Assembly (NCBI RefSeq): GCF_024380015.1
Contig: NZ_CP101509.1
Span: 1,488,001 to 1,552,000, forward strand
Reading direction: 5' to 3'
Length of the DNA: 64,000 nucleotides
DNA from: Photobacterium atrarenae
GTDB lineage: Bacteria > Pseudomonadota > Gammaproteobacteria > Enterobacterales > Vibrionaceae
In this document: piece after piece, positions 1-64,000 of the stretch
Position numbering within the stretch: position 1 is the stretch's first letter
Layout of the letters: each line of letters begins with the position of its first letter
Position numbers and translations under genes: made by a program
The notes under the pieces: generated by a model
Databases searched by the model: none
What the model was told of the DNA's origin: nothing
The model's input: the letters and a program-made list of their open reading frames with translations, nothing else

Positions 1-1
1 T

Positions 2-1639
2 TTGGCATGCATAATGCCGTTATTTGTGGCTGTTTTTACGACTCAAGATGCTCAGCTTGTCTTTTTTTGGCTTGGGGTGATGACGGTATTGATGTTATTG
101 AGTTCTGCTGCAAGATGGGGAGCGCAAGGTTTCGATTTTCGTGGTGACATGGCACAAAATACCCATCAGTTACGAACTCGTTTAGGGGAGAAGCTTCGGA
201 TTGTCCCATTAGAGACACTGAAAGATAAACGTGCGGGTGAGGTTAATGCAACCCTGCTGGGGAATGTCGATGAAAATATGGCTTATACATTAACTATCGC
301 TAATATGCTGCTTAATGCTCTGTTGTGTCCATTCGTTGTTGCTGTGTTTACGCTTTACTACGATTGGCGATTGGGATTACTGCTAATGCTCATTTTTCCA
401 ACCTTGATTCCTCTTTATCGCTGGTTGGCACCTCGTTTCAGTCGGGGAGTTGATAATTATGTGGCAGCACATCAGCAAATGAATGCAAATATTCTTGAGT
501 ATACGCAAGGTATTCAAGTGATGCGTGCAACAGGATGTGTCGGGGAAAAAGCAGAACGATTACAGGAGAGCCTGGCTTATTTAGAAAAAGTCCAAGTTGA
601 AGGACAGGAAAAAGGAACAAAGCCGAACTTATTAATTTCAAGTGTGTTTGAACTGGGGATGCTATTTGTATTTGGTTGTGGAGCATACTTAGTGACCAAA
701 GGTGAAACGGATCTTGCTGTTTTGGCTGCATTACTCGTTGTTATCGTCAGGTATGCTGAACCTCTATCATCATTTATCGGCTATACAAAGATTATTCACT
801 TGGTGGAAGCTTCTTTGGTTCGCATTGAAACATTGCTAAAAGTAACCGGACTGCCGCAATTACCACCACAAGAGCCGCAATCCTATGATATAGAATTTGA
901 AAAAGTTGATTTTTCATATCAGGGTTCCAAACATTCTGATTTGAAAGAGTTTGATTTAAAGATACCAGCGCGCAGTATGACTGCGTTAGTCGGCCCTTCA
1001 GGCGCTGGGAAAACGACAGTCACGCGGTTGTTGATGCGTTATGCGGATCCTCAGAACGGATGCGTGAAGATTGGCGGTGTTGATGTTCGAGCTATTCCTG
1101 CAGAATCTATCAATCACTTGATTTCAGTTGTTTTTCAGGATGTGTATCTGTTTGATGATACGATTTTGGCTAATATTCGAATGGCACGTCCTGAAGCTAG
1201 TGAACTGGAAGTGCAACAAGCAGCTATCGCAGCGAATTGCCATGATTTTATTCGTAGCCTGCCTCAAGGTTACCATACTCGTGTTGGCGATATTGGCTCT
1301 AGGTTATCAGGGGGAGAGCGTCAACGCATTAGTATCGCCAGAGCTATTTTGAAAAATGCGCCAATTTTAATTTTAGATGAACCCACCGCTGCACTTGATA
1401 CTGAAAGTGAGGTGGCTGTTCAGGCGGCGATTGATCATTTGATTAAAGATAAAACGGTAATTGTAGTTGCCCATCGTTTATCGACCATCACATCGGCAAG
1501 TAACATTGTTGTTGTGGATCAGGGGATGCTTGCAGAGCAGGGAACACATCATGAGTTACTTCGCAAGCGAGGAAGATACAGTGTAATGTGGCAGGCTCAA
1601 CAAAGAGTTAAGCATTGGCACTTAGCAGAGGGGGCCTGA
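2..1639 (+). CDS. Siderophore-type ABC transporter, fused permease and ATPase (5' end outside window)
   Basis: Half-transporter of the exporter fold: several membrane segments in the first ~270 visible residues, then a nucleotide-binding domain. Walker A GPSGAGKTT is at about residue 331, the signature LSGGERQR at about 435, Walker B ILILDEPTAALD at about 457 and the H-loop AHRLST near 490. The reading frame is open at the window edge, so the true start is missing. Order and style resemble the YbtP/YbtQ and IrtA/IrtB pairs that import or process ferric siderophores in the inner membrane; the adjacent AraC gene and Fur box support an iron role. The substrate cannot be read from the sequence, and a peptide or drug exporter is the main alternative. 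Base composition is AT-rich compared with the region after 3.1 kb. Confidence 0.8.
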   Translation: MACIMPLFVAVFTTQDAQLVFFWLGVMTVLMLLSSAARWGAQGFDFRGDMAQNTHQLRTRLGEKLRIVPLETLKDKRAGEVNATLLGNVDENMAYTLTIANMLLNALLCPFVVAVFTLYYDWRLGLLLMLIFPTLIPLYRWLAPRFSRGVDNYVAAHQQMNANILEYTQGIQVMRATGCVGEKAERLQESLAYLEKVQVEGQEKGTKPNLLISSVFELGMLFVFGCGAYLVTKGETDLAVLAALLVVIVRYAEPLSSFIGYTKIIHLVEASLVRIETLLKVTGLPQLPPQEPQSYDIEFEKVDFSYQGSKHSDLKEFDLKIPARSMTALVGPSGAGKTTVTRLLMRYADPQNGCVKIGGVDVRAIPAESINHLISVVFQDVYLFDDTILANIRMARPEASELEVQQAAIAANCHDFIRSLPQGYHTRVGDIGSRLSGGERQRISIARAILKNAPILILDEPTAALDTESEVAVQAAIDHLIKDKTVIVVAHRLSTITSASNIVVVDQGMLAEQGTHHELLRKRGRYSVMWQAQQRVKHWHLAEGA

Positions 1640-1653
1640 TATTTTTTGTGACG

Positions 1654-1694
1654 AAGGTCCTGTTGTATAAGGCGATGCGACAGGACTTTCTCAA
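1654..1694. terminator. Hairpin between convergent ABC transporter and araC-type gene
   Basis: Arms AAGGTCCTGT and ACAGGACTTT enclose a 16-nt loop. The T-tract is short on both strands, so efficiency is uncertain. It can serve the plus-strand ABC gene. Confidence 0.45.
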
Positions 1695-1737
1695 AAAGAT
1701 AGTAATTATGTAGGTCCATCTATTTTATTTTGTGCTT

Positions 1738-2781
1738 TTATCCTTGTTTGCGAAGATGTTTCAAGTCTCTTGGCTTAACTCCGTAATGTTTAAAAAATGT
1801 AGAAGAGAAATGACTCGTGTTGTTATAGCCAAGGTTTTGAGCAATGGTAGTAATTGGCATATCACTATTAATAATCGAGTGATAGGCTTTTTCCATTCTA
1901 CACTTAATTACGTATGCATAAGGGCTTGTGTTAAAAACGGATTTAAAGTCTTTTTTTAGTTTAAAATCATTAGTACCAACTAAACGAGCAAGAGTTGGTA
2001 ACTTAGGAGGGTTAAGTAATGAGCTTTCAAGAATGTCTCTTGCTTTGTATACCCTATGCTTTTCCTTCTCATTGATATTAGAGTCGGGGGTTGGCTGGCT
2101 AAACATAGACTGGATGCTTAGAGAAATTAGTTCATACGCTTTCCCTTGTAAGAAGACTTGTTTGATCATTTCCGTGACTGGAGGGTTTAATAGCATGTCT
2201 ACGCATTTTTGCATGAGGAGGTTATTTGTCATGGGAATGCTCATGTAACCTTTTGCTTGATTCGCATTGCAGTTTTCAATATTGCAGTTTTCAATAATAG
2301 TATCGAATTCCATAAGGTATTTTCTAGGAAAACATATAGATACAATCTTTAAATTCTCTGTAGGGGAAAAGTGTGCTGTGCCGTCGAAACTGCTATGACA
2401 GCATAGACTTGCGCTTCCTGGTGTAGCAGTGCTTTCATAATTACAGAGGTTAGATTTTGTTGTAACCGTGCCTTCTTTTACAAAAGCCAAAGATAAGTAT
2501 TCACGATTATCCCGAATAGGAATTTCAATTTCTTGATATATGTGGCCCTCTAATAAAACAATTTGGATTTCAGAAAATAAGTAGGTTGAAATGTTTAATA
2601 CAGATTTTTTAATTTGAATCGTCTGATGGTTTTCAGAGCCTTTATTGAAAACATCGTTCGATAGGCATTGCAGTTTATCAATATCCAAACATGTGTTTTC
2701 AGTATCATGAGAGGTGTGTTTTTTCATATTGTAGTGACTCTGCTTCTTTATTCTGAGCACGGCAAGATCGCGAACGCACAT
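1738..2781 (-). CDS. AraC/XylS-family transcriptional regulator, probable iron/siderophore regulator
   Basis: Protein of 347 residues with a poorly conserved N-terminal sensing half and a C-terminal double helix-turn-helix of about 95 residues (roughly 250-345). The second helix-turn-helix shows the family pattern I..IA..LGY.N.SHFS..FK...G..P. The class is that of YbtA and the PchR-like activators that switch on siderophore uptake with the siderophore as coinducer. The gene converges on the siderophore-type ABC gene, and a perfect Fur box lies about 130 bp upstream of its start, so iron repression of the regulator is likely. An internal ATG at 2727 (protein MKKHTSH...) is an alternative start. 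The direct target operon is not visible and probably lies left of the window. Confidence 0.8.
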   Translation of the reverse strand: MCVRDLAVLRIKKQSHYNMKKHTSHDTENTCLDIDKLQCLSNDVFNKGSENHQTIQIKKSVLNISTYLFSEIQIVLLEGHIYQEIEIPIRDNREYLSLAFVKEGTVTTKSNLCNYESTATPGSASLCCHSSFDGTAHFSPTENLKIVSICFPRKYLMEFDTIIENCNIENCNANQAKGYMSIPMTNNLLMQKCVDMLLNPPVTEMIKQVFLQGKAYELISLSIQSMFSQPTPDSNINEKEKHRVYKARDILESSLLNPPKLPTLARLVGTNDFKLKKDFKSVFNTSPYAYVIKCRMEKAYHSIINSDMPITTIAQNLGYNNTSHFSSTFFKHYGVKPRDLKHLRKQG

Positions 2782-2910
2782 AGATCATACTTTTTAATTC
2801 TATTCGATTGTAAAGGGATAGAATTCTGGATTTTCTTGGCCTGCACATCACTAAAAGTGTGATTTAGATCTGTTCATGTTCTCACCCTGGTACTCTGAGT
2901 ATATCATTGT

Positions 2911-2925
2911 TGATAATGATTATCA
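2911..2925. promoter_or_regulatory. Fur box upstream of the AraC-family gene
   Basis: TGATAATGATTATCA matches the 7-1-7 Fur inverted repeat TGATAATnATTATCA at all 14 defined positions. It lies 130 bp upstream of the regulator start (minus strand). The only gene it can obviously control here is the regulator; no plus-strand gene follows. Confidence 0.8.
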
Positions 2926-2929
2926 TTTT

Positions 2930-3155
2930 ATAGCTAGTGGTTTTTTTTTACAATATTTTGTCTTGACCCGAATTCAGATAACAAGTGCGACACTTCATGG
3001 GTCGGAATACCATATCACTGACGTGGTAGCTCAGGGGGGCAGAAGTTAAATGAAAGTGATTTAACTTCTAATGACAATAATGACAATAATGACAATAAAG
3101 AAAATAAAGCAGGAACAACGGTGGAGGATTCAGTGCGGCTGAAGCTGCTTGTCGT
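2930..3155. other. Intergenic stretch with 9-bp tandem repeat
   Basis: No convincing gene. Three exact tandem copies of ATGACAATA occupy 3071-3097, followed by the related AAGAAAATAAA. Composition shifts from AT-rich on the left to GC-balanced on the right, so this may mark the boundary of an acquired segment. Confidence 0.5.
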
Positions 3156-3878
3156 TCAATGCAACGCTCTCGACACCGCGCCATAGGTCATTAAAAACCG
3201 ATGGAGTAATGCGGTGCCCCAGGTGTCATGCAAGCGACTCTCGAGTACGGCTTCGTTGCCGGGCAAATACTCCGGATGATTGATGAGCCAGGTGACCATC
3301 GCAGACCAGCTCATCCCGATGTGGGCATGGGTTGAGTAAGTCCAGTTATTGTGCTTGAGCAGATAAAAGGGCTCTGATGGACTACTGGCGAGCGGGAATG
3401 AACCGGCAGGTTTTCGGCTGATGGCTTGTCGACTGAGTGACCAGCTCCAGTTTGTGGGCGAAAGGCCGGCCGTTAAGCTGTCTTGGCGACTGGCACTTAC
3501 GTCGACGAAATGAAGCCCCGCGGTACACTTGCACGTCCCTCCCGTACTTTCGCCGCCAAGCGCTTCGACCAGATAATGGTGCGCATCACCGAACGCAAAC
3601 AGGGGGCGCCGTCGATGGGCGACTGCTTTTAACCAGGTAACTAAGTGTTGCCGGAAACGGTGATAGGCCTCGCGATGCCACAATCCGCAGATGATAAAAC
3701 ACGAGTAGTGGTCAATATTGATTCGCTGCAGTTCTTCCAGGCTGTGAATGACAACAAATGGGTCCGTCTCGTGGAGGAGTGTTTCAGTCCATTGACGCCC
3801 GACAAGATGAGCCACCTCAGCAGGTGGCTCGTCAAGTCGGATAATGGCAATCGGGAGTTGATGCATTGTTCCCACCAT
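3156..3878 (-). CDS. Degenerate class I amidotransferase-like protein downstream of cysI
   Basis: A 240-residue protein beginning 6 nt after the cysI stop codon, so almost certainly co-transcribed with it. I do not recognise a named family with certainty. The stretch FAFGDAHHYLVEALGG (about residues 93-108) lines up with the nucleophile elbow of class I glutamine amidotransferases (G-I-C-F-G-H-Q...ALGG), but the cysteine position is glycine. The later STHAHIGMSWS (about 185-195) sits where the catalytic His-Pro-Glu is expected. No signal peptide or membrane segment is seen. If homologous, it is a pseudoenzyme, perhaps a binding or scaffold protein. Its function in sulfite reduction is unknown and no role is inferred beyond linkage. 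Confidence 0.55.
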   Translation of the reverse strand: MVGTMHQLPIAIIRLDEPPAEVAHLVGRQWTETLLHETDPFVVIHSLEELQRINIDHYSCFIICGLWHREAYHRFRQHLVTWLKAVAHRRRPLFAFGDAHHYLVEALGGESTGGTCKCTAGLHFVDVSASRQDSLTAGLSPTNWSWSLSRQAISRKPAGSFPLASSPSEPFYLLKHNNWTYSTHAHIGMSWSAMVTWLINHPEYLPGNEAVLESRLHDTWGTALLHRFLMTYGAVSRALH

Positions 3879-3884
3879 GACAAC

Positions 3885-5591
3885 TTACGCTTCAGAAGTC
3901 AGGTCGTAAAAATCGACGGATGAGTTGTAGACAGGTTTGACGATCCCGACCCGAATGGCAAAATCACCAAAATCTTCATTTGGCTCACCTTCTTTCGACC
4001 ATTGGCCAATGTAGCCATCGAGTAAAGCCAGGATCTTGTCAATCGGCATGTTGCTCTGGTGTAGTCGTGGGATACGGGTCCCCATGACATTGCCGCCGAT
4101 ATAGAAATCGTAACGATTGAGGGCACGCCCAACTAAGCCGACTTCTGCCAACATCGCCCTGCCGCAGCCATTTGGGCAGCCGGTGATACGAAAGACAAAG
4201 GGGTGTTCAGTCATTTGGTGCTGTGCCATCATGCGGTCAATTTGGGCTGAGATTTCCGGCAATGCCCGCTCTGCTTCTGCCATGGCCAGTGGGCAGGTTG
4301 GGAAAGAGACACAAGCCATGGCGCTTTTGCGCTGTAGGCTGACGGTATCGTCGATCAGCCCGTATTCGCGGGCGATCTGATCGATCTCTTCTTTTTGCTC
4401 CGATGGCACGCCGGCAATGATCACATTCTGGTTCGGGGAAAGGCGAAAATCCCCCTGGTGGATCTGCGCGATCTTGGCCATCCCGCGCTTACGTGGTTTC
4501 TCGGGAGTGTCAATCACTCGGCCGCTGGGGATAAACAGGGTGAGGTGATGTCTTCCGTCAACGCCTGCAGTCCAGCCAATCCGGTCTCCGCGGGCCGTAA
4601 ATTCGTAGGGGTGAACCGGGGAGAATTTGACGCCTGCACGTTGCTCAACCTCTTGCTTGAATGCCTCCACCCCGACGCGATCCAGCGTATATTTGGTTTT
4701 CGCATTCCGGCGATTGGAGCGGTTCCCCCAGTCGCGCTGGGTTGAAACGACGGCCTCGGCGACTGCCAGCGTGTGTTCGGTCGGAATAAAACCGAATTCG
4801 CTGGCCATCCGTGGATAGGTGGTTTTGTCGCCGTGGGTCATGGCCAGGCCACCCCCGACCAGAACATTAAAGCCGAGCAGCTGATCACCTTCGCCGATGG
4901 CGACAAAACTTAAATCATTGGCGTGAACATCGACGTCGTTCTGCGGCGGGATCACGACCGTGGTTTTGAACTTACGCGGCAAGTAGTTGTTGCCTAAAAT
5001 GGTTTCCTCTTCTTTCTCGATGGAAACCTTTTCACCGTCCAGCCAGACTTCAGCGTAGGCATTGGTTTTGGGCAACAGGTGCTCCGAGATCTTCTTGGCC
5101 CATTCATAAGCGGTTTGATGCAAGGTGCTTTCAATCGGGTTCGAGGAACAGAGGACGTTCCGGTTGACATCGCCAGCGGTTGCTCGTGAATCTAACCCAA
5201 GCTGATTCAACAGCTTGTGGACCGGTTTGATGTCATGTTTGAGTACGCCGTGCAGCTGAACGGCCTGGCGGTTGGTGACACGGATGGATTCATATTGGGT
5301 ATTGGTGGACGCAAACTCATCAATGCCAAGCCACTGTTTGGGTGTAATAATCCCGCCCGGTAAACGAACGCGCAGCATCACGGTATGCAACGGCTCTAGT
5401 TTTTGTTTGACGCGTTCGGCCCGGATGTCCCGGTCGTCCTGCTGGTACATGCCGTGGAAACGGATCAGCTGAAAGTTGTCGCTTTCAAAGCCACCGGTGA
5501 TCAGGTTTTGCAGATCTTCCGTAATGGTGCCCCGTAATAATTTACTTTCTTGTTTTAGTCTTTCGTTGTCAGAGAGTTTTTCATTGCTCAT
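3885..5591 (-). CDS. cysI: Assimilatory sulfite reductase hemoprotein (beta) subunit
   Basis: Reduces sulfite to sulfide with siroheme and a 4Fe-4S cluster, normally taking electrons from the CysJ flavoprotein. The four cluster and siroheme ligands are in place: C-V-S-F-P-T-C and G-C-P-N-G-C in the C-terminal third, spaced as in the family. The start was set at [10 protein letters not shown] (568 residues, close to the 570 of E. coli CysI); the 24 residues upstream in frame look non-coding. No cysJ or cysH lies beside it: the divergent neighbour is an MFS transporter and the downstream gene is the degenerate amidotransferase. Electron supply must therefore come from elsewhere in the genome or from another reductase. 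Confidence 0.93.
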
Positions 5592-5856
5592 CGTGATAGT
5601 CCATTGCCAGATTATATTGCTCACCGGTGCGTCAATGCACGGCACCGTCAAGAAAACTATCACTCGCTGTTGAGCGGAAACAGGTACAGATGGGTGTGAA
5701 AAATGGCATAACAGATTGTTTTTAATAACCGTTTGGAATTTCTTAAAACCAGAGTCGTTGAATCAGGCGAAATCCCCGCGAAATTAATGAGATATAGTTC
5801 TTATTTAGTTCATTTCTTTATATCAATAAGCATGAGGTTGCTTATTTAAATAAAAT

Positions 5857-5871
5857 TGAGAATTATTATCG
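5857..5871. promoter_or_regulatory. Fur-like site upstream of MFS gene
   Basis: TGAGAATTATTATCG agrees with the 7-1-7 Fur motif at 12 of 14 defined positions and ends 42 bp before the MFS start codon, inside the 322-bp divergent cysI/MFS promoter region. Otherwise that region is simply AT-rich. Confidence 0.4.
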
Positions 5872-5913
5872 TGTAATATCCATTCATCATCGGATGGTGT
5901 TCAGGCTGGGTTT

Positions 5914-7113
5914 ATGAGTATTCAATTTGGGTTTATCTATTTTTTCCTGTTAATGGTCGGGGCCGGGCAGTCGATTGTTTTTGCCATATTTCCGGCTCTA
6001 TCCCGTGAATTAATGATGACGGAGCTGCAAGCTGGTTTGGTGATCAGTGCTGCGGCATTGATGTCATTTGTCGTGTCTCCGTTCTGGGGACGCCGGGTGG
6101 ACAAAGCAGGCAGTAAGTCATCCCTGATCCAGGGTGTTGCAGGTTATGGTTTCTTCAATTTGGCATTTGCCGGCGTGCTCTGGTTGGCGATAGACACGAC
6201 CATGTCCGTTGTCGCTGTCTTTCTGCTATTGGTACTGATCCGCTGCTTGTTTGCCTTTTTTACGGCTGCAATTTTGCCTGCGGCGCAAACCTACTTGATC
6301 GCTCACACTTCCGCTGAAGAGCGTCCGGCAAAAATGGCGATGATCGGCATGATGTTCGGACTCGGGATGATCCTCGGTCCTGCGGCAGGGAGCGCGCTGG
6401 TCTCGGTCGGCATTCTGGCGCCGATTGTGCTGAGTGCGTTGATTATGCTGTTGCCGCTCCCCTTTGCGGCCAGGCATTTGCACGAAGCGCCCGTCATTCA
6501 GAAACAGCAATTCGAAGGGGCTGGAAAGATCCGTTTTCGTGATGCCAGAATTCGTCCGTATTTCCTGCTGATGCTGACGGTCTATGCAATTTTCTCTGCA
6601 ATTCAGCAAACGATCGCGTTTTCTTTGCAGGATTTATTGTCCTTTGATGCCGTCACGACTGCGCAATGGGTTGGTATCGCGTTTATGATCTGTGCGGTTG
6701 CCTCAGTGATTTGCCAAGGGGTGATTATTCAGAAGTGGCAGTTTAGTGGTCAGCAACTGATCGCGATTGGACTCGTGTCGATACTGATTTCGCTGACGGT
6801 CTTTATTGCCGGGCAAGGGGTAGTGGCCGTGGTGATAGCGTTCGCGGCCCTGGGCGTTGGCTTCGGATTTGTCTATCCGGGCATTGTCAGCAAAGCATCT
6901 CTGTCTGTCACCGGGCAGCTTCAGGGACAAGTCACAGGTGCGCTCCAGGCGGCAATGTCTCTGGGATTTATCGTCGGTCCCCTGATTGGCGCGGGGCTCT
7001 ATGCCGAGATCGGGCAGTGGGTTTATGGGGTGCTGCTCTGCTTGCTGGTCAGTACATCACTTTATGTCTGGTTTAATCGGGACAAAAGCGAAGAATCTGA
7101 AGTGCTGGTGTGA
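5914..7113 (+). CDS. MFS transporter, 12-TM, TetA/drug-exporter type
   Basis: Inner-membrane secondary transporter of 399 residues with about twelve hydrophobic segments. The loop after the second segment carries a variant of the MFS motif A (G-R-R-V-D-K-A-G-S-K, about residues 57-66), typical of proton-coupled drug or siderophore exporters, and the fifth segment has the exporter-like G..LGPAAG pattern. It is divergent from cysI. A Fur-like site 42 bp upstream raises the possibility that it exports a siderophore, in line with the iron genes at the left edge, but drug efflux is equally compatible with the sequence. The substrate is not determinable. Confidence 0.8.
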   Translation: MSIQFGFIYFFLLMVGAGQSIVFAIFPALSRELMMTELQAGLVISAAALMSFVVSPFWGRRVDKAGSKSSLIQGVAGYGFFNLAFAGVLWLAIDTTMSVVAVFLLLVLIRCLFAFFTAAILPAAQTYLIAHTSAEERPAKMAMIGMMFGLGMILGPAAGSALVSVGILAPIVLSALIMLLPLPFAARHLHEAPVIQKQQFEGAGKIRFRDARIRPYFLLMLTVYAIFSAIQQTIAFSLQDLLSFDAVTTAQWVGIAFMICAVASVICQGVIIQKWQFSGQQLIAIGLVSILISLTVFIAGQGVVAVVIAFAALGVGFGFVYPGIVSKASLSVTGQLQGQVTGALQAAMSLGFIVGPLIGAGLYAEIGQWVYGVLLCLLVSTSLYVWFNRDKSEESEVLV

Positions 7114-7278
7114 ATGATGTGGTCATCAACGAGAATCCCGTCCTATCATTCATGCTCAAAGCGGGTCTTTAATGCATGAGGCCCGATGAACAATGTTGAA
7201 GTGGGCAAACGTATTGAGTTGACTTTTTAGCGACATATCTTTATCAAGCATGTTTTTGTATTTCTTGTGAAGATTGTG

Positions 7279-7623
7279 ATGTTGTCATCTCTCCCGCCAC
7301 TTGTAACCCTATCGTTTGCTATTGTCTTAGAAGTGTTGGCGACTTCGTGGCAGCCCAGAACCAATCAGTTTACTGCGGTTGTGCCCACCGTCGGCGTCTT
7401 GCTGGGCTATGGTCTAGCGTTTTACCTGCTGTCTCTGACGGTCCAGAATATGCCGCTGGGGATCGCTTATGCGATTTGGTGCGGCGCGGGGATCGTACTG
7501 GTCGCGTTGATTGCCTGGTTATTACATGGCCAGAAGTTGGATGGGTACGCGATAGTCGGCATTGCCTTGATTCTGCTTGGCACCGTGATCATTAATGTAT
7601 TCTCGACGGCGATCGATCATTAA
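7279..7623 (+). CDS. Small multidrug resistance (SMR/EmrE-like) transporter
   Basis: Protein of 114 residues with four membrane helices. The essential membrane glutamate of the SMR family is present in helix 1 (A-I-V-L-E-V-L-A-T-S-W). The signature A-F-Y-L-L-S-L-T-V-Q-N-M-P-L-G-I-A-Y-A-I-W follows in helices 2-3, including the conserved Tyr and Trp. It acts as a dimer exporting cationic compounds or guanidinium-like metabolites against protons. ATG at 7279 was taken as start; a GTG at 7267 is also possible but has no ribosome site. It follows the MFS gene by about 160 bp and may be separately transcribed. Confidence 0.85.
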   Translation: MLSSLPPLVTLSFAIVLEVLATSWQPRTNQFTAVVPTVGVLLGYGLAFYLLSLTVQNMPLGIAYAIWCGAGIVLVALIAWLLHGQKLDGYAIVGIALILLGTVIINVFSTAIDH

Positions 7624-7636
7624 TCGGCACACAAAC

Positions 7637-7661
7637 AAAAAAGCCCTGACGTGAACAGGGC
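7637..7661 (-). terminator. Rho-independent terminator, minus strand (iolB side)
   Basis: Stem GCCCTG/CAGGGC with a 7-nt loop. Read on the minus strand it is followed by six T residues. It lies beyond the palindromic repeat 7666-7827, so the repeat is probably transcribed in the iolB 3' untranslated region. Confidence 0.6.
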
Positions 7662-7665
7662 AATA

Positions 7666-7827
7666 ATACCAATCGCAGTAAATAACTGGTCATCCTAGCT
7701 TGTTAAAATGTTCGATAACTGCGTTAGAATTTTTGATTGTAGAATAACTACTTATCTAAAAATTCTGCCTTGTTCTCAAACATTTTTCCTGCGCTATTTC
7801 TGATCACTTACTTACTTTGATTGGTAT
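7666..7827. repeat. 162-bp palindromic MITE-like repeat
   Basis: The ends are ATACCAATC...TGGTCA (7666-7692) and an inverted copy ending in GATTGGTAT (7801-7827), matching at 22 of 27 positions. The interior is also an inverted repeat: AAAATGTT and AGAATTTTT pair with AAAAATTCT and AACATTTT. The whole element folds into one long hairpin with no coding capacity. A decayed partial copy is at 22258-22341. Dispersed palindromes of this type are common between genes in Vibrionaceae-like genomes; transposase dependence is inferred, not shown. Confidence 0.7.
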
Positions 7828-7857
7828 AAACAACATCAACAAAGGTAGAGAATGGGG

Positions 7858-8682
7858 TTAGGCGTGCTTTTCAGCGTAAGCCGGGCTGTTGACCCAGTTG
7901 TGGTCTTCTTCCCAGGTAAAGAGCCATTTTCGGGTCGGCCCGGCCATGACGTTCAGGTAGTAACTGTCGTAGCCGGCCAGGGTGGCTACCGGGTGATAGC
8001 CTTTCGGCGCCATCACCACATCCTTGTTGTACACGGCCATTGATTCATCCAGCGACCGGTCATCGGTATATACCCGCTGCATGCAAAAGCCCTGGGAAGG
8101 ATTCAGACGGTGATAATAAGTTTCTTCCAGATAAGTTTCGTGTGGCTCATTATCCTGATCATGCTTGTGGCTTGGGTAGGAGCTGGTGTTCCCTTCATCG
8201 GTATAGACTTCCACCACCAACAAGCTATCGGCCGCTTGGTCATCCGGCAGGATGTTATGAACATAACGCTGGTTATTGCCATGGCCGCGTTGCTCGGCGC
8301 TGATAGCATCCGGAGCGATTAAGCGGGTCGGGTAGGTGCCTTTTCCCGGTGCCTGACAGACCGCCAGTTCCAGCGTCGTATTGGCCACCACGGCATAACT
8401 TTCCCCCTGCGTCACATACACCGCGTAAGGCTTTTTGCGCTCAAACGGACCCATGCGATCCCCGATATTTTCAAAGGTTGCAGTCGGAGTGCTGATCGTC
8501 GCTTTACCAGCGATCAGCACCAGGCAGACTTCACACTCAGAGGCCGGCATGTCGATTCGTTGGCCAGCTTCGAGTTCAAATACCTCAAATCCGACATATT
8601 TCCATGCTGCAGATGCGGGGGTAATGTGCTGCGTCCGGCCTTGTGCGTCGGGCGCATGATATTTTGATAGTAACTTGGACAT
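7858..8682 (-). CDS. iolB: 5-deoxy-glucuronate isomerase
   Basis: Cytosolic inositol-pathway enzyme converting 5-deoxy-D-glucuronate to 2-deoxy-5-keto-D-gluconate. The protein has 274 residues from MSKLLSKYHAPD, near the usual IolB length of about 270. Start chosen because AGAGG precedes this ATG at normal spacing, while the longer frame (to 8715) adds a basic, unconserved leader. Cupin-type histidines are visible: K-H-D-Q-D followed by H-E-T-Y-L-E-E and Y-Y-H in the middle, then G-Y-H-P near the C-terminus. It is divergent from iolD and carries its own copy of the GRAA-N6-TTYC operator at 8774. Confidence 0.93.
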   Translation of the reverse strand: MSKLLSKYHAPDAQGRTQHITPASAAWKYVGFEVFELEAGQRIDMPASECEVCLVLIAGKATISTPTATFENIGDRMGPFERKKPYAVYVTQGESYAVVANTTLELAVCQAPGKGTYPTRLIAPDAISAEQRGHGNNQRYVHNILPDDQAADSLLVVEVYTDEGNTSSYPSHKHDQDNEPHETYLEETYYHRLNPSQGFCMQRVYTDDRSLDESMAVYNKDVVMAPKGYHPVATLAGYDSYYLNVMAGPTRKWLFTWEEDHNWVNSPAYAEKHA

Positions 8683-8773
8683 CCTGGACCTCTGCTTGCG
8701 TGGGGCTACGGGCACCTACGCTTCCTGTTAAAGGGTATGATCTGATTTCAAACTTTCATTTAATCTACCATGT

Positions 8774-8787
8774 GGAATTTTTATTTC
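8774..8787. promoter_or_regulatory. Putative RpiR/IolR operator, iolB promoter
   Basis: GGAATTTTTATTTC fits GRAA-N6-TTYC. It lies 92 bp upstream of the iolB start in the 419-bp iolB/iolD divergent region, which contains no other gene. The pattern matches the GGAA-N6-TTCC site described for RpiR-type IolR in rhizobia. Confidence 0.55.
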
Positions 8788-8977
8788 AACTCTAGGCGAT
8801 CATGAAATTACGAACATGTCGCACTCACTGCAAAGCATCAGGCGCATTTCGGTGATGGAGCGCAGCGAGGTGCCAGTTGCCAGTCAGACGCATGAATCCT
8901 TGATGCTGGATGGACAAGTACATTGAAGGCCGACCCGGATCACAAAAGAAGTTGATATTTCATAATTATCTTGAAAT

Positions 8978-8991
8978 GAAAAAAATGTTCC
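8978..8991. promoter_or_regulatory. Putative RpiR/IolR operator, iolD promoter
   Basis: GAAAAAAATGTTCC fits GRAA-N6-TTYC and lies 110 bp upstream of the iolD start. Confidence 0.55.
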
Positions 8992-9101
8992 ATATAGTGA
9001 TTTTAATCAAGTGAAACGATCCCTCGGATGAGGCAGAACCGGCTTCGACAGGCAATCAGAATGGATTCTGCCAGGATATGATTTATTGGAGAGACAGTGG
9101 T

Positions 9102-11036
9102 ATGAGCACCTTACGAATGACGACCGCCCAGGCGCTGGTGAAGTTTATGAATCAGCAATATGTCGAAGTGGACGGTGAGCAGCATCGATTGATCCACGGC
9201 GTGTTTACCATTTTCGGGCACGGGAATGTTGTTGGTTTGGGCCAGGCACTGGAGCAGGATGCCGGCGAACTGGTGGTCCATCAGGGCTGTAACGAGCAGG
9301 GCATGGCCCACATTGCGATGGGGTTTGCCAAGCAGCACAAGCGTAAGAAAATCTATGCTGTGACCTCTTCGGTTGGTCCGGGTGCGGCGAATATGGTCAC
9401 GGCTGCTGCAACTGCCACGGCAAACCGTATTCCGGTTCTGTTTCTGCCGGGAGATGTGTTCGCGACCCGCCAGCCGGATCCGGTGTTACAGCAGGTCGAG
9501 CAATATCATGACAATACGATCAGTACCAATGACTGTTTCCGTCCGGTGTCGCGTTACTGGGATCGGGTGTCCCGACCGGAGCAATTGATGTCGGCGATGA
9601 TCAATGCGATGCGGGTACTGACGGATCCGGCAGATGCCGGTGCAGTTACGGTCTGTTTGCCGCAGGATGTACAGGGAGAAGCGTACGATTTCCCTGAGTA
9701 TTTCTTCCAAAAACGGGTGCACCGGATTGAGCGCCGTCCTGCAACGGAAGCCATGATTCAGGAGGCGGTCGAACTGATCCGCCGCAAGAAGAAACCGATG
9801 CTGATTTGCGGCGGCGGGGTTCGCTACAGCGAAGCGCATGAGGCATTTCGTCAGTTTGCCGAGCAATTCAATATCCCGTTTGGCGAAACGCAGGCGGGCA
9901 AAAGTGCCATTGTCTCCGATCATGAACTGAACCTGGGCGGCGTGGGAACCACCGGTGGCCTGGCTGCCAACCTGATTGCTAAAGAGGCGGACCTGGTGAT
10001 CGGGGTCGGGACCCGCTTTACCGATTTCACCACAGCCTCGAAATCTTTGTTCCAGCACCCTGAGGTTGAATTCCTGACCCTGAACGTGGCTGAGTTCGAT
10101 GCTCATAAACTGGATGCCACCGCGGTGGTGGCCGATGCCCAAGTAGCGCTGAGTGCGATTGGGCAGCAGCTGGCCGAGGCTGGCTATCGCAGCAGTTACC
10201 GTGATGAAATTACCGACGCCAAAGCGACCTGGAACGCAGAACTGGCGCGTTTGTTTTCGGTTGAATATCAGGAAGGGTTTTCCCCTGAGATTGCAGGCCA
10301 GCTGGATGACAAACTGCCGGAATACAGCGATGCGCTGCAAACCCGCCTGACCCAGACCCGGGTGCTGGGATTGCTGGATCAACACCTTGAAGACGATGCA
10401 ATTATCGTCGGTGCGGCGGGCTCGCTGCCGGGTGATCTGCAACGGGTCTGGCAGCCGAAACAGCCGGATACCTATCACATGGAATACGGTTATTCCTGCA
10501 TGGGCTATGAAATTGCGGCATCCGTCGGGGCAAAAATTGCCCGTCCGCAGCAGCCGGTTTACGCGATGGTCGGCGATGGCTCCTACATGATGTTGCACTC
10601 GGAGCTCCAGACTGCGATCCAGGAAGGGCTGAAAATCACGGTGTTGCTGTTTGATAATGCCGGTTTCGGCTGTATCAATAATCTGCAAATGAGCCAGGGG
10701 ATGGGGAGTTTCGGTACGGAAAACCGCCATCGCGATCCGGCGACCGGCGGCATGACCGGCAACCTGGTGAAAGTCGATTTTGCCAAGAATGCCGAAAGTT
10801 ATGGCTGTAAAGGGTATACGGTTCACACTGAAGCCGAGTTGCTCGCCGCGCTGGAAGATGCCAGACAACAGCCGGTTTCAACCCTGATTGATATTAAAGT
10901 GCTACCGAAAACCATGACCCATGGCTATGAGTCCTGGTGGCGTACCGGCACCGCCCAGGTGGCCGAGAATCCGGACGTGGTTGCGGCGGCAGAATCGATT
11001 CAACAGGTGCTTGAGACCAAGGCACGGCAGTATTAA
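9102..11036 (+). CDS. iolD: 3D-(3,5/4)-trihydroxycyclohexane-1,2-dione hydrolase (ThDP-dependent)
   Basis: Opens the ring of 3D-trihydroxycyclohexane-1,2-dione to 5-deoxy-glucuronate. The 644-residue protein has the three-domain thiamine diphosphate fold: an N-terminal Pyr domain with the catalytic-type Glu ([10 protein letters not shown], about residue 65), a middle domain, and a C-terminal PP domain with the ThDP motif G-D-G-S-Y-M-M...N-N (about 490-525). Start placed at [10 protein letters not shown] behind GGAGAG; the preceding eight in-frame residues are not expected in the family. A strong terminator follows at 11091, so iolD is monocistronic. Confidence 0.94.
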
Positions 11037-11090
11037 TACTTGCGATGGCAGTGAGGGGCGGTGAGCGCTGCTCATTTGCGTCAGGCGATC

Positions 11091-11137
11091 ACAGCCCTGT
11101 ATTCAAGCGCGTTGCTGAATACAGGGCTGTTTTTTTA
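11091..11137 (+). terminator. Rho-independent terminator of iolD
   Basis: Perfect 15-bp stem (ACAGCCCTGTATTCA and its complement), 10-nt loop, seven T residues. Confidence 0.9.
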
Positions 11138-11355
11138 GGCCGTTGTTGTCTCAGTTCGCATGGTGAAATGCACATTTCATTTTAGGCTGTTTCGATGAAC
11201 TGCCGTTTGGCTTCGACATCGGGTGGGAAGGCCGGAGCCGGGTGAACCAGGTGCCTTCCGGCCAGTGCCAGCCAAGGCCCGTAACAACGAGCGGTAGACG
11301 GAAACTTCCTGTGAGATCACATAACGAAATGCTTGTTTTTAAATTGATTGAAAAT

Positions 11356-11369
11356 AAAACAAATATTTC
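11356..11369. promoter_or_regulatory. Putative RpiR/IolR operator, iolCE promoter
   Basis: AAAACAAATATTTC followed by GTATA, nearly identical in its right half to the iolA site. It lies about 135 bp before iolC in the 366-bp stretch between the iolD terminator and iolC, where no gene is visible. Confidence 0.45.
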
Positions 11370-11503
11370 GTATAAATGATGTATCGAAACAAATGGTGCT
11401 TTGCAGTCACCCAGCGTGAAAGCAGAGGCAACCCGGTTGCTTGTGCTGGCAGGCATTCAGGACCCACACGCCGCTGGTGTAAGGCAGGAGCTGTTAAGGA
11501 GCT

Positions 11504-13420
11504 ATGGAAGTGAATACCGAAAAAAAGTTTGATGTGATTTGTATGGGCCGGATCGCGGTCGATTTATACGGTCAGCAGATTGGTGCCCGACTGGAAGATA
11601 TGGGCTCATTTAACAAATACCTGGGCGGTTCATCGGGCAATGTGGCGTTCGGCACGGCGCGCCAGGGGCTGAAATCGTCCATGCTGGCCCGGGTCGGGGA
11701 TGAGCATATGGGTCGATTCTTGCGTGAGGAGTTGGCGCGGGTCGGTTGTGACACCAGCCACCTGATCACCGATAAAGATCGTCTGACCGGCCTGGTGATC
11801 CTGGGCATCAAAGACGAAGATACGTTTCCGCTGATTTTCTATCGTGATAACTGCGCGGACATGGCAATCACCAGTGAAGATTTTACTGAAGAGTACATTG
11901 CTTCTGCACGCTGTCTGGCGATCACAGGCACCCATTTGTCCCACCCGAAAACCCGTGAAGCCGTGTTGACCGCGCTGAAATATGCCCGTCGCAATGGCGT
12001 TAAAACCGCGCTGGATATTGACTACCGCCCGGTACTCTGGGGCCTGACTTCACTTGGTGACGGCGAGACGCGTTTCATCGAATCAGAGCAAGTCACAGCA
12101 CAACTGATGGAAGTGCTCGGGCTGTTTGACCTGATTGTCGGTACCGAGGAAGAATTTCATATTGCCGGAGGCTCGACTGATACTGTCGAAGCGCTGCGTA
12201 AAGTACGCGAAGTTTCCCAGGCTGAATTTGTCTGTAAGCGCGGGCCGCTTGGCTGCTCAGTGTTCTCTGGCACGATCCCCGATACCCTGGATGAAGGGAT
12301 CACGGTTCACGGCGTGCGCGTCGATGTACTGAACGTGCTGGGGGCCGGTGATGCATTCATGTCCGGTTTGCTGCGCGGCTACCTCAACGGTGAAAGCTGG
12401 GAGCAGGCATGTGCCTACGCCAATGCCTGTGGGGCGCTGGTTGTTTCCCGTCACGGCTGTGCCCCGGCGATGCCAACCAAGATTGAACTAGATAACTACC
12501 TCGCGCGTGCTGAAGCGGTGCCGCGCCCGGATCTGGACGCTGAGCTGAATCATCTGCACCGGGTCACGACCCGCGATAAAGCGTGGGATGAACTGTGCGT
12601 GATGGCGTTTGACCACCGGATCCAGTTTGTCGATATGGCTCGTGCTGTCGGTGCCGATGTGTCCCGCATCAAACCGCTGAAACAATTGATCCTCAAAGCC
12701 AGCCAGGCCGTGGCGGAAGAAGCCGGGTTGCAAGGCAAAGCCGGCTTGCTGTGTGATAGTACATTTGGCCAGGACGTGCTCAATGAAATTACCGGCCAGG
12801 GCTGGTGGATCGGCCGACCGATTGAGCTACCGGGCTCGCGTCCGCTGGAGCTGGAGCACGGAAACATCGGCTCTCAACTGGTCGACTGGCCGCTGGAGCA
12901 CATTGTGAAATGCCTGGTGTTCTTCCACCCGGAAGATGATCACCCAACCCGATTGCGTCAGGAAAGCAAGGTTAAAGAAGTTTACGAGGCCTGTTGTAAG
13001 TCCGGCCATGAACTCTTGCTGGAAGTGATCCTGCCGGCCGACATGGAAAGAAGTGATGCGCTCTATCTTCGGGCCATGCAACGCTTCTACAACCTGGGCG
13101 TGAAACCGGACTGGTGGAAACTACCGCCGATGTCGGCACAAAGCTGGCAGCAGGTCTCCGATCTCGTCGCCGAGCGCGATTCTTTCTGTCATGGCGTGGT
13201 GCTGCTGGGGCTGGATGCGCCGCAGGAGGAGCTGAAAGCCGGGTTTGCAGCCGCTGCGGATCAGCCGCTTGTGAAAGGATTTGCAGTCGGGCGGACCCTG
13301 TTTGGTCAACCGTCCCGCGAGTGGCTGGCCGGCAGTATTGATGATGACCAACTCATCCAGCAAGTCAAAGCCAACTATCACAACCTGATCACCCTGTGGC
13401 GTCAGCGCGGCCAGGACTAA
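11504..13420 (+). CDS. iolC: Bifunctional 5-dehydro-2-deoxygluconokinase / phosphate aldolase (IolC-DUF2090 fusion)
   Basis: Two domains. Residues ~1-330 are a PfkB-family kinase (G-G-S-S-G-N-V-A near residue 42, and the anion-hole/catalytic-base signature G-A-G-D-A-F-M-S-G at about 280) that phosphorylates 2-deoxy-5-keto-gluconate. Residues ~335-638 are a DUF2090 domain, assigned in this pathway to cleavage of the product into malonate semialdehyde and dihydroxyacetone phosphate (IolJ role). The length of 638 matches the fused form common in proteobacteria, so no separate iolJ is needed. iolE follows after 28 bp with its own ribosome site, forming an iolCE operon under the operator at 11356. 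Confidence 0.93.
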   Translation: MEVNTEKKFDVICMGRIAVDLYGQQIGARLEDMGSFNKYLGGSSGNVAFGTARQGLKSSMLARVGDEHMGRFLREELARVGCDTSHLITDKDRLTGLVILGIKDEDTFPLIFYRDNCADMAITSEDFTEEYIASARCLAITGTHLSHPKTREAVLTALKYARRNGVKTALDIDYRPVLWGLTSLGDGETRFIESEQVTAQLMEVLGLFDLIVGTEEEFHIAGGSTDTVEALRKVREVSQAEFVCKRGPLGCSVFSGTIPDTLDEGITVHGVRVDVLNVLGAGDAFMSGLLRGYLNGESWEQACAYANACGALVVSRHGCAPAMPTKIELDNYLARAEAVPRPDLDAELNHLHRVTTRDKAWDELCVMAFDHRIQFVDMARAVGADVSRIKPLKQLILKASQAVAEEAGLQGKAGLLCDSTFGQDVLNEITGQGWWIGRPIELPGSRPLELEHGNIGSQLVDWPLEHIVKCLVFFHPEDDHPTRLRQESKVKEVYEACCKSGHELLLEVILPADMERSDALYLRAMQRFYNLGVKPDWWKLPPMSAQSWQQVSDLVAERDSFCHGVVLLGLDAPQEELKAGFAAAADQPLVKGFAVGRTLFGQPSREWLAGSIDDDQLIQQVKANYHNLITLWRQRGQD

Positions 13421-13448
13421 TATCAAATCGAAATAAAGGAGTTTCACC

Positions 13449-14339
13449 ATGGCTGTTCAACTTGGAATCAACCCTCTGACCTGGACCAATGATGATTTAC
13501 CGACGCTTGGCGCGGAAACGCCGCTGGAAACGTGCCTGACGGAAGGCAAGCAGGCGGGTTTTGCCGGATTTGAGCTGGGCAATAAGTTTCCGCGTGAAGC
13601 CAGCGTCCTCGGTCCAATCCTGGCCGGGCACGATCTGCAGCTGGTCTCTGGCTGGTATTCGCTGGAGCTGCTGACACGCTCTGTTGAAGAAGAAATTGAA
13701 GCCGTACAGGGTCACTTGACCTTGCTGCGTGAACTGGGTGCGACCGTGATGGTGGCTTGTGAAGTCACCGACTGTATCCACGGCGCGCAGGACACGCCGG
13801 TCCATCTGCGTCCGCAATTCCCGGCAGAGCGCTGGGAAGAGTACGGTCGCAAGCTGACTGAATTTGCCCGCTATACCCAAAGTCAGGGCGTTCAGATTGC
13901 CTATCACCATCACATGGGCACCGTGATTGAAACCGCGGCGGATGTCGACAACCTGATGCAACACACCGGGCCGGAAGTCGGTCTGCTGCTTGATACCGGC
14001 CACCTGACGTATGCCGGAGCCGATCCGGTGGCCGTCGCCAAGCGCTGGGCCGATCGGATCAATCACGTTCACTGTAAGGACATTCGTCCGGATGTGCTGG
14101 CCGATGTTAAAAACCGTAAGCTGAGTTTCCTCGATTCCGTGCTCAATGGTGTTTACACCGTTCCGGGCGATGGTTGCATCGACTACCCGGCTGTGTTTAA
14201 GGTTCTTAAAGAACACAACTATAGCGGTTGGCTGGTGGTGGAAGCCGAGCAGGATCCGGCTGTGGCAAATCCGCTGACCTACGCGACGCTGGGTTACAAC
14301 AACCTCCACCAGTTCGCCAAGGACGCCGGGCTGTTGTAA
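13449..14339 (+). CDS. iolE: Myo-inosose-2 dehydratase
   Basis: Dehydrates 2-keto-myo-inositol to 3D-trihydroxycyclohexane-1,2-dione, the IolD substrate. The 296-residue TIM-barrel (AP endonuclease 2-like) protein shows metal-binding features of the family: Y-H-H-H-M-G-T, L-L-D-T-G-H, N-H-V-H-C-K-D and a late V-V-E-A-E-Q-D. Second gene of the iolCE operon; ribosome site AAAGGAG is 7 nt before the ATG. A strong terminator follows. Confidence 0.93.
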   Translation: MAVQLGINPLTWTNDDLPTLGAETPLETCLTEGKQAGFAGFELGNKFPREASVLGPILAGHDLQLVSGWYSLELLTRSVEEEIEAVQGHLTLLRELGATVMVACEVTDCIHGAQDTPVHLRPQFPAERWEEYGRKLTEFARYTQSQGVQIAYHHHMGTVIETAADVDNLMQHTGPEVGLLLDTGHLTYAGADPVAVAKRWADRINHVHCKDIRPDVLADVKNRKLSFLDSVLNGVYTVPGDGCIDYPAVFKVLKEHNYSGWLVVEAEQDPAVANPLTYATLGYNNLHQFAKDAGLL

Positions 14340-14363
14340 GCCGGATGATCCAAAGATTGAGTT

Positions 14364-14392
14364 AAAAAAGCGCCGGATGGCGCTTTTTTTTT
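14364..14392 (+). terminator. Rho-independent terminator of iolCE
   Basis: A-tract, stem GCGCC/GGCGC with 4-nt loop, eight T residues. The poly-A side could also terminate minus-strand transcripts. Confidence 0.85.
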
Positions 14393-14421
14393 CGCTTTTC
14401 ACATCGGAAGGAAGGATAAAC

Positions 14422-15180
14422 ATGATCGTGACGGACCCCTGGTTTTATGTCACTGCGGTCCCGGCGGTGTTGATTTACGGTATCGGCAAAGGCGGGCTGG
14501 GCGGGGCGCTCGGTATTATTGCGGTGCCGCTGATGGCGCTGAGTGTATCGCCCGTTCAGGCGGCTGCGATCATGATGCCGATCCTCTGTGCGATGGATTT
14601 CTTTGCCGTTCGCCAGCATTACCGTCATGCCGACCGAGAGCAACTGAAGCTGATGTTACCGGGATCTCTGGTGGGTGTAGTGTTGGCTGGTCTGCTGATG
14701 GGCGTGGCGCCTGAATCAGTATTGAAGTTGCTGATAGGCGGCTTGTCGCTGTTTTTCTGCCTGCAATATCGGATGAGCCGGGAAGCACCCGAACCACCTG
14801 CGGGAGGAGGGTTCAGTCAGGTCAGAGCTTGGTTCTGGAGCCTGCTCAGCGGCTTTTCCAGCACCACAATCCATGCCGGTGGCGGGCCTGCCAGTATTTA
14901 TCTGCTGCCTTTAAAACTGGAGAAGGTCACCTTGATTGCCACCATGGCGGTGCTTTTTGGCCTGGTGAACCTCGCCAAGCTGGTCCCTTTTACGCTGTTG
15001 GGGAAATTCGACAGCGTGAATCTGATGACGGCGCTGGTGTTGATGCCCCTGGCTCCAATTGGGGTGAAAACCGGGGTGTGGTTGTTGCACCGGATCAGCC
15101 AGGATTGGGTTTATCGCTTGTGTTACCTGTTCTTATTTCTCTCCGGATGCAAGTTACTGGTCGATGGCTTGGCCGGATGA
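14422..15180 (+). CDS. TSUP (TauE/SafE) family permease inside the inositol cluster
   Basis: Inner-membrane protein of 252 residues with about eight hydrophobic segments and the N-terminal family motif G-x-G-K-G-G-L-G-G. TSUP members move sulfite, sulfoacetate or other organic anions, usually outward. Start set at MIVTDPWF because GGAAGGA precedes it; the upstream frame runs through the iolE terminator. It lies between the iolCE terminator and iolG, with no recognisable operator of its own. A role in exporting an acidic intermediate of inositol breakdown is possible but is inference from position only. Confidence 0.8.
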   Translation: MIVTDPWFYVTAVPAVLIYGIGKGGLGGALGIIAVPLMALSVSPVQAAAIMMPILCAMDFFAVRQHYRHADREQLKLMLPGSLVGVVLAGLLMGVAPESVLKLLIGGLSLFFCLQYRMSREAPEPPAGGGFSQVRAWFWSLLSGFSSTTIHAGGGPASIYLLPLKLEKVTLIATMAVLFGLVNLAKLVPFTLLGKFDSVNLMTALVLMPLAPIGVKTGVWLLHRISQDWVYRLCYLFLFLSGCKLLVDGLAG

Positions 15181-15292
15181 GGACGCGCCGGGCAATGTTG
15201 TCATGCTGACGGCTGTTCAGTGCCATCCAGGCTGGCAGATGAATTTGAATCAATGGAATGACGCGGCTGAAAAATAAACGGGGTTTCAATAG

Positions 15293-15382
15293 ATGAAATG
15301 GTTATTTTGTTTTGCGGGCGTTTTGTGTTCCATTGTCTTCTTGGCCGCAATGGTCATTGCGGCCAATATGCACCTGGTTTAA
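15293..15382 (+). CDS. Possible 29-residue membrane microprotein
   Basis: Begins MKWLFCFAGVLC and continues hydrophobic to ...ANMHLV, one continuous membrane helix. GGGGT lies 10-15 nt upstream as a weak ribosome site. It sits between the TSUP gene and iolG. No family recognised; could be a chance frame. Confidence 0.3.
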   Translation: MKWLFCFAGVLCSIVFLAAMVIAANMHLV

Positions 15383-15508
15383 ATGGGTGGTTTTGAAAAC
15401 GCTTTATTCATCGAGTTAAGCGAATATTTAGTGATTAAAGGTGTGAGCAGCATCCTTGTTTTTTACAGGATCACTCCCTTTCTACGGAATAATGTTACCT
15501 GGCAAGCA

Positions 15509-15551
15509 AAAATGAATGTTTCGTTTTTATTTTTGATGAAATAAAAATTTC
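15509..15551. promoter_or_regulatory. Two putative RpiR/IolR operators, iolG promoter
   Basis: AAAATGAATGTTTC (15509-15522) and GAAATAAAAATTTC (15538-15551) each fit the RAAA/GRAA-N6-TTYC pattern, 29 bp apart (nearly three helical turns), 146-189 bp before iolG. The 515-bp region between the TSUP gene and iolG holds these sites and the microprotein candidate; nothing else is evident. Confidence 0.55.
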
Positions 15552-15697
15552 CACTTGGTATATTCTTTTTATCAACTGAGTCATCACTTGCTTGCGCACT
15601 CAAGGCTTGAAGCGACCCTGAAACAGGAACCGTCAAGGCGGATACAGCAAGGATGAAACGGACGAGACAAACTGGGTTCTGTTTATAAGGAGTAGTC

Positions 15698-16684
15698 ATG
15701 TACAACATTGCACTGTTCGGCGCCGGTCGAATCGGCCAGGTTCATGCTGTCAATATTGCCGATCACAAGGAAACGCAGCTTTATTCAGTGATTGACCCGT
15801 TTTCACCCGGGACTGCAGCACTGGCCGAGAAATATGGCGCCAAGCAGCAAACGACGGAAGAAGCGCTGGCGGATCCGAATGTACACGGCGTGCTGATTGC
15901 CTCAGCAACGGATACACATGCGGAGCTGATTGAGCTGGCCGCCAAAGCCGGAAAGGCCATTTTCTGTGAAAAGCCGGTGCATTTGGATATTGAGCGGGTG
16001 CGCAGCTGCCTGGCAATCGTTCAGCAACACCAGGTGCCGTTGTTTGTCGGTTTTAACCGCCGCTACGATCCGCAGTTCCGCAAGGTGCGTGAAATGCTCA
16101 GTACCGGTAGTATCGGTAAAGCCGAGTCCTTACTGATCACCTCCCGCGATCCGTCGCCACCACCGGCAGAGTACGTCAAAGTGTCCGGCGGTATGTTCCG
16201 TGACATGACCATCCACGATTTCGATATGGCCCGCTTCATCATGGGCGAAGATCCGATCTCTGTGTATGCCCAGGGCAGCAACCTGGTGGATCCGGCCATT
16301 GGTGAGGCCGGTGATATTGATACCGCCTTTGTGGTGATGAAGTTTCCGTCCGGTGCGATGGCCACCATCTCCAACAGCCGCCGTTCCGGTTATGGCTATG
16401 ATCAGCGCATCGAGCTGCACGGGGAGAAAGGTCTGCTGACTGCGAAAAATATTCATGAGAATGCGGTAGAGCAGTGGGGAGAGGCCGGCTGCGTGGCTGC
16501 GAAACCTGAGCACTTTTTCCTTCAGCGCTACGAGGCGGCCTACAAAGCAGAATGGGCGCACTTTGTCGACGTGCTGGCTGGTCGCGCCGAGCCGGAGTGT
16601 AACGGCAACGATGGTGAACAAGCGCTGCTGCTGGCAGACAAGGCCATTGAATCCATGCTGAGCGGTAAAGAAATTAAGTTATAA
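15698..16684 (+). CDS. iolG: Myo-inositol 2-dehydrogenase
   Basis: NAD-dependent first step of the pathway, myo-inositol to 2-keto-myo-inositol. The 328-residue Gfo/Idh/MocA protein shows the Rossmann motif G-A-G-R-I-G at residues 8-13, the catalytic-type E-K-P-V at about 91, and D-M-T-I-H-D-F-D at about 168-176 containing the Asp/His pair of inositol dehydrogenases. AAGGAG precedes the start. A hairpin separates it from the downstream symporter, but read-through coupling is plausible. Confidence 0.92.
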   Translation: MYNIALFGAGRIGQVHAVNIADHKETQLYSVIDPFSPGTAALAEKYGAKQQTTEEALADPNVHGVLIASATDTHAELIELAAKAGKAIFCEKPVHLDIERVRSCLAIVQQHQVPLFVGFNRRYDPQFRKVREMLSTGSIGKAESLLITSRDPSPPPAEYVKVSGGMFRDMTIHDFDMARFIMGEDPISVYAQGSNLVDPAIGEAGDIDTAFVVMKFPSGAMATISNSRRSGYGYDQRIELHGEKGLLTAKNIHENAVEQWGEAGCVAAKPEHFFLQRYEAAYKAEWAHFVDVLAGRAEPECNGNDGEQALLLADKAIESMLSGKEIKL

Positions 16685-16692
16685 CCAGCTTC

Positions 16693-16718
16693 GCGGGCTG
16701 CACAGGCAGCCCGCACTT
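16693..16718 (+). terminator. Hairpin after iolG
   Basis: GCGGGCTGC/GCAGCCCGC with a 4-nt loop followed by ACTTTT. Short T-tract; may attenuate rather than stop transcription into the symporter gene. Confidence 0.65.
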
Positions 16719-16807
16719 TTCAATTCAGATCCAATCACACCAGTGCCAACGGACTTGCCAACGGACTTTGGCTTTGGAAAAGCGTGTTATACAAGCTTGG
16801 AGGTATC

Positions 16808-18496
16808 ATGCTTGCTTTTCTCTCGTTTATGGGATTTACCCTGTTTGTGGCAGGGTTTGCTTACTATAAAACCCGCAATGCCCATCTCACGGATTCCGCG
16901 GAAGGTTATTTTCTCGGCGGGCGATCGCTGACCGGGGTCTATATCGGCGGCTCCATGTTGCTGATGAATTTATCGACTGAACACCTGGTTGGCTTGAACG
17001 GCCTGTCTTTTCGAACCGGCTTTATCGTCATGGCCTGGGAAGTCATGGCGGCGATGACCATTGTGCTGTTTGCCATCTTCTTTTTGCCGCGCTACCTGAA
17101 GCTGGGGATCTCGACGATCCCGGAATATCTGGAGCGCCGTTTTGATAAACAAACTCTGACCATCACCTCCATCCTGTTTCTGGGCATGTATGTGATTTCG
17201 CTGTTGCCGATTGTGCTCTATACCGGTGCCATCGCGTTGGAGAGCCTGTTCCAGGTCTCGCATGTGTTTAATGTCGATAAAGACACGGCTATGTGGATCA
17301 TGGTCTGGGGTGTCGGCGGAATGGGCGCGCTGTACGCCGTCTTTGGCGGTATCAAAGCGATTGCCGTGGCGGATACCATGAACGGGGTCGGTTTGATTGT
17401 CGGCGGTTTGATGGTGACCCTGTTTGCGCTGGCTTACGTCGGCGACGGCAACGTCTGGTCCGGATTGGTTGAGGTATATCAGAGCCACCCGGAGAAGTTT
17501 AACTCTATCGGCGATCAGGACTCGCTGGTGCCGTTCTCGACCTTGTTTACCGGCCTGATCATTTCCAACATGTTTTTCTGGTGTACCAACCAGTCGATCG
17601 TGCAAAAAGCGCTGGGCGCGAAAAACCTGGCGGAAGGGCAGAAAGGGGTGTTGCTGTGCGCCTTCTTTAAACTGATGATCCCCCTGATCATCATCTTGCC
17701 GGGCATCATTGCCTTCCACGTGTTCCAGGGACAAATCGATAACCCGGATCATGCCTATCCAAACCTGGTCCAACTCGTGTTGCCGGAAGTGCTGGTGGGC
17801 TTTTTCGCCGCTGTGGTCGTTGGCGCTGTGTTCTCCACCTTCAGTGGCGGCCTGAACTCCTCGGTGACCCTGTTTACGGTCAATATCTTCAAGAAGTCGC
17901 TGAAACCGAATGCGACCGAGGCGGAAACGGTGAAACTGGGTAAATTCCTCGGTCTGGGGCTGGCGTTGGTGTCGATGATTGTCGCGCCGTTGGTGGCCAA
18001 TGCGCCGGATGGTCTGTTCTACCTGATCCAGCAATTGCAGGGGATTTTCAACTCGCCGATCCTCAGTGTGGTGCTGGTCGGGCTGCTGACCAAACGCGTT
18101 CCCGCTATCGCGGCTAAGTTGGGCTTGGTGTTCGGGATGTCCGCTTACATCCTGTTTAATTTCGTGGTGAAGATCGATATTCACTTCTTCCACCTGGTCG
18201 GCCTGCTGTTTGTGATCAACGTGCTCTTTATGCTGATTGTCGGTTACTTCTATCCGCAACAAGCTTATGAAGAAGTGTATACCGAACAGGTTGATATCAA
18301 GCCCTGGTCAATGTCGCTGCCGGTTTCTGTGTTGATCACCCTGGGCTCTGTCTCCATGTATATCTTCTTGGCCCAGAACGTACCGGGTTGGCTGATGAAT
18401 GGGTATTACATTCTGGCTTCCGTCGCCCTGGCCTATGTGTTCTGGTCGATTGGTCGTGAGCTGATGAAAAGCCCGCGGATGGTTGCCCGTACTTAA
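16808..18496 (+). CDS. Solute:sodium symporter (SSS/SLC5), probable inositol uptake
   Basis: A 562-residue inner-membrane symporter with about 14 hydrophobic segments. The start resembles E. coli YidK (early G-F-T-L, E-G-Y-F-L-G-G-R-S-L, N-L-S-T-E-H-L-V-G-L-N-G), and the sodium-symporter signature region F-S-T-F-S-G-G-L-N-S-S lies near residue 350. SLC5 homologues carry sugars or inositol with Na+, and the place directly behind iolG supports myo-inositol. Start chosen at MLAFLSFMGF because GGAGGT is at ideal distance. The window also carries an ABC importer, so uptake seems to be duplicated. The substrate is not proven. Confidence 0.85.
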   Translation: MLAFLSFMGFTLFVAGFAYYKTRNAHLTDSAEGYFLGGRSLTGVYIGGSMLLMNLSTEHLVGLNGLSFRTGFIVMAWEVMAAMTIVLFAIFFLPRYLKLGISTIPEYLERRFDKQTLTITSILFLGMYVISLLPIVLYTGAIALESLFQVSHVFNVDKDTAMWIMVWGVGGMGALYAVFGGIKAIAVADTMNGVGLIVGGLMVTLFALAYVGDGNVWSGLVEVYQSHPEKFNSIGDQDSLVPFSTLFTGLIISNMFFWCTNQSIVQKALGAKNLAEGQKGVLLCAFFKLMIPLIIILPGIIAFHVFQGQIDNPDHAYPNLVQLVLPEVLVGFFAAVVVGAVFSTFSGGLNSSVTLFTVNIFKKSLKPNATEAETVKLGKFLGLGLALVSMIVAPLVANAPDGLFYLIQQLQGIFNSPILSVVLVGLLTKRVPAIAAKLGLVFGMSAYILFNFVVKIDIHFFHLVGLLFVINVLFMLIVGYFYPQQAYEEVYTEQVDIKPWSMSLPVSVLITLGSVSMYIFLAQNVPGWLMNGYYILASVALAYVFWSIGRELMKSPRMVART

Positions 18497-18536
18497 CCAG
18501 AGTCGGCACAGCACAGGCAAAACATCATTAAAACGT

Positions 18537-18561
18537 AACCCCGGTCTGATACACCGGGGTT
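18537..18561 (+). terminator. Hairpin after the SSS gene
   Basis: Perfect stem AACCCCGGT/ACCGGGGTT with 7-nt loop; little T-tract because the palindromic repeat 18561-18626 abuts it. Confidence 0.6.
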
Positions 18562-18626
18562 ATACCCAAGTGACCTTTAATCGGTGTTTCTTCTCTTAAG
18601 ATCCGGCGCGAGGTGACTTGGGTATA
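18561..18626. repeat. 66-bp inverted repeat (TATACCCAAGTGACC family)
   Basis: TATACCCAAGTGACCT and AGGTGACTTGGGTATA flank about 34 bp and pair with a single mismatch. It ends 17 bp before the DUF294 start codon, so it lies in that gene's leader or promoter. It is probably a dispersed intergenic palindrome; only one copy is seen in this window. Confidence 0.6.
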
Positions 18627-18643
18627 CGACGTTTGGACATACT

Positions 18644-20506
18644 ATGGAACAGTCACTTTTACCCAATATTTTTGATTATCTGTCGACGGTTGATCCCTTT
18701 GATCACCTCACCGCTGAAGCGCGCAATGCCCTGGCGTCTTCGGTGGACATTCTCTACCTGATGAAAGGCGAAGCCCTGGACGGTCATAAGATTGTCGGCC
18801 AGGGCTTGTTTATTGTCCGGCTCGGAGCGGTCGAGCAGTGCAACCCGGATCGTTCGCTGCGGGCCCGGCTGGCGGACGGCGACCTGTTCGGCTTCAGTCA
18901 GCTCCACAGAAACGGGGCGTGTGATTACACCCTGACCGCGATTGAAAATACGCTGCTTTACCGGATCCCCAAACAGGTGTTGATGCAGCTGATTGAAGAG
19001 ATCCCGGCGGTTCGGGATCACTTTGCAGCCCAGGAATCGGTGCGGCTGGCCAGCACGGCGGCTATGGCTGAAGCGGCGGATGAAGCCATGTACTTGCGTC
19101 CGGTCAGTGAAGTCACCAATCGCAACCTGGCCCTGGTGTCGGCATCGACCCCAATCCGCGACGTTGCACAGGCCATGGTCGCGCAGCATCGCTCCAGTGC
19201 CCTGGTGATGGCTGGCGATCAGCTGGTTGGGATCGTCACCGATCGGGATATGACCAAGCGGGTGATCGCCGAAGGCATTGCAACGACCGAGCCGGTCGAG
19301 ATGGTGATGACCCGGGATCCCCAGATCATTGATGGTCAGTCATCATTGATCGAGGCCATTGAAGCCATGATGCTGCATAACGTCCGTAGTTTGCCGGTGA
19401 TTGAGCAGGGCAAAGTCACCGGCGTGCTGACCGCGACCAGCCTGGTGGAGAAAAGCCAGGTCCAGGCGGTGTTTTTAATCAACCGGATCTATCGTCAGGA
19501 ATCACTGGCGCAACTCAAGGCATTGCTGCCGCAACGTCAGGCTGTGTTTGAGACGCTGGTCGAAACGGGGATGCATGCGCGCTCGGTGCAGCAATTAATG
19601 GCGTTGGTGGCCGATGCATTCAATAAACGGCTGCTGCAACTGGGCGAGCAAGCGCTGGGCGCTGCACCCATGCCTTATGCCTGGTTTGTCGCTGGCTCCC
19701 AGGCGCGCAATGAAATTCACGGTTTTTCCGATCAGGACAACGGACTGATCTTGGCCCGCGAGCCTGATCCTGAAGAGAAAGATTATTTCCGCCGTCTGGC
19801 TGAATTTGTCTGTTATGGTCTGGCGGAATGCGGCTACAGCCTTTGCCCGGGGCATATGATGGCAACCAACCCGCGCTGGTGTGTCTCCCTGGATCAGTGG
19901 CTGGCGTATTACCGCGAATGGATTGTTCACCCCGAGCCGCAGGCCTTGCTGGACATTTCGGTGTTTCTCGATGTGCGTTTTCTCTATGGTCAGGCCGAGC
20001 TGGTCGACGTGCTGAAGCACAAGCTGACGACGTATACCCGGGGCAATCGGCGTTTCCTGGCGATTCTGGTCGCGAACTCGTTGCGGGTGTCCCCGCCGCT
20101 GGGGATGTTCCGCCAATTCGTGCTGGCCAAAGATGGTGAGAATCGCAGTGTGTTTAACATCAAAAAGCAGGCGCTTAGTCTGCTGGTCGACCTGGCACGG
20201 ATTTATGCCTTGGCTGCGGAGAGCCGGGAGACGGAGATGACCAAACGGCTCCAGGCGGCCGTGGATGGCGGGATTATCAGCCCGGCCAGCCGGCAGGAGC
20301 TCCTGGAAGCGTTTAGTTTTATTAATCAGGTGCGTTTTCGTCATCAGCGGATCGCAATGCAGCGCGGTGAAACGGCAAGTCATACCATTGCGCCGGCGCT
20401 GTTGACCCAGTTTGAACGCAACCATCTCAAAGATGCGTTCCGGATCATTGCCCGCTATCAGGAAGCGGCACAGCAGCGGTTTCATGCCAGGGGAGTGTTA
20501 CGATGA
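18644..20506 (+). CDS. cNMP-binding/CBS/DUF294 nucleotidyltransferase-like signalling protein
   Basis: A 620-residue protein with an N-terminal cyclic-nucleotide-binding-like domain (~15-135), a pair of CBS domains (~155-285, with V-G-I-V-T-D-R-D-M), a DUF294 nucleotidyltransferase-like domain starting near 345 (G-S-Q-A-R-N-E and D-Q-D-N as candidate catalytic motif) and a helical DUF294 C-terminal domain. Its stop overlaps the exonuclease start by 4 nt, the usual arrangement of this pair. The architecture suggests sensing of an adenine nucleotide and a regulatory nucleotidyl transfer. The relation to inositol catabolism is unclear; it may be unrelated cargo between iol units. Confidence 0.85.
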   Translation: MEQSLLPNIFDYLSTVDPFDHLTAEARNALASSVDILYLMKGEALDGHKIVGQGLFIVRLGAVEQCNPDRSLRARLADGDLFGFSQLHRNGACDYTLTAIENTLLYRIPKQVLMQLIEEIPAVRDHFAAQESVRLASTAAMAEAADEAMYLRPVSEVTNRNLALVSASTPIRDVAQAMVAQHRSSALVMAGDQLVGIVTDRDMTKRVIAEGIATTEPVEMVMTRDPQIIDGQSSLIEAIEAMMLHNVRSLPVIEQGKVTGVLTATSLVEKSQVQAVFLINRIYRQESLAQLKALLPQRQAVFETLVETGMHARSVQQLMALVADAFNKRLLQLGEQALGAAPMPYAWFVAGSQARNEIHGFSDQDNGLILAREPDPEEKDYFRRLAEFVCYGLAECGYSLCPGHMMATNPRWCVSLDQWLAYYREWIVHPEPQALLDISVFLDVRFLYGQAELVDVLKHKLTTYTRGNRRFLAILVANSLRVSPPLGMFRQFVLAKDGENRSVFNIKKQALSLLVDLARIYALAAESRETEMTKRLQAAVDGGIISPASRQELLEAFSFINQVRFRHQRIAMQRGETASHTIAPALLTQFERNHLKDAFRIIARYQEAAQQRFHARGVLR

Positions 20507-21228
20507 TCAAGCGGCTATTTCAATCCTTTCATCCGCTGGAACAACTCGAAAAGCAGCGTCAGGCAGAATGTGGCAAAGGCACGGTGGCAAGCCATCTCAA
20601 GCCGATATTTCAAGCGCCTGTCCCGCCGCCGGACACCCCGCTGGAAACATTGGATTTGGTGGTTCTGGATCTCGAAACCTCGGGGTTGGATCCGGAAACG
20701 GATGCCATCTTGTCAGTCGGAATGGTCGAGATCCGCCAGCAAATCCTGTCGCTTTCCTCCGGCCAGCACTATTACCTGCTGGCAGCAGATGCGGTGAAAC
20801 CGGAAACTGCGGTTATTAATCATATTGTGCCAGAAACCCTGGCGGGCGGAATGACCGAGCAGGCTTGTGTCGAGAAAATCATTGCCACCCTGGCCGGCAA
20901 AGTTGTGGTGGCCCACGGAGCGGCGATCGAGCAAGGCTTCCTGCGCCGTGCCTTTCAATTGGCTCCCGATGCGCCCATGCCGCTGGTCTGGATCGATACC
21001 CTAATGCTGGAGCGGTCGCTGTCGGCCAACCGTGGCAAGGTGAATCCGGATCTCAGGCTGTGTCATATTCGCGAGCAGAAAGGGTTACCACCGTATCTGG
21101 CGCACAATGCGCTGGCTGATGCAGTGGCGACCGGAGAATTATTGTTGGTGCTGATCCGGGAAATCTTTGCCGGAAAAACCCCGGTGCTGGGACCTTTGGT
21201 CCAACGGTCGCTGAAAGGTTACGCCTGA
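20503..21228 (+). CDS. DnaQ-like 3'-5' exonuclease (DEDDh)
   Basis: A 241-residue protein with the three Exo motifs: V-L-D-L-E-T-S-G-L-D (about 50), N-H-I-V-P-E followed by V-V-A-H-G-A-A-I-E-Q-G-F-L (about 106-145), and H-N-A-L-A-D-A (about 203). It resembles the epsilon proofreading fold but is a free-standing RNase T/DnaQ-type nuclease. Translationally coupled to the DUF294 gene. Its 3' end overlaps the convergent rpiR gene by 10 bp, so there is no terminator between them. Confidence 0.85.
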   Translation: MIKRLFQSFHPLEQLEKQRQAECGKGTVASHLKPIFQAPVPPPDTPLETLDLVVLDLETSGLDPETDAILSVGMVEIRQQILSLSSGQHYYLLAADAVKPETAVINHIVPETLAGGMTEQACVEKIIATLAGKVVVAHGAAIEQGFLRRAFQLAPDAPMPLVWIDTLMLERSLSANRGKVNPDLRLCHIREQKGLPPYLAHNALADAVATGELLLVLIREIFAGKTPVLGPLVQRSLKGYA

Positions 21229-22085
21229 GAGGCTTCGGGCGGTTGGGGTTGCTGGTGTGGGCCCGACTGCTCGAAAATCAGGGCGACCGCCAGGGTTTGA
21301 ACCAGACACTGAGTCGCCGACAGCGAGCGAAACGCATCAACCTGGGCTTCTTTGACCACAAAGCAGATATCACTGAGAGAAGCCAGCGGGCTGATTTGGC
21401 TGTCTGTCAGTACGATTTGCTGCGCGCCTTTGGCGGCTGCAATCTGACTGGTGATCAGGGTCTCTTCCGCATAGGGTGAGTAGCTGATCGCAATCACCAC
21501 ATCCTCCGGACCAACCATGCTGATCTGCTCCTTGAACATCCCGCCACTACCATCAACCAGTGAGGCTTTGCGATCCAGGTGGCGCAAAGCATAGGTCAGA
21601 TACGAGGCAATGCCGAATGAGCGGCCCAGTCCGACAATGTAAATATGGTTGGCCTGATTGAGCAGGGTCACCGCCCGCTGCAGCATGTCGGGCTGGATCT
21701 GGTTGGCCAGCCGCTCCATCGCCACGGCATTGGCGTGGGTAAACTCGTACAGAATATGCTCCGGTCGCTCCTTGACCGCTTGATCGCCCTCGAGTTGCCG
21801 GAACAGGCTGGCACGCTCGGTGTAACTAAACGTCTCTTCGACCAAATGCATTTGAAAGATCTGTTTGATCTCGTTAAATCCGTTGAACTCAAACGCGCTG
21901 GCGAAGCGGATCAGGGTTGACGGGGGCACTGCTGCTGCTTTGGCAATGGCAGCAACGGTATCGAAGGCGACGCTGTTGGGGTTATCAAGCACATAGCCGG
22001 CCACTTGCTGAAGGCGCTTGCTGAGGGTCGGGTAGCGTTGTCGTACATCCTGCTGGAACTGACTGACATTGGTAATTGGGTTCAT
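21219..22085 (-). CDS. RpiR/MurR-family transcriptional regulator 1 (IolR candidate)
   Basis: A 288-residue protein with an N-terminal RpiR helix-turn-helix (~1-80, including A-A-V-P-P-S-T-L-I-R-F-A) and a C-terminal SIS sugar-phosphate-binding domain (~125-260, G-L-G-R-S-F near 150 and A-I-S-Y-S-P-Y near 200). Closely similar in layout and many segments to the second RpiR protein encoded at 22537, so the two are paralogues. Two GRAA-N6-TTYC sites lie just upstream (22099 and 22150), consistent with autoregulation. It is the best candidate repressor of the iol genes, probably responding to a phosphorylated intermediate such as 2-deoxy-5-keto-gluconate 6-phosphate. Confidence 0.85.
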   Translation of the reverse strand: MNPITNVSQFQQDVRQRYPTLSKRLQQVAGYVLDNPNSVAFDTVAAIAKAAAVPPSTLIRFASAFEFNGFNEIKQIFQMHLVEETFSYTERASLFRQLEGDQAVKERPEHILYEFTHANAVAMERLANQIQPDMLQRAVTLLNQANHIYIVGLGRSFGIASYLTYALRHLDRKASLVDGSGGMFKEQISMVGPEDVVIAISYSPYAEETLITSQIAAAKGAQQIVLTDSQISPLASLSDICFVVKEAQVDAFRSLSATQCLVQTLAVALIFEQSGPHQQPQPPEASQA

Positions 22086-22098
22086 GGAAATACCGGTT

Positions 22099-22163
22099 GA
22101 AATTTTTATTTCGCCATTCTCGCTTAATTCTCATATTGGTGCAATTTATGAAACGAAAATTCC
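22099..22163. promoter_or_regulatory. Two putative RpiR operators upstream of rpiR 1
   Basis: GAAATTTTTATTTC (22099-22112), 14 bp before the start codon, and GAAACGAAAATTCC (22150-22163). Both fit GRAA-N6-TTYC. The 451-bp divergent region between the two rpiR genes otherwise contains the decayed repeat and a further operator. Confidence 0.55.
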
Positions 22164-22257
22164 ATTTCATATCACGGTTGTTATTGCACCTTCTTCAAAC
22201 GTTACAGCGTGGGCCGGCGCCACCAAGTTACCCTGTTGTTGAATCGGATGTTTAAAA

Positions 22258-22341
22258 GGTGAATTCTTTCATGATGTTAGCTATTTTTCTGCGCATCATT
22301 CAGGGCCAGGTCTGATCACTGACTTACTTTGATTGGGATAA
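22258..22341. repeat. Decayed half copy of the 7666-7827 palindromic repeat
   Basis: TCTGATCACT-ACTTACTTTGATTGG-ATAA is shared with 7799-7829 with two mismatches. Upstream of it AATTCT...GTT...ATTTTTCTGCGC corresponds to the inner half of the same element. The left arm is missing. Confidence 0.55.
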
Positions 22342-22467
22342 GCCGATAGATGTACTGAGAGATCAGATAGTTAGATGGTGCAATATGAATGAAGCATACT
22401 CGGGAAGAATGGCCGCTAAAATCCGGATGCCCAACTTGAATGTTTGCATTATTTGTGGGCTAAATCT

Positions 22468-22481
22468 GGAAAAAGCATTTC
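22468..22481. promoter_or_regulatory. Putative RpiR operator upstream of rpiR 2
   Basis: GGAAAAAGCATTTC fits GRAA-N6-TTYC, 55 bp before the rpiR 2 start. Confidence 0.5.
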
Positions 22482-22536
22482 ATCTTGTCGGGAAAAGTGA
22501 ATACAATGGCGTCGGTATGCCTATGGGGAGCTTGAT

Positions 22537-23376
22537 ATGAATGCCGCAAACAGCCTGACTGAGCTACAGGATCAAATTCGTGAAAAATACGATGGTCTCA
22601 GCAAGCGATTACAACAAGTTGCAGGCTATGTGCTTGATAACAATAACAGTGTGGCCTTCGATACGGTCGCAGTGATTGCTCAGCATGCGGAAGTTCCGCC
22701 CTCGACGCTGATCCGGTTCGCCAATGCCTTCGGTTTCAGTGGCTTTAATGAAATGAAACAGCTGTTCCGGCAAAACTTGCTGGAAGAGACAGCCAACTAT
22801 ACCGATCGGATCCGCTTGCTCAAAGAGCTGGATGATGACGCTGCGCCGCCGGAGCAGCCGATTGATATTCTGCAGGCGTTTTCCCGTGCGAATGCCCAGG
22901 CTATGCAGCAGCTGGCGGCACAAACCGAGCCGGAAAAACTTGATGCGGCGATCAATATTCTCAATCAGGCCGAAAGCATTTATCTGATTGGCCTGGGGCG
23001 CTCATTCAGTGTCGCTTCCTACCTGACGTATGCGCTGCGCCATCTGAACCGTCGGGCGTTTCTGATTGACGGGTTGGGCGGGATGTTCAAAGAGCAGATC
23101 AGCATGATTGGCCCGAAAGATGCGGTGATTGCGGTCAGCTTTTCACCTTATGCCAAAGAAACCGTGATGCTGAGTGAAGTGGCGGCGCAAACCGGCACCA
23201 AGCAGGTGATTATCACGGATAGCCAGATCAGCCCGCTGGCCTCATTCAGTGATGTCTGTTTCGTGGTCAAAGAAGCCCAGGTCGATGCATTCCGCTCCCA
23301 GGCCGCATCGTTGTGCCTGGCTCAAACCCTGGCGGTCTCGTTGGCGTTCCGGCAGGATGGAAATAAGAAATCCTGA
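22537..23376 (+). CDS. RpiR/MurR-family transcriptional regulator 2
   Basis: A 279-residue paralogue of the divergent regulator encoded at 21219-22085. The helix-turn-helix part is nearly the same (S-K-R-L-Q-Q-V-A-G-Y-V-L-D-N, V-A-F-D-T-V-A, P-P-S-T-L-I-R-F-A), as is the SIS domain (G-L-G-R-S-F-S-V-A-S-Y-L-T-Y-A-L-R-H-L, then F-S-P-Y-A-K-E-T). GGGGAG precedes the ATG. Divergence is concentrated around residues 85-130 and near the ligand pocket, so the two may recognise the same operator with different effectors. A terminator follows, and a group II intron is inserted right behind it. Confidence 0.85.
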   Translation: MNAANSLTELQDQIREKYDGLSKRLQQVAGYVLDNNNSVAFDTVAVIAQHAEVPPSTLIRFANAFGFSGFNEMKQLFRQNLLEETANYTDRIRLLKELDDDAAPPEQPIDILQAFSRANAQAMQQLAAQTEPEKLDAAINILNQAESIYLIGLGRSFSVASYLTYALRHLNRRAFLIDGLGGMFKEQISMIGPKDAVIAVSFSPYAKETVMLSEVAAQTGTKQVIITDSQISPLASFSDVCFVVKEAQVDAFRSQAASLCLAQTLAVSLAFRQDGNKKS

Positions 23377-23404
23377 GTCGGGGGAATCCGTAACCAAGTT
23401 TTTA

Positions 23405-23429
23405 AAACGCCTGACTGAGTCAGGCGTTT
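23405..23429 (+). terminator. Terminator of rpiR 2 and insertion target of the intron
   Basis: Stem AAACGCCTGA/TCAGGCGTTT with 5-nt loop; the T-tract region TATGTTT is followed immediately by the intron 5' end. Confidence 0.8.
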
Positions 23430-23975
23430 ATGTTTGTGCGCCGAGCATGGCGTTGTTCTAGGAGGTGAAAGTCCTCTACGGGCTCAGTCGAGCGAGAACC
23501 GTTAGCCTATGCAAGGGTGCCCACCGTGAGGTGGGATCTGAAGGAAGCAAACGGCAAAACTTGGGTGTGACGAACAGAAACCTGATAGTAGGCCAGTACA
23601 ACTTGGGTAACCTAGCAATATATAGAACAGCCCAATGCCTCGACGGGAAGTGTGTACGGGTAAATCAGGCACAGCCAAGGGAAAGAACAACGTCTTACCT
23701 CGGGAGATCTTACGACCTGTCTCGGATGAGACTAATACAACAGTGATGTTGTGTGACGGGGAATAAGAAGTCAGCAGAAGGCATAGTACCTTGGGGAAGT
23801 ACAACCCAAGGGAAGGCCGGAACTGAATATATCAAGAAGCAGTCACTAGACACTCAATCATGTGGGGTCATAGCAAGATGAACAACATCTCTACGTACTA
23901 CTGGGCAACACCGCAAGTGACGCTCATGGCCACGAAGAATGACAAGCATGATCGACGTAGACAGGAGGACGAGTC

Positions 23976-25289
23976 TTGGTGACCTCAACTCAGTTGATGG
24001 AGCGGATCTGCTCCTCAACAAATCTGAACCAAGCCCTGAGAAGAGTGAAGAAGAACAAGGGATGTGCTGGGGTTGATAAACTCGACATAACAGCGACTAT
24101 CTCGATGCTTCGGCAGTCTTCTAATGGGCAAGCGCTCCGCCAGAGCCTTCTGGACGGGAGCTACCAACCCCAACCCGTTCTGGGTGTAGAAATTCCCAAA
24201 CCTAGCGGGGGAGTGAGGCAGCTAGGTATCCCAACTGTACTTGATAGGGTAGTCCAACAGGCCATTACCTCAGTACTGACAGATATCTACGAACCTCAGT
24301 TTTCAAGCAACAGTTATGGGTTCAGGCCTAACCGCAGTGCCCACCATGCATTGGTGGCAGCAAGCCACTACATCAGGGAGGGGCGGGGTTATGTAGTCGA
24401 CATAGACCTGGCGAAATACTTCGATACTGTGAACCACGATAGACTGATGCACAGGCTATCGGAGGACATCACAGATAAACGGGTCCTGAAGCTGGTCAGG
24501 TCATACCTACAGGCAGGCATAATGCGAAACGGGTTAGTTGAGCAGAGGCAACGAGGGACGCCACAGGGTGGACCATTATCTCCGCTGCTATCAAATATCG
24601 TATTAGATGAGTTGGATAAAGAGCTTGAGCGAAGAGGGCATAAGTTCTGCCGATATGCAGACGACTGCCAAATCTACGTGCACAGTGAGGAAGCCGCCAA
24701 TCGAGTAAAAGCCTCAATCACGGAGTTCTTGGAGCAGAAACTGAAACTCAGGGTTAACCGTGAGAAAAGTGCGGCAACGAGAGTGACAGAGCGGACTTAC
24801 CTAGGCCATCGCTTTCACCGAGATGGAAGCATCCATATCTCGAAGACAGCACAAACTCAGATGAAGAAGCGAGTGCGTCAAATAACGAAGCGGAATCGAG
24901 GGCGAGAGTTGAAGACAGTCATAGTCGAACTCACTCAATACCTAAGAGGTTGGCAACACTACTTCAAGCTTGCCATACGGAAAAGCGCGATGCAGCGCTT
25001 GGATGAATGGATAAGGCGGCGCTTACGGTGCTATCGCCTCAAGCAGCGCAAGCGCAGATACAGCATAGCGACATGGTTACGCCAAGAGGGTGTAAGCGAA
25101 CGCAATGCGTGGAAGCTGGCGATGTCAGATAAAGGGTGGTGGCACTTGGCTTTATCGCCCCAGCTCAATCAGGCCATGCCAATGAAATGGTTCAAGGAGA
25201 TGGGTCTGTACTCGTTGCGAGATGGGTACGAGTCACTGAAAATATATTCGGAACCGCCGTATGCGACCCACGCTTGTACGGTGGTGTGA
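23976..25289 (+). CDS. ltrA: Group II intron reverse transcriptase/maturase
   Basis: A 437-residue protein with RT domains in order: N-R-V-K-K-N-K-G-like RT0 start, G-Y-G-F-R-P-N-R-S-A-like motif (S-Y-G-F-R-P-N-R), D-I-D-L-A-K-Y-F-D, G-T-P-Q-G-G-P-L-S-P-L-L-S-N, and the catalytic Y-A-D-D at about residue 228. A maturase (X/thumb) region follows with L-R-G-W-Q-H-Y-F near 325, ending with the class C-like W-F-K-E-M-G-L-Y-S-L. No HNH endonuclease domain is present, as in class C and D introns. AGGAGG lies 7-10 nt upstream; the start is TTG at 23976 or GTG at 23979. The 3' end overlaps domain V of the intron RNA. Confidence 0.9.
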   Translation: MVTSTQLMERICSSTNLNQALRRVKKNKGCAGVDKLDITATISMLRQSSNGQALRQSLLDGSYQPQPVLGVEIPKPSGGVRQLGIPTVLDRVVQQAITSVLTDIYEPQFSSNSYGFRPNRSAHHALVAASHYIREGRGYVVDIDLAKYFDTVNHDRLMHRLSEDITDKRVLKLVRSYLQAGIMRNGLVEQRQRGTPQGGPLSPLLSNIVLDELDKELERRGHKFCRYADDCQIYVHSEEAANRVKASITEFLEQKLKLRVNREKSAATRVTERTYLGHRFHRDGSIHISKTAQTQMKKRVRQITKRNRGRELKTVIVELTQYLRGWQHYFKLAIRKSAMQRLDEWIRRRLRCYRLKQRKRRYSIATWLRQEGVSERNAWKLAMSDKGWWHLALSPQLNQAMPMKWFKEMGLYSLRDGYESLKIYSEPPYATHACTVV

Positions 25290-25324
25290 GAGGACGGAGG
25301 CCGTGAGGCCTCCTCCTACTCGAT
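25252..25324 (+). ncRNA. Intron domains V and VI
   Basis: GAACCGCCGTATGCGA pairs with TGTACGGTGGT as the domain V hairpin. GGAGGCC-GTGA-GGCCTCC is the domain VI hairpin with A25318 as candidate branch point. Domain V overlaps the last codons of the maturase. Confidence 0.6.
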
Positions 25325-25365
25325 TGGTGATCTAACGAACTACGCTTCGGGAAAACTCCCAGGTT

Positions 25366-25407
25366 GTGAACAGGCTGCGATGTTTGGGGGAACGGCAGCC
25401 TGTTCAC
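25366..25407. terminator. Hairpin downstream of the second inositol dehydrogenase-like gene
   Basis: Perfect 13-bp arms GTGAACAGGCTGC/GCAGCCTGTTCAC; no clear T-tract on either strand. It lies just past the stop of the minus-strand dehydrogenase. Confidence 0.5.
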
Positions 25408-25435
25408 TGGGTATCAGTTTGAGCAATAGGGCAGG

Positions 25436-26608
25436 TTAAAAGTCGACCCAGGCGGACTGGCTATCGGCGGATTCGACACATTTCTCGCACAGGCGCACCC
25501 CGTTGATCCCGGCATCAATCCCCGGGATCCAGATGCTGGCTGCCGTTTCCTCATCGCCGCGATTCATTGCATCAAACACCAGGGCAAAGCGATGATACAG
25601 GTTAGCCCAGGACTCAAAATAACCTTCGGCATGGCCGCCACCAATGTGGCTGGCGGCAACGCCCTCAATTTCCTGATACAGGTAGCCCATGCCGCGATCC
25701 AGGATCCGTGGCGGCTCTCCCTGAATTTCGAACCGCAGTTGGTTCGGATGCTCATCCCACCATTCGATGGAGGCTTTCGAGCCGACAATCCGGATTTTCT
25801 GCTGATGCATCGAACCGGCATTGACTGCAGATGCCCATAGTGTCCCGACGGCGCCACCTTCAAACTCCATCATGACATGAGCGTTATCTTCGAGCGGGGC
25901 GCGGGACGGAATAAAACTCTGACGCATACAGGACAGGCGGCTCACTTGCATGCCGGTGATCATTTCACACAGGTAGAACGCGTGGGTGCCGATATCACCG
26001 ATCACGTAGGTTGGGCCGGAGACTTCAGGGCTGACGCGCCATTTCAGGCCCGGCTCTTTTTCTTCAAAGGCTTCGTTGTGAAACCCATGGGCGAACTGCA
26101 TGTTGACGACGCGGATCTCACCGAGATCGCCCCGGGCGACCATTTCACGGGCCTGGTGGATCATCGGGAAACCGGTATAACCGTACATCACACCAATCAC
26201 GCGCTGCTTCTCTGCAGCCAGTGCTTTCAGCTCCTCGGCTTCTACGGTGGTAAAAGTAATCGGTTTTTCACACACCACGTGTAAACCGGCATGCAATGCG
26301 GCTTTGCAGATTTCGTAATGGGTGGCGTTCGGGGTGGCAATGGATACGGCCTGAATGCCGTCTTCGCGCTGTGCTTCGGCTTCGAACATCGCCTGATAGT
26401 TCGGATAGCAGCGCTCGCCGTCCAGGCCGATATTGACGCCAAAATCGCGGCAGCGGTCCGCATTCAGGTCAAAAGCGCCGGCCACCAAGCGGAACAAGCC
26501 ATCTCGCTGTGCGGCGTTGCGGTGCGAGTAGCCAATCTGGCTGCCCCGGCCACCCCCGACCATGCCCCAGCGAATGGGTTGTTCGAATCGACGTTCTTCA
26601 TGAAACAT
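25436..26608 (-). CDS. Gfo/Idh/MocA-family dehydrogenase, second inositol-type dehydrogenase
   Basis: A 390-residue NAD(P)-dependent oxidoreductase. Rossmann motif G-G-G-R-G-S at about 18-23, C-E-K-P-I at about 115, and a catalytic-type G-D-I-G-T-H-A-F near 210. It is distinct from and longer than IolG (328). Proteins of this size in inositol clusters oxidise other inositol stereoisomers or interconvert ketoinositols (IolX/IolW/MocA-like), which is the likely role; the exact isomer is not readable. It has its own iol-type operator at 26736 and is insulated from the upstream ABC operon by a terminator. Confidence 0.85.
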   Translation of the reverse strand: MFHEERRFEQPIRWGMVGGGRGSQIGYSHRNAAQRDGLFRLVAGAFDLNADRCRDFGVNIGLDGERCYPNYQAMFEAEAQREDGIQAVSIATPNATHYEICKAALHAGLHVVCEKPITFTTVEAEELKALAAEKQRVIGVMYGYTGFPMIHQAREMVARGDLGEIRVVNMQFAHGFHNEAFEEKEPGLKWRVSPEVSGPTYVIGDIGTHAFYLCEMITGMQVSRLSCMRQSFIPSRAPLEDNAHVMMEFEGGAVGTLWASAVNAGSMHQQKIRIVGSKASIEWWDEHPNQLRFEIQGEPPRILDRGMGYLYQEIEGVAASHIGGGHAEGYFESWANLYHRFALVFDAMNRGDEETAASIWIPGIDAGINGVRLCEKCVESADSQSAWVDF

Positions 26609-26735
26609 AATTAAATCTCCGTAAAAAATGGGGTCAGTCGCAATAGGTGTTCTTTTGTCGTCGCTGATACCCGAAATGGGATTGGAACCACGTTGAACAT
26701 GATGTGAACAATATAGTCCAATCCAAATACAATTT

Positions 26736-26749
26736 GAAATATATATTTC
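26736..26749. promoter_or_regulatory. Putative RpiR/IolR operator, dehydrogenase promoter
   Basis: GAAATATATATTTC is a perfect palindrome fitting GAAA-N6-TTTC, 128 bp upstream of the minus-strand dehydrogenase. Confidence 0.6.
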
Positions 26750-26767
26750 GTGATTTGTGATTTTGGA

Positions 26768-26794
26768 ATAAAAAAGAGCGGCGCCATGCCGCTC
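26768..26794 (-). terminator. Rho-independent terminator of the inositol ABC operon
   Basis: On the minus strand, stem GAGCGGC/GCCGCTC with 5-nt loop followed by TTTTTTATT. It lies just behind the permease gene. Confidence 0.85.
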
Positions 26795-26815
26795 TCGAAA
26801 GTCATGAAGGGGAGA

Positions 26816-27838
26816 TCAAGCGCTTTTCTTGTGGCGCTTCATATCAAAGATAACGGCAATCACAATCACCAGCCCTTTGACCATTTGCTGCCAGTAAGCC
26901 GAGACATTGAGCAAATCCAGCCCGTTTTGCAGCACACCCATGATCATGGTGCCGATGATGGTGCCCTGAATCGTGCCAATCCCGCCGGCATGAGAGACGC
27001 CGCCGACAGTGGCGGCCGCAATGGCATCCAGCTCATACATCACGCCCAGCCCCGGTTGGCCGGAGTTGATCCGCGCGGCCAGGATCAGGGCCGCGATCCC
27101 GGCCAGCACACCGGCGTAGGTATACACCAGGATCTTGTATTTTTTCACGTTGATCCCCGAGACATAAGCTGCTGTTTCGTTGCCGCCGATGGCGTAGGCG
27201 TATTTGCCGAAACGGGTATAGTTGAGCAGGATGTAAGAGACCACAGCCATGACGATAAAGATCAGTACCGGCACCGGCAGGCCGAGCACGCTCCCCTGGC
27301 CAATCCACTGGTATGATTCAATCAGGCTGCTGACCGGGCGACCGTCGGAATAGAGCAGGGCCGCGCCGCGGGCAATAATCATCATCCCCAGGGTGGCGAT
27401 AAACGGTGGGATCCCTGTATAGGCAATTAAGGCGCCGTTGATATAACCGCACAGGGCACCGACCGCCAGCGCCGCCAGGATCGGTACGATCACCGGCAGC
27501 TCCGGTAAGTTCGGATACATCCGCATACCCCAGTCGAGGCTTTGCGCCATACTGGCAGAGACCACCGCAGCTACGGCGAGCACCGAGCCTGAGGAAAGAT
27601 CAATGCCCCGGGTAATAATGATGATGGTTACCCCGAGTGCCAGCAGGCCGATACTGGCCATCTGGGTCAGGACATTGAGCAAGTTCGCCACGGTCAGGAA
27701 GACCGGGGAGAGGATTGACATCACGATACACATGGCGATAAAGACCATATAAATCGCATACTTCGACATCCAGCGGCCGTAGCGCTGGCTCGGTGCTGCC
27801 TTGCCATCAGCGGTGGCAGCCATGATTTTCGCAATCAT
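26816..27838 (-). CDS. iatP: Sugar/inositol ABC transporter permease (RbsC/IatP-like)
   Basis: A 340-residue inner-membrane permease of the carbohydrate uptake class 2 (BPD_transp_2) family with about ten hydrophobic segments. It carries the family loop A-T-L-G-M-M-I-I-A-R-G and the conserved G-I-D-L-S-S-G-S near residue 75. Last gene of a three-gene operon in the order binding protein, ATPase, permease. Gene context among iol genes indicates myo-inositol, as for the Caulobacter IbpA-IatA-IatP system; ribose or another sugar cannot be excluded from sequence alone. AAGGAAAG precedes the start. Confidence 0.85.
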   Translation of the reverse strand: MIAKIMAATADGKAAPSQRYGRWMSKYAIYMVFIAMCIVMSILSPVFLTVANLLNVLTQMASIGLLALGVTIIIITRGIDLSSGSVLAVAAVVSASMAQSLDWGMRMYPNLPELPVIVPILAALAVGALCGYINGALIAYTGIPPFIATLGMMIIARGAALLYSDGRPVSSLIESYQWIGQGSVLGLPVPVLIFIVMAVVSYILLNYTRFGKYAYAIGGNETAAYVSGINVKKYKILVYTYAGVLAGIAALILAARINSGQPGLGVMYELDAIAAATVGGVSHAGGIGTIQGTIIGTMIMGVLQNGLDLLNVSAYWQQMVKGLVIVIAVIFDMKRHKKSA

Positions 27839-27919
27839 AATACTTTCCTTGTTCAGGAAGACGACCGGGTTGAATGTTCATCGGACGATCTTCCGTAGAG
27901 ACAAAACGGGAGAGGGCGG

Positions 27920-29413
27920 TTAGTTTAGCGCCATCGACATAATTTTTTCCTGGGTGGCTTCGCTGCCGGTCAGCTCGCCTTTGAGGTTGCCTTCATGCAT
28001 CACCAGAATGCGATCGCTCATGCCCATGACTTCCGGTAATTCCGAGGAGATCATCACCAGGCTTTTGCCCATTCCGGTCAGCAGGCGCATCAGCTTGTAG
28101 ATTTCTGATTTCGCGCCAATATCTATGCCGCGCGTCGGTTCGTCGAGAAACAAGATATCCGGTTGGGTCAGCATCCAGCGTGCCAGCAGTACCTTTTGCT
28201 GGTTGCCGCCGCTGAGGTTATCGATGGTTTCCTGTAGGTTCGGGGTTTTCACCTTCAGCTGCTGGCAGTGATCTTCACTGTCCCGGCGCATCTTGCGGAC
28301 ATCGAGCACATTAAGCAGCGAGTGGCGATAGGCATCTAAGTGAGCAATGGACGTATTGGCGAAAATATCCAGCATCAGGTACAACCCGGAGTGGCGTCGG
28401 TCTTCGGTCAGAAATGCCATTTTGTGGCCGATGGCATCCTGGGGGGTGCGGATCTCGACGGTTTCGCCGTTGATTTGAATGTCTCCGCTACGCTTGGCAC
28501 GGACCCCGAACAGAGTTTCAATCAGCTCGGTTCGTCCGGCACCGACCAGGCCGGCGATGCCGAGAATTTCCCCTTCCTTGAGCTCGAAATTGATCCCGGA
28601 AAAGGCACCGTCGGATGACAGATTGCTAACCGCCAGGCGGGTTTTTCCCGGAATGGCGGTCGGCGGCGGGAAAACGTCCCCCAGATCCCGTCCCACCATC
28701 ATCTGTACCAGCTCATCATGGTTGGTCTGGCTGGCTTCCCGTTCGCCGATAAAGGTGCCGTCACGAAAGACGGTGATGTCATCGCAGATACGGAATATTT
28801 CATCCATTTTATGGCTGATATACACCATGGCGACGCCCTGGGCCTTGAGCCGCTCGATGATCTCGAACAGGTGAGCAACTTCTTTGTCAGTCAGGGCAGA
28901 AGTCGGCTCATCCATGATGATAATCTTGGAGTGATAGGAAATTGCTTTGGCAATTTCGACCATCTGCATGGTGGCAACCGTCAGCTCGCTCATCGGTGTG
29001 CGCGGATCCAGGTTTAAATCCAGCGTCCGGAGCAAGGCTTCGGTATCCCGGTACATTTTGGCATGATCGATCAGGCGGAGTGGGCCTTTGACGGGCTCAC
29101 GTCCCAGCCAGATATTTTCCGCGATGCTGCGGTGCAGCACCGGCGACAGCTCCTGGTGGATCATGGAAATCCCGGCTTCCAGCGATTCCCTGGCACCGGT
29201 GAAGTTGACCGGGTTGCCCTGATAACAAATGGTACCGCTGTCACGTTGATAGATGCCAAACAGCACTTTCATCAGGGTCGATTTGCCTGCACCGTTTTCC
29301 CCCATCAGCGCCATTACGCGGCCTTTCCGCAGGGTCAGCTGGACATTGTCGAGGGCTTTGACGCCGGGGAAGGTTTTGGTGATCCCCCGCATTTCCAGTA
29401 AAACCTGGCTCAT
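27920..29413 (-). CDS. iatA: Sugar/inositol ABC transporter ATPase (RbsA/IatA-like, two NBDs)
   Basis: A 497-residue protein with two nucleotide-binding domains in tandem. The first has Walker A G-E-N-G-A-G-K-S-T near residue 40 and Walker B I-I-I-M-D-E-P-T near 165. The second has a degenerate P-loop G-L-V-G-A-G-R-T-E near 290, and signature L-S-G-G-N-Q-Q-K with Walker B L-F-L-D-E-P-T-R-G-I-D near 400-430. This asymmetric layout is standard for the RbsA/MglA/XylG class. It energises uptake through the adjacent permease. Confidence 0.9.
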   Translation of the reverse strand: MSQVLLEMRGITKTFPGVKALDNVQLTLRKGRVMALMGENGAGKSTLMKVLFGIYQRDSGTICYQGNPVNFTGARESLEAGISMIHQELSPVLHRSIAENIWLGREPVKGPLRLIDHAKMYRDTEALLRTLDLNLDPRTPMSELTVATMQMVEIAKAISYHSKIIIMDEPTSALTDKEVAHLFEIIERLKAQGVAMVYISHKMDEIFRICDDITVFRDGTFIGEREASQTNHDELVQMMVGRDLGDVFPPPTAIPGKTRLAVSNLSSDGAFSGINFELKEGEILGIAGLVGAGRTELIETLFGVRAKRSGDIQINGETVEIRTPQDAIGHKMAFLTEDRRHSGLYLMLDIFANTSIAHLDAYRHSLLNVLDVRKMRRDSEDHCQQLKVKTPNLQETIDNLSGGNQQKVLLARWMLTQPDILFLDEPTRGIDIGAKSEIYKLMRLLTGMGKSLVMISSELPEVMGMSDRILVMHEGNLKGELTGSEATQEKIMSMALN

Positions 29414-29494
29414 TCTCAGTACTCCGAGTGTTGTTCCCTGCCTGATGCCAGGCAGGGATAATCTGTAAATAGAGGGTGTGATTGAGAGCGGGAG

Positions 29495-30508
29495 TTAGCC
29501 TTTCTTCGCCTTGAACGCGGCTAAGTTCTCTTGGGTGATCAGCTCTGCCGGGATCCAGGTGATTTTGTCGAATGGCTTTTGTTCGACGGCGTTGATGGCC
29601 GCATCAATGGCGCCGCGGGCCTGACCGCCACCATCCTGAAATACCGTTGCATCCAGCGTCCCGTTTTCAACGGCCATCAGCCCATCCGGTGTCGCATCAA
29701 TTCCCACCACCAGGGTGTCTTTCAGTTTGCCGGCAGCCTGTAGCGCCTGAATTGCTCCCAGGGCCATGTCGTCATTGTTTGACAGGATCACATCCAGCTT
29801 GTCGCCGGCGTTGAGCCAGTTTTCGGTGACTGACATGCCCAGTGCTCGCTGCCACTGGCCGGTTTGCTTACGGGTGACGCTGAAAGCGGCATCCTGGGCA
29901 AAGAATTCTTCGATCCCTTCGGTGCGCATCAGGGAAGCTTCCTGGGTCAGCATCCCCATCAGGATGCCGATATTAGCGCTGTCCATTGTGTCTTTGACGT
30001 ACTGGGCCTGGGTTTCACCGAATTTCTTTTCATCCGAGCCGACATAGTAAACCCCGTCAGGCAGGTAAGAAGGGCGACGGTTGACATAAACCAGCTGGAT
30101 ACCCGCCTTGGTCACGCGGTCGGTCATCGGCTGAGTGGCGTCGGTATTTACCGGCACCACCACAATGGCGTCCATCTGTTGGACAATAAAGTTCTCGACC
30201 TGACCCAGTTGCTTGGCCGTATCTTCCTTGGCATCGACGATGGTGAGTTCGACTTTGCCGTTCAGGGTTGCAGCATAGTCGTTCATGGCATCTTTCATGT
30301 AGACGATAAAGGTGTCATCAAAGTTGGGGATCGCAACGCCAATGCGAATGGTATCGTCCTGCACTTTTTCTTCGCCGCACCCGGTCAGGGCCACTAAGGC
30401 GCTGAGACACAAGGCAGCCCCGATCCCTTTTGCGGGCTGGCGGATCCAGTGTTTCAACGTTTTGAGAAGCCCGGTCGGGCGGGTGTTTTTCCATAAAGCA
30501 GATAGCAT
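29495..30508 (-). CDS. ibpA: Periplasmic inositol/sugar-binding lipoprotein (RbsB/IbpA-like)
   Basis: A 337-residue family 1 periplasmic binding protein. An unusually long N-terminal leader precedes a membrane segment and lipobox L-T-G-C (cysteine near residue 44), so it is probably a lipoprotein; a start at a later codon would shorten the leader, but AAGGAGG before this ATG supports it. The binding fold shows I-R-I-G-V-A-I-P-N-F-D, D-A-I-V-V-V-P-V-N-T-D and L-S-N-N-D-D-M-A-L-G-A. First gene of the ABC operon; an iol-type site lies about 150 bp upstream. Confidence 0.87.
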   Translation of the reverse strand: MLSALWKNTRPTGLLKTLKHWIRQPAKGIGAALCLSALVALTGCGEEKVQDDTIRIGVAIPNFDDTFIVYMKDAMNDYAATLNGKVELTIVDAKEDTAKQLGQVENFIVQQMDAIVVVPVNTDATQPMTDRVTKAGIQLVYVNRRPSYLPDGVYYVGSDEKKFGETQAQYVKDTMDSANIGILMGMLTQEASLMRTEGIEEFFAQDAAFSVTRKQTGQWQRALGMSVTENWLNAGDKLDVILSNNDDMALGAIQALQAAGKLKDTLVVGIDATPDGLMAVENGTLDATVFQDGGGQARGAIDAAINAVEQKPFDKITWIPAELITQENLAAFKAKKG

Positions 30509-30650
30509 GAAAGCCTCCTTGGCACCGGTTTTTACCCCGGTATGGGTTGTTTAGTTATTGGAATAAAATTTTTGTTTTGGGGCTATTTGTTACCCATGTT
30601 TCTTTCTGAAAATGAAATCAACATGGTTAATTTAAATAATTCAAAAACGA

Positions 30651-30664
30651 AACGTTTGTTCTGT
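30651..30664. promoter_or_regulatory. Putative RpiR/IolR operator, ABC operon promoter
   Basis: GAAACGTTTGTTCT, one mismatch from GRAA-N6-TTYC. It lies within the 635-bp divergent region between the ABC operon and iolA; a stretch of about 300 bp between the two operators (30670-30970) shows no gene or other clear signal. Confidence 0.4.
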
Positions 30665-30973
30665 TTTATGGTTTGAACTATATGCCGCTGGCGTTTTGAT
30701 GACCACATCAAGTGTGATTTTTGTGTTAAAAATGTTAACTAGATCGGTGTGAAACGTATGATAAATCGATGAGTTAACCCTAAGTGATTGATTTAACTTA
30801 TTTCAAAATGAGCTGCTGAATCAGTGTTTTGTTGGGACGGATGTCAGTCGATATTTGGCGACGGCCACCGCCACGCCACTCAAACCTGATTCAGCTCCCG
30901 CCTGTGTTCAATGTGTGATCGTGAGAAGGTTTTGCGATTTTTGTGTTTTAATTATTTTGTCTGTGTTGAAAAT

Positions 30974-30987
30974 GAAATAAACATTTC
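30974..30987. promoter_or_regulatory. Putative RpiR/IolR operator, iolA promoter
   Basis: GAAATAAACATTTC fits GAAA-N6-TTTC and is followed by GTATA, as at the iolC site. 156 bp before iolA. Confidence 0.55.
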
Positions 30988-31143
30988 GTATAGTCATGCC
31001 AAGTCATGATTCGGGGCAAACCTGCCTCGGTTGTCTTGTGATGTTGAGTGAATCATCAAACAGCGCACCGGCTTGGCCATCTGATTGACTGAGCATGATG
31101 CTGAGCTGCTTGGAAGCGAGAGACGTAATTTAGGAGCGAATCA

Positions 31144-32655
31144 ATGGAAACAATTCAGAACTTCATCAACGGTCGGATCAGCGAAAGTCATAGCCAGCGT
31201 TTTGCTCCGGTTTTTAATCCGGCGACAGGTGAGCAGACCCGCCAGGTGGTCCTGAGTTCTGCACAAGAAACGGCCGAAGCCATTGCTGCGGCTGATCAGG
31301 CCTTTGCAGCGTGGGCGAAAACTTCGCCGCTGAAGCGTGCCCGGATCATGTTCAAATTCAAGGCGCTGCTGGAAGCAAATACAGATCGGCTGGCCCGTAT
31401 CATCTCCAACGAGCATGGCAAAGTGTATTCCGATGCCGTGGGTGAACTGACCCGTGGCCTGGAAGTGGTTGAGTTTGCCTGTGGGATCCCGCATCTGCAA
31501 AAAGGGGAGCATTCTGCCAATGTCGGTACCGGCGTCGACAGCCACTCGCTGATGCAGCCATTAGGGGTTTGTGCGGGGATCACTCCATTTAACTTCCCGG
31601 CGATGGTACCGATGTGGATGTTCCCAATCGCGCTGGCAACCGGCAATACCTTTGTGCTGAAACCTTCGGAAAAAGATCCGTCGCTGGGCATGGCGTTGGC
31701 GGAATTGCTGCAGGAGGCCGGTCTGCCGGATGGCGTCTTCAACGTGGTGAATGGCGATAAAGAAGCGGTCGACGTGCTGCTGACCGATGCGCGTGTACAG
31801 GCGGTCAGTTTTGTCGGCTCGACGCCGATTGCGGAATACATTTACAGCACGGCTTCTGCCCATGGCAAGCGTTGCCAGGCGCTGGGTGGGGCAAAAAACC
31901 ATTGTATCCTGATGCCGGATGCGGATCTGGATATGGCGGCGAATGCTATCATGGGCGCTGCTTTCGGGGCTGCCGGTGAGCGTTGCATGGCGTTGTCTGT
32001 TGCGGTTGCCGTCGGTGATGAAACCGCAGACAAGCTGGTGGCGAAACTACGTGGTCACATTGATGCGATGCGTGTCGGGCCGGGGATCGTGGACGGTCCG
32101 GAAAACGACATGGGGCCGGTGATCTCCGAGCAGCACAAAGCCAAGATTTGTGACTATATTGCCTCGGGCGTCGAGCAGGGAGCTAGCCTGCTGGTCGATG
32201 GTCGCGATCTGTCGGTTGCAGGTTATGAGCAGGGCTATTTTGTCGGTCCGACCCTGTTCGATAATGTCTCTCCGGAAATGACCATTTACCAGGAAGAAAT
32301 TTTTGGCCCGGTGCTGGCGGTGGTGCGGGTGCCGGATTACCAGACGGCGCTTGAACTGATTAATCGCCATGAGTACGGCAACGGGACTGCGATCTTTACC
32401 CGCGATGGTGAAACGGCACGTCAGTTCAGTGAAGACGTGTGGGCCGGTATGGTTGGGCTCAATGTGCCAATTCCGGTCCCGATGGCGTTCCACAGCTTCG
32501 GTGGTTGGAAGCGTTCGGTCTTTGGCCCGCTCAATGTTCACGGTAACGACGGCGTGCGTTTCTATACCCGAATGAAAACGGTCACCAGCCGCTGGCCGGC
32601 CAGTGTTCGTCTGGAGCAGCACGCCAGCGCGTTTACCATGCCAACCATGGATTAA
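31144..32655 (+). CDS. iolA: Methylmalonate/malonate semialdehyde dehydrogenase (CoA-acylating)
   Basis: Final step of the inositol pathway, malonate semialdehyde to acetyl-CoA and CO2, also serving valine catabolism. The 503-residue aldehyde dehydrogenase has the family hallmarks F-N-F-P-A-M-V-P near 145, catalytic cysteine in G-E-R-C-M-A-L-S near residue 283, and the acylating-type L-G-G-A-K-N-H in place of the general-base E-L-G-G. AGGAG precedes the start. Monocistronic with a strong terminator. Confidence 0.94.
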   Translation: METIQNFINGRISESHSQRFAPVFNPATGEQTRQVVLSSAQETAEAIAAADQAFAAWAKTSPLKRARIMFKFKALLEANTDRLARIISNEHGKVYSDAVGELTRGLEVVEFACGIPHLQKGEHSANVGTGVDSHSLMQPLGVCAGITPFNFPAMVPMWMFPIALATGNTFVLKPSEKDPSLGMALAELLQEAGLPDGVFNVVNGDKEAVDVLLTDARVQAVSFVGSTPIAEYIYSTASAHGKRCQALGGAKNHCILMPDADLDMAANAIMGAAFGAAGERCMALSVAVAVGDETADKLVAKLRGHIDAMRVGPGIVDGPENDMGPVISEQHKAKICDYIASGVEQGASLLVDGRDLSVAGYEQGYFVGPTLFDNVSPEMTIYQEEIFGPVLAVVRVPDYQTALELINRHEYGNGTAIFTRDGETARQFSEDVWAGMVGLNVPIPVPMAFHSFGGWKRSVFGPLNVHGNDGVRFYTRMKTVTSRWPASVRLEQHASAFTMPTMD

Positions 32656-32681
32656 TGAACTTTGTGTTGATCGTACGAGAC

Positions 32682-32718
32682 AAAGCAGCCCCGGTGGTTC
32701 CCCACCGGGGCTGCTTTT
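32682..32718. terminator. Bidirectional terminator between iolA and the frameshifted gene
   Basis: 16-bp stem AAAGCAGCCCCGGTGG with its complement, 4-nt loop, TTTT on the plus strand and CTTTG on the other. Confidence 0.85.
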
Positions 32719-32735
32719 GTGATGACGTCTGAAAA

Positions 32736-33064
32736 TCAGTCCGAATGGAGAGGTGTTGCAAACTCGGCCAGTGCTGCTTGAGCTGCTGCAGTTGCCTTGT
32801 CGCTGAGGTAAGGGGCCATGGCCTCAAATAAACTGAACAACTCCGCCCCATACTGTTGTTTAAACGATTCGCTTGCGTAAACCAGCTCCAGCTCATTGGC
32901 GACCGTCAGCTCGCAAAAGGATTTGGCTTGCTCATCGGTTAACGGGAAGCAGGTGCCGGTAAACTGAGGCGGTTTCCTATAAGATCTACTAGAATCTCAC
33001 GGAATATGTGCTTTGGGTATTCATCAACCGTATCAACGAGAAGGCTTATCTGATTGGGAGACAT
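32736..33064 (-). pseudogene. Small hypothetical gene broken by one frameshift
   Basis: Two overlapping minus-strand frames make one plausible ~108-residue protein. The first begins MSPNQISLLVDTVDEYP behind a GAGAG ribosome site at 33064 and reads well to D-L-I-G. The second frame resumes at about 32980 as P-P-Q-F-T-G-T-C-F-P-L-T-D-E-Q-A-K and ends A-T-P-L-H-S-D at 32736. The interval is 329 nt, not a multiple of three, so one base is missing (or two extra) near 32975-32982, around GGAAACCG on the coding strand. Codon choice in both parts is coding-like. No family recognised. A sequencing error could give the same picture. Confidence 0.5.
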
Positions 33065-33102
33065 GTCTGTTCTCTCTGAAAATAGCCGTGGAGGTTGTTC
33101 GT

Positions 33103-33795
33103 ATGTCTGGCGAGTTAAACATTCTGTTGGTTCATGGAGCCTGGGGAGATGGTTCACATTGGCGTCATGTGATCCCTGGGCTACATAGCAAAGGCTATCA
33201 TGTTCGCGCTGTGCAGAACCCGTTAACCTCACTTCCTGATGATATTGAGCGTACAAGTAACCTGGCAGCTTCGTTAGAAGGGCCGGTGCTGATGGTTGGC
33301 CACTCTTATGGGGGAATGGTGATTACTGGTGCGGGAAATGCGCCTAATGTTGTCGGCTTAGTCTACATTGCCGCATTTGCGCCTGATGAAGGCGAAAACC
33401 CTGGCGGCTTGTTTGGGCTGAGAGAGCCGCCTCCCGGAGCCGCCATCATCCACCCTGACGATCAAGGTTTTTTGTGGTTGGATCCGGATCAGTTTCATGA
33501 GAATTTCTGTCCGGACGTCGATGAAACCGAAGCGCTTGTTATGGCGCTCAGCCAAAAACCAATTGCAGCCCGTTGCTTTGAAGATAAATCGGGTTCTCCG
33601 GCATGGAAAGTAAAACCGAGCTGGTATCAGGTGTCAGCGCAAGATCGAATGATTCCACCTGAAACAGAGCAATGGTTTGCAGAACGGATACAGCCTAAGA
33701 ACACGATCACGTTACAAGCCGGGCATGCCCCTATGGCTTCTCACCCCAATGAAATCATAGAATTCATTGCTGAAGCAGCACGCCATGTCAGTTAG
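33103..33795 (+). CDS. Alpha/beta hydrolase (EstC/salicylate-esterase-like)
   Basis: A 231-residue cytosolic esterase-type hydrolase. Oxyanion loop L-V-H-G-A-W at 9-14, nucleophile elbow G-H-S-Y-G-G near 67, candidate acid in the S-A-Q-D-R-M-I-P segment near 189, and catalytic histidine in A-G-H-A-P-M near 212. This pattern is common to small plant-like methylesterases and bacterial EstC proteins. Start set at MSGELNIL behind GGAGG; the longer frame would run into the divergent small gene, whose start lies 38 bp away. The substrate is unknown. Confidence 0.8.
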   Translation: MSGELNILLVHGAWGDGSHWRHVIPGLHSKGYHVRAVQNPLTSLPDDIERTSNLAASLEGPVLMVGHSYGGMVITGAGNAPNVVGLVYIAAFAPDEGENPGGLFGLREPPPGAAIIHPDDQGFLWLDPDQFHENFCPDVDETEALVMALSQKPIAARCFEDKSGSPAWKVKPSWYQVSAQDRMIPPETEQWFAERIQPKNTITLQAGHAPMASHPNEIIEFIAEAARHVS

Positions 33796-33862
33796 TGCTA
33801 CTCCTATGTGACAGGCAGCGTAAACATCACTCTAATTGCGTTAGTATGAGTCTGAATGTAGA

Positions 33863-33894
33863 AAAACACTGAGCACTTTCGGGCTCAGTGTTTT
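33863..33894. terminator. Terminator between convergent hydrolase and amidotransferase genes
   Basis: 12-bp stem AAAACACTGAGC/GCTCAGTGTTTT with 8-nt loop; A and T tracts on either side make it bidirectional. Confidence 0.85.
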
Positions 33895-33946
33895 GATGTT
33901 AGTAGTTTTGTTTGAGGCAGGAACAGACTCATGGCCTCGTGCAGTA

Positions 33947-34663
33947 TCAGGCGCGTAGGAAGTCGAGGATCCAGCCGGTGACGCGTTCGCTGTCGACCGG
34001 TTTTGCCAGCGAAGTCAGGCCGTCGTCGAGGACCTGAGGCGGCAGCAGGTGCTGGCGAAAGTGCATCAGATCTTTCGAGTAGGCTTTGCTGAACTCCGGG
34101 TGGCCCTGAATCCCGAGCAGGTGCTGCCCGACCTGGATCATCGCATTCGGGCAGAAAGTACTGCCGGCAAGCACCTGGGTTTGTTCCGGCAGTTTGACCA
34201 CCTGATCCTGATGACTAACGACCAGCGACAGGGTTTCCGGGACGGTGGTCCCTTCATTGAGCCAGCCCGGTGTTTGCCGCATTTCATGCGTTGCGACGCC
34301 AACGCCCCAGCCCTGAGGGGCCTGGATCACTTCACCGCCCAACGCCTTGGCAATCAGCTGGTGGCCAAAGCAGATCCCGACCAGCTTTTTCTGCTGCTGA
34401 TGCAGCTGGCGAATGAAGCCCAGCAAATCACCAATCCACGGATACGGGTCGTTGACACTGTGGCGGCTACCGGTGGTCATGTAGACATCACACTCATCCA
34501 CATCCTGTGGCAATTCCCCGTCCAGCGCCCGGTAGAAGACCAGCTCAAGCGTGTTATCCTGTTGGTGCAATAGCGCCTCAAACATCGCAGGATAGTTATC
34601 ATGTTGCGGTTGCAGCTCAGTTGTGACGTCGTCACATTGTAAGATTCCGATCTTCACGTCCAT
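33947..34663 (-). CDS. Class I glutamine amidotransferase, probable gamma-glutamyl amide hydrolase
   Basis: A 238-residue free-standing GATase1 protein with an intact triad: nucleophile G-I-C-F-G-H-Q near residue 97, and G-H-P-E-F near 187. No synthetase domain is attached. It starts 5 nt after the Fe-alcohol dehydrogenase stop and ends a minus-strand series with an aldehyde dehydrogenase and PuuA-like ligase. By analogy with PuuD and with IpuF of isopropylamine catabolism, it probably releases glutamate from a gamma-glutamylated product. It is not PuuD itself (PuuD is a peptidase C26-type member). The role is inferred from context. Confidence 0.75.
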   Translation of the reverse strand: MDVKIGILQCDDVTTELQPQHDNYPAMFEALLHQQDNTLELVFYRALDGELPQDVDECDVYMTTGSRHSVNDPYPWIGDLLGFIRQLHQQQKKLVGICFGHQLIAKALGGEVIQAPQGWGVGVATHEMRQTPGWLNEGTTVPETLSLVVSHQDQVVKLPEQTQVLAGSTFCPNAMIQVGQHLLGIQGHPEFSKAYSKDLMHFRQHLLPPQVLDDGLTSLAKPVDSERVTGWILDFLRA

Positions 34664-34668
34664 TTCTC

Positions 34669-35838
34669 CTAAGAATCATTGAGTCGTCCCATGACAGCAT
34701 CGGTAAAGATGCGGCTGTACTCGGCGGCTGAAAATTGGATCGGGTTACCGCCTGCGGAAGGATCGGCCACGGCCATTTCACCCACACGTTTGGCTTCTTC
34801 GATGGTGATATCGATCTCCGCCAGGGTATGCGGGATCTTCAGCTCGGCGCGTAGGTCGAGGATCCACGTCATAAAGGCATCAAAGCCCGGGTTGTCTAAA
34901 TTCAGGTAGCGGGCCAGATTGGTGATTTTGTCCTCAATCACACTGCGGTTGGCCTCGAGCACATAAGGCATCAGAATGGCGTTCAACAGACCGTGGTGCT
35001 TGTTGTACAGGGCGCCCAGCGTGTGGGCGATGGCGTGCATCCCGCCCAAGCCGCGTTGGAAGGCAGTGGCACCCATGCTGGAAGCGACCAGCATCTGGGT
35101 GCGCGCCTCCAGATTATCGCCATGAGTGACGGCGATTGGCAGGTAATCTTTAATCAGGCGGATCCCTTCAAGGGCGATCCCTTCGGCCATCGGGTGATAG
35201 CTGGTGGCACAGAAGGCTTCGAGGTTATGCGACAGGGCATCCATCCCGGTGGCGGCGGTTATATGGGGCGGCAAGCCGGTAGTCACCTGCGGGTCGAGCA
35301 ACACTTTCACTGGCAGCATCTTCGGGTGGAAGATGATCTTTTTGACATGGTTCTGGGTGTCGGTGATCACCGAAGCACGACCGACTTCAGAGCCGGTGCC
35401 GGCCGTGGTCGGGATGGCGATGACCGGCGCGATCCCGGCTTCATCGGCCTGCAGCCAGTTATCACCGACATCTTCAAACGCCCACAACGGAAGGGACTGA
35501 CCAGCCATCAGGGCGATCGCTTTGGCGGCATCCAGACTGGAGCCGCCGCCAAAAGCGATGACCCCGTCAAAGCCACCCTGACGGTAGACTTGCAGACCAT
35601 CTTCGACGTTTTCGCCAGTCGGGTTACCCTGAACCCGGCTGAAAATCTCGCATCCAACTCCGGCGTCATGGCACAGTGAGACGGTGTTAGCCACCATTGG
35701 TAGCTCGGCCAGCCCCGGATCGGTCACCAGCAGGGCTTTGGTGATCCCGGCTTGCTGACAGGCTTGACCGATTTGGTTCAGGCTGTTTTCGCCCACGGAC
35801 ATGGCGGTCGGATAGTTCCAGTTTCCTTGCAATTGCAT
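34669..35838 (-). CDS. Iron-containing alcohol dehydrogenase
   Basis: A 389-residue group III (Fe-ADH) dehydrogenase. NAD-binding G-G-G-S-S-L-D-A-A-K near residue 98, T-T-A-G-T-G-S-E near 144, metal ligands in D-A-L-S-H-N-L-E-A and G-G-M-H-A-I-A-H-T-L-G-A...H-H-G. It sits between the aldehyde dehydrogenase and the amidotransferase in the minus-strand cluster. The likely role is oxidation of the hydroxyl group of a gamma-glutamylated amino alcohol (for example gamma-glutamylethanolamide) to the aldehyde; an ordinary alcohol substrate is the alternative. Confidence 0.85.
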   Translation of the reverse strand: MQLQGNWNYPTAMSVGENSLNQIGQACQQAGITKALLVTDPGLAELPMVANTVSLCHDAGVGCEIFSRVQGNPTGENVEDGLQVYRQGGFDGVIAFGGGSSLDAAKAIALMAGQSLPLWAFEDVGDNWLQADEAGIAPVIAIPTTAGTGSEVGRASVITDTQNHVKKIIFHPKMLPVKVLLDPQVTTGLPPHITAATGMDALSHNLEAFCATSYHPMAEGIALEGIRLIKDYLPIAVTHGDNLEARTQMLVASSMGATAFQRGLGGMHAIAHTLGALYNKHHGLLNAILMPYVLEANRSVIEDKITNLARYLNLDNPGFDAFMTWILDLRAELKIPHTLAEIDITIEEAKRVGEMAVADPSAGGNPIQFSAAEYSRIFTDAVMGRLNDS

Positions 35839-35949
35839 GAGGCTCTCCTTGTCGCCGCGCCGACACCGGGTCAGCGCAGCGGTTTGTTCTATGATCGTGT
35901 GTTGCTGTCGTTTGCTTTAGTTGTTTGATGCTTCCAAAAGCGATCGTGA

Positions 35950-37338
35950 TTAAAGCTGCTTGATATGGAATGACTTTGGCCGGGTAAAGGCATCGAAGCC
36001 GAGTTGCGACAGGGTGCAGCCGCGGCCGGATTGTTTCACCCCGGTCCAGGCCAGTGCCGGATCCAAGTAGTCACACCGGTTGATAAAGAAGGTGCCGGTT
36101 TCCAGCTGCTCACCCAGGGCGACCCCGGTCGGGATGTCGTTGGTAAAGATGCTGGCGGTGAGGCCAAAGTCACTGTCGTTCATCAAATCAATCGCCAGCG
36201 CATCACTGTCGACTCTCATGATCCCGACCACCGGGCCGAATGATTCTTCATTCATCACCCGCATGCTGTGATCCACGTTGGTCAGCACCTGTGGTGCCAG
36301 ATACGGCGTACCGGACTCACTGGCCGGGAAATGGGCTTCATCGATGTGAGCAATTGCGCCCTGAGCCACCGCGTCCTGGATCTGGCCACGAACGAAATCG
36401 GCCGCGCCAGTTCGAACCACAGGGCCCAGCGTGGTGTCCGGATCGTCCGGGCGTCCCAGTTGGTACTGATTCACAAGCGCCACGGCTTTATCGACAAATG
36501 CATCATAGATACTGTGGTGGACGTAAATCCGCTCAATGCCGCAACAGGACTGACCGGCGTTAAAGAATGCGCCGTCAATGGTGGTTTCGACCGCGACATC
36601 CAGATCGGCATCTTCACGCACGTAGGCCGGATCTTTGCCGCCCAGCTCCAGCCCGACGCCGATAAAGCGACCCGCTGCAGCGCGCTCGACATGGGCGCCG
36701 CCCTGAACCGAGCCGGTGAAGGCCACGTAATTGACATCATCGGACTGAATGATGGATTGGGTGTCATCATGGCTGAGATGCAGGTACTGGAATACACCGT
36801 CCGGTAATCCCGCGGCTTTGAACGCTTCAACGAAGCGCTCGGCACACAGCGGCGTTTGCGCTGAATGCTTCAGCACCACACTGTTGCCCGCCAGCAGTGC
36901 CGGAACGATGGCATTGACTGCGGTAAGATACGGGTAGTTCCAGGGGGCGATAACGAAGGCTACGCCGACCGGCTCACGTTTGATGTAGCGGGTGAAGCCG
37001 GGTTTTTCCGGCAGCGTCAGCGGTGCAAGGGCCTGGTCGCTGGCTTCAATCATATAGCGGGCCCGTTCGGCCAGGCCGCCGACTTCACCGGCGGTATAGC
37101 GGATCGGGCGACCCATTTGCCAGGTCAGCTCCTGGCCGATTTCATCTTTATGGGCCTCAAACCAGTCGACAGCTTTGCTGCAAATCGCCTGACGCTCGGT
37201 GAGGGCGGTGGCCGCCCAGCTTTTTTGTGCGCGCTGGGCATTGTCCAGCGTGCGCTGAATTTCAGGTTGGGTCGCCAGCTCACGGCTGACATACACGCTG
37301 CCGTCCACCGGCGAGACTGTGTGTTGCATGGTTGTCAT
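35950..37338 (-). CDS. NAD(P)-dependent aldehyde dehydrogenase of the gamma-glutamylation cluster
   Basis: A 462-residue aldehyde dehydrogenase with W-N-Y-P near residue 126, E-L-G-G-K-D-P near 228, and catalytic cysteine in N-A-G-Q-S-C-C-G near 263. Start chosen at MTTMQHTVSP, with AAGGA 8 nt upstream and 11 nt after the ligase stop; the longer frame would overlap the ligase. Relatives serve succinate semialdehyde and gamma-glutamyl-aminoaldehyde oxidation. Here it would convert the aldehyde made by the Fe-ADH to the carboxylate. Confidence 0.85.
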   Translation of the reverse strand: MTTMQHTVSPVDGSVYVSRELATQPEIQRTLDNAQRAQKSWAATALTERQAICSKAVDWFEAHKDEIGQELTWQMGRPIRYTAGEVGGLAERARYMIEASDQALAPLTLPEKPGFTRYIKREPVGVAFVIAPWNYPYLTAVNAIVPALLAGNSVVLKHSAQTPLCAERFVEAFKAAGLPDGVFQYLHLSHDDTQSIIQSDDVNYVAFTGSVQGGAHVERAAAGRFIGVGLELGGKDPAYVREDADLDVAVETTIDGAFFNAGQSCCGIERIYVHHSIYDAFVDKAVALVNQYQLGRPDDPDTTLGPVVRTGAADFVRGQIQDAVAQGAIAHIDEAHFPASESGTPYLAPQVLTNVDHSMRVMNEESFGPVVGIMRVDSDALAIDLMNDSDFGLTASIFTNDIPTGVALGEQLETGTFFINRCDYLDPALAWTGVKQSGRGCTLSQLGFDAFTRPKSFHIKQL

Positions 37339-37349
37339 GATGCGCATCC

Positions 37350-38717
37350 TTAAATGATTTCGAAGTAACGGTCCATTTCCCAATCGGTGACATGCTTTCT
37401 GAATTCGCGCTCTTCCCACTCCCGGCTGGCGGCGAAGTGATCAACGAACTCATCGCCGAACATGGTCCGGGCGGCCTCGGATTGCTTGAAGCGTTGCGCG
37501 GCTTCCCACAGTGTCCGTGGCAATTCTAATTCTGGCGCATGTTGCTGATCATAGGCATTGCCGATCACCTGCTCGCCCGGCTCCCACTCCTGCATGATGC
37601 CGTACAGACCGGAGGCGAGTGCGGCGGCCAGCGACAGATACGGGTTGGCATCGGCAGCGCCGAGGCGGTGCTCGATCCGTTGGGACTTTTCTGAGCCTGG
37701 GATCACGCGCAGGGCGGTGGTGCGGTTCTCAATCCCCCAGGTGGCATGGGTTGGTGCCCAGAAGCCGGGGATCATCCGGGTGTAGCTGTTGATGGTTGGC
37801 GCGATCAGGCACAGGAACTCCGGCATCAGGCGTTGCTGCCCGGCCAGGAAGTGGCGCTGCAGTTTACTCATGGTGTTGGGCTGCGTGCTGTCATAAAACG
37901 CTGAAGAACCGTCTTTGTTTTTCAGCGACACGTGGATATGACCACTCTGGCCCGGATAGTCGCCGGACCATTTGGCCATGAAGGTGGCCATTAAATCGCG
38001 TTTCTGCGCCAGGATCTTCATGAAGGTTTTAAACAGGGCGGCTTTGTCAGCGGCTGAGGCGGCGCTGTCGACGGCCAGCGCGGCTTCGAGCACACCGGGG
38101 CCGGTTTCGGAGTGGATCCCTTCAATCGGGAAGTCCATTTGCTCGGCCATGCCCAGAATGGCCTGATAGAGATCAGAATGGACGGAGTTGCGGATCATCG
38201 AGTAGCCGAACCAGTCCGGGGTGATTGGTTGCAGGTTACGGAAACCTTTTTCACGCGCCGAATGCGGGGTTTCATTGAACATGAAGAATTCATATTCCAG
38301 CGCTGCAAAGGCTTCAAAGCCCATGCCGTCCGCTTTTTCCAGGATGCGGTTCAGGGCGCCACGCGGGCAGACCTTGGCGGCTTCGCCGTCAAATTCGGCG
38401 ATAAACAGCAACATGCCGTCTTCTTCAAACACCTCGCGGCAAGTGTGCGGCAGAATGCGTACCGGGGCATCCGGATAGCCGGTATGCCAACCGGTGTACT
38501 GGGTATTGTCGTATAGCTGATCTTTGGAATCCCACCCTAAAACAACGTCACAAAATGCGAACCCGTTTTCCAGGGAAGAGAAGAACTTGGCCTTCGACAT
38601 GTACTTGCCGCGCATGATCCCGTCGTTATCAAAGATCCCGACTTTAATATGGGTCAGTTGGCGCTCTTCCACAATTGCCATCGCATCCGCGATTGTCTTT
38701 ACGTCTCTTGGTTCCAT
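37350..38717 (-). CDS. Glutamine synthetase-like gamma-glutamyl amine ligase (PuuA/GlnA4/IpuC type)
   Basis: A 455-residue member of the glutamine synthetase superfamily, with E-Y-E-F-F-M-F near residue 140, G-Q-S-G-H-I-H-V-S near 255, N-S-Y-T-R near 306, and the R-I-E-H-R-L-G-A-A-D-A-N-P-Y segment near 348. No adenylylation-site region is obvious, as expected for PuuA-type enzymes rather than GlnA. It would use ATP to attach glutamate to an amine. With an ethanolamine-type permease upstream, rather than PuuP, the amine is more likely ethanolamine or a related amino alcohol than putrescine; that is inference. Confidence 0.85.
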   Translation of the reverse strand: MEPRDVKTIADAMAIVEERQLTHIKVGIFDNDGIMRGKYMSKAKFFSSLENGFAFCDVVLGWDSKDQLYDNTQYTGWHTGYPDAPVRILPHTCREVFEEDGMLLFIAEFDGEAAKVCPRGALNRILEKADGMGFEAFAALEYEFFMFNETPHSAREKGFRNLQPITPDWFGYSMIRNSVHSDLYQAILGMAEQMDFPIEGIHSETGPGVLEAALAVDSAASAADKAALFKTFMKILAQKRDLMATFMAKWSGDYPGQSGHIHVSLKNKDGSSAFYDSTQPNTMSKLQRHFLAGQQRLMPEFLCLIAPTINSYTRMIPGFWAPTHATWGIENRTTALRVIPGSEKSQRIEHRLGAADANPYLSLAAALASGLYGIMQEWEPGEQVIGNAYDQQHAPELELPRTLWEAAQRFKQSEAARTMFGDEFVDHFAASREWEEREFRKHVTDWEMDRYFEII

Positions 38718-38770
38718 GTGTACCTCTATCGTTCTGAGGGCTCGTTCCTGAGCCGGTGTGACTGTTGGTG

Positions 38771-38821
38771 AAGGCGCGCTCGCGGAAGCTTTCTGGGTTC
38801 GGCTTCCATGCGCCGCGCCTT
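38771..38821 (-). other. Nested hairpin between permease and ligase genes
   Basis: Outer arms AAGGCGCG/CGCGCCTT and inner arms GGAAGC/GCTTCC form one extended structure in the 127-bp gap. No T-run, so attenuation, mRNA stabilisation or a repeat remnant are all possible. Confidence 0.4.
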
Positions 38822-38844
38822 ATTTAATGTTGTGTTGTTCTGGC

Positions 38845-40278
38845 TTAGCTCAGCTCTGATTCCGCGTTGGCAATCAGGTCAAACTCTTCTTCCGGCGCAT
38901 TGGCCACGATGCGGTGGCGGCTGTAGAGCAGGAAGTAGGTCAGCATGACGACATAGAACAGGGCCGACCACAGCGCGGCCTGGGTGCTGACTACGAAGGT
39001 CGATGCCAGGGCAATTAGTGACAGTACCAGCGCAATGCCTGAAGTCAGGGTACCGCCCGGCGTTTTGTACGGACGCGCCAGTTGTGGCTCTTTGCGGCGC
39101 AGAATGATGTGCGACAGGCTCATCAGCGCGTAAGAAACCGTGGCACCGAAGACGGCCATGGTGATCATCAGATCGCCTTCGCCGGTCAGCGAGAGCAGAA
39201 AGCCAAGGATCCCCGGGACAATCAGTGCCCAAACCGGTACCTTGCGCTCACCTGACAGCGATAGGAAGCGGGGCAGGTAGCCGGCACGGGACAGGGCAAA
39301 CACCTGACGCGAGTAGGCGTAGATGATGGAGAAGAAACTGGCGATCAGACCAAACAGGCCGACGATATTGACAAACTTAGCGGCCAGCGAATCGGCACCG
39401 TAGACAAACTGCAGGGCACCCACCAGCGGTGCACTGTGTGATTTCATCGCTTCGGCACCTGCGCCACCCGGCACCAGGAACAGGACTGCGGCGGCGAAGA
39501 TCAGTAGGATGACCATCGAAGCAATGATGCCGCGTGGCATGTCCTTCGCCGGGTTGCTCGCTTCTTCAGCTGCCAGTGGCACCCCTTCCACGGCCAGGAA
39601 CAGCCACATAGCAAATGGCAGCGCAGCCCAGATCCCGACATACCCTTCAGGCAGGAAGGCGCTGGCACCGGCGACATCCGGGTTTGCTGGGATGGTGAAA
39701 AGGTTATTGACATCAAAATGCGGCAACATCCCCAGGACAAACACGACAATCGCAATGACGGCGAGTACGGTAATCCCCATCATAATGCGCAGCGCTTCTC
39801 CGGCACCCCAGAGGTGGATCCCGACGAAGACGCAGTAAAACCCGGCATACACCACAGGGCCGTCAATGCCGATCAGCTCGTTGACGTAACCACCGATGAA
39901 TATGGCAATGGCGGCAGGCGCAATGGCGTATTCCAGCAGGATCGCGGTGCCGGTGAGGAAGCCACCCAGCGGGCCCAGGGCACGGCGGGCAAAACTGTAA
40001 CCACCTCCGGCGGTCGGGATGGAGGATGACATTTCAGCCAGGCTCAGCACCAGGCACATATACATCAGGCCCATGATGATGGTGGCTAACAGCATGCCCC
40101 CAAAACCTGCGCGCTCCAGACCAAAATTCCAGCCGGCGAAATCACCGGAAATCACATATGAGACGCCGAGGCTGGCGAGAAGGACCCAGCCGGCCACGCC
40201 TTTTTTTAACTGACGCTTACTCAGATAGTCGTCAGAAACTGCTTCACTTTCGACTGCTCGGTTATTGCTGTTAGACAT
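38845..40278 (-). CDS. Ethanolamine-type APC permease
   Basis: A 477-residue amino acid-polyamine-organocation permease with about 12 hydrophobic segments. The N-terminal L-S-K-R-Q-L-K-K-G-V-A-G-W-V-L-L and V-S-Y-V-I-S-G-D-F-A-G-W-N-F-G-L are characteristic of the ethanolamine permease subfamily. It is the first gene of the set running to the amidotransferase. No eutBC ethanolamine lyase genes are in the window, so imported ethanolamine would need another route, which the downstream ligase-dehydrogenase series could supply. Choline or other amino alcohols are alternative substrates. Confidence 0.82.
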   Translation of the reverse strand: MSNSNNRAVESEAVSDDYLSKRQLKKGVAGWVLLASLGVSYVISGDFAGWNFGLERAGFGGMLLATIIMGLMYMCLVLSLAEMSSSIPTAGGGYSFARRALGPLGGFLTGTAILLEYAIAPAAIAIFIGGYVNELIGIDGPVVYAGFYCVFVGIHLWGAGEALRIMMGITVLAVIAIVVFVLGMLPHFDVNNLFTIPANPDVAGASAFLPEGYVGIWAALPFAMWLFLAVEGVPLAAEEASNPAKDMPRGIIASMVILLIFAAAVLFLVPGGAGAEAMKSHSAPLVGALQFVYGADSLAAKFVNIVGLFGLIASFFSIIYAYSRQVFALSRAGYLPRFLSLSGERKVPVWALIVPGILGFLLSLTGEGDLMITMAVFGATVSYALMSLSHIILRRKEPQLARPYKTPGGTLTSGIALVLSLIALASTFVVSTQAALWSALFYVVMLTYFLLYSRHRIVANAPEEEFDLIANAESELS

Positions 40279-40465
40279 AACATTTCCTTATGAACGGTGA
40301 ATGGAGTCAATCGCACTTCGTGTTACAAGTTCTTAACATAAGGGCGGCTGTCTATTGACTGCAACAACAATTAGTTACGCTAACAATGCGCTATTAATTT
40401 TCTTAATAGTTGTCAGCAGAAGTGCCCGGAGTGCGGTACGTCAACACTTTTGCTTGGGAAAGGAT

Positions 40466-41422
40466 CTAGCCGACAGACAGCTCTTTTTCCAACCAGGGCA
40501 GCTCGCGCAGGACCCCCGGCAGGAATTTTTCGGTCATGATCTGGCGGCTGTCTCCGGCAAGGATCTGAGGGAGTTTACCCAGCTCGTTGGGGCGGCTGAC
40601 CAGGGTCAGATTACGGTGCAGGGGCTCATCGGCAGGGAGCGGGAGGCAGGTCAGCTTGTCGCGGGTTAAACCGCTCTGAAACAGGCAGAGCGGGGTGGTG
40701 ATAGTCCAGCCTAAACCGGCGGCGACACTGGAGAGCACGGCAAAAGTATTATCCAGTTGCATGTGTGAAGGGGCATTGACGTCCAGCCGCCGCAGGTAGC
40801 GCTCAATGGTCGTGCCGATGAGGGAATCGCTGGTATAACGGACAAAATCAAGCTCACGCAGCAGATGATGGAACGAAGGATAGGATTTGGCATATTGGCT
40901 GGGGACCACCAGCACGAAGGGCTCACGCAGGATCCGGTGGCGGCTGAGCGAAGCATGATCTTCCAGGGCGTCATCGGAAATAATGATGTCTACGTGCCGA
41001 GTGAGTAGCGCCTGGGCATGCATGTGGGAGCGCCCGGTACTGATGGTCCAGCTTTCGGTATGCCGTTTGATGACTTCGACCAGCGGTTGGCCCAGCGAGG
41101 TGGCCAGGGAGTCGACCATGGCGACACGTAGCAGGTGGAGCTTCTGAAAATCCCCTTTCGACATCACCTGATGGGTTTTTTCGGCCTGCGACAGTAAGTG
41201 GCATGATTGATCGTAAAAATAACGGCCGGCCACGGTGAGTTCCATCGGGCGGATACTGCGATCGAGCAGCGCAACATTGAGGTTGTTTTCGAGGGCGGAA
41301 ATAGTTTGCGAGACTGAAGACTGGGTGAGTCTGAGCTGGTTCGCGGCCAGCGTCATATTGCCGGCTTGGGCGGTGGTGACAAAGACCTCCAACGCCCTGA
41401 GATCGAATCCGAATCCTTTCAA
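40466..41422 (-). CDS. LysR-family transcriptional regulator of the permease/ligase cluster
   Basis: A 318-residue LTTR with N-terminal winged helix-turn-helix (L-R-A-L-E-V-F-V-T-T-A-Q-A-G-N-M-T-L-A-A-N-Q-L-R-L-T-Q-S-S-V at residues ~7-36 read as separate short motifs) and a C-terminal effector domain. It lies 187 bp upstream of and in the same direction as the permease gene, with no terminator between. Probable regulator of the downstream cluster; the inducer is unknown. Confidence 0.82.
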   Translation of the reverse strand: MKGFGFDLRALEVFVTTAQAGNMTLAANQLRLTQSSVSQTISALENNLNVALLDRSIRPMELTVAGRYFYDQSCHLLSQAEKTHQVMSKGDFQKLHLLRVAMVDSLATSLGQPLVEVIKRHTESWTISTGRSHMHAQALLTRHVDIIISDDALEDHASLSRHRILREPFVLVVPSQYAKSYPSFHHLLRELDFVRYTSDSLIGTTIERYLRRLDVNAPSHMQLDNTFAVLSSVAAGLGWTITTPLCLFQSGLTRDKLTCLPLPADEPLHRNLTLVSRPNELGKLPQILAGDSRQIMTEKFLPGVLRELPWLEKELSVG

Positions 41423-41814
41423 GATAGTTTTCCTGTATTGCGGATGTTCTTTCCCTGAACATCTTGGTTCAATAACTCAACGATGCCAATTGAGTGAATA
41501 CTTTAGACTAATCCCTTCTGCGCATGAGCGCAATTCATGAATTTGAACTTTTGCCATAAACTCATTCACTTATAACCGGAGCGGCAGGATTAGAAAATGG
41601 GGGCTCACTGTCAATCTGTTCGAATTGCCTCCGAATGATGATTTCTTGACGTGCGCACCATGGGAATCATACTTTTTATACATTAGGTCTGTTCTTGCAT
41701 CTTACATATCGAACCGCGAGTGAGCCGTGGTGCTGGTGGCCTTGATCCGCCATACCTTGATATCCAGCCGACCCAGCGGGTCATGCTTCCCATCGTACAG
41801 CAAAGGTGAAATCA
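41423..41814. other. Divergent promoter region lysR/ydeP-like
   Basis: No gene, repeat or recognisable operator was seen in these 392 bp; they must contain the promoters of the two divergent genes. Confidence 0.4.
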
Positions 41815-44127
41815 ATGAGCTTTAAGGAATATTCAGGATCGGCCGGTGGCTGGGGCGCATTGAAAAGCACGGCAGAGCATTTGTTTAAAAGTAAAAATGT
41901 CGCCCAAAATATCTCAAACCTGTTGCGAACCAATCAGGATCACGGATTTGACTGCCCGGGCTGTGCCTGGGGGGAGAAAGGTGTGCCGGGCCGGTTCCGG
42001 TTTTGTGAGAATGGTGCGAAAGCGGTTAACTGGGAGGCGACCACCCGGCGGGTCGGCCGGGACTTTTTCAGCCAATACACCGTTTCATGGCTCAACAAAC
42101 AAAGCAGCTATTATCTCGAATATCAGGGGCGGCTGGCAGAGCCGGTGCGCTACAACGCTGCCACCGATCATTACGAGCCGATCCGCTGGGATGATGCCTT
42201 TAACCTGATCGCCCGGCACCTCAATGCGCTGGAAGATCCCAACCAGGCCGAATTCTACACCTCGGGGCGGACCAGCAATGAAGCGGCCTTTTTATACCAG
42301 CTGTTCGGCCGCCGATTCGGAACCAATAACTTCCCGGATTGTTCCAACATGTGCCATGAGTCTACCAGCCATGCCCTGGCTCAATCGATTGGGATTGGTA
42401 AAGGGACCGTCACCATGGATGATTTTGAGCACGCCGATGCCATTTTCTTGTTTGGCCAAAACCCGGGGACCAACCACCCGCGGATGTTGGAAACACTGAG
42501 CGAGGCGTATCGACGGGGGGCGCGGGTCGTTGCCTTTAATAACCTGAAAGAAAGGGGACTGGAGCGCTTTACCAATCCGCAGGATCCGGGTGAAATGCTG
42601 AGCAATGGGTCGACCCGGACCACCAGCGATTACTATACGCCCAAGCTCGGCGGGGATATGGCTGCCGTGCGCGGTATGGTGAAGGTACTGGCGGCGCGGC
42701 ATCAGGCGGCACTTGAAAAGGGAGAGTCGGTGTTCGATCAAGCCTTCATTGCCGAGCAGACCGAGGGGCTGGATGATTATCTGGCAGAAGTCGATGCGAC
42801 CAACTGGGCGCAGATCACCGAACAGTCCGGCCTCAGTCGGGAGCAGATTGAACAGGCGGCGACGATATATCAGGCCGCCGACCGGGTGATTGTCACCTGG
42901 GCAATGGGGATCACCCAGCACAAGCACTCGGTCGCAATGATTCAGGAACTGGTGAATCTGCAACTGTTGTGCGGACACATCGGCAAGCCGGGCGCGGGTC
43001 TGTGTCCGGTGCGCGGTCACTCGAATGTTCAGGGCGATCGCACCGTCGGGATCAACGATAAGCCGCCGAAATACCTGCTGGATAAGCTTGAGGCAGTCTT
43101 TGGTTTTACCCCGCCACAAGTACCTGGTCACAACGTAGTGCATGCTATTCAGGCCATGCGGCGGGGAGAGAGCAAAGTGTTTATAGGTCTTGGCGGGAAT
43201 CTGGTGGCGGCAGCGCCGGATACCCAGCAGGTAGCGAAAGCCATGCGCCAGTGTGACCTGACGGTGAATATCGCCACTAAGCTTAATCGAAGCCATGTCA
43301 ACCCGGGCAAAGATGCCCTGATCCTGCCGTGTCTCGGCCGTACGGATATTGATCCGCAGGCCAGTGGCCCGCAGCGGGTGACAGTAGAAGATTCTTTTTC
43401 TATGGTTCATGCCTCGTCCGGCCGGGTAGATATGAGCGATGAGCAGATGCGTTCTGAACCGGCGATTGTCGCTGGCATCGCTAAAGCGACTCTGGGCGCG
43501 CTGAACCCGGTCGACTGGCAAAGTCTGGCGGATAACTACGACCGAATTCGCGATTTGATCGCACAGGTGATCCCGGGTTTTGACAATTTCAATCAGCGTC
43601 TGGATGCTCCGGGCGGGTTTTATCTCGGTAACTCAGCACGGGAGCTGAACTGGCAGACAGCAAACGGCAAGGCAAACTTCCGCACTAATGTGCTGCCAGC
43701 TTCGGTGATCCCATTTGATCCCCGGGCCTTGACGAAAAAGCCGGTATTCATTTTGCAGAGCATGCGTGCGAACGATCAATACAACACCACAGTGTACGGG
43801 TTTGATGATCGCTATCGCGGAATCCATGGCGAACGTGAGGTGGTGTTTCTCAATCCGGCAGATATCGAAGCGCAGGGGCTGCAAGCCGGAGATCGAATCG
43901 ATATTGAAACGCTGTGGACCGATGATGTGAAGCGCCAGGTCATCGGCTTTAAGGTTGTTCCCTACCTGATCCCCAAGGGCAATATTGCTGCCTATTTTCC
44001 GGAGTCCAATGCGTTAGTGCCGCTCAGCAGTACCGGCGATATTAGTGATACACCGACTTCCAAGTCGATTGCGGTGGTGATCCGCCCGTCCACCCTGAGC
44101 CCGCCGCTGGCGACTACGGTTGACTAA
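41815..44127 (+). CDS. ydeP: FdhF/YdeP-family molybdopterin oxidoreductase
   Basis: A 770-residue bis-MGD oxidoreductase. The N-terminus has C-P-G-C-A-W near residue 44 rather than a full 4Fe-4S C-x2-C-x3-C-x(n)-C motif, typical of the YdeP group. S-G-R-T-S-N-E-A-A-F and D-C-S-N-M-C-H-E-S near 170-185 follow (Cys as candidate Mo ligand region), and a C-terminal molydopterin dinucleotide-binding domain. No signal peptide, so it is cytoplasmic. E. coli YdeP is linked to acid resistance, but the reaction is unknown. ATG at 41815 was preferred over a GTG 9 nt upstream. Stand-alone gene with its own terminator; no partner subunit nearby. Confidence 0.85.
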   Translation: MSFKEYSGSAGGWGALKSTAEHLFKSKNVAQNISNLLRTNQDHGFDCPGCAWGEKGVPGRFRFCENGAKAVNWEATTRRVGRDFFSQYTVSWLNKQSSYYLEYQGRLAEPVRYNAATDHYEPIRWDDAFNLIARHLNALEDPNQAEFYTSGRTSNEAAFLYQLFGRRFGTNNFPDCSNMCHESTSHALAQSIGIGKGTVTMDDFEHADAIFLFGQNPGTNHPRMLETLSEAYRRGARVVAFNNLKERGLERFTNPQDPGEMLSNGSTRTTSDYYTPKLGGDMAAVRGMVKVLAARHQAALEKGESVFDQAFIAEQTEGLDDYLAEVDATNWAQITEQSGLSREQIEQAATIYQAADRVIVTWAMGITQHKHSVAMIQELVNLQLLCGHIGKPGAGLCPVRGHSNVQGDRTVGINDKPPKYLLDKLEAVFGFTPPQVPGHNVVHAIQAMRRGESKVFIGLGGNLVAAAPDTQQVAKAMRQCDLTVNIATKLNRSHVNPGKDALILPCLGRTDIDPQASGPQRVTVEDSFSMVHASSGRVDMSDEQMRSEPAIVAGIAKATLGALNPVDWQSLADNYDRIRDLIAQVIPGFDNFNQRLDAPGGFYLGNSARELNWQTANGKANFRTNVLPASVIPFDPRALTKKPVFILQSMRANDQYNTTVYGFDDRYRGIHGEREVVFLNPADIEAQGLQAGDRIDIETLWTDDVKRQVIGFKVVPYLIPKGNIAAYFPESNALVPLSSTGDISDTPTSKSIAVVIRPSTLSPPLATTVD

Positions 44128-44180
44128 CCATTGGGATCTGCCGGAGGCTAGGTTGAACTGACCCCCGATGAATGAAATAA

Positions 44181-44210
44181 AGCCCGCACATCGTTGCGGG
44201 CTGCTTTTTT
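44181..44210 (+). terminator. Terminator of ydeP-like gene
   Basis: Stem AGCCCGCA/TGCGGGCT, 6-nt loop, then GCTTTTTT. Confidence 0.88.
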
Positions 44211-44241
44211 ATGGGCAGGGTCGTTTTGCTATCCTGTGACG

Positions 44242-45915
44242 CTACCACTGGGTAAACTGTTTTGCAGTGTTTAGCTGAGTCAGTGCATTTTTTATTCCCA
44301 GCAAATGCATCAGGCAAAGCAGGGTGAAGGGCGCTTTTTTGATCAGGTTATGCCGGCTGAATCGGATCACGGTCAGCCAGTTAGACAGTATATCGTGCAA
44401 AGGCACCAGCTGACGGCGCTTGAATTGCCACTGTGATTGTGACGAAGCGCTGTTTTCCAGGGCAATCGGGCAAGGCAGGTGGCCCGGATATGCCTGCCAC
44501 GGCGCTTTCAAGGCTTTTGGATAAGAATGCTTGAGCCAGGCATGATAAAACGCGTGCTTTCTTACTTCCTCCACCGGCTGAGAGAGCGGATATTGCAACA
44601 CTTTCCAGGAATAGAACGGATGGAAAAATTCCATCTGATAATCGGCGATGTGCTCGGCGGGCAGGGACAGGTGGTGATGCTGATCGTTGAGGAACAGAAA
44701 CAACTGGTAGGCCTTCTCCAGCGGGAGAGAAAGCAGGGGTTCGAAGGCTAGTTTCAGATTGTCGGTCAGCCGATCCTGGAGGAGCCGGGCATGGTTGACG
44801 ACAGATTGGGGCAGATAGGCAAATTGCTGCTCCAGATAGGCGTGGATCAGGGTCTCCAGGTTCTGGGTTTTGGCGGCCCGGTAGACTTTATCGCTGAAAT
44901 AGATCAGGCCCATGCCGACACTGCCGCCGTTACCGGACCAGGCCAGCTGTGGCCGCGAAACGCTGCCGTAGTCGGGATGGGCAATACGGCGCCAATAATG
45001 ACCGATCTTTTGCTCGACAGAGTGAGCCTGGGTATCTCGAACCTGAATGACTTCCAGATCGATTTGGTTCTGCTCGGCAAAAATCCGGGCGCAGTCGAGA
45101 TCCTGGCTCTGCCGCTGGGAAAAGTTAAAGGCTTTAAACGGGAGTTTGCGTCGCAGGAGTTCACTGGCGATGAGCCGGGAGTCCAGTCCGCCGGATAAGG
45201 TGGTGAGCGCTTTCTCTGTGCCTTGGGTGGTTTTGGCAAAAACCTGCTTAAAAGCCTGATCAACGCCGCGTAGTGCTTCTTCAAACGGTACGGGCTGGCT
45301 GGCTAATGCCGTCCAGTCAAAATAGCGCTCAGAATGAAATCCCGCGGTGGAGATAGTGATGATTTCACCGGGGTAAGCGCAGCGAACTTCCGTGTATGGG
45401 GTATGATCGAGCAGGGTGTAGCCGAGCGTTGCCAGTTCACACAGCGCATCACTATGGGTGGTTAACGGCAATTTCAGCTGTTTGAACAAGCTGAGTTGAG
45501 AGCTGAACAGGTAGCCGTTCTGATAGGGCATCCAGTAAAAGGGACGCAAGCCTAAGGGATCGGTGGCGATGGTAAGCTGGCGTTGTTGTCGATCAAAATG
45601 TGCCAGGCAAAACACCCCTTCACAATCTTGCAGTACCTGCGAGCGGTTGGCGGCGGCATGAGCGAGGGTTGCCAAATCAGCTTCGCGGTCGTGGGTGAGC
45701 AGTGGATGGCCAATCAAGGTCGCAATTTGCGAGTCATCCTGCAACCAGGCAGGCTGATGGTAGGCATCAAAGTCATATTGCAGTAACACGCCGTGCGGAC
45801 AGGAAAAACGCTGAAGATGTTTTGCGGGATACCCGGCAAAGGCCCGGGACAGCTGCCGAATGACCTCAGAGTCGGGTTGTTTGGTCAATGAGATGTAACC
45901 TGCAAGGATAGCCAT
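44242..45915 (-). CDS. Asparagine-synthetase-like protein lacking the glutaminase cysteine
   Basis: A 557-residue protein from MAILAGYISL (AAGGAG 8 nt upstream; the longer frame to 46047 overlaps the divergent gene). Residues ~1-200 resemble the Ntn glutaminase domain of AsnB (A-T-D-P-L-G-L-R-P-F-Y-W near 145), but position 2 is Ala instead of the obligatory Cys, so glutamine hydrolysis is not expected. Residues ~230-480 form an ATP pyrophosphatase domain with the P-loop L-S-G-G-L-D-S-R near 242. Relatives with this loss include beta-lactam synthetases and lasso-peptide cyclases, which adenylate a carboxylate and close an amide. No precursor peptide or protease gene is visible beside it. Product unknown. 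Confidence 0.75.
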   Translation of the reverse strand: MAILAGYISLTKQPDSEVIRQLSRAFAGYPAKHLQRFSCPHGVLLQYDFDAYHQPAWLQDDSQIATLIGHPLLTHDREADLATLAHAAANRSQVLQDCEGVFCLAHFDRQQRQLTIATDPLGLRPFYWMPYQNGYLFSSQLSLFKQLKLPLTTHSDALCELATLGYTLLDHTPYTEVRCAYPGEIITISTAGFHSERYFDWTALASQPVPFEEALRGVDQAFKQVFAKTTQGTEKALTTLSGGLDSRLIASELLRRKLPFKAFNFSQRQSQDLDCARIFAEQNQIDLEVIQVRDTQAHSVEQKIGHYWRRIAHPDYGSVSRPQLAWSGNGGSVGMGLIYFSDKVYRAAKTQNLETLIHAYLEQQFAYLPQSVVNHARLLQDRLTDNLKLAFEPLLSLPLEKAYQLFLFLNDQHHHLSLPAEHIADYQMEFFHPFYSWKVLQYPLSQPVEEVRKHAFYHAWLKHSYPKALKAPWQAYPGHLPCPIALENSASSQSQWQFKRRQLVPLHDILSNWLTVIRFSRHNLIKKAPFTLLCLMHLLGIKNALTQLNTAKQFTQW

Positions 45916-46032
45916 CGCCACACTCCTTTGTCGATATGGAATTTCTGAGAGGCTTGCGAGGTTCGTGCCAGTCTGAATTCGACACCGGCCATGGTATGCT
46001 TTGGGTTTGTTTTCAGTGAAGGGAAGCGACGG

Positions 46033-46605
46033 GTGACGAAGCCGCAACCGAAGCCAATAGCAACGAAGGCGCAGCAGATTATCGACTGGGTGTCGCAGGA
46101 TCCACTGCGGCAGCAGGCGCTGGCGTGCGTCAGCCAGCTGAACTTACCCCAAGGTTATATTGCGGCGGGGTTTGTGCGCAACCTGGTCTGGGACGCGCTG
46201 CATCATTATACTGAACCGACCCCGCTCAATGATGTCGACGTGATTTATTTTGATCCGGCAGAAGACGATCCCGAGACTTGTGAGAAATACGAATCCCAGT
46301 TGCAGGCGCAAGTGCCGCAACTGAACTGGCAGGTCCGGAACCAGGCCCGGATGCATGTACGAAATGGTGATCGCCCCTATCAGAGCGTGCTGGATGCGAT
46401 GTCTTTCTGGGTGGAAAAAGAAACGGCGGTGGCCATCCGGCAGATTGCGCCGGGCCATTATGAGTGTATTGCTGCGTTTGGCCTGGTGTCATTATTCCGA
46501 TTGCAAGTCACCTATAACTCCAAGCGGTCGGGCACTGTTTTTGAAGACCGGCTGCGTTCGAAGAACTGGCTTCAACAATGGCCGAAGCTGACAGTTGTTC
46601 AGTGA
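46033..46605 (+). CDS. Nucleotidyltransferase-family protein (DUF925/COG3575 type)
   Basis: About 190 residues from a GTG start (AAGGGA 8 nt upstream); an ATG at 45991 would extend it into the divergent gene's promoter. A nucleotidyltransferase fold is suggested by Y-I-A-A-G-F-V-R-N-L-V-W-D followed by L-N-D-V-D-V-I-Y-F-D, whose aspartates would bind metal, and a late Y-N-S-K-R...F-E-D-R-L-R-S-K-N-W. It is divergent from the asparagine-synthetase-like gene with about 117 bp between starts, so joint control is possible. Substrate unknown. Confidence 0.72.
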   Translation: MTKPQPKPIATKAQQIIDWVSQDPLRQQALACVSQLNLPQGYIAAGFVRNLVWDALHHYTEPTPLNDVDVIYFDPAEDDPETCEKYESQLQAQVPQLNWQVRNQARMHVRNGDRPYQSVLDAMSFWVEKETAVAIRQIAPGHYECIAAFGLVSLFRLQVTYNSKRSGTVFEDRLRSKNWLQQWPKLTVVQ

Positions 46606-46758
46606 ACTGTCCGGCGAGCTGAGTTATCTAAACGGTATTAAATGAAGTGTCTTCCTATCTTTCCTAATCTTGCATCTTCTGCAAAATGTGCTTGATAAAC
46701 CCTACTTTAACAATCTACGTTTAAATAAAGATGTGTTCCGGCATTCAGGAGCACATCC

Positions 46759-46866
46759 ATGAATTGTCGATTCATTTTCGGTCATTACAACTGTCGTCAG
46801 ATGCTGCCTTGTGGTCGCCCATACGCCCAAAGCGCTGACAGTGAATTTCATACAATAATCATTTGA
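46759..46866 (+). CDS. Possible 35-residue leader peptide upstream of doeA
   Basis: Begins MNCRFIFGHYNCRQ and ends EFHTIII, with three cysteines. AGGAG lies exactly 7 nt before the ATG, a better site than many real genes have. It occupies the middle of the 333-bp gap before doeA, 72 bp upstream of it. No family recognised; could be a regulatory leader or chance. Confidence 0.3.
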   Translation: MNCRFIFGHYNCRQMLPCGRPYAQSADSEFHTIII

Positions 46867-46938
46867 TTCTGATGGTCGTTGATGATCCTAACGTCCCTGA
46901 AAGCCAATCAGGCTCAATACAGGTGAAGGAGACGGGCA

Positions 46939-48126
46939 ATGAGAGGCGCTGCAATGTCGTTTTCTTTGGAAGAATACCAATCCCGGTTAGCCAAAGTCAG
47001 ATACTCAATGGAAGAGCAGGAGCTGGATGTTCTGATTATCCATGATCCGTCGAATATGTCCTGGTTGACCGGCTATGACGGTTGGTCTTTTTATGTGCCC
47101 CAATGCGTGGTGGTGGGCCCGAGTGGCGATCCGATCTGGTTTGGCCGGGTACAGGATGCCAATGGTGCCTATCGAACCGTGTATATGGCGAAAGAAAATG
47201 TCACCTTTTACCCGGATCATTACGTGATGAATCTGCCGCTCCATCCGATGGAGTTTCTGGTTGAGGCTGTGCTGGCGCCGAGGTTATGGGATCGCGGCCG
47301 GATCGGGGTAGAGAAAGACAACTATTATTTCAGCGCCACCGCTTATGAAGCGCTTACCACTCACATGCCCAATGCATCCCTGGTTGATGCCACCGGATTG
47401 GTGAACTGGTGCCGGGCCGTGAAATCGGATCAGGAGCTGGCTTATATGTATACCGCCGCCCGGATCGTGGAAAACATGCACCGGGTCGCGTTTGACATGA
47501 TTGAGCCGGGGCTGCCCAAACATCATCTGGTGGCGGAATTGAATCGTCACGCTGTGCTCGGTCATGATGGTTATTACGGTGATTACGCGGCGATTGTTCC
47601 GTTGTTGCCGTCCGGCGCTGATGCCTCTGCCCCTCATTTAACCTGGGATGACCGCCCGTTCCGGAAAGGAGAGGGCACCTTCTTTGAAATTGCCGGTGCT
47701 CACCGGCGTTACCACTGTCCGCTGTCGCGCACCATTTTTCTCGGTGAGCCGGGGGATAAATTTAAGCGGGCGGATGAGGCGTTAACCCGTGGCATTGAAG
47801 CCGGTCTGGAAGTCGCGCGGCCGGGCAACACTTGTGCTGATATTGCCAATGCGCTCAATGATGTGCTGGATAAAGCCGGCTTTTCCCGCAATGGGGCCCG
47901 TTGCGGCTATCCGATTGGGCTCAGCTATCCACCGGACTGGGGAGAGCGGACGATGAGCCTGCGGGCCACCGATAGTACTGTGTTGCAAGAAGGGATGACC
48001 TTTCATTTTATGCCAGGCCTGTGGTTTGAAGACTGGGGGCTGGAGACCACTGAGAGTATTGTGATCACCCGCTATGGCGCCAAAACACTCTGTGATTTTC
48101 CACGCCATCTGTTCGTTAAACATTAA
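46939..48126 (+). CDS. doeA: Ectoine hydrolase
   Basis: Opens the ectoine ring to N-acetyl-L-2,4-diaminobutyrate in the cytosol. The 395-residue creatinase/prolidase-fold (M24-like) protein has an N-terminal creatinase domain (~1-160; H-D-P-S-N-M-S-W-L-T-G-Y-D-G-W) and a pita-bread C-terminal domain. The position where metallopeptidases carry an Asp pair reads F-F-E-I-A-G-A-H-R-R-Y, as expected for ectoine hydrolases rather than prolidases. GAAGGAG precedes the ATG. First of five doe genes (A-B-X-C-D), whose order identifies it with confidence. No ectoine transporter or ectABC genes in the window. Confidence 0.92.
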   Translation: MRGAAMSFSLEEYQSRLAKVRYSMEEQELDVLIIHDPSNMSWLTGYDGWSFYVPQCVVVGPSGDPIWFGRVQDANGAYRTVYMAKENVTFYPDHYVMNLPLHPMEFLVEAVLAPRLWDRGRIGVEKDNYYFSATAYEALTTHMPNASLVDATGLVNWCRAVKSDQELAYMYTAARIVENMHRVAFDMIEPGLPKHHLVAELNRHAVLGHDGYYGDYAAIVPLLPSGADASAPHLTWDDRPFRKGEGTFFEIAGAHRRYHCPLSRTIFLGEPGDKFKRADEALTRGIEAGLEVARPGNTCADIANALNDVLDKAGFSRNGARCGYPIGLSYPPDWGERTMSLRATDSTVLQEGMTFHFMPGLWFEDWGLETTESIVITRYGAKTLCDFPRHLFVKH

Positions 48127-48187
48127 GTCATTCGCGGGGGGGAGGATTCAGCCCCGAATTCAATTGCGCACCAGACAAGGATGGGAC

Positions 48188-49192
48188 ATGCAACCAACAT
48201 CAATCAGTGCCAGTGTGGATTTTGATCAGGATGGCGTGCAGTACGGATTTTTGAAGCTGCCGTATTCCCATGATGGCTCAGCCTGGGGCGCGGTGATGAC
48301 TCCGATCACTGTGGTGAAAAACGGGGCCGGGCCGACGGCGCTCCTGACGGGTGGGAACCATGGTGATGAATATGAAGGGATCACTAGCTTACTCAAGCTC
48401 TCGCATCAGCTCACACCGGAGACTATCCACGGGCGGGTGATCATTGTGCCGATGATGAACCATCCGGCGGTGGTCAATGGCTCGCGGACTTCGCCGATTG
48501 ATCGGGGCAATTTAAACCGGGCCTTTCCGGGCAATCCAACCGGCAGTGTGACAGAAAAGATCGCCGACTATTTCAATCGTTACCTGGTGCCGCTGTGCCA
48601 ATACGCGTTGGATATCCACTCCGGGGGCAACACCTTAGATATTATCCCGTTTGCTGCGGCGCATCGTCTGCCCGATCCGGAACAGGAAGCCGCCTGCTGG
48701 CAGGCGGCGAAGGGGTTCGGCGCGCCGTATACCATGCGAATGGTTGAGATGGACCCTGCCGGATTATATGACACCGCCGTTGAATCGCAGGGTAAAGTAT
48801 TTGTCACCACTGAGCTGGGCGGCGGCGGGAGCAGCACGCCGGCGTCAATTGCCTGCGCTGATCGCGGCATCCGTAATTTTCTCCGGGTGGCCGGTATTTT
48901 GCTTGGAGAGGTCGAGCCGCCAGCCCAACCCACCCGGGAGTTGGACATGGCCGATGCCAATTGCTACCTGCAAAGTGAGCATCACGGGATCGCCGCGTTT
49001 GAGGTATCGCTGGGCGCAGCAGTACGAGAAGGCGATGTCATTGCCAGCATCTACTCGATGGCGCGGACGGGTGAGCCGCCTCAGATCTACCGGGCGCAGC
49101 GCGACGGGATTCTGGCAGCCCGACGTCATCCGGCGCTGGTCAATATGGGGGATACGATTGCAGTGATAGCCCGGGTGCTGCCCGAGTCATAA
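48188..49192 (+). CDS. doeB: N-alpha-acetyl-L-2,4-diaminobutyrate deacetylase
   Basis: Removes the acetyl group from the DoeA product. A 334-residue succinylglutamate desuccinylase/aspartoacylase-family zinc enzyme: G-G-N-H-G-D-E-Y-E-G near residue 57, R-G-N-L-N-R-A-F-P-G near 110 and D-I-H-S-G-G near 142 provide the zinc and substrate residues. Start at MQPTSISA behind AAGGA; the longer frame begins inside doeA. Second gene of the doe operon. Confidence 0.92.
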   Translation: MQPTSISASVDFDQDGVQYGFLKLPYSHDGSAWGAVMTPITVVKNGAGPTALLTGGNHGDEYEGITSLLKLSHQLTPETIHGRVIIVPMMNHPAVVNGSRTSPIDRGNLNRAFPGNPTGSVTEKIADYFNRYLVPLCQYALDIHSGGNTLDIIPFAAAHRLPDPEQEAACWQAAKGFGAPYTMRMVEMDPAGLYDTAVESQGKVFVTTELGGGGSSTPASIACADRGIRNFLRVAGILLGEVEPPAQPTRELDMADANCYLQSEHHGIAAFEVSLGAAVREGDVIASIYSMARTGEPPQIYRAQRDGILAARRHPALVNMGDTIAVIARVLPES

Positions 49193-49221
49193 TTGCTACA
49201 CGTCAACCAGGGAGGAGATTT

Positions 49222-49701
49222 ATGCGACTTGATCGCTATGATGTGAAAATTTTGCAGATTTTGCAGCACAATGGGCGGATCACCAAATCACACTTGGCCG
49301 ATGCAATTAACTTGTCCGTCAGTCCGTGCTGGGAGCGGGTGAGAAAGCTTGAATCCGCCGGGGTCATTGAAGGATACGGCGCTCGAATAAATCAGGAGCT
49401 GTTGGTCAAATGTACCGCCGTGCTGGTGGAGGTTGCCCTGAAACAACACCATGCCGAAGCGTTCCGCCGTTTTGAGTCTTATATTGCCGAGTGCACTGCC
49501 GTCACCGAATGTTATGCCACCGGCGGCGGGGTAGACTATATCCTCAAAGTGCAAACCGAAGATATTGATCAGTATCAGCGTCTAATCGATAGCTGGCTTG
49601 AAGCGGATCTCGGTATTGAGCGCTACTTTACCTACATAGTGACCAAGACCATTAAGCGCGATGAGCCGGCGCTGAACCTCTCGCCGCACCTGCTGCGCTG
49701 A
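49222..49701 (+). CDS. doeX: Lrp/AsnC-family regulator of ectoine catabolism
   Basis: A 159-residue protein with an N-terminal helix-turn-helix (L-D-R-Y-D-V-K-I-L-Q-I-L-Q, then S-V-S-P-C-W-E-R-V) and a C-terminal RAM ligand domain ending in a typical T-K-T-I-K-R-D-E. GGAGGAG is 4-5 nt before the ATG. Embedded between doeB and doeC as in Halomonas, where DoeX is thought to respond to pathway intermediates. A 241-bp gap separates it from doeC without a clear terminator. Confidence 0.9.
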   Translation: MRLDRYDVKILQILQHNGRITKSHLADAINLSVSPCWERVRKLESAGVIEGYGARINQELLVKCTAVLVEVALKQHHAEAFRRFESYIAECTAVTECYATGGGVDYILKVQTEDIDQYQRLIDSWLEADLGIERYFTYIVTKTIKRDEPALNLSPHLLR

Positions 49702-49942
49702 GCAGTGGCCCCAGCAGCTTGCCGCTTTCGCAACGCATCGCTTTTGAAACGTTGTGCAAACGCTCTGACGACGCTTCATTCCCACTTCGATCAAGGATCG
49801 GCCCACGGGAAAAAAGCCAAACAATAACCTTCCTTCCAGAAAAATCACCAAGGTGGTGTGCGCTGCTTCAGAAAAAGACGAAGGTGGATTTGTTTAGGCT
49901 GAAAGAAGAAGCCTCAAGTCAACACGCAGAGGAGGAGGTCTG

Positions 49943-51463
49943 ATGAATGTGGCTAATCACCGTGACCACAGCGAGCTGAAACCCTCGCACGCCATGATGG
50001 CCGTGATGGATGACATTCGCCTGGTCCGCAGCCTGGCGTATGTGAACGGGAAGTGGATCACCGGCGAGCGCTTTCTGGCCGTCGAAAACCCGTCAAATAA
50101 TGATGTCATTGGCTATGTGACCCAATTGAATCAGGCGCAGATCAGTGAGGCCATTGATGCGGCAGAGCAGGCATTTCAATCTTGGCGTACTCTTCAGGCG
50201 GATGAGCGTGCGGACTATCTGTTGCGTTGGCATGATTTGATCCTGACAGCCAGAGAAGATCTGGCCCGGTTGATGGTGATGGAGCAGGGTAAGACCATTG
50301 CGGAAGCGCGGGGAGAGGTCGACTACGGGGCCTCCTTTATCCGCTGGTTTGCTGAAGAAGGGCGCCGCAGTTATGGCGAAACCATTCCCAGCCATATCCC
50401 CGATGCACAACTGCTGACGTTTCGCGAGCCGGTTGGTGTTGCGGCCCTGATCACCCCTTGGAATTTCCCCAATGCCATGGTGACCCGCAAAGCCGCGGCG
50501 GCCCTGGCTGCCGGCTGTACGGTGCTGATTAAGCCGGCCAGCGAGACGCCGTTTTCTGCTCTGGCGCTGGCTGAACTGGCCGAGCGTGCCGGGATCCCGG
50601 CCGGGGTAGTGAATGTGATCACCGGGAGTGGTGCGCTGGTTTCAGAGGTGCTGTGTCAGTCCGAGACCGTCAAAGCGCTGTCATTTACCGGTTCGACCCG
50701 GGTGGGGAAACACCTGCTCCGGTCAGCTGCCGCAACCGTCAAGAAATGCAGTATGGAGCTGGGCGGCAATGCACCTTTCATCATGTTGGAAGACATGGAT
50801 GTATCAGCTGCTGCCAAAGCCGCCGTGGCGGCGAAGTTTCAGACTTCGGGCCAGGACTGCCTGGCCGCGAACCGTATTTTTGTACCTCGCCAGTCTTATG
50901 CCTTGTTTTTAGAAGCTTTTGCCGCCCAGATGCGTCAACTCGAGGTGGGGGACGGCTTCGACCCGTCGGTGAGCCTTGGTCCGCTGATCAATCGCGCAGC
51001 GGTGAGTAAAGCCCATGCGTTGGTGCAGGATGCCCTGGCGAAGGGGGCCCGGTTGATTGCCGGCTATGATGAACTTCATTTAGGGCCGAACTTCTTTGCG
51101 CCCACCTTGCTGGCGGATGTGACCCCGGCGATGGATGTCTATCGCGAGGAAAACTTTTGTCCGGTGGCCGGGGTGCTGCCTTATGACGATCTGGCCGAGG
51201 TGATCCGGATGAGCAATGCAACAGAATATGGCCTGGCGGCTTATGTCTATGGCCATGACATCCGCCGGATCTGGCAGTGCCTGCGCGGGCTGGAATTTGG
51301 CATGGTCAGCGTGAACTCGGTCAAAATGACCGGCCACCCGATCCCGTTCGGCGGTGTGAAACAATCCGGTTTGGGCCGGGAAGGGAGCCGTTATGGGCTC
51401 GATGAATTCAGTGAAATCAAGTACGGCTGCTTAGGGGCGCTGCCTGCAGCGCATGGCGAATGA
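49943..51463 (+). CDS. doeC: Aspartate-semialdehyde dehydrogenase of ectoine degradation
   Basis: Oxidises L-aspartate 4-semialdehyde to aspartate. A 506-residue aldehyde dehydrogenase of the succinate-semialdehyde type: W-N-F-P-N-A near residue 173, M-E-L-G-G-N-A-P near 272, catalytic Cys in S-G-Q-D-C-L-A-A near 306. AGGAGGAGG precedes the start. Its last codons overlap the start of the frame leading to doeD, whose true ATG is 35 nt after the doeC stop. Confidence 0.9.
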   Translation: MNVANHRDHSELKPSHAMMAVMDDIRLVRSLAYVNGKWITGERFLAVENPSNNDVIGYVTQLNQAQISEAIDAAEQAFQSWRTLQADERADYLLRWHDLILTAREDLARLMVMEQGKTIAEARGEVDYGASFIRWFAEEGRRSYGETIPSHIPDAQLLTFREPVGVAALITPWNFPNAMVTRKAAAALAAGCTVLIKPASETPFSALALAELAERAGIPAGVVNVITGSGALVSEVLCQSETVKALSFTGSTRVGKHLLRSAAATVKKCSMELGGNAPFIMLEDMDVSAAAKAAVAAKFQTSGQDCLAANRIFVPRQSYALFLEAFAAQMRQLEVGDGFDPSVSLGPLINRAAVSKAHALVQDALAKGARLIAGYDELHLGPNFFAPTLLADVTPAMDVYREENFCPVAGVLPYDDLAEVIRMSNATEYGLAAYVYGHDIRRIWQCLRGLEFGMVSVNSVKMTGHPIPFGGVKQSGLGREGSRYGLDEFSEIKYGCLGALPAAHGE

Positions 51464-51497
51464 ACAAAGCTGGCTGACATGGATAAGGAGAACATCG

Positions 51498-52904
51498 ATG
51501 AAAAAACAAACGCAAACCTTACTGGAGCTGGACCGTCAATGTGTGTTTCACGCCTCAACCCATCTGAAGCAGTATGCGGCCGGGCAAGTGCCGGGTCGGG
51601 TGGTGACCGGTGGCCACGGGATCCGCATTCAGGATTCGGAAGGCCAGGAATTGATTGACGGCTTTGCTGGCCTTTACTGTGTCAATATCGGCTACGGGCG
51701 CAGCGAGATGGCCGAGGCGATTTATGAGCAGGCGAAAAAGCTGGCCTTTTATCACACCTATGTTGGTCATACTAACGAAGCCGTGGTTCATTTGTCTGAA
51801 CGCTTGCTGGCGATGGCGCCGACCGGGATGAGCAAAGTTTATTACGGCATGTCGGGCAGTGATGCCAATGAAACCCAGCTCAAGCTGGTGTGGTATTACA
51901 ACAATGTGCTCGGGCGGCCGGAGAAGAAGAAAGTCATTGCCCGGGATCGTGGGTACCACGGCTCCAGTATTGCGTCGGGCTCGATGACCGGGCTGCCCCT
52001 GTTTCACGCCTACTTTGATTTACCGCTGGATCGCATCAAGCACACCGTCGCGCCGTATTACTACCGGCGCGATGACGACAATATGACGGAGCTTGAGTTT
52101 TCCCGGTTCTGTGCCGATCAACTGGAGGCACAGATCCTGGCCGAGGGGCCGGAGACCGTTGCCGCCATGATTGCCGAGCCTGTATTGGGAACTGGGGGAA
52201 TAGTCCCGCCGCCCGAGGGCTACTGGCAGGCAATCCGCCCGGTGCTGGATAAATATGATGTGCTGCTGATCGCCGATGAAGTCGTGTGTGGCTTTGGGCG
52301 CCTCGGTGCGGCATTTGGCTCGATTTTATATGACATGAAACCGGATCTGATCACCGTGGCGAAAGGACTGACGTCCGCCTACCAGCCGCTTTCCGGCGTG
52401 ATGGTCGGGGAAAAAGTGTGGCAAACCCTGGAAGCGGGGACCGATACCTGGGGCGCCTTCGGTCACGGGTATACCTATTCCGGCCACCCACTTGGGGCGG
52501 CTGCGGCGCTGTGCAACCTGGATATCATTGCCCGGGAGAGTCTGGTCGATAATGCCCGGGATGTCGGGGCGTACCTGCAGCAGCAGATGAACGCGGCGTT
52601 CGGCGACCACCCGCTGGTTGGGGAAAGCCGCGGGATCGGTATGCTGCATGCGCTGGAATTTTCGTCTGATCGGCAGCGGCGGCGTCATTTTGATCCCAAT
52701 TTGAAAGTCGGCCCCCAAGTGGCGACGGCTTGTCTTGAGCAAGGGTTGATCGCTCGGGCGATGCCGCATGGTGATATTCTGGGTTTTGCCCCACCGCTGA
52801 TCGCGACTCGCGAGGATATCGATCAAATCGTGGCGAAAACAACCCGGGCAGTGAATCAGGTGATGGATCAACTGGTGACCAGCAAGCAATGGCAGCCCCG
52901 GTAG
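51498..52904 (+). CDS. doeD: Diaminobutyrate transaminase of ectoine degradation
   Basis: Transfers the 4-amino group of L-2,4-diaminobutyrate to give aspartate semialdehyde, the DoeC substrate. A 468-residue class III PLP aminotransferase: G-M-S-G-S-D-A-N-E near residue 118, D-E-V-V-C-G-F-G-R near 262, and PLP lysine in T-V-A-K-G-L-T-S-A-Y-Q-P near 294. Start at MKKQTQTLLEL behind AAGGAG. Last doe gene. Confidence 0.9.
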   Translation: MKKQTQTLLELDRQCVFHASTHLKQYAAGQVPGRVVTGGHGIRIQDSEGQELIDGFAGLYCVNIGYGRSEMAEAIYEQAKKLAFYHTYVGHTNEAVVHLSERLLAMAPTGMSKVYYGMSGSDANETQLKLVWYYNNVLGRPEKKKVIARDRGYHGSSIASGSMTGLPLFHAYFDLPLDRIKHTVAPYYYRRDDDNMTELEFSRFCADQLEAQILAEGPETVAAMIAEPVLGTGGIVPPPEGYWQAIRPVLDKYDVLLIADEVVCGFGRLGAAFGSILYDMKPDLITVAKGLTSAYQPLSGVMVGEKVWQTLEAGTDTWGAFGHGYTYSGHPLGAAAALCNLDIIARESLVDNARDVGAYLQQQMNAAFGDHPLVGESRGIGMLHALEFSSDRQRRRHFDPNLKVGPQVATACLEQGLIARAMPHGDILGFAPPLIATREDIDQIVAKTTRAVNQVMDQLVTSKQWQPR

Positions 52905-52926
52905 TGTCTATTTGAACGCCTGATCT

Positions 52927-52966
52927 GACCCGGTCCTTGGGCGCCTGGCGAGCTAAGGGACGGGTC
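52927..52966 (+). terminator. Weak hairpin after doeD
   Basis: GACCCGGTCC pairs with GGACGGGTC with one bulge; no T-run follows. Confidence 0.3.
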
Positions 52967-53002
52967 ATCAGCGCTGGTAAAAAAAAGACTGAATCTTTCT
53001 TC

Positions 53003-53033
53003 TTGACCTCAGGTTAACCTGAGGTTTTATGCT
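53003..53033 (+). promoter_or_regulatory. SoxR/MerR-type promoter upstream of ridA
   Basis: The perfect 20-bp palindrome ACCTCAGGTTAACCTGAGGT (53006-53025) lies between a -35 element TTGACC (53003) and a -10 element TATGCT (53028), giving the overlong 19-bp spacer characteristic of MerR-family activation. It differs from the SoxR box CCTCAAGTTAACTTGAGG by one base in each half. Confidence 0.75.
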
Positions 53034-53083
53034 GTTTCCTATTCACATATAGACATAAACGTTCAGCATAAAAAGGAATCGCC

Positions 53084-53518
53084 ATGAAAAATTCAACCGC
53101 TCGAAATGCCCTGAACCATCACAATCCTGCCGCGTTGTTTAATCCGACCCCTTTTGGGTTTTGCCATAGTGTCGCTGCACCGAACTCGGGAGAGCTGGTG
53201 TTTATCTCCGGCCAGAGCGGCGGTGAAGATCTTGAGCATACCCTGAGCCATGATTTCAGCCGCCAGGTGGAATTTGCCCTCAAAAACCTCGGCATTGCGC
53301 TGGCCGAGCATGGATTGCAGTTCGAAAATATCGTCAAAATTACTGTGCTGATTGTCGATCATAACGCGGACAAACTGGCAATCTGGAGCGACGCCGTCAG
53401 CCGCACCTGGGATCCGGCACATCTGCCGGCCAGCACCTTGATCCCGGTCCCGGCATTGGCGTTGGAAGGGATGCAGATTGAAGTCGATGCCATCGCGTTC
53501 AAAGCTGCGACAGAATAG
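53084..53518 (+). CDS. RidA/YjgF-family enamine/imine deaminase
   Basis: A 144-residue RidA-like protein. Conserved features include G-F-C-H-S-V near residue 24, V-F-I-S-G-Q-S-G-G, E-N-I-V-K-I-T-V-L-I, and R-T-W-D-P-A-H-L-P-A-S-T near 105 with the Arg that binds substrate carboxylates. Family members hydrolyse reactive enamines from PLP enzymes or act as chlorination-activated chaperones. First gene under the MerR/SoxR-type promoter, followed by an exporter after 54 bp. Confidence 0.85.
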   Translation: MKNSTARNALNHHNPAALFNPTPFGFCHSVAAPNSGELVFISGQSGGEDLEHTLSHDFSRQVEFALKNLGIALAEHGLQFENIVKITVLIVDHNADKLAIWSDAVSRTWDPAHLPASTLIPVPALALEGMQIEVDAIAFKAATE

Positions 53519-53572
53519 ACGTTTTTAGAAAGGGCATTGTATTTTTTGGGAATTGGATGTGCGGAGCGCTTG

Positions 53573-54508
53573 ATGAATTATAAGAACTATCTGTTATTAG
53601 CCGCGATTGGATTGATCTGGGGTTCCCAGTTTTTGTTTCAGGATGTGGCGGTGGCTGAAATCTCACCCTTCTGGGTCGGAGCGAGTCGTTCGGTGATTGG
53701 GACACTGACCTTGGTCCTGCTATGTCGGGTGCTGAAATTGCGTAGCCGGAGCCACAGCAGAAACCAATGGGGATTATTTGCCCTGATTGGCTTGCTGGAA
53801 GCAACGATTCCGTTCGTGCTGGTTCCCTGGGCACAGCAACAGCTCGATAGCTCCGTTGTCGCTGTACTGATGGGGACGATCCCGTTCTTTGCGCTGCTGT
53901 GCGCGCCGCTGTTGATCCGCAGTGCGAGCATTACCCGCTATGGCTTGATGAGTGTGTTACTGGGGTTCGGTGGCCTGGTGCTGCTGTTCTGGCCGGCGCT
54001 ATCGAGCGGCATTGGCAGCGTGGAACCCGTCCGGGGGCTGGCAGTGATGGGCGCAGCCGCCAGTTTTGCCGTAGCGCTGTTGTTGCTCAACCGGGTGAAA
54101 GAGGAACATCCGCTGATTGTGGCCCGGAATGTATTAGCGATGGCGAGTCTCCAGTTGGTCCTGATAGCTTTTGTGCTCTCGCCGCTTGAAGCCAGCGATT
54201 ACGCAGCTCGTGCACTGGGCTCGCTCGTTTATCTTGGTGTGATGTGTGCCGGAGTCGTGTATTACCTTTATATGGCGCTGTTGCAGCGAACCGGGCCAGT
54301 GTTTACCTCAATGACCAATTACCTGGTACCGGCGATTGGTGTGGTGATTGGGGCGGTGTTTAATCATGAAGTGGTTGAACTGACGACCTGGCTGGCTCTG
54401 GCGGTGATTGTTGCTGCGTTGATGCTAAACAAACCACCGAGCGCGGAGAATAAAGCGAGGCCAGCGCCGCACGGGGTGCCGACAACCGAAGAATCTGCGG
54501 CTGGTTAA
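53573..54508 (+). CDS. DMT-superfamily (EamA) permease
   Basis: A 312-residue inner-membrane protein with ten hydrophobic segments and two EamA repeats (I-G-L-I-W-G-S-Q-F and V-Y-Y-L-Y-M-A-L-L near 225). Start at MNYKNYLL; the upstream frame has no ribosome site. Likely co-transcribed with the RidA gene from the MerR/SoxR-type promoter, which suggests export of a toxic or redox-cycling compound; the substrate is unknown. Confidence 0.82.
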   Translation: MNYKNYLLLAAIGLIWGSQFLFQDVAVAEISPFWVGASRSVIGTLTLVLLCRVLKLRSRSHSRNQWGLFALIGLLEATIPFVLVPWAQQQLDSSVVAVLMGTIPFFALLCAPLLIRSASITRYGLMSVLLGFGGLVLLFWPALSSGIGSVEPVRGLAVMGAAASFAVALLLLNRVKEEHPLIVARNVLAMASLQLVLIAFVLSPLEASDYAARALGSLVYLGVMCAGVVYYLYMALLQRTGPVFTSMTNYLVPAIGVVIGAVFNHEVVELTTWLALAVIVAALMLNKPPSAENKARPAPHGVPTTEESAAG

Positions 54509-54550
54509 GAGCGGCGCAGGAAAACTCAGGAAAGAAGTCGGTATTTAACA

Positions 54551-54590
54551 AAAAAGCCAGCGACTCGTTAACCGGTCACTGGCTTTTGTT
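54551..54590. terminator. Bidirectional terminator between DMT and Nramp-like genes
   Basis: AAAAGCCAG/CTGGCTTTT arms around an 18-nt loop; A-run and T-run on either side. Confidence 0.75.
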
Positions 54591-54607
54591 TTGTTGTCGC
54601 GGAAGTG

Positions 54608-55846
54608 TTATTTCAGCAGCATGTTATACAGGGTGTAAAGGCTCATCATCGCCATCATCACTGTGATCCCCCAGCCAATCAGTGACATCCAGGCCGGATG
54701 TTGATAGCTGCCGATAATTGCCTTCTTCTTGGCTGCCACCAGCATGGTGCCCAGGGTCACTGGTAGAATGAACCCGTTCAGGGCACCGGCGATGATCAGC
54801 AGGGCAACCGGCTTACCGATAAAGCAGAAGATCAAAGTCGAGGTGACAATGAATCCGATGATGAATGCACGGGCGTGCTTTTCAATCAGCGGATGGAGCG
54901 TTTTCAGGAAAGAAACCGAGGTATAAGCCGCACCGATCACGGAAGTGATGGCTGCCGCCCACAGCACCAGCCCGAAGATCTTATAGCCGACATTACCGGC
55001 GGCGTGCTGGAACATTGAAGCCGGTGGGTTGCTCGGATCGAGCGTGACGCCCTGGCTGATCACGCCGAGTGCGGCAAGGAACAGGATGATGCGCACCAGA
55101 GAAGCCAGACTGATGGCAGAGATAGAACCACGGTTGACCTGCGGCAGGGCCTCCTGTCCGGTCACGCCCGCATCCACCAAACGGTGGGCTCCGGCAAAGG
55201 TGATATAACCCCCGACAGTACCGCCGACCAGGGTCACAATCGCAATCACATCAATATGCTCCGGCCAGACTGAACGGTACATCGCCTGCGCCACCGGCGG
55301 TTCTGTGGAGAACAGCACATAAAGGGTCATCGCAATCAAAGCGCCGCCCATGAGTACGGTGAAGCGGTCCATGACTTTTCCGGCATCTTTGAGCAGGAAA
55401 ATCGTCACCGCGATGACAGCACTGATACCGGCCCCGGCAATCGGCGACAGAGACGGGAACAGGACGTTCATTCCCATGCCGGCCCCGCCGATATTCCCGA
55501 TGTTAAACGCCAGGCCACCTAGTGCGACGGCGCCTGCAATGGCAAAGCCCAACCCCGGCAGCAGCTCATTGGCAATATCCTGCGCGCGTTTTTTGGACAC
55601 AACGATGACCCGCCAGATGTTCAGTTGCGCGCCGATATCGAGCAGGATCGACACCAGAATCACGAAGGCAAAGCTCGCGCCCAGCGTCTGGGTAAATACG
55701 GTGGTCTGGGTCAGAAAACCCGGACCGACCGCCGAGGTGGCCATCAGAAAGGCCGCGCCCATGATCAACGACCAGTTAAACCCGCTGCGGGGGGATGCCG
55801 ATGCTTCGGTGCCACGCGATGGGAGGATGATTTTTTCAGCTGCCAT
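54608..55846 (-). CDS. Nramp-like permease of the 5-oxoproline cluster (YcsG-like)
   Basis: A 412-residue inner-membrane protein with about 11 hydrophobic segments, distantly related to Nramp. The first membrane segment reads S-A-V-G-P-G-F-L-T-Q in place of the metal-binding D-P-G-N, and the helix 6 region G-G-Y-I-T-F-A-G-A-H-R lacks M-P-H. Divalent metal transport is therefore unlikely. In Bacillus subtilis the homologue ycsG sits in ycsF-ycsG-ycsI-kipI-kipA, the same gene set as here. Uptake of 5-oxoproline or a related acid is a reasonable inference. Confidence 0.78.
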   Translation of the reverse strand: MAAEKIILPSRGTEASASPRSGFNWSLIMGAAFLMATSAVGPGFLTQTTVFTQTLGASFAFVILVSILLDIGAQLNIWRVIVVSKKRAQDIANELLPGLGFAIAGAVALGGLAFNIGNIGGAGMGMNVLFPSLSPIAGAGISAVIAVTIFLLKDAGKVMDRFTVLMGGALIAMTLYVLFSTEPPVAQAMYRSVWPEHIDVIAIVTLVGGTVGGYITFAGAHRLVDAGVTGQEALPQVNRGSISAISLASLVRIILFLAALGVISQGVTLDPSNPPASMFQHAAGNVGYKIFGLVLWAAAITSVIGAAYTSVSFLKTLHPLIEKHARAFIIGFIVTSTLIFCFIGKPVALLIIAGALNGFILPVTLGTMLVAAKKKAIIGSYQHPAWMSLIGWGITVMMAMMSLYTLYNMLLK

Positions 55847-55950
55847 ATGGATACTCCTGTAAAAAGTTGGCCCTTGTCCGTTGGGCTGTTTGTTGTTGTC
55901 TGTTGTGGTGTACTGAGTGCAGGGCTGTTCTTGCTGCCCAATCTTGCGGC

Positions 55951-56922
55951 TTAGGTTGTCAAAGCCTGATTGATGATTGCTTCTGCCCGTTTTTTCCCGA
56001 CATAGCTGTGGAAAAAATGTTGCTCGATCATTCGCTCAGCTTCCGCCTGATAGAGGTCTTTTTCGACAAAGCGAATTTGTGCGCCGGGCTGACACTGCGC
56101 CAGTTTGCTCAGGCTGCTGGCGGTGAGGCAGCCGATTTTGGGGTAGCCGCCGATGGTCTGGCGGTCGCGCATCAGGACGATGGGCTGGCCATCGGCAGGG
56201 ATCTGGATTGCGCCCAGCGCAATCCCCTCGGAGATCAGGCTGGTGGTCTGGCAGGTGATCGCTTCGCCGGCCAGGCGGTAGCCCATGCGATCGATTTGCG
56301 GTGTGACGGTGTAGGTATGGCTGAAAAAGCGTTGCTGCTGCTCGGGTGCAAACTGCGCATATTGATAGCCGGGGATCACTTCCAGCGTCACATCCTGACC
56401 GTACTGCGGGATGAATTGGCGCGGTACCCGGCGCAAAGGCTGCGCGGGCGTGGCGCTATAGTGCAGGCAATCTTGCGCGGCTAACTTGCGGCCTTGGGTA
56501 TCCGGGCCGCCGAGGCTGTCTCGCATCACGGTTGCACAGCTATTGAGAACGGGATCAACAACGAAGCCGTCCTTGACGGCCAGGTATGCTCGGATCCCGG
56601 CCTGGCTACCCCTTAGGGTCAGTTGGTCGCCGGCCCGTACGCTGAAGCTTTGCCAGGGCGAGATGGGTTGCTGGTTGAGTTTTGCCGCCATGTCCGCGCC
56701 GGTCAGGGCGATAGTGGTCTCGGTGTGAAACTGACAGCTGAACTGCCCCATGGCAATTTCAATCTGGGCGGCATGGTTCGGGTTATCCAGCAGGCGGTTG
56801 GCCCACAAAAATGCATGCTCGTCCATCGGGCCGCCGGGGCTGACCCCGATATGCTGGTGGCCGTGGCGTCCCAGATCCTGAAGCAGGCTCAGGGGCCCCG
56901 GTGTGACTACGGTTAAACTCAT
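55951..56922 (-). CDS. pxpC: 5-oxoprolinase subunit C (KipA-like)
   Basis: A 323-residue biotin-dependent carboxyltransferase-like (AHS2) protein. G-R-H-G-H-Q-H-I-G-V-S-P-G-G-P-M-D near residue 18 is the family signature; a later Y-R-L-A-G-E-A-I and I-G-G-Y-P-K-I-G are also conserved. With PxpA and PxpB it forms the ATP-dependent enzyme converting 5-oxo-L-proline to glutamate. Overlaps pxpB by 4 nt. Confidence 0.92.
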   Translation of the reverse strand: MSLTVVTPGPLSLLQDLGRHGHQHIGVSPGGPMDEHAFLWANRLLDNPNHAAQIEIAMGQFSCQFHTETTIALTGADMAAKLNQQPISPWQSFSVRAGDQLTLRGSQAGIRAYLAVKDGFVVDPVLNSCATVMRDSLGGPDTQGRKLAAQDCLHYSATPAQPLRRVPRQFIPQYGQDVTLEVIPGYQYAQFAPEQQQRFFSHTYTVTPQIDRMGYRLAGEAITCQTTSLISEGIALGAIQIPADGQPIVLMRDRQTIGGYPKIGCLTASSLSKLAQCQPGAQIRFVEKDLYQAEAERMIEQHFFHSYVGKKRAEAIINQALTT

Positions 56923-57707
56923 GCGACCTCCCGGATGCCGCGTTCTCGACGTGTGTTGCGGGCACTGGTATTGGCACTGACATCGGTTTGCTTGCTGCGA
57001 GCAGCAAGTGCTGCCTCTTCCGCCGTGATAACCCCGCCCAGCTCCAGAAACTGGGCGCGGGAGATCGGGGTGAAGCGCACCTGAGCGCCCATTTCAAACA
57101 GGGTCAGGTTTTCGCGCTGGTAATCAATCAGGTCAACCGGGGTGCGACCGATGATCTGCCAGCCACCCGGCGAGGCTTTGGGATAGATGGCGGTTTGTTG
57201 ATCGGCCAGGGCCAGACTGCCTGCCGGGACTTTGGCTCGTGGGGTTTGTTTGCGCGCAATGTGGAGCCGGGGATCGGTATTACCCAGATAGGCAAATCCC
57301 GGTGCAAAGCCAATGGCATAGACGCGGTACAGGGTGCTGGCATGAATATCGATAATTTGCCCGAAAGCCAGTCCGGTATGGCGACAAAGTTCGTCCGCAT
57401 CCAGCGCTACTTCCGGTCCGTAATACACCGGCAGCTCGATCAACGGGCTCGGGCTGTGCTGATGTTGCTGCTGTTTGGCTTCATTCAGCAGGCGTTTGAG
57501 CTGCTGCGTGAAGTCACGGAGCCCGATGGCCATCAGATCAAAGCTGATCAGAATGGAAGTGTAGGAGGGCACCAGATCAATCAGGCAGTTTCCTAACCGG
57601 GCGCGCAGGAGCGGCAGCAGTGCGGCAATCTGATCAGCCGTCTCCGGTGAGGTTTGGTCGGCCAGATAAACCATGACCGTATTTTCGTTCACTGGGGTGA
57701 TGGTCAT
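56919..57707 (-). CDS. pxpB: 5-oxoprolinase subunit B (KipI-like)
   Basis: A 262-residue AHS1/CT_C_D-domain protein with V-Y-Y-G-P-E-V-A-L-D near residue 95, G-F-A-P-G-F-A-Y-L-G near 133, and G-G-W-Q-I-I-G-R-T near 180. Longer than the 240 of B. subtilis KipI owing to a basic C-terminal tail rich in Arg. It overlaps pxpA by one base (TGATG) and pxpC by four, so the three subunits are translationally coupled. Confidence 0.92.
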   Translation of the reverse strand: MTITPVNENTVMVYLADQTSPETADQIAALLPLLRARLGNCLIDLVPSYTSILISFDLMAIGLRDFTQQLKRLLNEAKQQQHQHSPSPLIELPVYYGPEVALDADELCRHTGLAFGQIIDIHASTLYRVYAIGFAPGFAYLGNTDPRLHIARKQTPRAKVPAGSLALADQQTAIYPKASPGGWQIIGRTPVDLIDYQRENLTLFEMGAQVRFTPISRAQFLELGGVITAEEAALAARSKQTDVSANTSARNTRRERGIREVA

Positions 57708-58516
57708 CAGCGGCCTCCGCAGTGTTGTTGGGCCAAAGAAGTCGTGGACGTATCGGCATCACGACCTTGTTCACGCTGTAATTGCTGCGTTTGTAGTAGT
57801 TGTTGCAACAGCTGGGCGGTCGGCAAGGCTTGCGGGCCATCACCGTGAATGCACAGGGTGTCTGCACGTACTGGGATCACCTCCCCTTCCAGTGTTGTCA
57901 CGCTGCCGTGCTCGATCAGTTGGGTTGCCTGCCGGCGAATTTGCGTCAGTTCATGATAACTGGAGCCGGGTTCGGAACGGGGCATTAAGCGACCGTCGGT
58001 ATCGTAGGCGCGATCGACAAAGGCTTCAAACCAGAGCTCGATGCCGTATTTATCTGCCATGGCCTGATAATGGTCATGATTGGGCACTGCCATCACCACC
58101 AAGGGCAGGCTGGCATCATAGCGGTGCAGGGCGGCCAGCAGGGTGGTGAACACCTGATCATCTTTCATCATGGTGTTGTACAGAGCGCCATGGGGTTTGA
58201 CATAGCTGAGTGGCATCGACTCACTCTGGCAGATCGCGGCCAACGCGCCGATTTGATAAATAAAGAGTGCAGCCAGTTCTTCCTGGCTCAGGTTAAGCGG
58301 GCGACGGCCGAAGCCTTGCAGGTCGGCGTAACCGGGATGGGCACCGATCGTGACTTGATGCTGTTTCGCCAGCCGGACGGTATTAAGCATCACAGTGGGA
58401 TCGGAAGCGTGCATGCCACAGGCAATATTGGCCATATTCAGATACGGCATCACCTGCGCATCATTACCCATGTTCCAGATGCCGAAGCTTTCGCCCATAT
58501 CACAGTTGATTTTCAT
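57707..58516 (-). CDS. pxpA: 5-oxoprolinase subunit A (LamB/YcsF family)
   Basis: A 269-residue protein starting M-K-I-N-C-D-M-G-E-S-F-G, the defining N-terminal motif, with G-A-H-P-G-Y near residue 58, V-K-P-H-G-A-L-Y-N near 105 and a late C-I-H-G-D-G. Family length about 250. Catalytic partner of PxpB and PxpC. Confidence 0.93.
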   Translation of the reverse strand: MKINCDMGESFGIWNMGNDAQVMPYLNMANIACGMHASDPTVMLNTVRLAKQHQVTIGAHPGYADLQGFGRRPLNLSQEELAALFIYQIGALAAICQSESMPLSYVKPHGALYNTMMKDDQVFTTLLAALHRYDASLPLVVMAVPNHDHYQAMADKYGIELWFEAFVDRAYDTDGRLMPRSEPGSSYHELTQIRRQATQLIEHGSVTTLEGEVIPVRADTLCIHGDGPQALPTAQLLQQLLQTQQLQREQGRDADTSTTSLAQQHCGGR

Positions 58517-58532
58517 CTCTTCTCTCCCTGAT

Positions 58533-59342
58533 TTACAGCACAGCCAAGGCGTTGTTGAGTACGTCAGTGATCAGCATTTTGCCCGGCGCATGGGTGATAC
58601 AAATTGGTGGCTTGCTCTGGCGCAGGACATTCTGAGGTGTGACGCCGCAGGCCCAGAACACCGGCACTTCGTCGGCATGAATATCGACGGCCTCACCGTA
58701 ATCGGGGGTGTTAATATCCTGAATCCCAATTGCTGCCGGATCGCCGAAATGGACCGGTGCGCCATGGGCTTTCGGATAGCGGCTGGTGATCTGAATCGCG
58801 CGGATCGCGTCTTTGGGGGTAAACGGGCGCATGGAAACCACCATGTTGCCGTGAAACCGCCCGGCGGGCTGGCAGGTGATTTGGGTGTCGTACATCGAGA
58901 CGTTGCGCTGCTGCTCGATGTTTCGCACGGTTAACCCGGACTGAATTAGGGCTTCTTCAAATGAAAAGGAGCAGCCCAGCACGAAAATCACCAGGTCATC
59001 CCGCCAGTACACTTCGAGATCCGGCACTTTGGCCGTGAACTGACCGTCGTGGAAAACGTGATATTCCGGGACGTCGCGGCTGATATCAATGGCTGCACCA
59101 ATCTCATCCAGAAACGGCTGACCGGGCTCGGTGACACCAATCAAGGGGCAGGCGACCGGGTTTTTCTGGCAGAACAGCAAGAAATCAGTGGCCCAGTCTG
59201 CAGGCAGCATCACCAGGTTGGCTTGCAGATAGCCCGGTACCAACCCGCTGGTCGAGCCGGTATAAGTATTGGCTCGGATCTGCTCTCGCAGCGCTTGCCG
59301 GGAAAGTGAGGCCAGAGATTGTTGTAATCCGGACGTGTCCAT
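58533..59342 (-). CDS. DUF1445 putative hydro-lyase (YcsI, D-glutamate cyclase-like)
   Basis: A 269-residue protein with [12 protein letters not shown] near residue 31, C-S-F-S-F-E near 127, and a C-terminal C-G-V-T-P-Q-N near 238. The family is homologous to mammalian D-glutamate cyclase, which interconverts D-glutamate and 5-oxo-D-proline. It is the first gene of the minus-strand 5-oxoproline set and probably feeds or salvages substrate for PxpABC; the exact reaction is not established for bacterial members. Confidence 0.85.
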
Positions 59343-59514
59343 CGTACCGCTCCTTGGTAGCTATTGTGTTAATACTTGGTAAAGATACGGCTTCCTGAGA
59401 TAATGTCTATTCGTGATTTTTTGAGTGTTCCGATAAAAAAAATTTATCTGGCAGCATGATGTGTGATGTCTGCAGGGGAAATGAACGCGATATTTCGACA
59501 CAGGAGGTGGGGTT

Positions 59515-60417
59515 ATGCTGAATCTCAAACAGCTGGAAACCTTTGTATGGATTGCAAATTTGGGAAGCTTTCGTCAGGCCGCGGAACAGTTGTGTACCAC
59601 GCAACCAGCGATCTCCACACGGATCGCGAATCTGGAGCAAAGCCTCAACACAACTTTGTTTCACCGTGAAGGCGGGGTGGTGTCATTGACCGCAAAAGGT
59701 CGGGAGTTGTTACCCCTGGCGGAGAGCATCCTGAGAAATACTGAGCAACTGCGACTTAAGGCCGACGCGGCAACCGCTTTGTCAGGCATGTTACGGATCG
59801 GGGTGTCGGAGACCTTGGTCCATACCTGGTTGCCGGATTTCTTAAAGCTGATCCACCAGCAGCTGCCGGAAGTTGAGGTGGAGCTCATTGTCGATGCGAC
59901 TGTGAACCTGAGCAAAGAGCTGCTGGCGAGAAATATTGATATCGCGCTGATGCTCGGCCCGGTTACCGAGCCGGTGGTGGTCAATCAGATCATTTGCGGT
60001 TACCCCTTGTATTGGGTCGCCAGTCCCGAGCTGCTGGGCAGACAAAACGCGACGATGGCGGATTTTGCCCAATGGCCGTTGATTACTTATGCCCGTAATA
60101 CCGCGCCTTATCATGAGATTGCCCGTTACTTTAAACAGCAGGAGACGGCGGTCCGCTTTTATTCTGCCAGCTCGTTGTCAGCCAGTGTTCGTCTGGTGGA
60201 AAACGCTGTGGGCATTGCGTCGCTACCCAAAGAGGTGATTTGTGATCAGCTGAGCAGTGGCCGATTGGTCCTGCTGGATGCCGAGTGGCAGCCCAGCCCG
60301 CTGCAATTTACCGTTTCTTATATCAATGCGCCGGCCAGCCAGTTAACGGAGCAAGCAGTGAAACTGGTCACTTGTGCCGTAGCCCGTTATGAGCAGCTTG
60401 AGAGGCGCTGCGAGTGA
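59515..60417 (+). CDS. LysR-family regulator of the 5-oxoproline cluster
   Basis: A 300-residue LTTR with winged helix-turn-helix at residues ~1-60 (F-R-Q-A-A-E-Q-L-C-T-T-Q-P-A-I-S-T-R-I) and effector domain after ~90. AGGAGG precedes the ATG. Divergent from the DUF1445 gene across 172 bp, the usual LTTR arrangement, so it most likely controls that cluster. Confidence 0.85.
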   Translation: MLNLKQLETFVWIANLGSFRQAAEQLCTTQPAISTRIANLEQSLNTTLFHREGGVVSLTAKGRELLPLAESILRNTEQLRLKADAATALSGMLRIGVSETLVHTWLPDFLKLIHQQLPEVEVELIVDATVNLSKELLARNIDIALMLGPVTEPVVVNQIICGYPLYWVASPELLGRQNATMADFAQWPLITYARNTAPYHEIARYFKQQETAVRFYSASSLSASVRLVENAVGIASLPKEVICDQLSSGRLVLLDAEWQPSPLQFTVSYINAPASQLTEQAVKLVTCAVARYEQLERRCE

Positions 60418-60577
60418 TCCGGGTGTAGTTGTCCAGGCCAATATATCCAGGATTGGAGATCCAAAGGGTCCAGGCTTGAAGCACGAAAGCATTCAGGCTG
60501 TAAGTGAATGTTTCTCAACGCGTCGCATGAGTTGTGATAATATTTGTTATACAAATAAATAAAAGAGACTGATCACC

Positions 60578-61567
60578 ATGACCACACTGCCAAAGCCAGA
60601 GAAACGCCTGCGCCGCCTGCGCCATACCCCTGCGATGCGAGCATTGGTTCGCGAACATGATTTTGAGCTATCGGATCTGATCCACCCGTTGTTCATTGAA
60701 GAGAATATTGTCGATTCGGTCGAGCTCTCGACCATGCCGGGCATCGTACGGTTGCCGGAAAATCAGTTGGCAGATGAAGTCCGGGCGCTCTACGCCCTAG
60801 GGATCCGTTATGTCATGCCGTTCGGGATCTCTCACCATAAAGACGAAGCGGGGAGTGACACCTGGGATGATGAAGGCCTGCTGGCGCGGATGGTCCGCAC
60901 CATTAAGTCCGCGTGTCCGGAGATGATGGTGATCCCGGATATCTGTTTTTGTGAGTACACCACCCACGGCCATTGCGGGATTGTGCATGACCACTGTGTC
61001 GATAATGATGCCACGCTGGAAAACCTGGTGAAGCAGAGTGTGACTGCTGCCAAGGCCGGGGCCGATATGCTGGCACCGTCGGCGATGATGGATGGCCAAG
61101 TGAAAGCAATCCGGGCCGGCCTGGATGCGGTGGGATATGAACACGTGGCGATTCTGGCCCATGCCGTGAAGTTTGCTTCGTCATTTTACGGGCCGTTCCG
61201 CGCCGCTGTGGATAGCGAGCTGGATGGCGATCGCAAAGGGTATCAGATGGATTACGCCAATGGTCGTCAGGCGCTGCAGGAAGCCTTGCTTGATGAAGCG
61301 GAAGGGGCGGATATTCTGATGGTGAAACCCGGGACGCCATACCTGGATGTACTGGCGAATTTGCGTCGGGAAACGCATTTGCCGCTGGCGGCTTATCAGG
61401 TCGGTGGTGAGTATGCGGCGATTAAATTTGCTGCCCTGGCTGGTGCTCTGGATGAAAAGGCGGTGGTGTTTGAAACGCTGACCGGGTTCAAGCGGGCCGG
61501 GGCGCAGCTGGTGGTGAGTTACTACACCAAGCAGGTCGCGCAGTGGCTGGCGGACGAGCAGGCATAA
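60578..61567 (+). CDS. hemB: Delta-aminolevulinic acid dehydratase (porphobilinogen synthase)
   Basis: Condenses two 5-aminolevulinate molecules to porphobilinogen in heme synthesis. A 329-residue protein with the zinc-type cysteine cluster D-I-C-F-C-E-Y-T-T-H-G-H-C-G near 126-139 and two active-site lysines in H-A-V-K-F-A-S-S-F-Y-G-P-F-R and M-V-K-P-G-T-P-Y-L-D. Stand-alone housekeeping gene marking the return to core genome. Confidence 0.96.
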   Translation: MTTLPKPEKRLRRLRHTPAMRALVREHDFELSDLIHPLFIEENIVDSVELSTMPGIVRLPENQLADEVRALYALGIRYVMPFGISHHKDEAGSDTWDDEGLLARMVRTIKSACPEMMVIPDICFCEYTTHGHCGIVHDHCVDNDATLENLVKQSVTAAKAGADMLAPSAMMDGQVKAIRAGLDAVGYEHVAILAHAVKFASSFYGPFRAAVDSELDGDRKGYQMDYANGRQALQEALLDEAEGADILMVKPGTPYLDVLANLRRETHLPLAAYQVGGEYAAIKFAALAGALDEKAVVFETLTGFKRAGAQLVVSYYTKQVAQWLADEQA

Positions 61568-61583
61568 CGCAGACGAGATAACT

Positions 61584-61605
61584 AAGCCCATCAAATGATG
61601 GGCTT
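61584..61605. terminator. Hairpin between hemB and dps
   Basis: AAGCCCATCA-AA-TGATGGGCTT, perfect 10-bp stem, tight loop, no T-run; between convergent genes. Confidence 0.6.
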
Positions 61606-61624
61606 GGTGATGTGATCGCTGTTG

Positions 61625-62095
61625 TTACTGCAGGTAAGCGTTGAGCATCCAGGTTTCTTTTTCCTGTTGGCTGATGTAATCGCTCAGCAGGGAGACGGTC
61701 CCTTCATCTCCGAGCTCGCTGGCTGCACTCAGGATCTGGCGCTGTTTGATCAGCAGCGTACGGTACGCATCCAGAATATGGCGAATCGCTTGGGCGCCGT
61801 CGGTGACATCCAGCGTCTCCGGGATCGCTGACAGGGCCAGGTATTTTGAATAGCCATGGACCGGCTGGGATTCCAGCGTCAGGATCCGTTCGGCAATTTC
61901 ATCCACTTTGATCACCAGATCGTTGTAGATTTCTTCAAACTTTGCGTGAAGTTCAAAGAAACTGCGGCCTTTGATATTCCAGTGGAAACCGCGCACATTC
62001 ATGTAAAGCAACTGGTAATTGGCCAGCAATGTATTCAGTTCTGTTGAGAGTGCTGATGTCTGCTGTTTGTCGAGGCCAATCATATTCTTTTCCAT
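61625..62095 (-). CDS. dps: Dps DNA-binding ferritin-like protein
   Basis: Forms a dodecamer that oxidises and stores iron and protects DNA from peroxide. A 156-residue protein with the ferroxidase ligands spread over N-V-R-G-F-H-W-N-I-K-G and H-A-K-F-E-E-I-Y-N-D-L...D-E-I-A-E-R. Start taken at MEKNMIGLDK with GAAGGA 7 nt upstream, which gives the family length; an ATG five codons earlier is possible. An OxyR-like site is centred about 108 bp upstream. Confidence 0.93.
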   Translation of the reverse strand: MEKNMIGLDKQQTSALSTELNTLLANYQLLYMNVRGFHWNIKGRSFFELHAKFEEIYNDLVIKVDEIAERILTLESQPVHGYSKYLALSAIPETLDVTDGAQAIRHILDAYRTLLIKQRQILSAASELGDEGTVSLLSDYISQQEKETWMLNAYLQ

Positions 62096-62184
62096 GGTCG
62101 TTTCCTTCATCTGTTCAGTAGGATGTGAGTTCTTGTTTCACTCGGCTATGGAGTAAGCATAAGGCGCACCGAGGGCAAAATATA

Positions 62185-62221
62185 ATCGATTGAATATATT
62201 GTTTTGATAGGTCATAGCAAT
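62185..62221. promoter_or_regulatory. OxyR-like binding site upstream of dps
   Basis: ATCGATTGAATATAT (62185-62199), 7 bp, ATAGGTCATAGCAAT (62207-62221) match the 37-bp tandem OxyR motif ATAGnTnnnAnCTAT-N7-ATAGnTnnnAnCTAT at 17 of 20 defined positions. Peroxide induction of dps by OxyR is well known in enteric bacteria. Confidence 0.6.
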
Positions 62222-62330
62222 TGAATTGCGCATGTTGGGCACGGTGAACGCGTTTGCACCGGAATCGGCGCTTGAGCCGTTCCTTGAACTTATGCACAAT
62301 AGTGCGAATTGATAAGCAAAGGTAAAGAGC

Positions 62331-62801
62331 ATGATTTCGAAGTGGGCTGTGCGCTTTTTTCAAATGGCTGAACTGGTAGGGTCCTGGAGTAAAGATCCGT
62401 CTACTCAGGTCGGTGCTGTGATCACACAGGGAAACCGCATTGTATCTGTTGGTTTTAATGGCTACCCACATGGTATTTCCGATAGTGCCTATGTCGATGA
62501 TCGTGAAATGAAGCTGTTGAAAACCTTACATGCGGAAGAAAACGCGATTCTGTTTGCCAAGCGTGATCTGGCCGGTTGTGATATCTGGGTGACTCATTTC
62601 CCGTGTCCGAACTGTGCTGCCAAAATTATTCAGACCGGGATTTCAACAGTGCATTGTCCGGAGCAGACTGAGGATTTTCTGTCCCGCTGGGGGGAGAAGA
62701 TTAAAGTCAGTGAAGAGATGTTTGCTCAGGCAGGCGTTGCCGTCGACTGGTTGCCACTCGAGGAGCTGATGGACAGGAAGACGGCTTCAGAAAGCGCTTA
62801 G
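62331..62801 (+). CDS. dCMP deaminase-family protein
   Basis: A 156-residue zinc cytidine/deoxycytidylate deaminase: H-A-E-E-N-A-I near residue 66 gives the zinc His and catalytic Glu, P-C-P-N-C-A near 91 the two zinc cysteines; D-P-S-T-Q-V-G-A near 26 is the dCMP-type N-terminal motif. Converts dCMP to dUMP for thymidylate synthesis. Divergent from dps. Confidence 0.9.
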   Translation: MISKWAVRFFQMAELVGSWSKDPSTQVGAVITQGNRIVSVGFNGYPHGISDSAYVDDREMKLLKTLHAEENAILFAKRDLAGCDIWVTHFPCPNCAAKIIQTGISTVHCPEQTEDFLSRWGEKIKVSEEMFAQAGVAVDWLPLEELMDRKTASESA

Positions 62802-62822
62802 TGAAGCGTTGACAGTAGTTAC

Positions 62823-62850
62823 AAAAAATCCGGCGACTGCCGGATTTTTT
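62823..62850. terminator. Bidirectional terminator between dCMP deaminase and yceI genes
   Basis: AAAAAATCCGGC-GACT-GCCGGATTTTTT, a strong symmetric terminator. Confidence 0.92.
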
Positions 62851-62868
62851 TGTCTGAAGGAGAGGGCC

Positions 62869-63438
62869 TTACTGGCGAATCCCTTCAACATGCAGTTCAA
62901 GATCGGCATAGCTGGAGTCACCCATGACCTGAATGCCGAAGTCTTTCAGCTCGATGCGGGTGGTCCCGGTAAAGCCCGCGCGGTAGCCGCCCCATGGGTC
63001 TTCACCTTCCCCGACCAGCTGCGCGTCGATGGAGATTGGCTTGGTCTGACCGTGTAGGGTCAGGTTGCCGTCAATCGTCATCGCGTCATCGCCTTTCGGT
63101 GTTACCTTGGTGCTGGTGAAAGTCGCGGTGGCGTATTTTTTCACATCCAGAAAGTCTTCGCTGCGTACGTGCTTGTCACGTTCGGCATGGTTGGTGTCAA
63201 AGCTGGAAGTATCCACGTTGACCTTCACTTGGGATGCCGCAAGATTTTTCGGATCATAGCTGAAAGTACCGTCAAACTCGTTGAAGCGGCCTTTGATCCA
63301 GCTGTAACCCAGATGTTTGATTTTCAGGTTGATAGAGGCGTGTGCGCCTTTCGTATCAATGACATAGTCTGCTGCTGAAGCAACTGAAGGTACAGAGACT
63401 GCTGCTAATAATCCCAAAGCAAGCATGTGTTTTTTCAT
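62869..63438 (-). CDS. yceI: YceI-family periplasmic lipid-binding-like protein
   Basis: A 189-residue secreted protein with signal peptide M-K-K-H-M-L-A-L-G...A-S-A (cleavage after about residue 22) and a single YceI lipocalin-like domain beginning A-D-Y-V-I-D-T-K-G-A-H-A-S. Relatives bind isoprenoid or amphiphilic ligands. Its start overlaps the cytochrome b561 stop by 4 nt, the usual pairing. Confidence 0.92.
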   Translation of the reverse strand: MKKHMLALGLLAAVSVPSVASAADYVIDTKGAHASINLKIKHLGYSWIKGRFNEFDGTFSYDPKNLAASQVKVNVDTSSFDTNHAERDKHVRSEDFLDVKKYATATFTSTKVTPKGDDAMTIDGNLTLHGQTKPISIDAQLVGEGEDPWGGYRAGFTGTTRIELKDFGIQVMGDSSYADLELHVEGIRQ

Positions 63439-63980
63439 TTTTCCTTTACTCCCAACATTTTTTTCAAGGTGTTGTCTTTATTGACAAAGTGGTGTTTTAA
63501 AGCAGCAGCTGCATGAAGCGCAGCCAGTCCAATCAGGGTGTAGGCCATGTATTCGTGAATTTCACCAGCGATATCAGCCTGGTTCGGAAACAGCTCGCCT
63601 AAACCGGGGACGGAGAACCAGTCAAAAACATCGATGGCGCGGCCATCCGCGGTAGAAATCAGGTAACCGGAAATAAACAGACCAAACATGAGCAGATAGA
63701 TCAGCCCATGGGCAGCCTTCGCACTGATCATCTCCCACCGTGCTCCTTCAATGGCCGGATGACCTTTGAGGTGCTTCCACACGAGGCGAATCACGGTGGC
63801 GAACGCCAGACACAGGCCGATAGATTTGTGCCAGTGGGGGGCCGGTTTATACCAGGGAGAGTAATAGTTCAGGTCAACCATCCATAAGCCGACGGCAAAG
63901 AGGCCAATGACTACGACGGCAGACAGCCAGTGCAGTGTAATGGAGAGCCAGTCATAGGCTTTGGGTGTATTTTTCATCAT
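63435..63980 (-). CDS. Cytochrome b561-family protein
   Basis: A 181-residue inner-membrane di-heme protein with four membrane helices. Heme-ligand histidines are present in L-H-W-L-S near residue 17, W-H-K-S-I-G near 51, and near the C-terminus in A-L-H-A-A-A-A-L-K-H-H. Upstream gene of the yceI pair; would shuttle electrons between quinone and a periplasmic partner. The start codon lies 20 bp from the window end, so its promoter is not fully visible. Confidence 0.9.
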   Translation of the reverse strand: MMKNTPKAYDWLSITLHWLSAVVVIGLFAVGLWMVDLNYYSPWYKPAPHWHKSIGLCLAFATVIRLVWKHLKGHPAIEGARWEMISAKAAHGLIYLLMFGLFISGYLISTADGRAIDVFDWFSVPGLGELFPNQADIAGEIHEYMAYTLIGLAALHAAAALKHHFVNKDNTLKKMLGVKEK

Positions 63981-64000
63981 GAAAAGTCTATCTATTCCAG

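Follow-up and report, generated by a model that had tools for sequence, protein, structure and literature searches.

Six genes of Photobacterium atrarenae, judged from their sequences, very probably encode the catabolism of ethanolamine via glutamylated intermediates, in a variant of the Chromohalobacter salexigens and Phaeobacter pathway in which the enzymes at the two ends have been exchanged around a shared pair of dehydrogenases. The pathway itself is already published, in C. salexigens and Phaeobacter and, for the ligase step, in Streptomyces; the apparent novelty is that ligase and hydrolase come from other branches than in the described pathway. A permease would bring ethanolamine into the cell, and a ligase would couple its amine, at the expense of ATP, to the gamma-carboxyl group of glutamate. 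An iron-containing alcohol dehydrogenase (FeADH) would convert the glutamylated alcohol to the aldehyde, an aldehyde dehydrogenase (ALDH) the aldehyde to the acid, gamma-glutamylglycine, and an amidotransferase would free glycine and return glutamate. This order of uptake, glutamylation, two oxidations and release had been given in the original prediction; it matches the published ethanolamine pathway, and is supported by homology and context. We infer the substrate and each reaction from genes whose presence, order, conservation and kinship were directly observed. Ligases akin to that of P. atrarenae are called window-type, those akin to PDB 5dm3 described-type.

Organization of the gene cluster

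The cluster spans positions 33947–41422 of the window, i.e. the whole stretch of 64,000 nucleotides analysed. All six genes lie on the minus strand, five of them behind the LysR gene as predicted, and the Pfam families agree with the protein families originally assigned. The LysR-type protein (40466..41422; HTH_1 and LysR_substrate domains), probably a local regulator, has a TTG start as listed, its exact start being uncertain. The 187-base gap between it and the permease gene (40279..40465, minus strand) is the probable place of operator and promoter. No promoter-like site was found in the gap by consensus scan, and sites picked up in the promoter and terminator scan were no commoner than in shuffled sequence. 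The APC permease (38845..40278) is followed by the glutamine-synthetase-like ligase (37350..38717; PF00120, 325 bits), a probable ethanolamine gamma-glutamylase, and by the ALDH (35950..37338; PF00171, 434 bits for the frame from 37344), which probably oxidizes gamma-glutamyl-aminoacetaldehyde. The ALDH start is placed at the ATG at 37338, 11 bases past the ligase stop, but an in-frame ATG at 37347 is also possible. The FeADH (34669..35838; PF00465, 172 bits), probably acting on gamma-glutamylethanolamide, is separated by 5 bases from the class I amidotransferase (33947..34663; PF00117, 55 bits), a probable gamma-glutamylglycine hydrolase. Ligase, ALDH and PF00465 dehydrogenase reside in one predicted operon.

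Conservation of the gene set

The grouping of these genes is not due to chance. Among 80 named loci fetched by ligase, 72 have the ALDH, 70 the FeADH and 66 both, and conservation of the set, a check proposed at the outset, is borne out. All four enzymes are found in 46 loci, a LysR of the same protein family in 17, and a set of six like that of the window in 13. In 34 loci one or more of the four enzymes is missing nearby, and in 32 of these it is the amidotransferase; contig ends truncate some loci, and the counts pool such ends with real losses. The ligase stands without any of its three partners in three loci (L054, L069, L077).

Window-type ligases (E <= 1e-130) were found in 22 of 369 class genomes, P. 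atrarenae included, and described-type ligases (E <= 1e-120) in 14. Two of the former (G481, G598) have ligases 47–49% identical, and no ALDH within the 1.5 kb examined. Mutual exclusion of the two types was considered and dropped: none of the 369 genomes has both, but about 0.8 co-occurrences are expected by chance, and no exclusion is therefore inferred.

Evidence for ethanolamine as substrate

The permease scores 545 bits against TIGR00908, 'ethanolamine permease' (cut-off 382), and is the predicted ethanolamine transporter of the cluster. Homologues 61–63% identical to it lie about 1 kb from EutB in two of the three eutB loci read (L222 and L223). A second line of evidence comes from a TRAP binding protein, 67–75% identical to PDB 4uab, whose gene lies no more than 8 kb from that of the ligase in 18 of the 80 named loci, all 18 having ALDH and FeADH. 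One such protein (L057) matches 4uab with 563 bits, the next solved structure with 73. PDB 4uab is the ethanolamine-binding protein of C. salexigens; we take it to be Csal_0678, and 5dm3 to be Csal_0679. Binding of ethanolamine by Csal_0678 is reported in a passage of PMC4646407. PMC10132767 gives an ethanolamine Kd of 7.9 uM for a Phaeobacter homologue, and a rise of proteins of its operon on phosphorylethanolamine.

No TRAP gene was found in the window, so the substrate is assigned there from the permease and from relatives. The binding protein in relatives and the permease homologues near eutB favour ethanolamine over other amino alcohols, and with it the option, already named in the original prediction, of glycine as product.

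The binding protein and the pathway ligases go together also at the genome level. A 4uab-type binding protein is found in 12 of the 369 class genomes, and all 12 carry a 5dm3-type or window-type ligase, detected by genome-level ligase searches in 10 (9 + 1) and read at the locus in two (G645, G448). In three loci (L143, L144, L153) the stretch read includes the binding protein but no ligase; described-type ligases reside on other contigs of the same genomes, which were therefore scored as having the ligase but not next to the binding protein. The frame that separates binding protein from ALDH in L143 encodes a TRAP DctM, and L149, another 4uab-linked locus, shows no ALDH. The TRAP binding protein is found in only one (G634) of the 22 genomes with window-type ligases.

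The ligase

Four NCBIfam models match the ligase, each below its cut-off: GlnA TIGR00653 (211 of 429 bits), GS III (193 of 470), the gamma-glutamylputrescine synthetase PuuA NF045547 (187 of 650) and PRK09469 (98 of 845). Metal, ATP and most glutamate positions are kept, but N264 is replaced by P and the flap residue E327 by W. An ordinary glutamine synthetase is disfavoured by the missed TIGR00653 cut-off and by the W found where the flap glutamate is expected; the genome has a stronger PF00120 protein elsewhere (C1:3313873, 470 bits).

In the ligase tree, window-type and described-type sequences form separate clades (100/99), the window ligase falling outside the 5dm3 clade. A single clade made by the two types and three kin of the described type, set against IpuC, PuuA, GlnA and three plasmid ligases, was rejected (p-AU 0.0009); the groups so tested had been named once the first tree was known.

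The ligase is nearer to the annotated IpuC of the isopropylamine/alaninol pathway (39% identity) than to 5dm3 (30%). IpuC falls on the window-type side of the tree (97/82), flagged as a long branch, and shares the flap W of the window-type sequences, where 5dm3 and seven described-type sequences have F. Such kinship would suit the same chemistry on another main amino alcohol, as alaninol, 1-amino-2-propanol or 3-aminopropanol, with alanine or another amino acid as product. Binding protein and permease point instead to ethanolamine, and the ipuC plasmid locus features a P450, a short-chain dehydrogenase and an amidotransferase but no FeADH match; another main substrate is accordingly considered unlikely.

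Distant plasmid relatives of the ligase adjoin ABC transporters of the spermidine/putrescine type and aminotransferases (L138, L220), and a plasmid ligase 58% identical (L137) has no FeADH nearby. Such settings suggest that the wider ligase branch probably serves other amines as well.

The shared dehydrogenases

The ALDH is under the cut-off of all 25 NCBIfam models among the matches listed (best 25 of 46), the FeADH under that of all 17 matched, 4-hydroxybutyrate dehydrogenase being the nearest curated model (327 of 500 bits). C267, E233 and N136 of the ALDH (numbered from 37344) are candidate catalytic residues, in roles we presume, and D200, H204, H268 and H282 of the FeADH fit what we take to be the metal-site motif.

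Each enzyme forms one clade with its counterparts in 4uab-linked described-type clusters, and other members of its family fall outside. In the ALDH tree, 37 cluster ALDHs of both types (from 30 chosen window-type and seven described-type loci) are separated by a 100/100 branch from 14 others; 12 of 20 other ALDH matches of the P. atrarenae genome were taken in. ALDHs from window-type and from described-type clusters are interspersed (p-AU 0.0016). In the FeADH tree, 35 cluster FeADHs and one plasmid sequence are set against seven others (95/90). Sequences below 45% identity or 70% coverage were dropped from both trees.

Putrescine or another diamine, processed by a Puu-type pathway, is a highly improbable substrate. 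Sub-threshold matches of the ligase to the PuuA model, given above, and of the ALDH to the PuuC model (250 of 850 bits) speak for it. These scores fall short, however, identity to Escherichia coli PuuA is only 31%, PuuC lies across the 100/100 ALDH branch, and an FeADH accompanies the ligase in 70 of the 80 loci; no PuuB-like oxidase was found among the six genes, an absence on which the original prediction had relied.

The amidotransferase and the proposed exchange of end enzymes

The amidotransferase is under the cut-off of all 17 NCBIfam models matched; among solved structures it comes closest to gamma-glutamyl peptidase 1 (92 bits), and C98, H188 and E190, presumably catalytic, are present. 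A PF05013 hydrolase lies near the binding protein in five of six described-type genomes examined. No match was found with two PF05013 query proteins in 92 window-type loci, and the window cluster has no PF05013 gamma-glutamylglycine amidohydrolase. A PF05013 match elsewhere in the P. atrarenae genome (C2:1433752, 56.5 bits inside a 666-residue frame) was counted against the preferred explanation.

Since the dehydrogenases belong to 4uab-linked clades, and ligase and hydrolase to other branches, the two end enzymes seem to have been exchanged around a shared pair. The exchange of the ligase could be apparent only, both types descending from one fast-diverging pathway ligase. The long branches of IpuC and the plasmid sequences can distort the tree, and the groups were named after it; yet rejection of the two-type union and intermixing of the ALDHs make a lack of replacement rather improbable. 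On balance, it seems reasonably likely that ethanolamine glutamylation is modular, one dehydrogenase pair having been combined with two ligase branches and two hydrolase families. Ethanolamine ligases would then have had repeated origins in the glutamine synthetase superfamily, and the large window-type branch, with members in marine Gammaproteobacteria, Pseudomonas, Halomonas, Legionella, Desulfobulbaceae and others, would be one of ethanolamine gamma-glutamylases. No assay of this branch was found in the literature searched; Gerlt 2016 and Vetting 2015, known via citing papers, may mention it.

A major bacterial lipid carries ethanolamine as its head group. Much of the window-type version would escape surveys that count the TRAP gene or described-type ligases, and the dehydrogenase pair is suggested to mark the pathway better than its first enzyme does. 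A ligase branch fitting no curated model here gains a testable function.

Comparison with known systems

The EutBC/microcompartment pathway shares with the cluster the probable substrate, and a related permease near eutB in two relatives. EutB, whose absence from the cluster the original prediction had noted, is absent also from the entire P. atrarenae genome, PF06751 being unmatched there (E <= 0.001). The Puu pathway of E. coli glutamylates, oxidizes and hydrolyses, a logic proposed here too; its substrate is a diamine, its oxidase PuuB, and its ligase 31% identical to that of the window.

Among ligases with an annotated amine substrate, the closest one found is IpuC of Paenarthrobacter aurescens TC1. 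According to sections of PMC6776027, the Ipu pathway uses a P450, releases alaninol ahead of alcohol oxidation, and has an amidotransferase postulated to hydrolyse the glutamyl bond. In contrast, no P450 or ferredoxin was found among the six window genes, and the proposed route would oxidize the alcohol while glutamylated. GlnA4 of Streptomyces coelicolor (cluster SCO1610-SCO1615) is described as needed for growth on ethanolamine. Streptomyces clusters include, in the legend to Fig. 2 of PMC6529630, a putative ethanolamine transporter, dehydrogenases and a glutamine amidotransferase, and by this description resemble the cluster; the legend names a short-chain dehydrogenase, and GlnA4, compared as published, has F at the flap position. 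IpuC and GlnA4, the parallels drawn in the original prediction, are indeed related systems, but the C. salexigens/Phaeobacter route was left unnamed there, so that the different ligase and hydrolase branches could not be noticed.

The operon of Phaeobacter sp. MED193 and C. salexigens is given in part of PMC10132767 as EtoVWX, ETAGA, GAADDH, GETADH and GGAH; C. salexigens was represented in the comparison by 5dm3 and 4uab, MED193 by description. The window has an APC permease and a LysR regulator in place of TRAP and RpiR, a ligase of another branch, and a class I amidotransferase in place of the PF05013 hydrolase. Locus tags of the published pathway run ligase, ALDH, dehydrogenase (PMC10132767, PMC9397018), and the same order, the same proposed chemistry, and ALDH and FeADH of the same clades mark the cluster of P. 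atrarenae.

Gene organization and conservation

In the gene listing of the window, the minus-strand cluster (33947-41422) reads LysR regulator, permease, glutamine-synthetase-like ligase, aldehyde dehydrogenase (ALDH), iron-containing alcohol dehydrogenase (FeADH) and class I amidotransferase, and the six-gene cluster of the original prediction stands. Gaps measure 11 bases between ligase and ALDH, 5 between FeADH and amidotransferase, and 187, 127 and 111 elsewhere; the host genome measures 5.4 Mb. Past the LysR gene, a large molybdopterin-oxidoreductase-like protein (by eye) is encoded on the plus strand (41806-44127). A CoA-acylating methylmalonate-semialdehyde dehydrogenase (31144-32655; 694 bits, cut-off 448.5) and a nearby sugar-binding-like protein (29495-30508, by eye) probably mark a separate sugar or inositol locus.

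Genomes of named species were scanned with an alignment of 13 ligases, and the best 80 of at least 583 relatives were kept. Neighbours, grouped into single-linkage protein families at 60% overlap, were counted irrespective of orientation. The gene set, whose conservation had been proposed as a check, recurs among these best 80: ligase, ALDH and FeADH lie together at 66 loci, and a whole six-gene set like that of the window at 13. Taken singly, ALDH is near the ligase at 72 loci, FeADH at 70, amidotransferase at 48, APC permease at 19 and LysR at 17; all four enzymes are found at 46. Addition of 12 other loci, the second ligase of the host genome among them, gave a set of 92 (L037 and L085 are apparently one contig), featuring ALDH at 83, FeADH at 81, both at 77, amidotransferase at 57, four enzymes at 55, APC permease at 25, LysR at 24 and the six-gene set at 17. 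Counting the host genome, the ligase was found in 27/295 Enterobacterales (E <= 1e-100) and 22/369 gammaproteobacterial genomes (E <= 1e-130). The nearest named record among the matches listed is Photobacterium ganghwense (ligase 92% identical, all six genes in L044). At L036 (genome G167), opposite-strand genes ahead of a four-enzyme cluster resemble, by eye, a urea/branched-chain ABC transporter.

A second window-type ligase, 76% identical, resides on host contig C2 (218563-219927; L032:9564-10931); the surrounding 19.9 kb gave no match to ALDH, FeADH or amidotransferase. Closely similar flanks enclose the full ligase-ALDH-FeADH-amidotransferase set in P. alginatilyticum (L046), and a set without FeADH in P. 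ganghwense (L062). The C2 ligase therefore seems to be a stripped resident copy, alongside the complete window cluster.

Ligase active site and proposed reaction

In the alignment, the window ligase retains the metal- and ATP-binding residues of glutamine synthetase, and the glutamate-binding residues except N264, changed to P. At the flap, E327 is replaced by W in both the window ligase and IpuC; this position is F in 5dm3 and in all 7 rows of the described type, the 5dm3-like ligases of the published C. salexigens/Phaeobacter ethanolamine pathway. The D50 position, in a gap-rich alignment stretch, was left out. Residue roles follow PMC6529630 and what is generally known of glutamine synthetase.

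Genes, order, conservation, kinship and motif residues support, at the sequence level, the predicted gamma-glutamylation of an amino alcohol. The net reaction at the window locus would be ethanolamine + ATP + 2 NAD + water -> glycine + ADP + Pi + 2 NADH (waters and protons unbalanced), with glutamate recycled. The glutamyl tag may retain the amine in the cell and keep a free amino-aldehyde from forming. A literature search found no assay of any window-type ligase. In related systems, GlnA4 is reported to be required and active (PMC6529630), and EtoX to bind ethanolamine and the operon proteins to be induced (PMC10132767).

Transporters

A TRAP binding protein adjoining window-type ligases scores 563 bits to PDB 4uab/4xf5, and 73 bits to the second-best structure. 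We take 4uab to be Csal_0678 with bound ethanolamine. Ethanolamine binding by Csal_0678 is described in PMC4646407 and PMC10132767. Such 4uab-like proteins (67-75% identity) mark 18 of the best 80 loci (of at least 583), with ALDH and FeADH in all 18 and amidotransferase in 9; L077 holds just a 21% match. The permeases of L037 and L063 (546 and 548 bits) lie far above the ethanolamine-permease cut-off of 382; those of L042 and L109 (39% to that of the window) fall slightly short of it, at 367 and 371 bits. Either transporter is present at 36 of the best 80 loci, and neither at the remainder within the stretch read. L098 (Litchfieldella anticariensis) is the sole one of the 80 carrying both.

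EutB-bearing loci among 27 genomes searched number three, and homologues of the window permease (61-63%) lie ~1 kb from EutB in two (L222, L223); none was found in L224. The genomes of the former (G027, G131) also carry a window-type ligase and probably hold both ethanolamine routes.

Comparison with the described pathway

Searched with the binding protein, 12/369 gammaproteobacterial genomes matched at E <= 1e-90. A 5dm3-type ligase (44-75% to 5dm3) lies in the same stretch at 8 loci (L142, L145-L149, L151, L152; L148 ends at the contig end), a window-type ligase at L150, and no ligase at L143, L144 and L153. Where present, ALDHs of the 12 loci are 55-66% and FeADHs 46-61% identical to those of the window; L149 has no ALDH in that stretch. 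The ALDH tree (51 rows) has a 100/100 branch that sets the 37 cluster ALDHs apart from 12 ALDHs of the host genome, one from a plasmid and PuuC. Rows of the window type and of the described type are interspersed, and a tree that holds the 6 rows of the described type in a single clade is rejected (p-AU 0.0016). On one side of a 95/90 branch, the FeADH tree (43 rows) places 35 rows from clusters with one from a plasmid, and on the other 7 further rows, 5 of them from the host genome; both types are again interspersed, with mostly weak inner branches and an unsettled bootstrap.

The ligases form two separate clades, 40 window-type versus 8 described-type rows (100/99), three unlabelled rows grouping with the latter. 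A tree joining both types and these three, to the exclusion of IpuC, PuuA, GlnA and three ligases from plasmids, is rejected (p-AU 0.0009; 33 rows, groups defined once the first ligase tree was known, long branches). Distant relatives (52-53%) at L219:4059-9705 (Rhizobium leguminosarum plasmid), L138 and L220 neighbour a GMC oxidoreductase, or an aminotransferase and a polyamine-type ABC transporter, with no annotated FeADH alongside, and likely act on other amines.

The two types also differ in their hydrolase. Of 6 described-type genomes searched, 5 have PF05013 no more than ~3 kb from the binding protein (none in G550; G645 and G448 left out); the 92 window-type loci gave no match. Class I amidotransferase marks 57/92 window-type loci and 1/8 described-type loci (L152). 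PF05013 matches elsewhere in carriers of window-type ligases (56-72 bits in frames >660 residues in G000, G182 and G023; 243 and 248 bits in G059 and G039), and a PF05013-type gene adjoining the ligase in L138, argue against a clean hydrolase split. The pathway is already known, and the part that appears new is the exchange of ligase and hydrolase.
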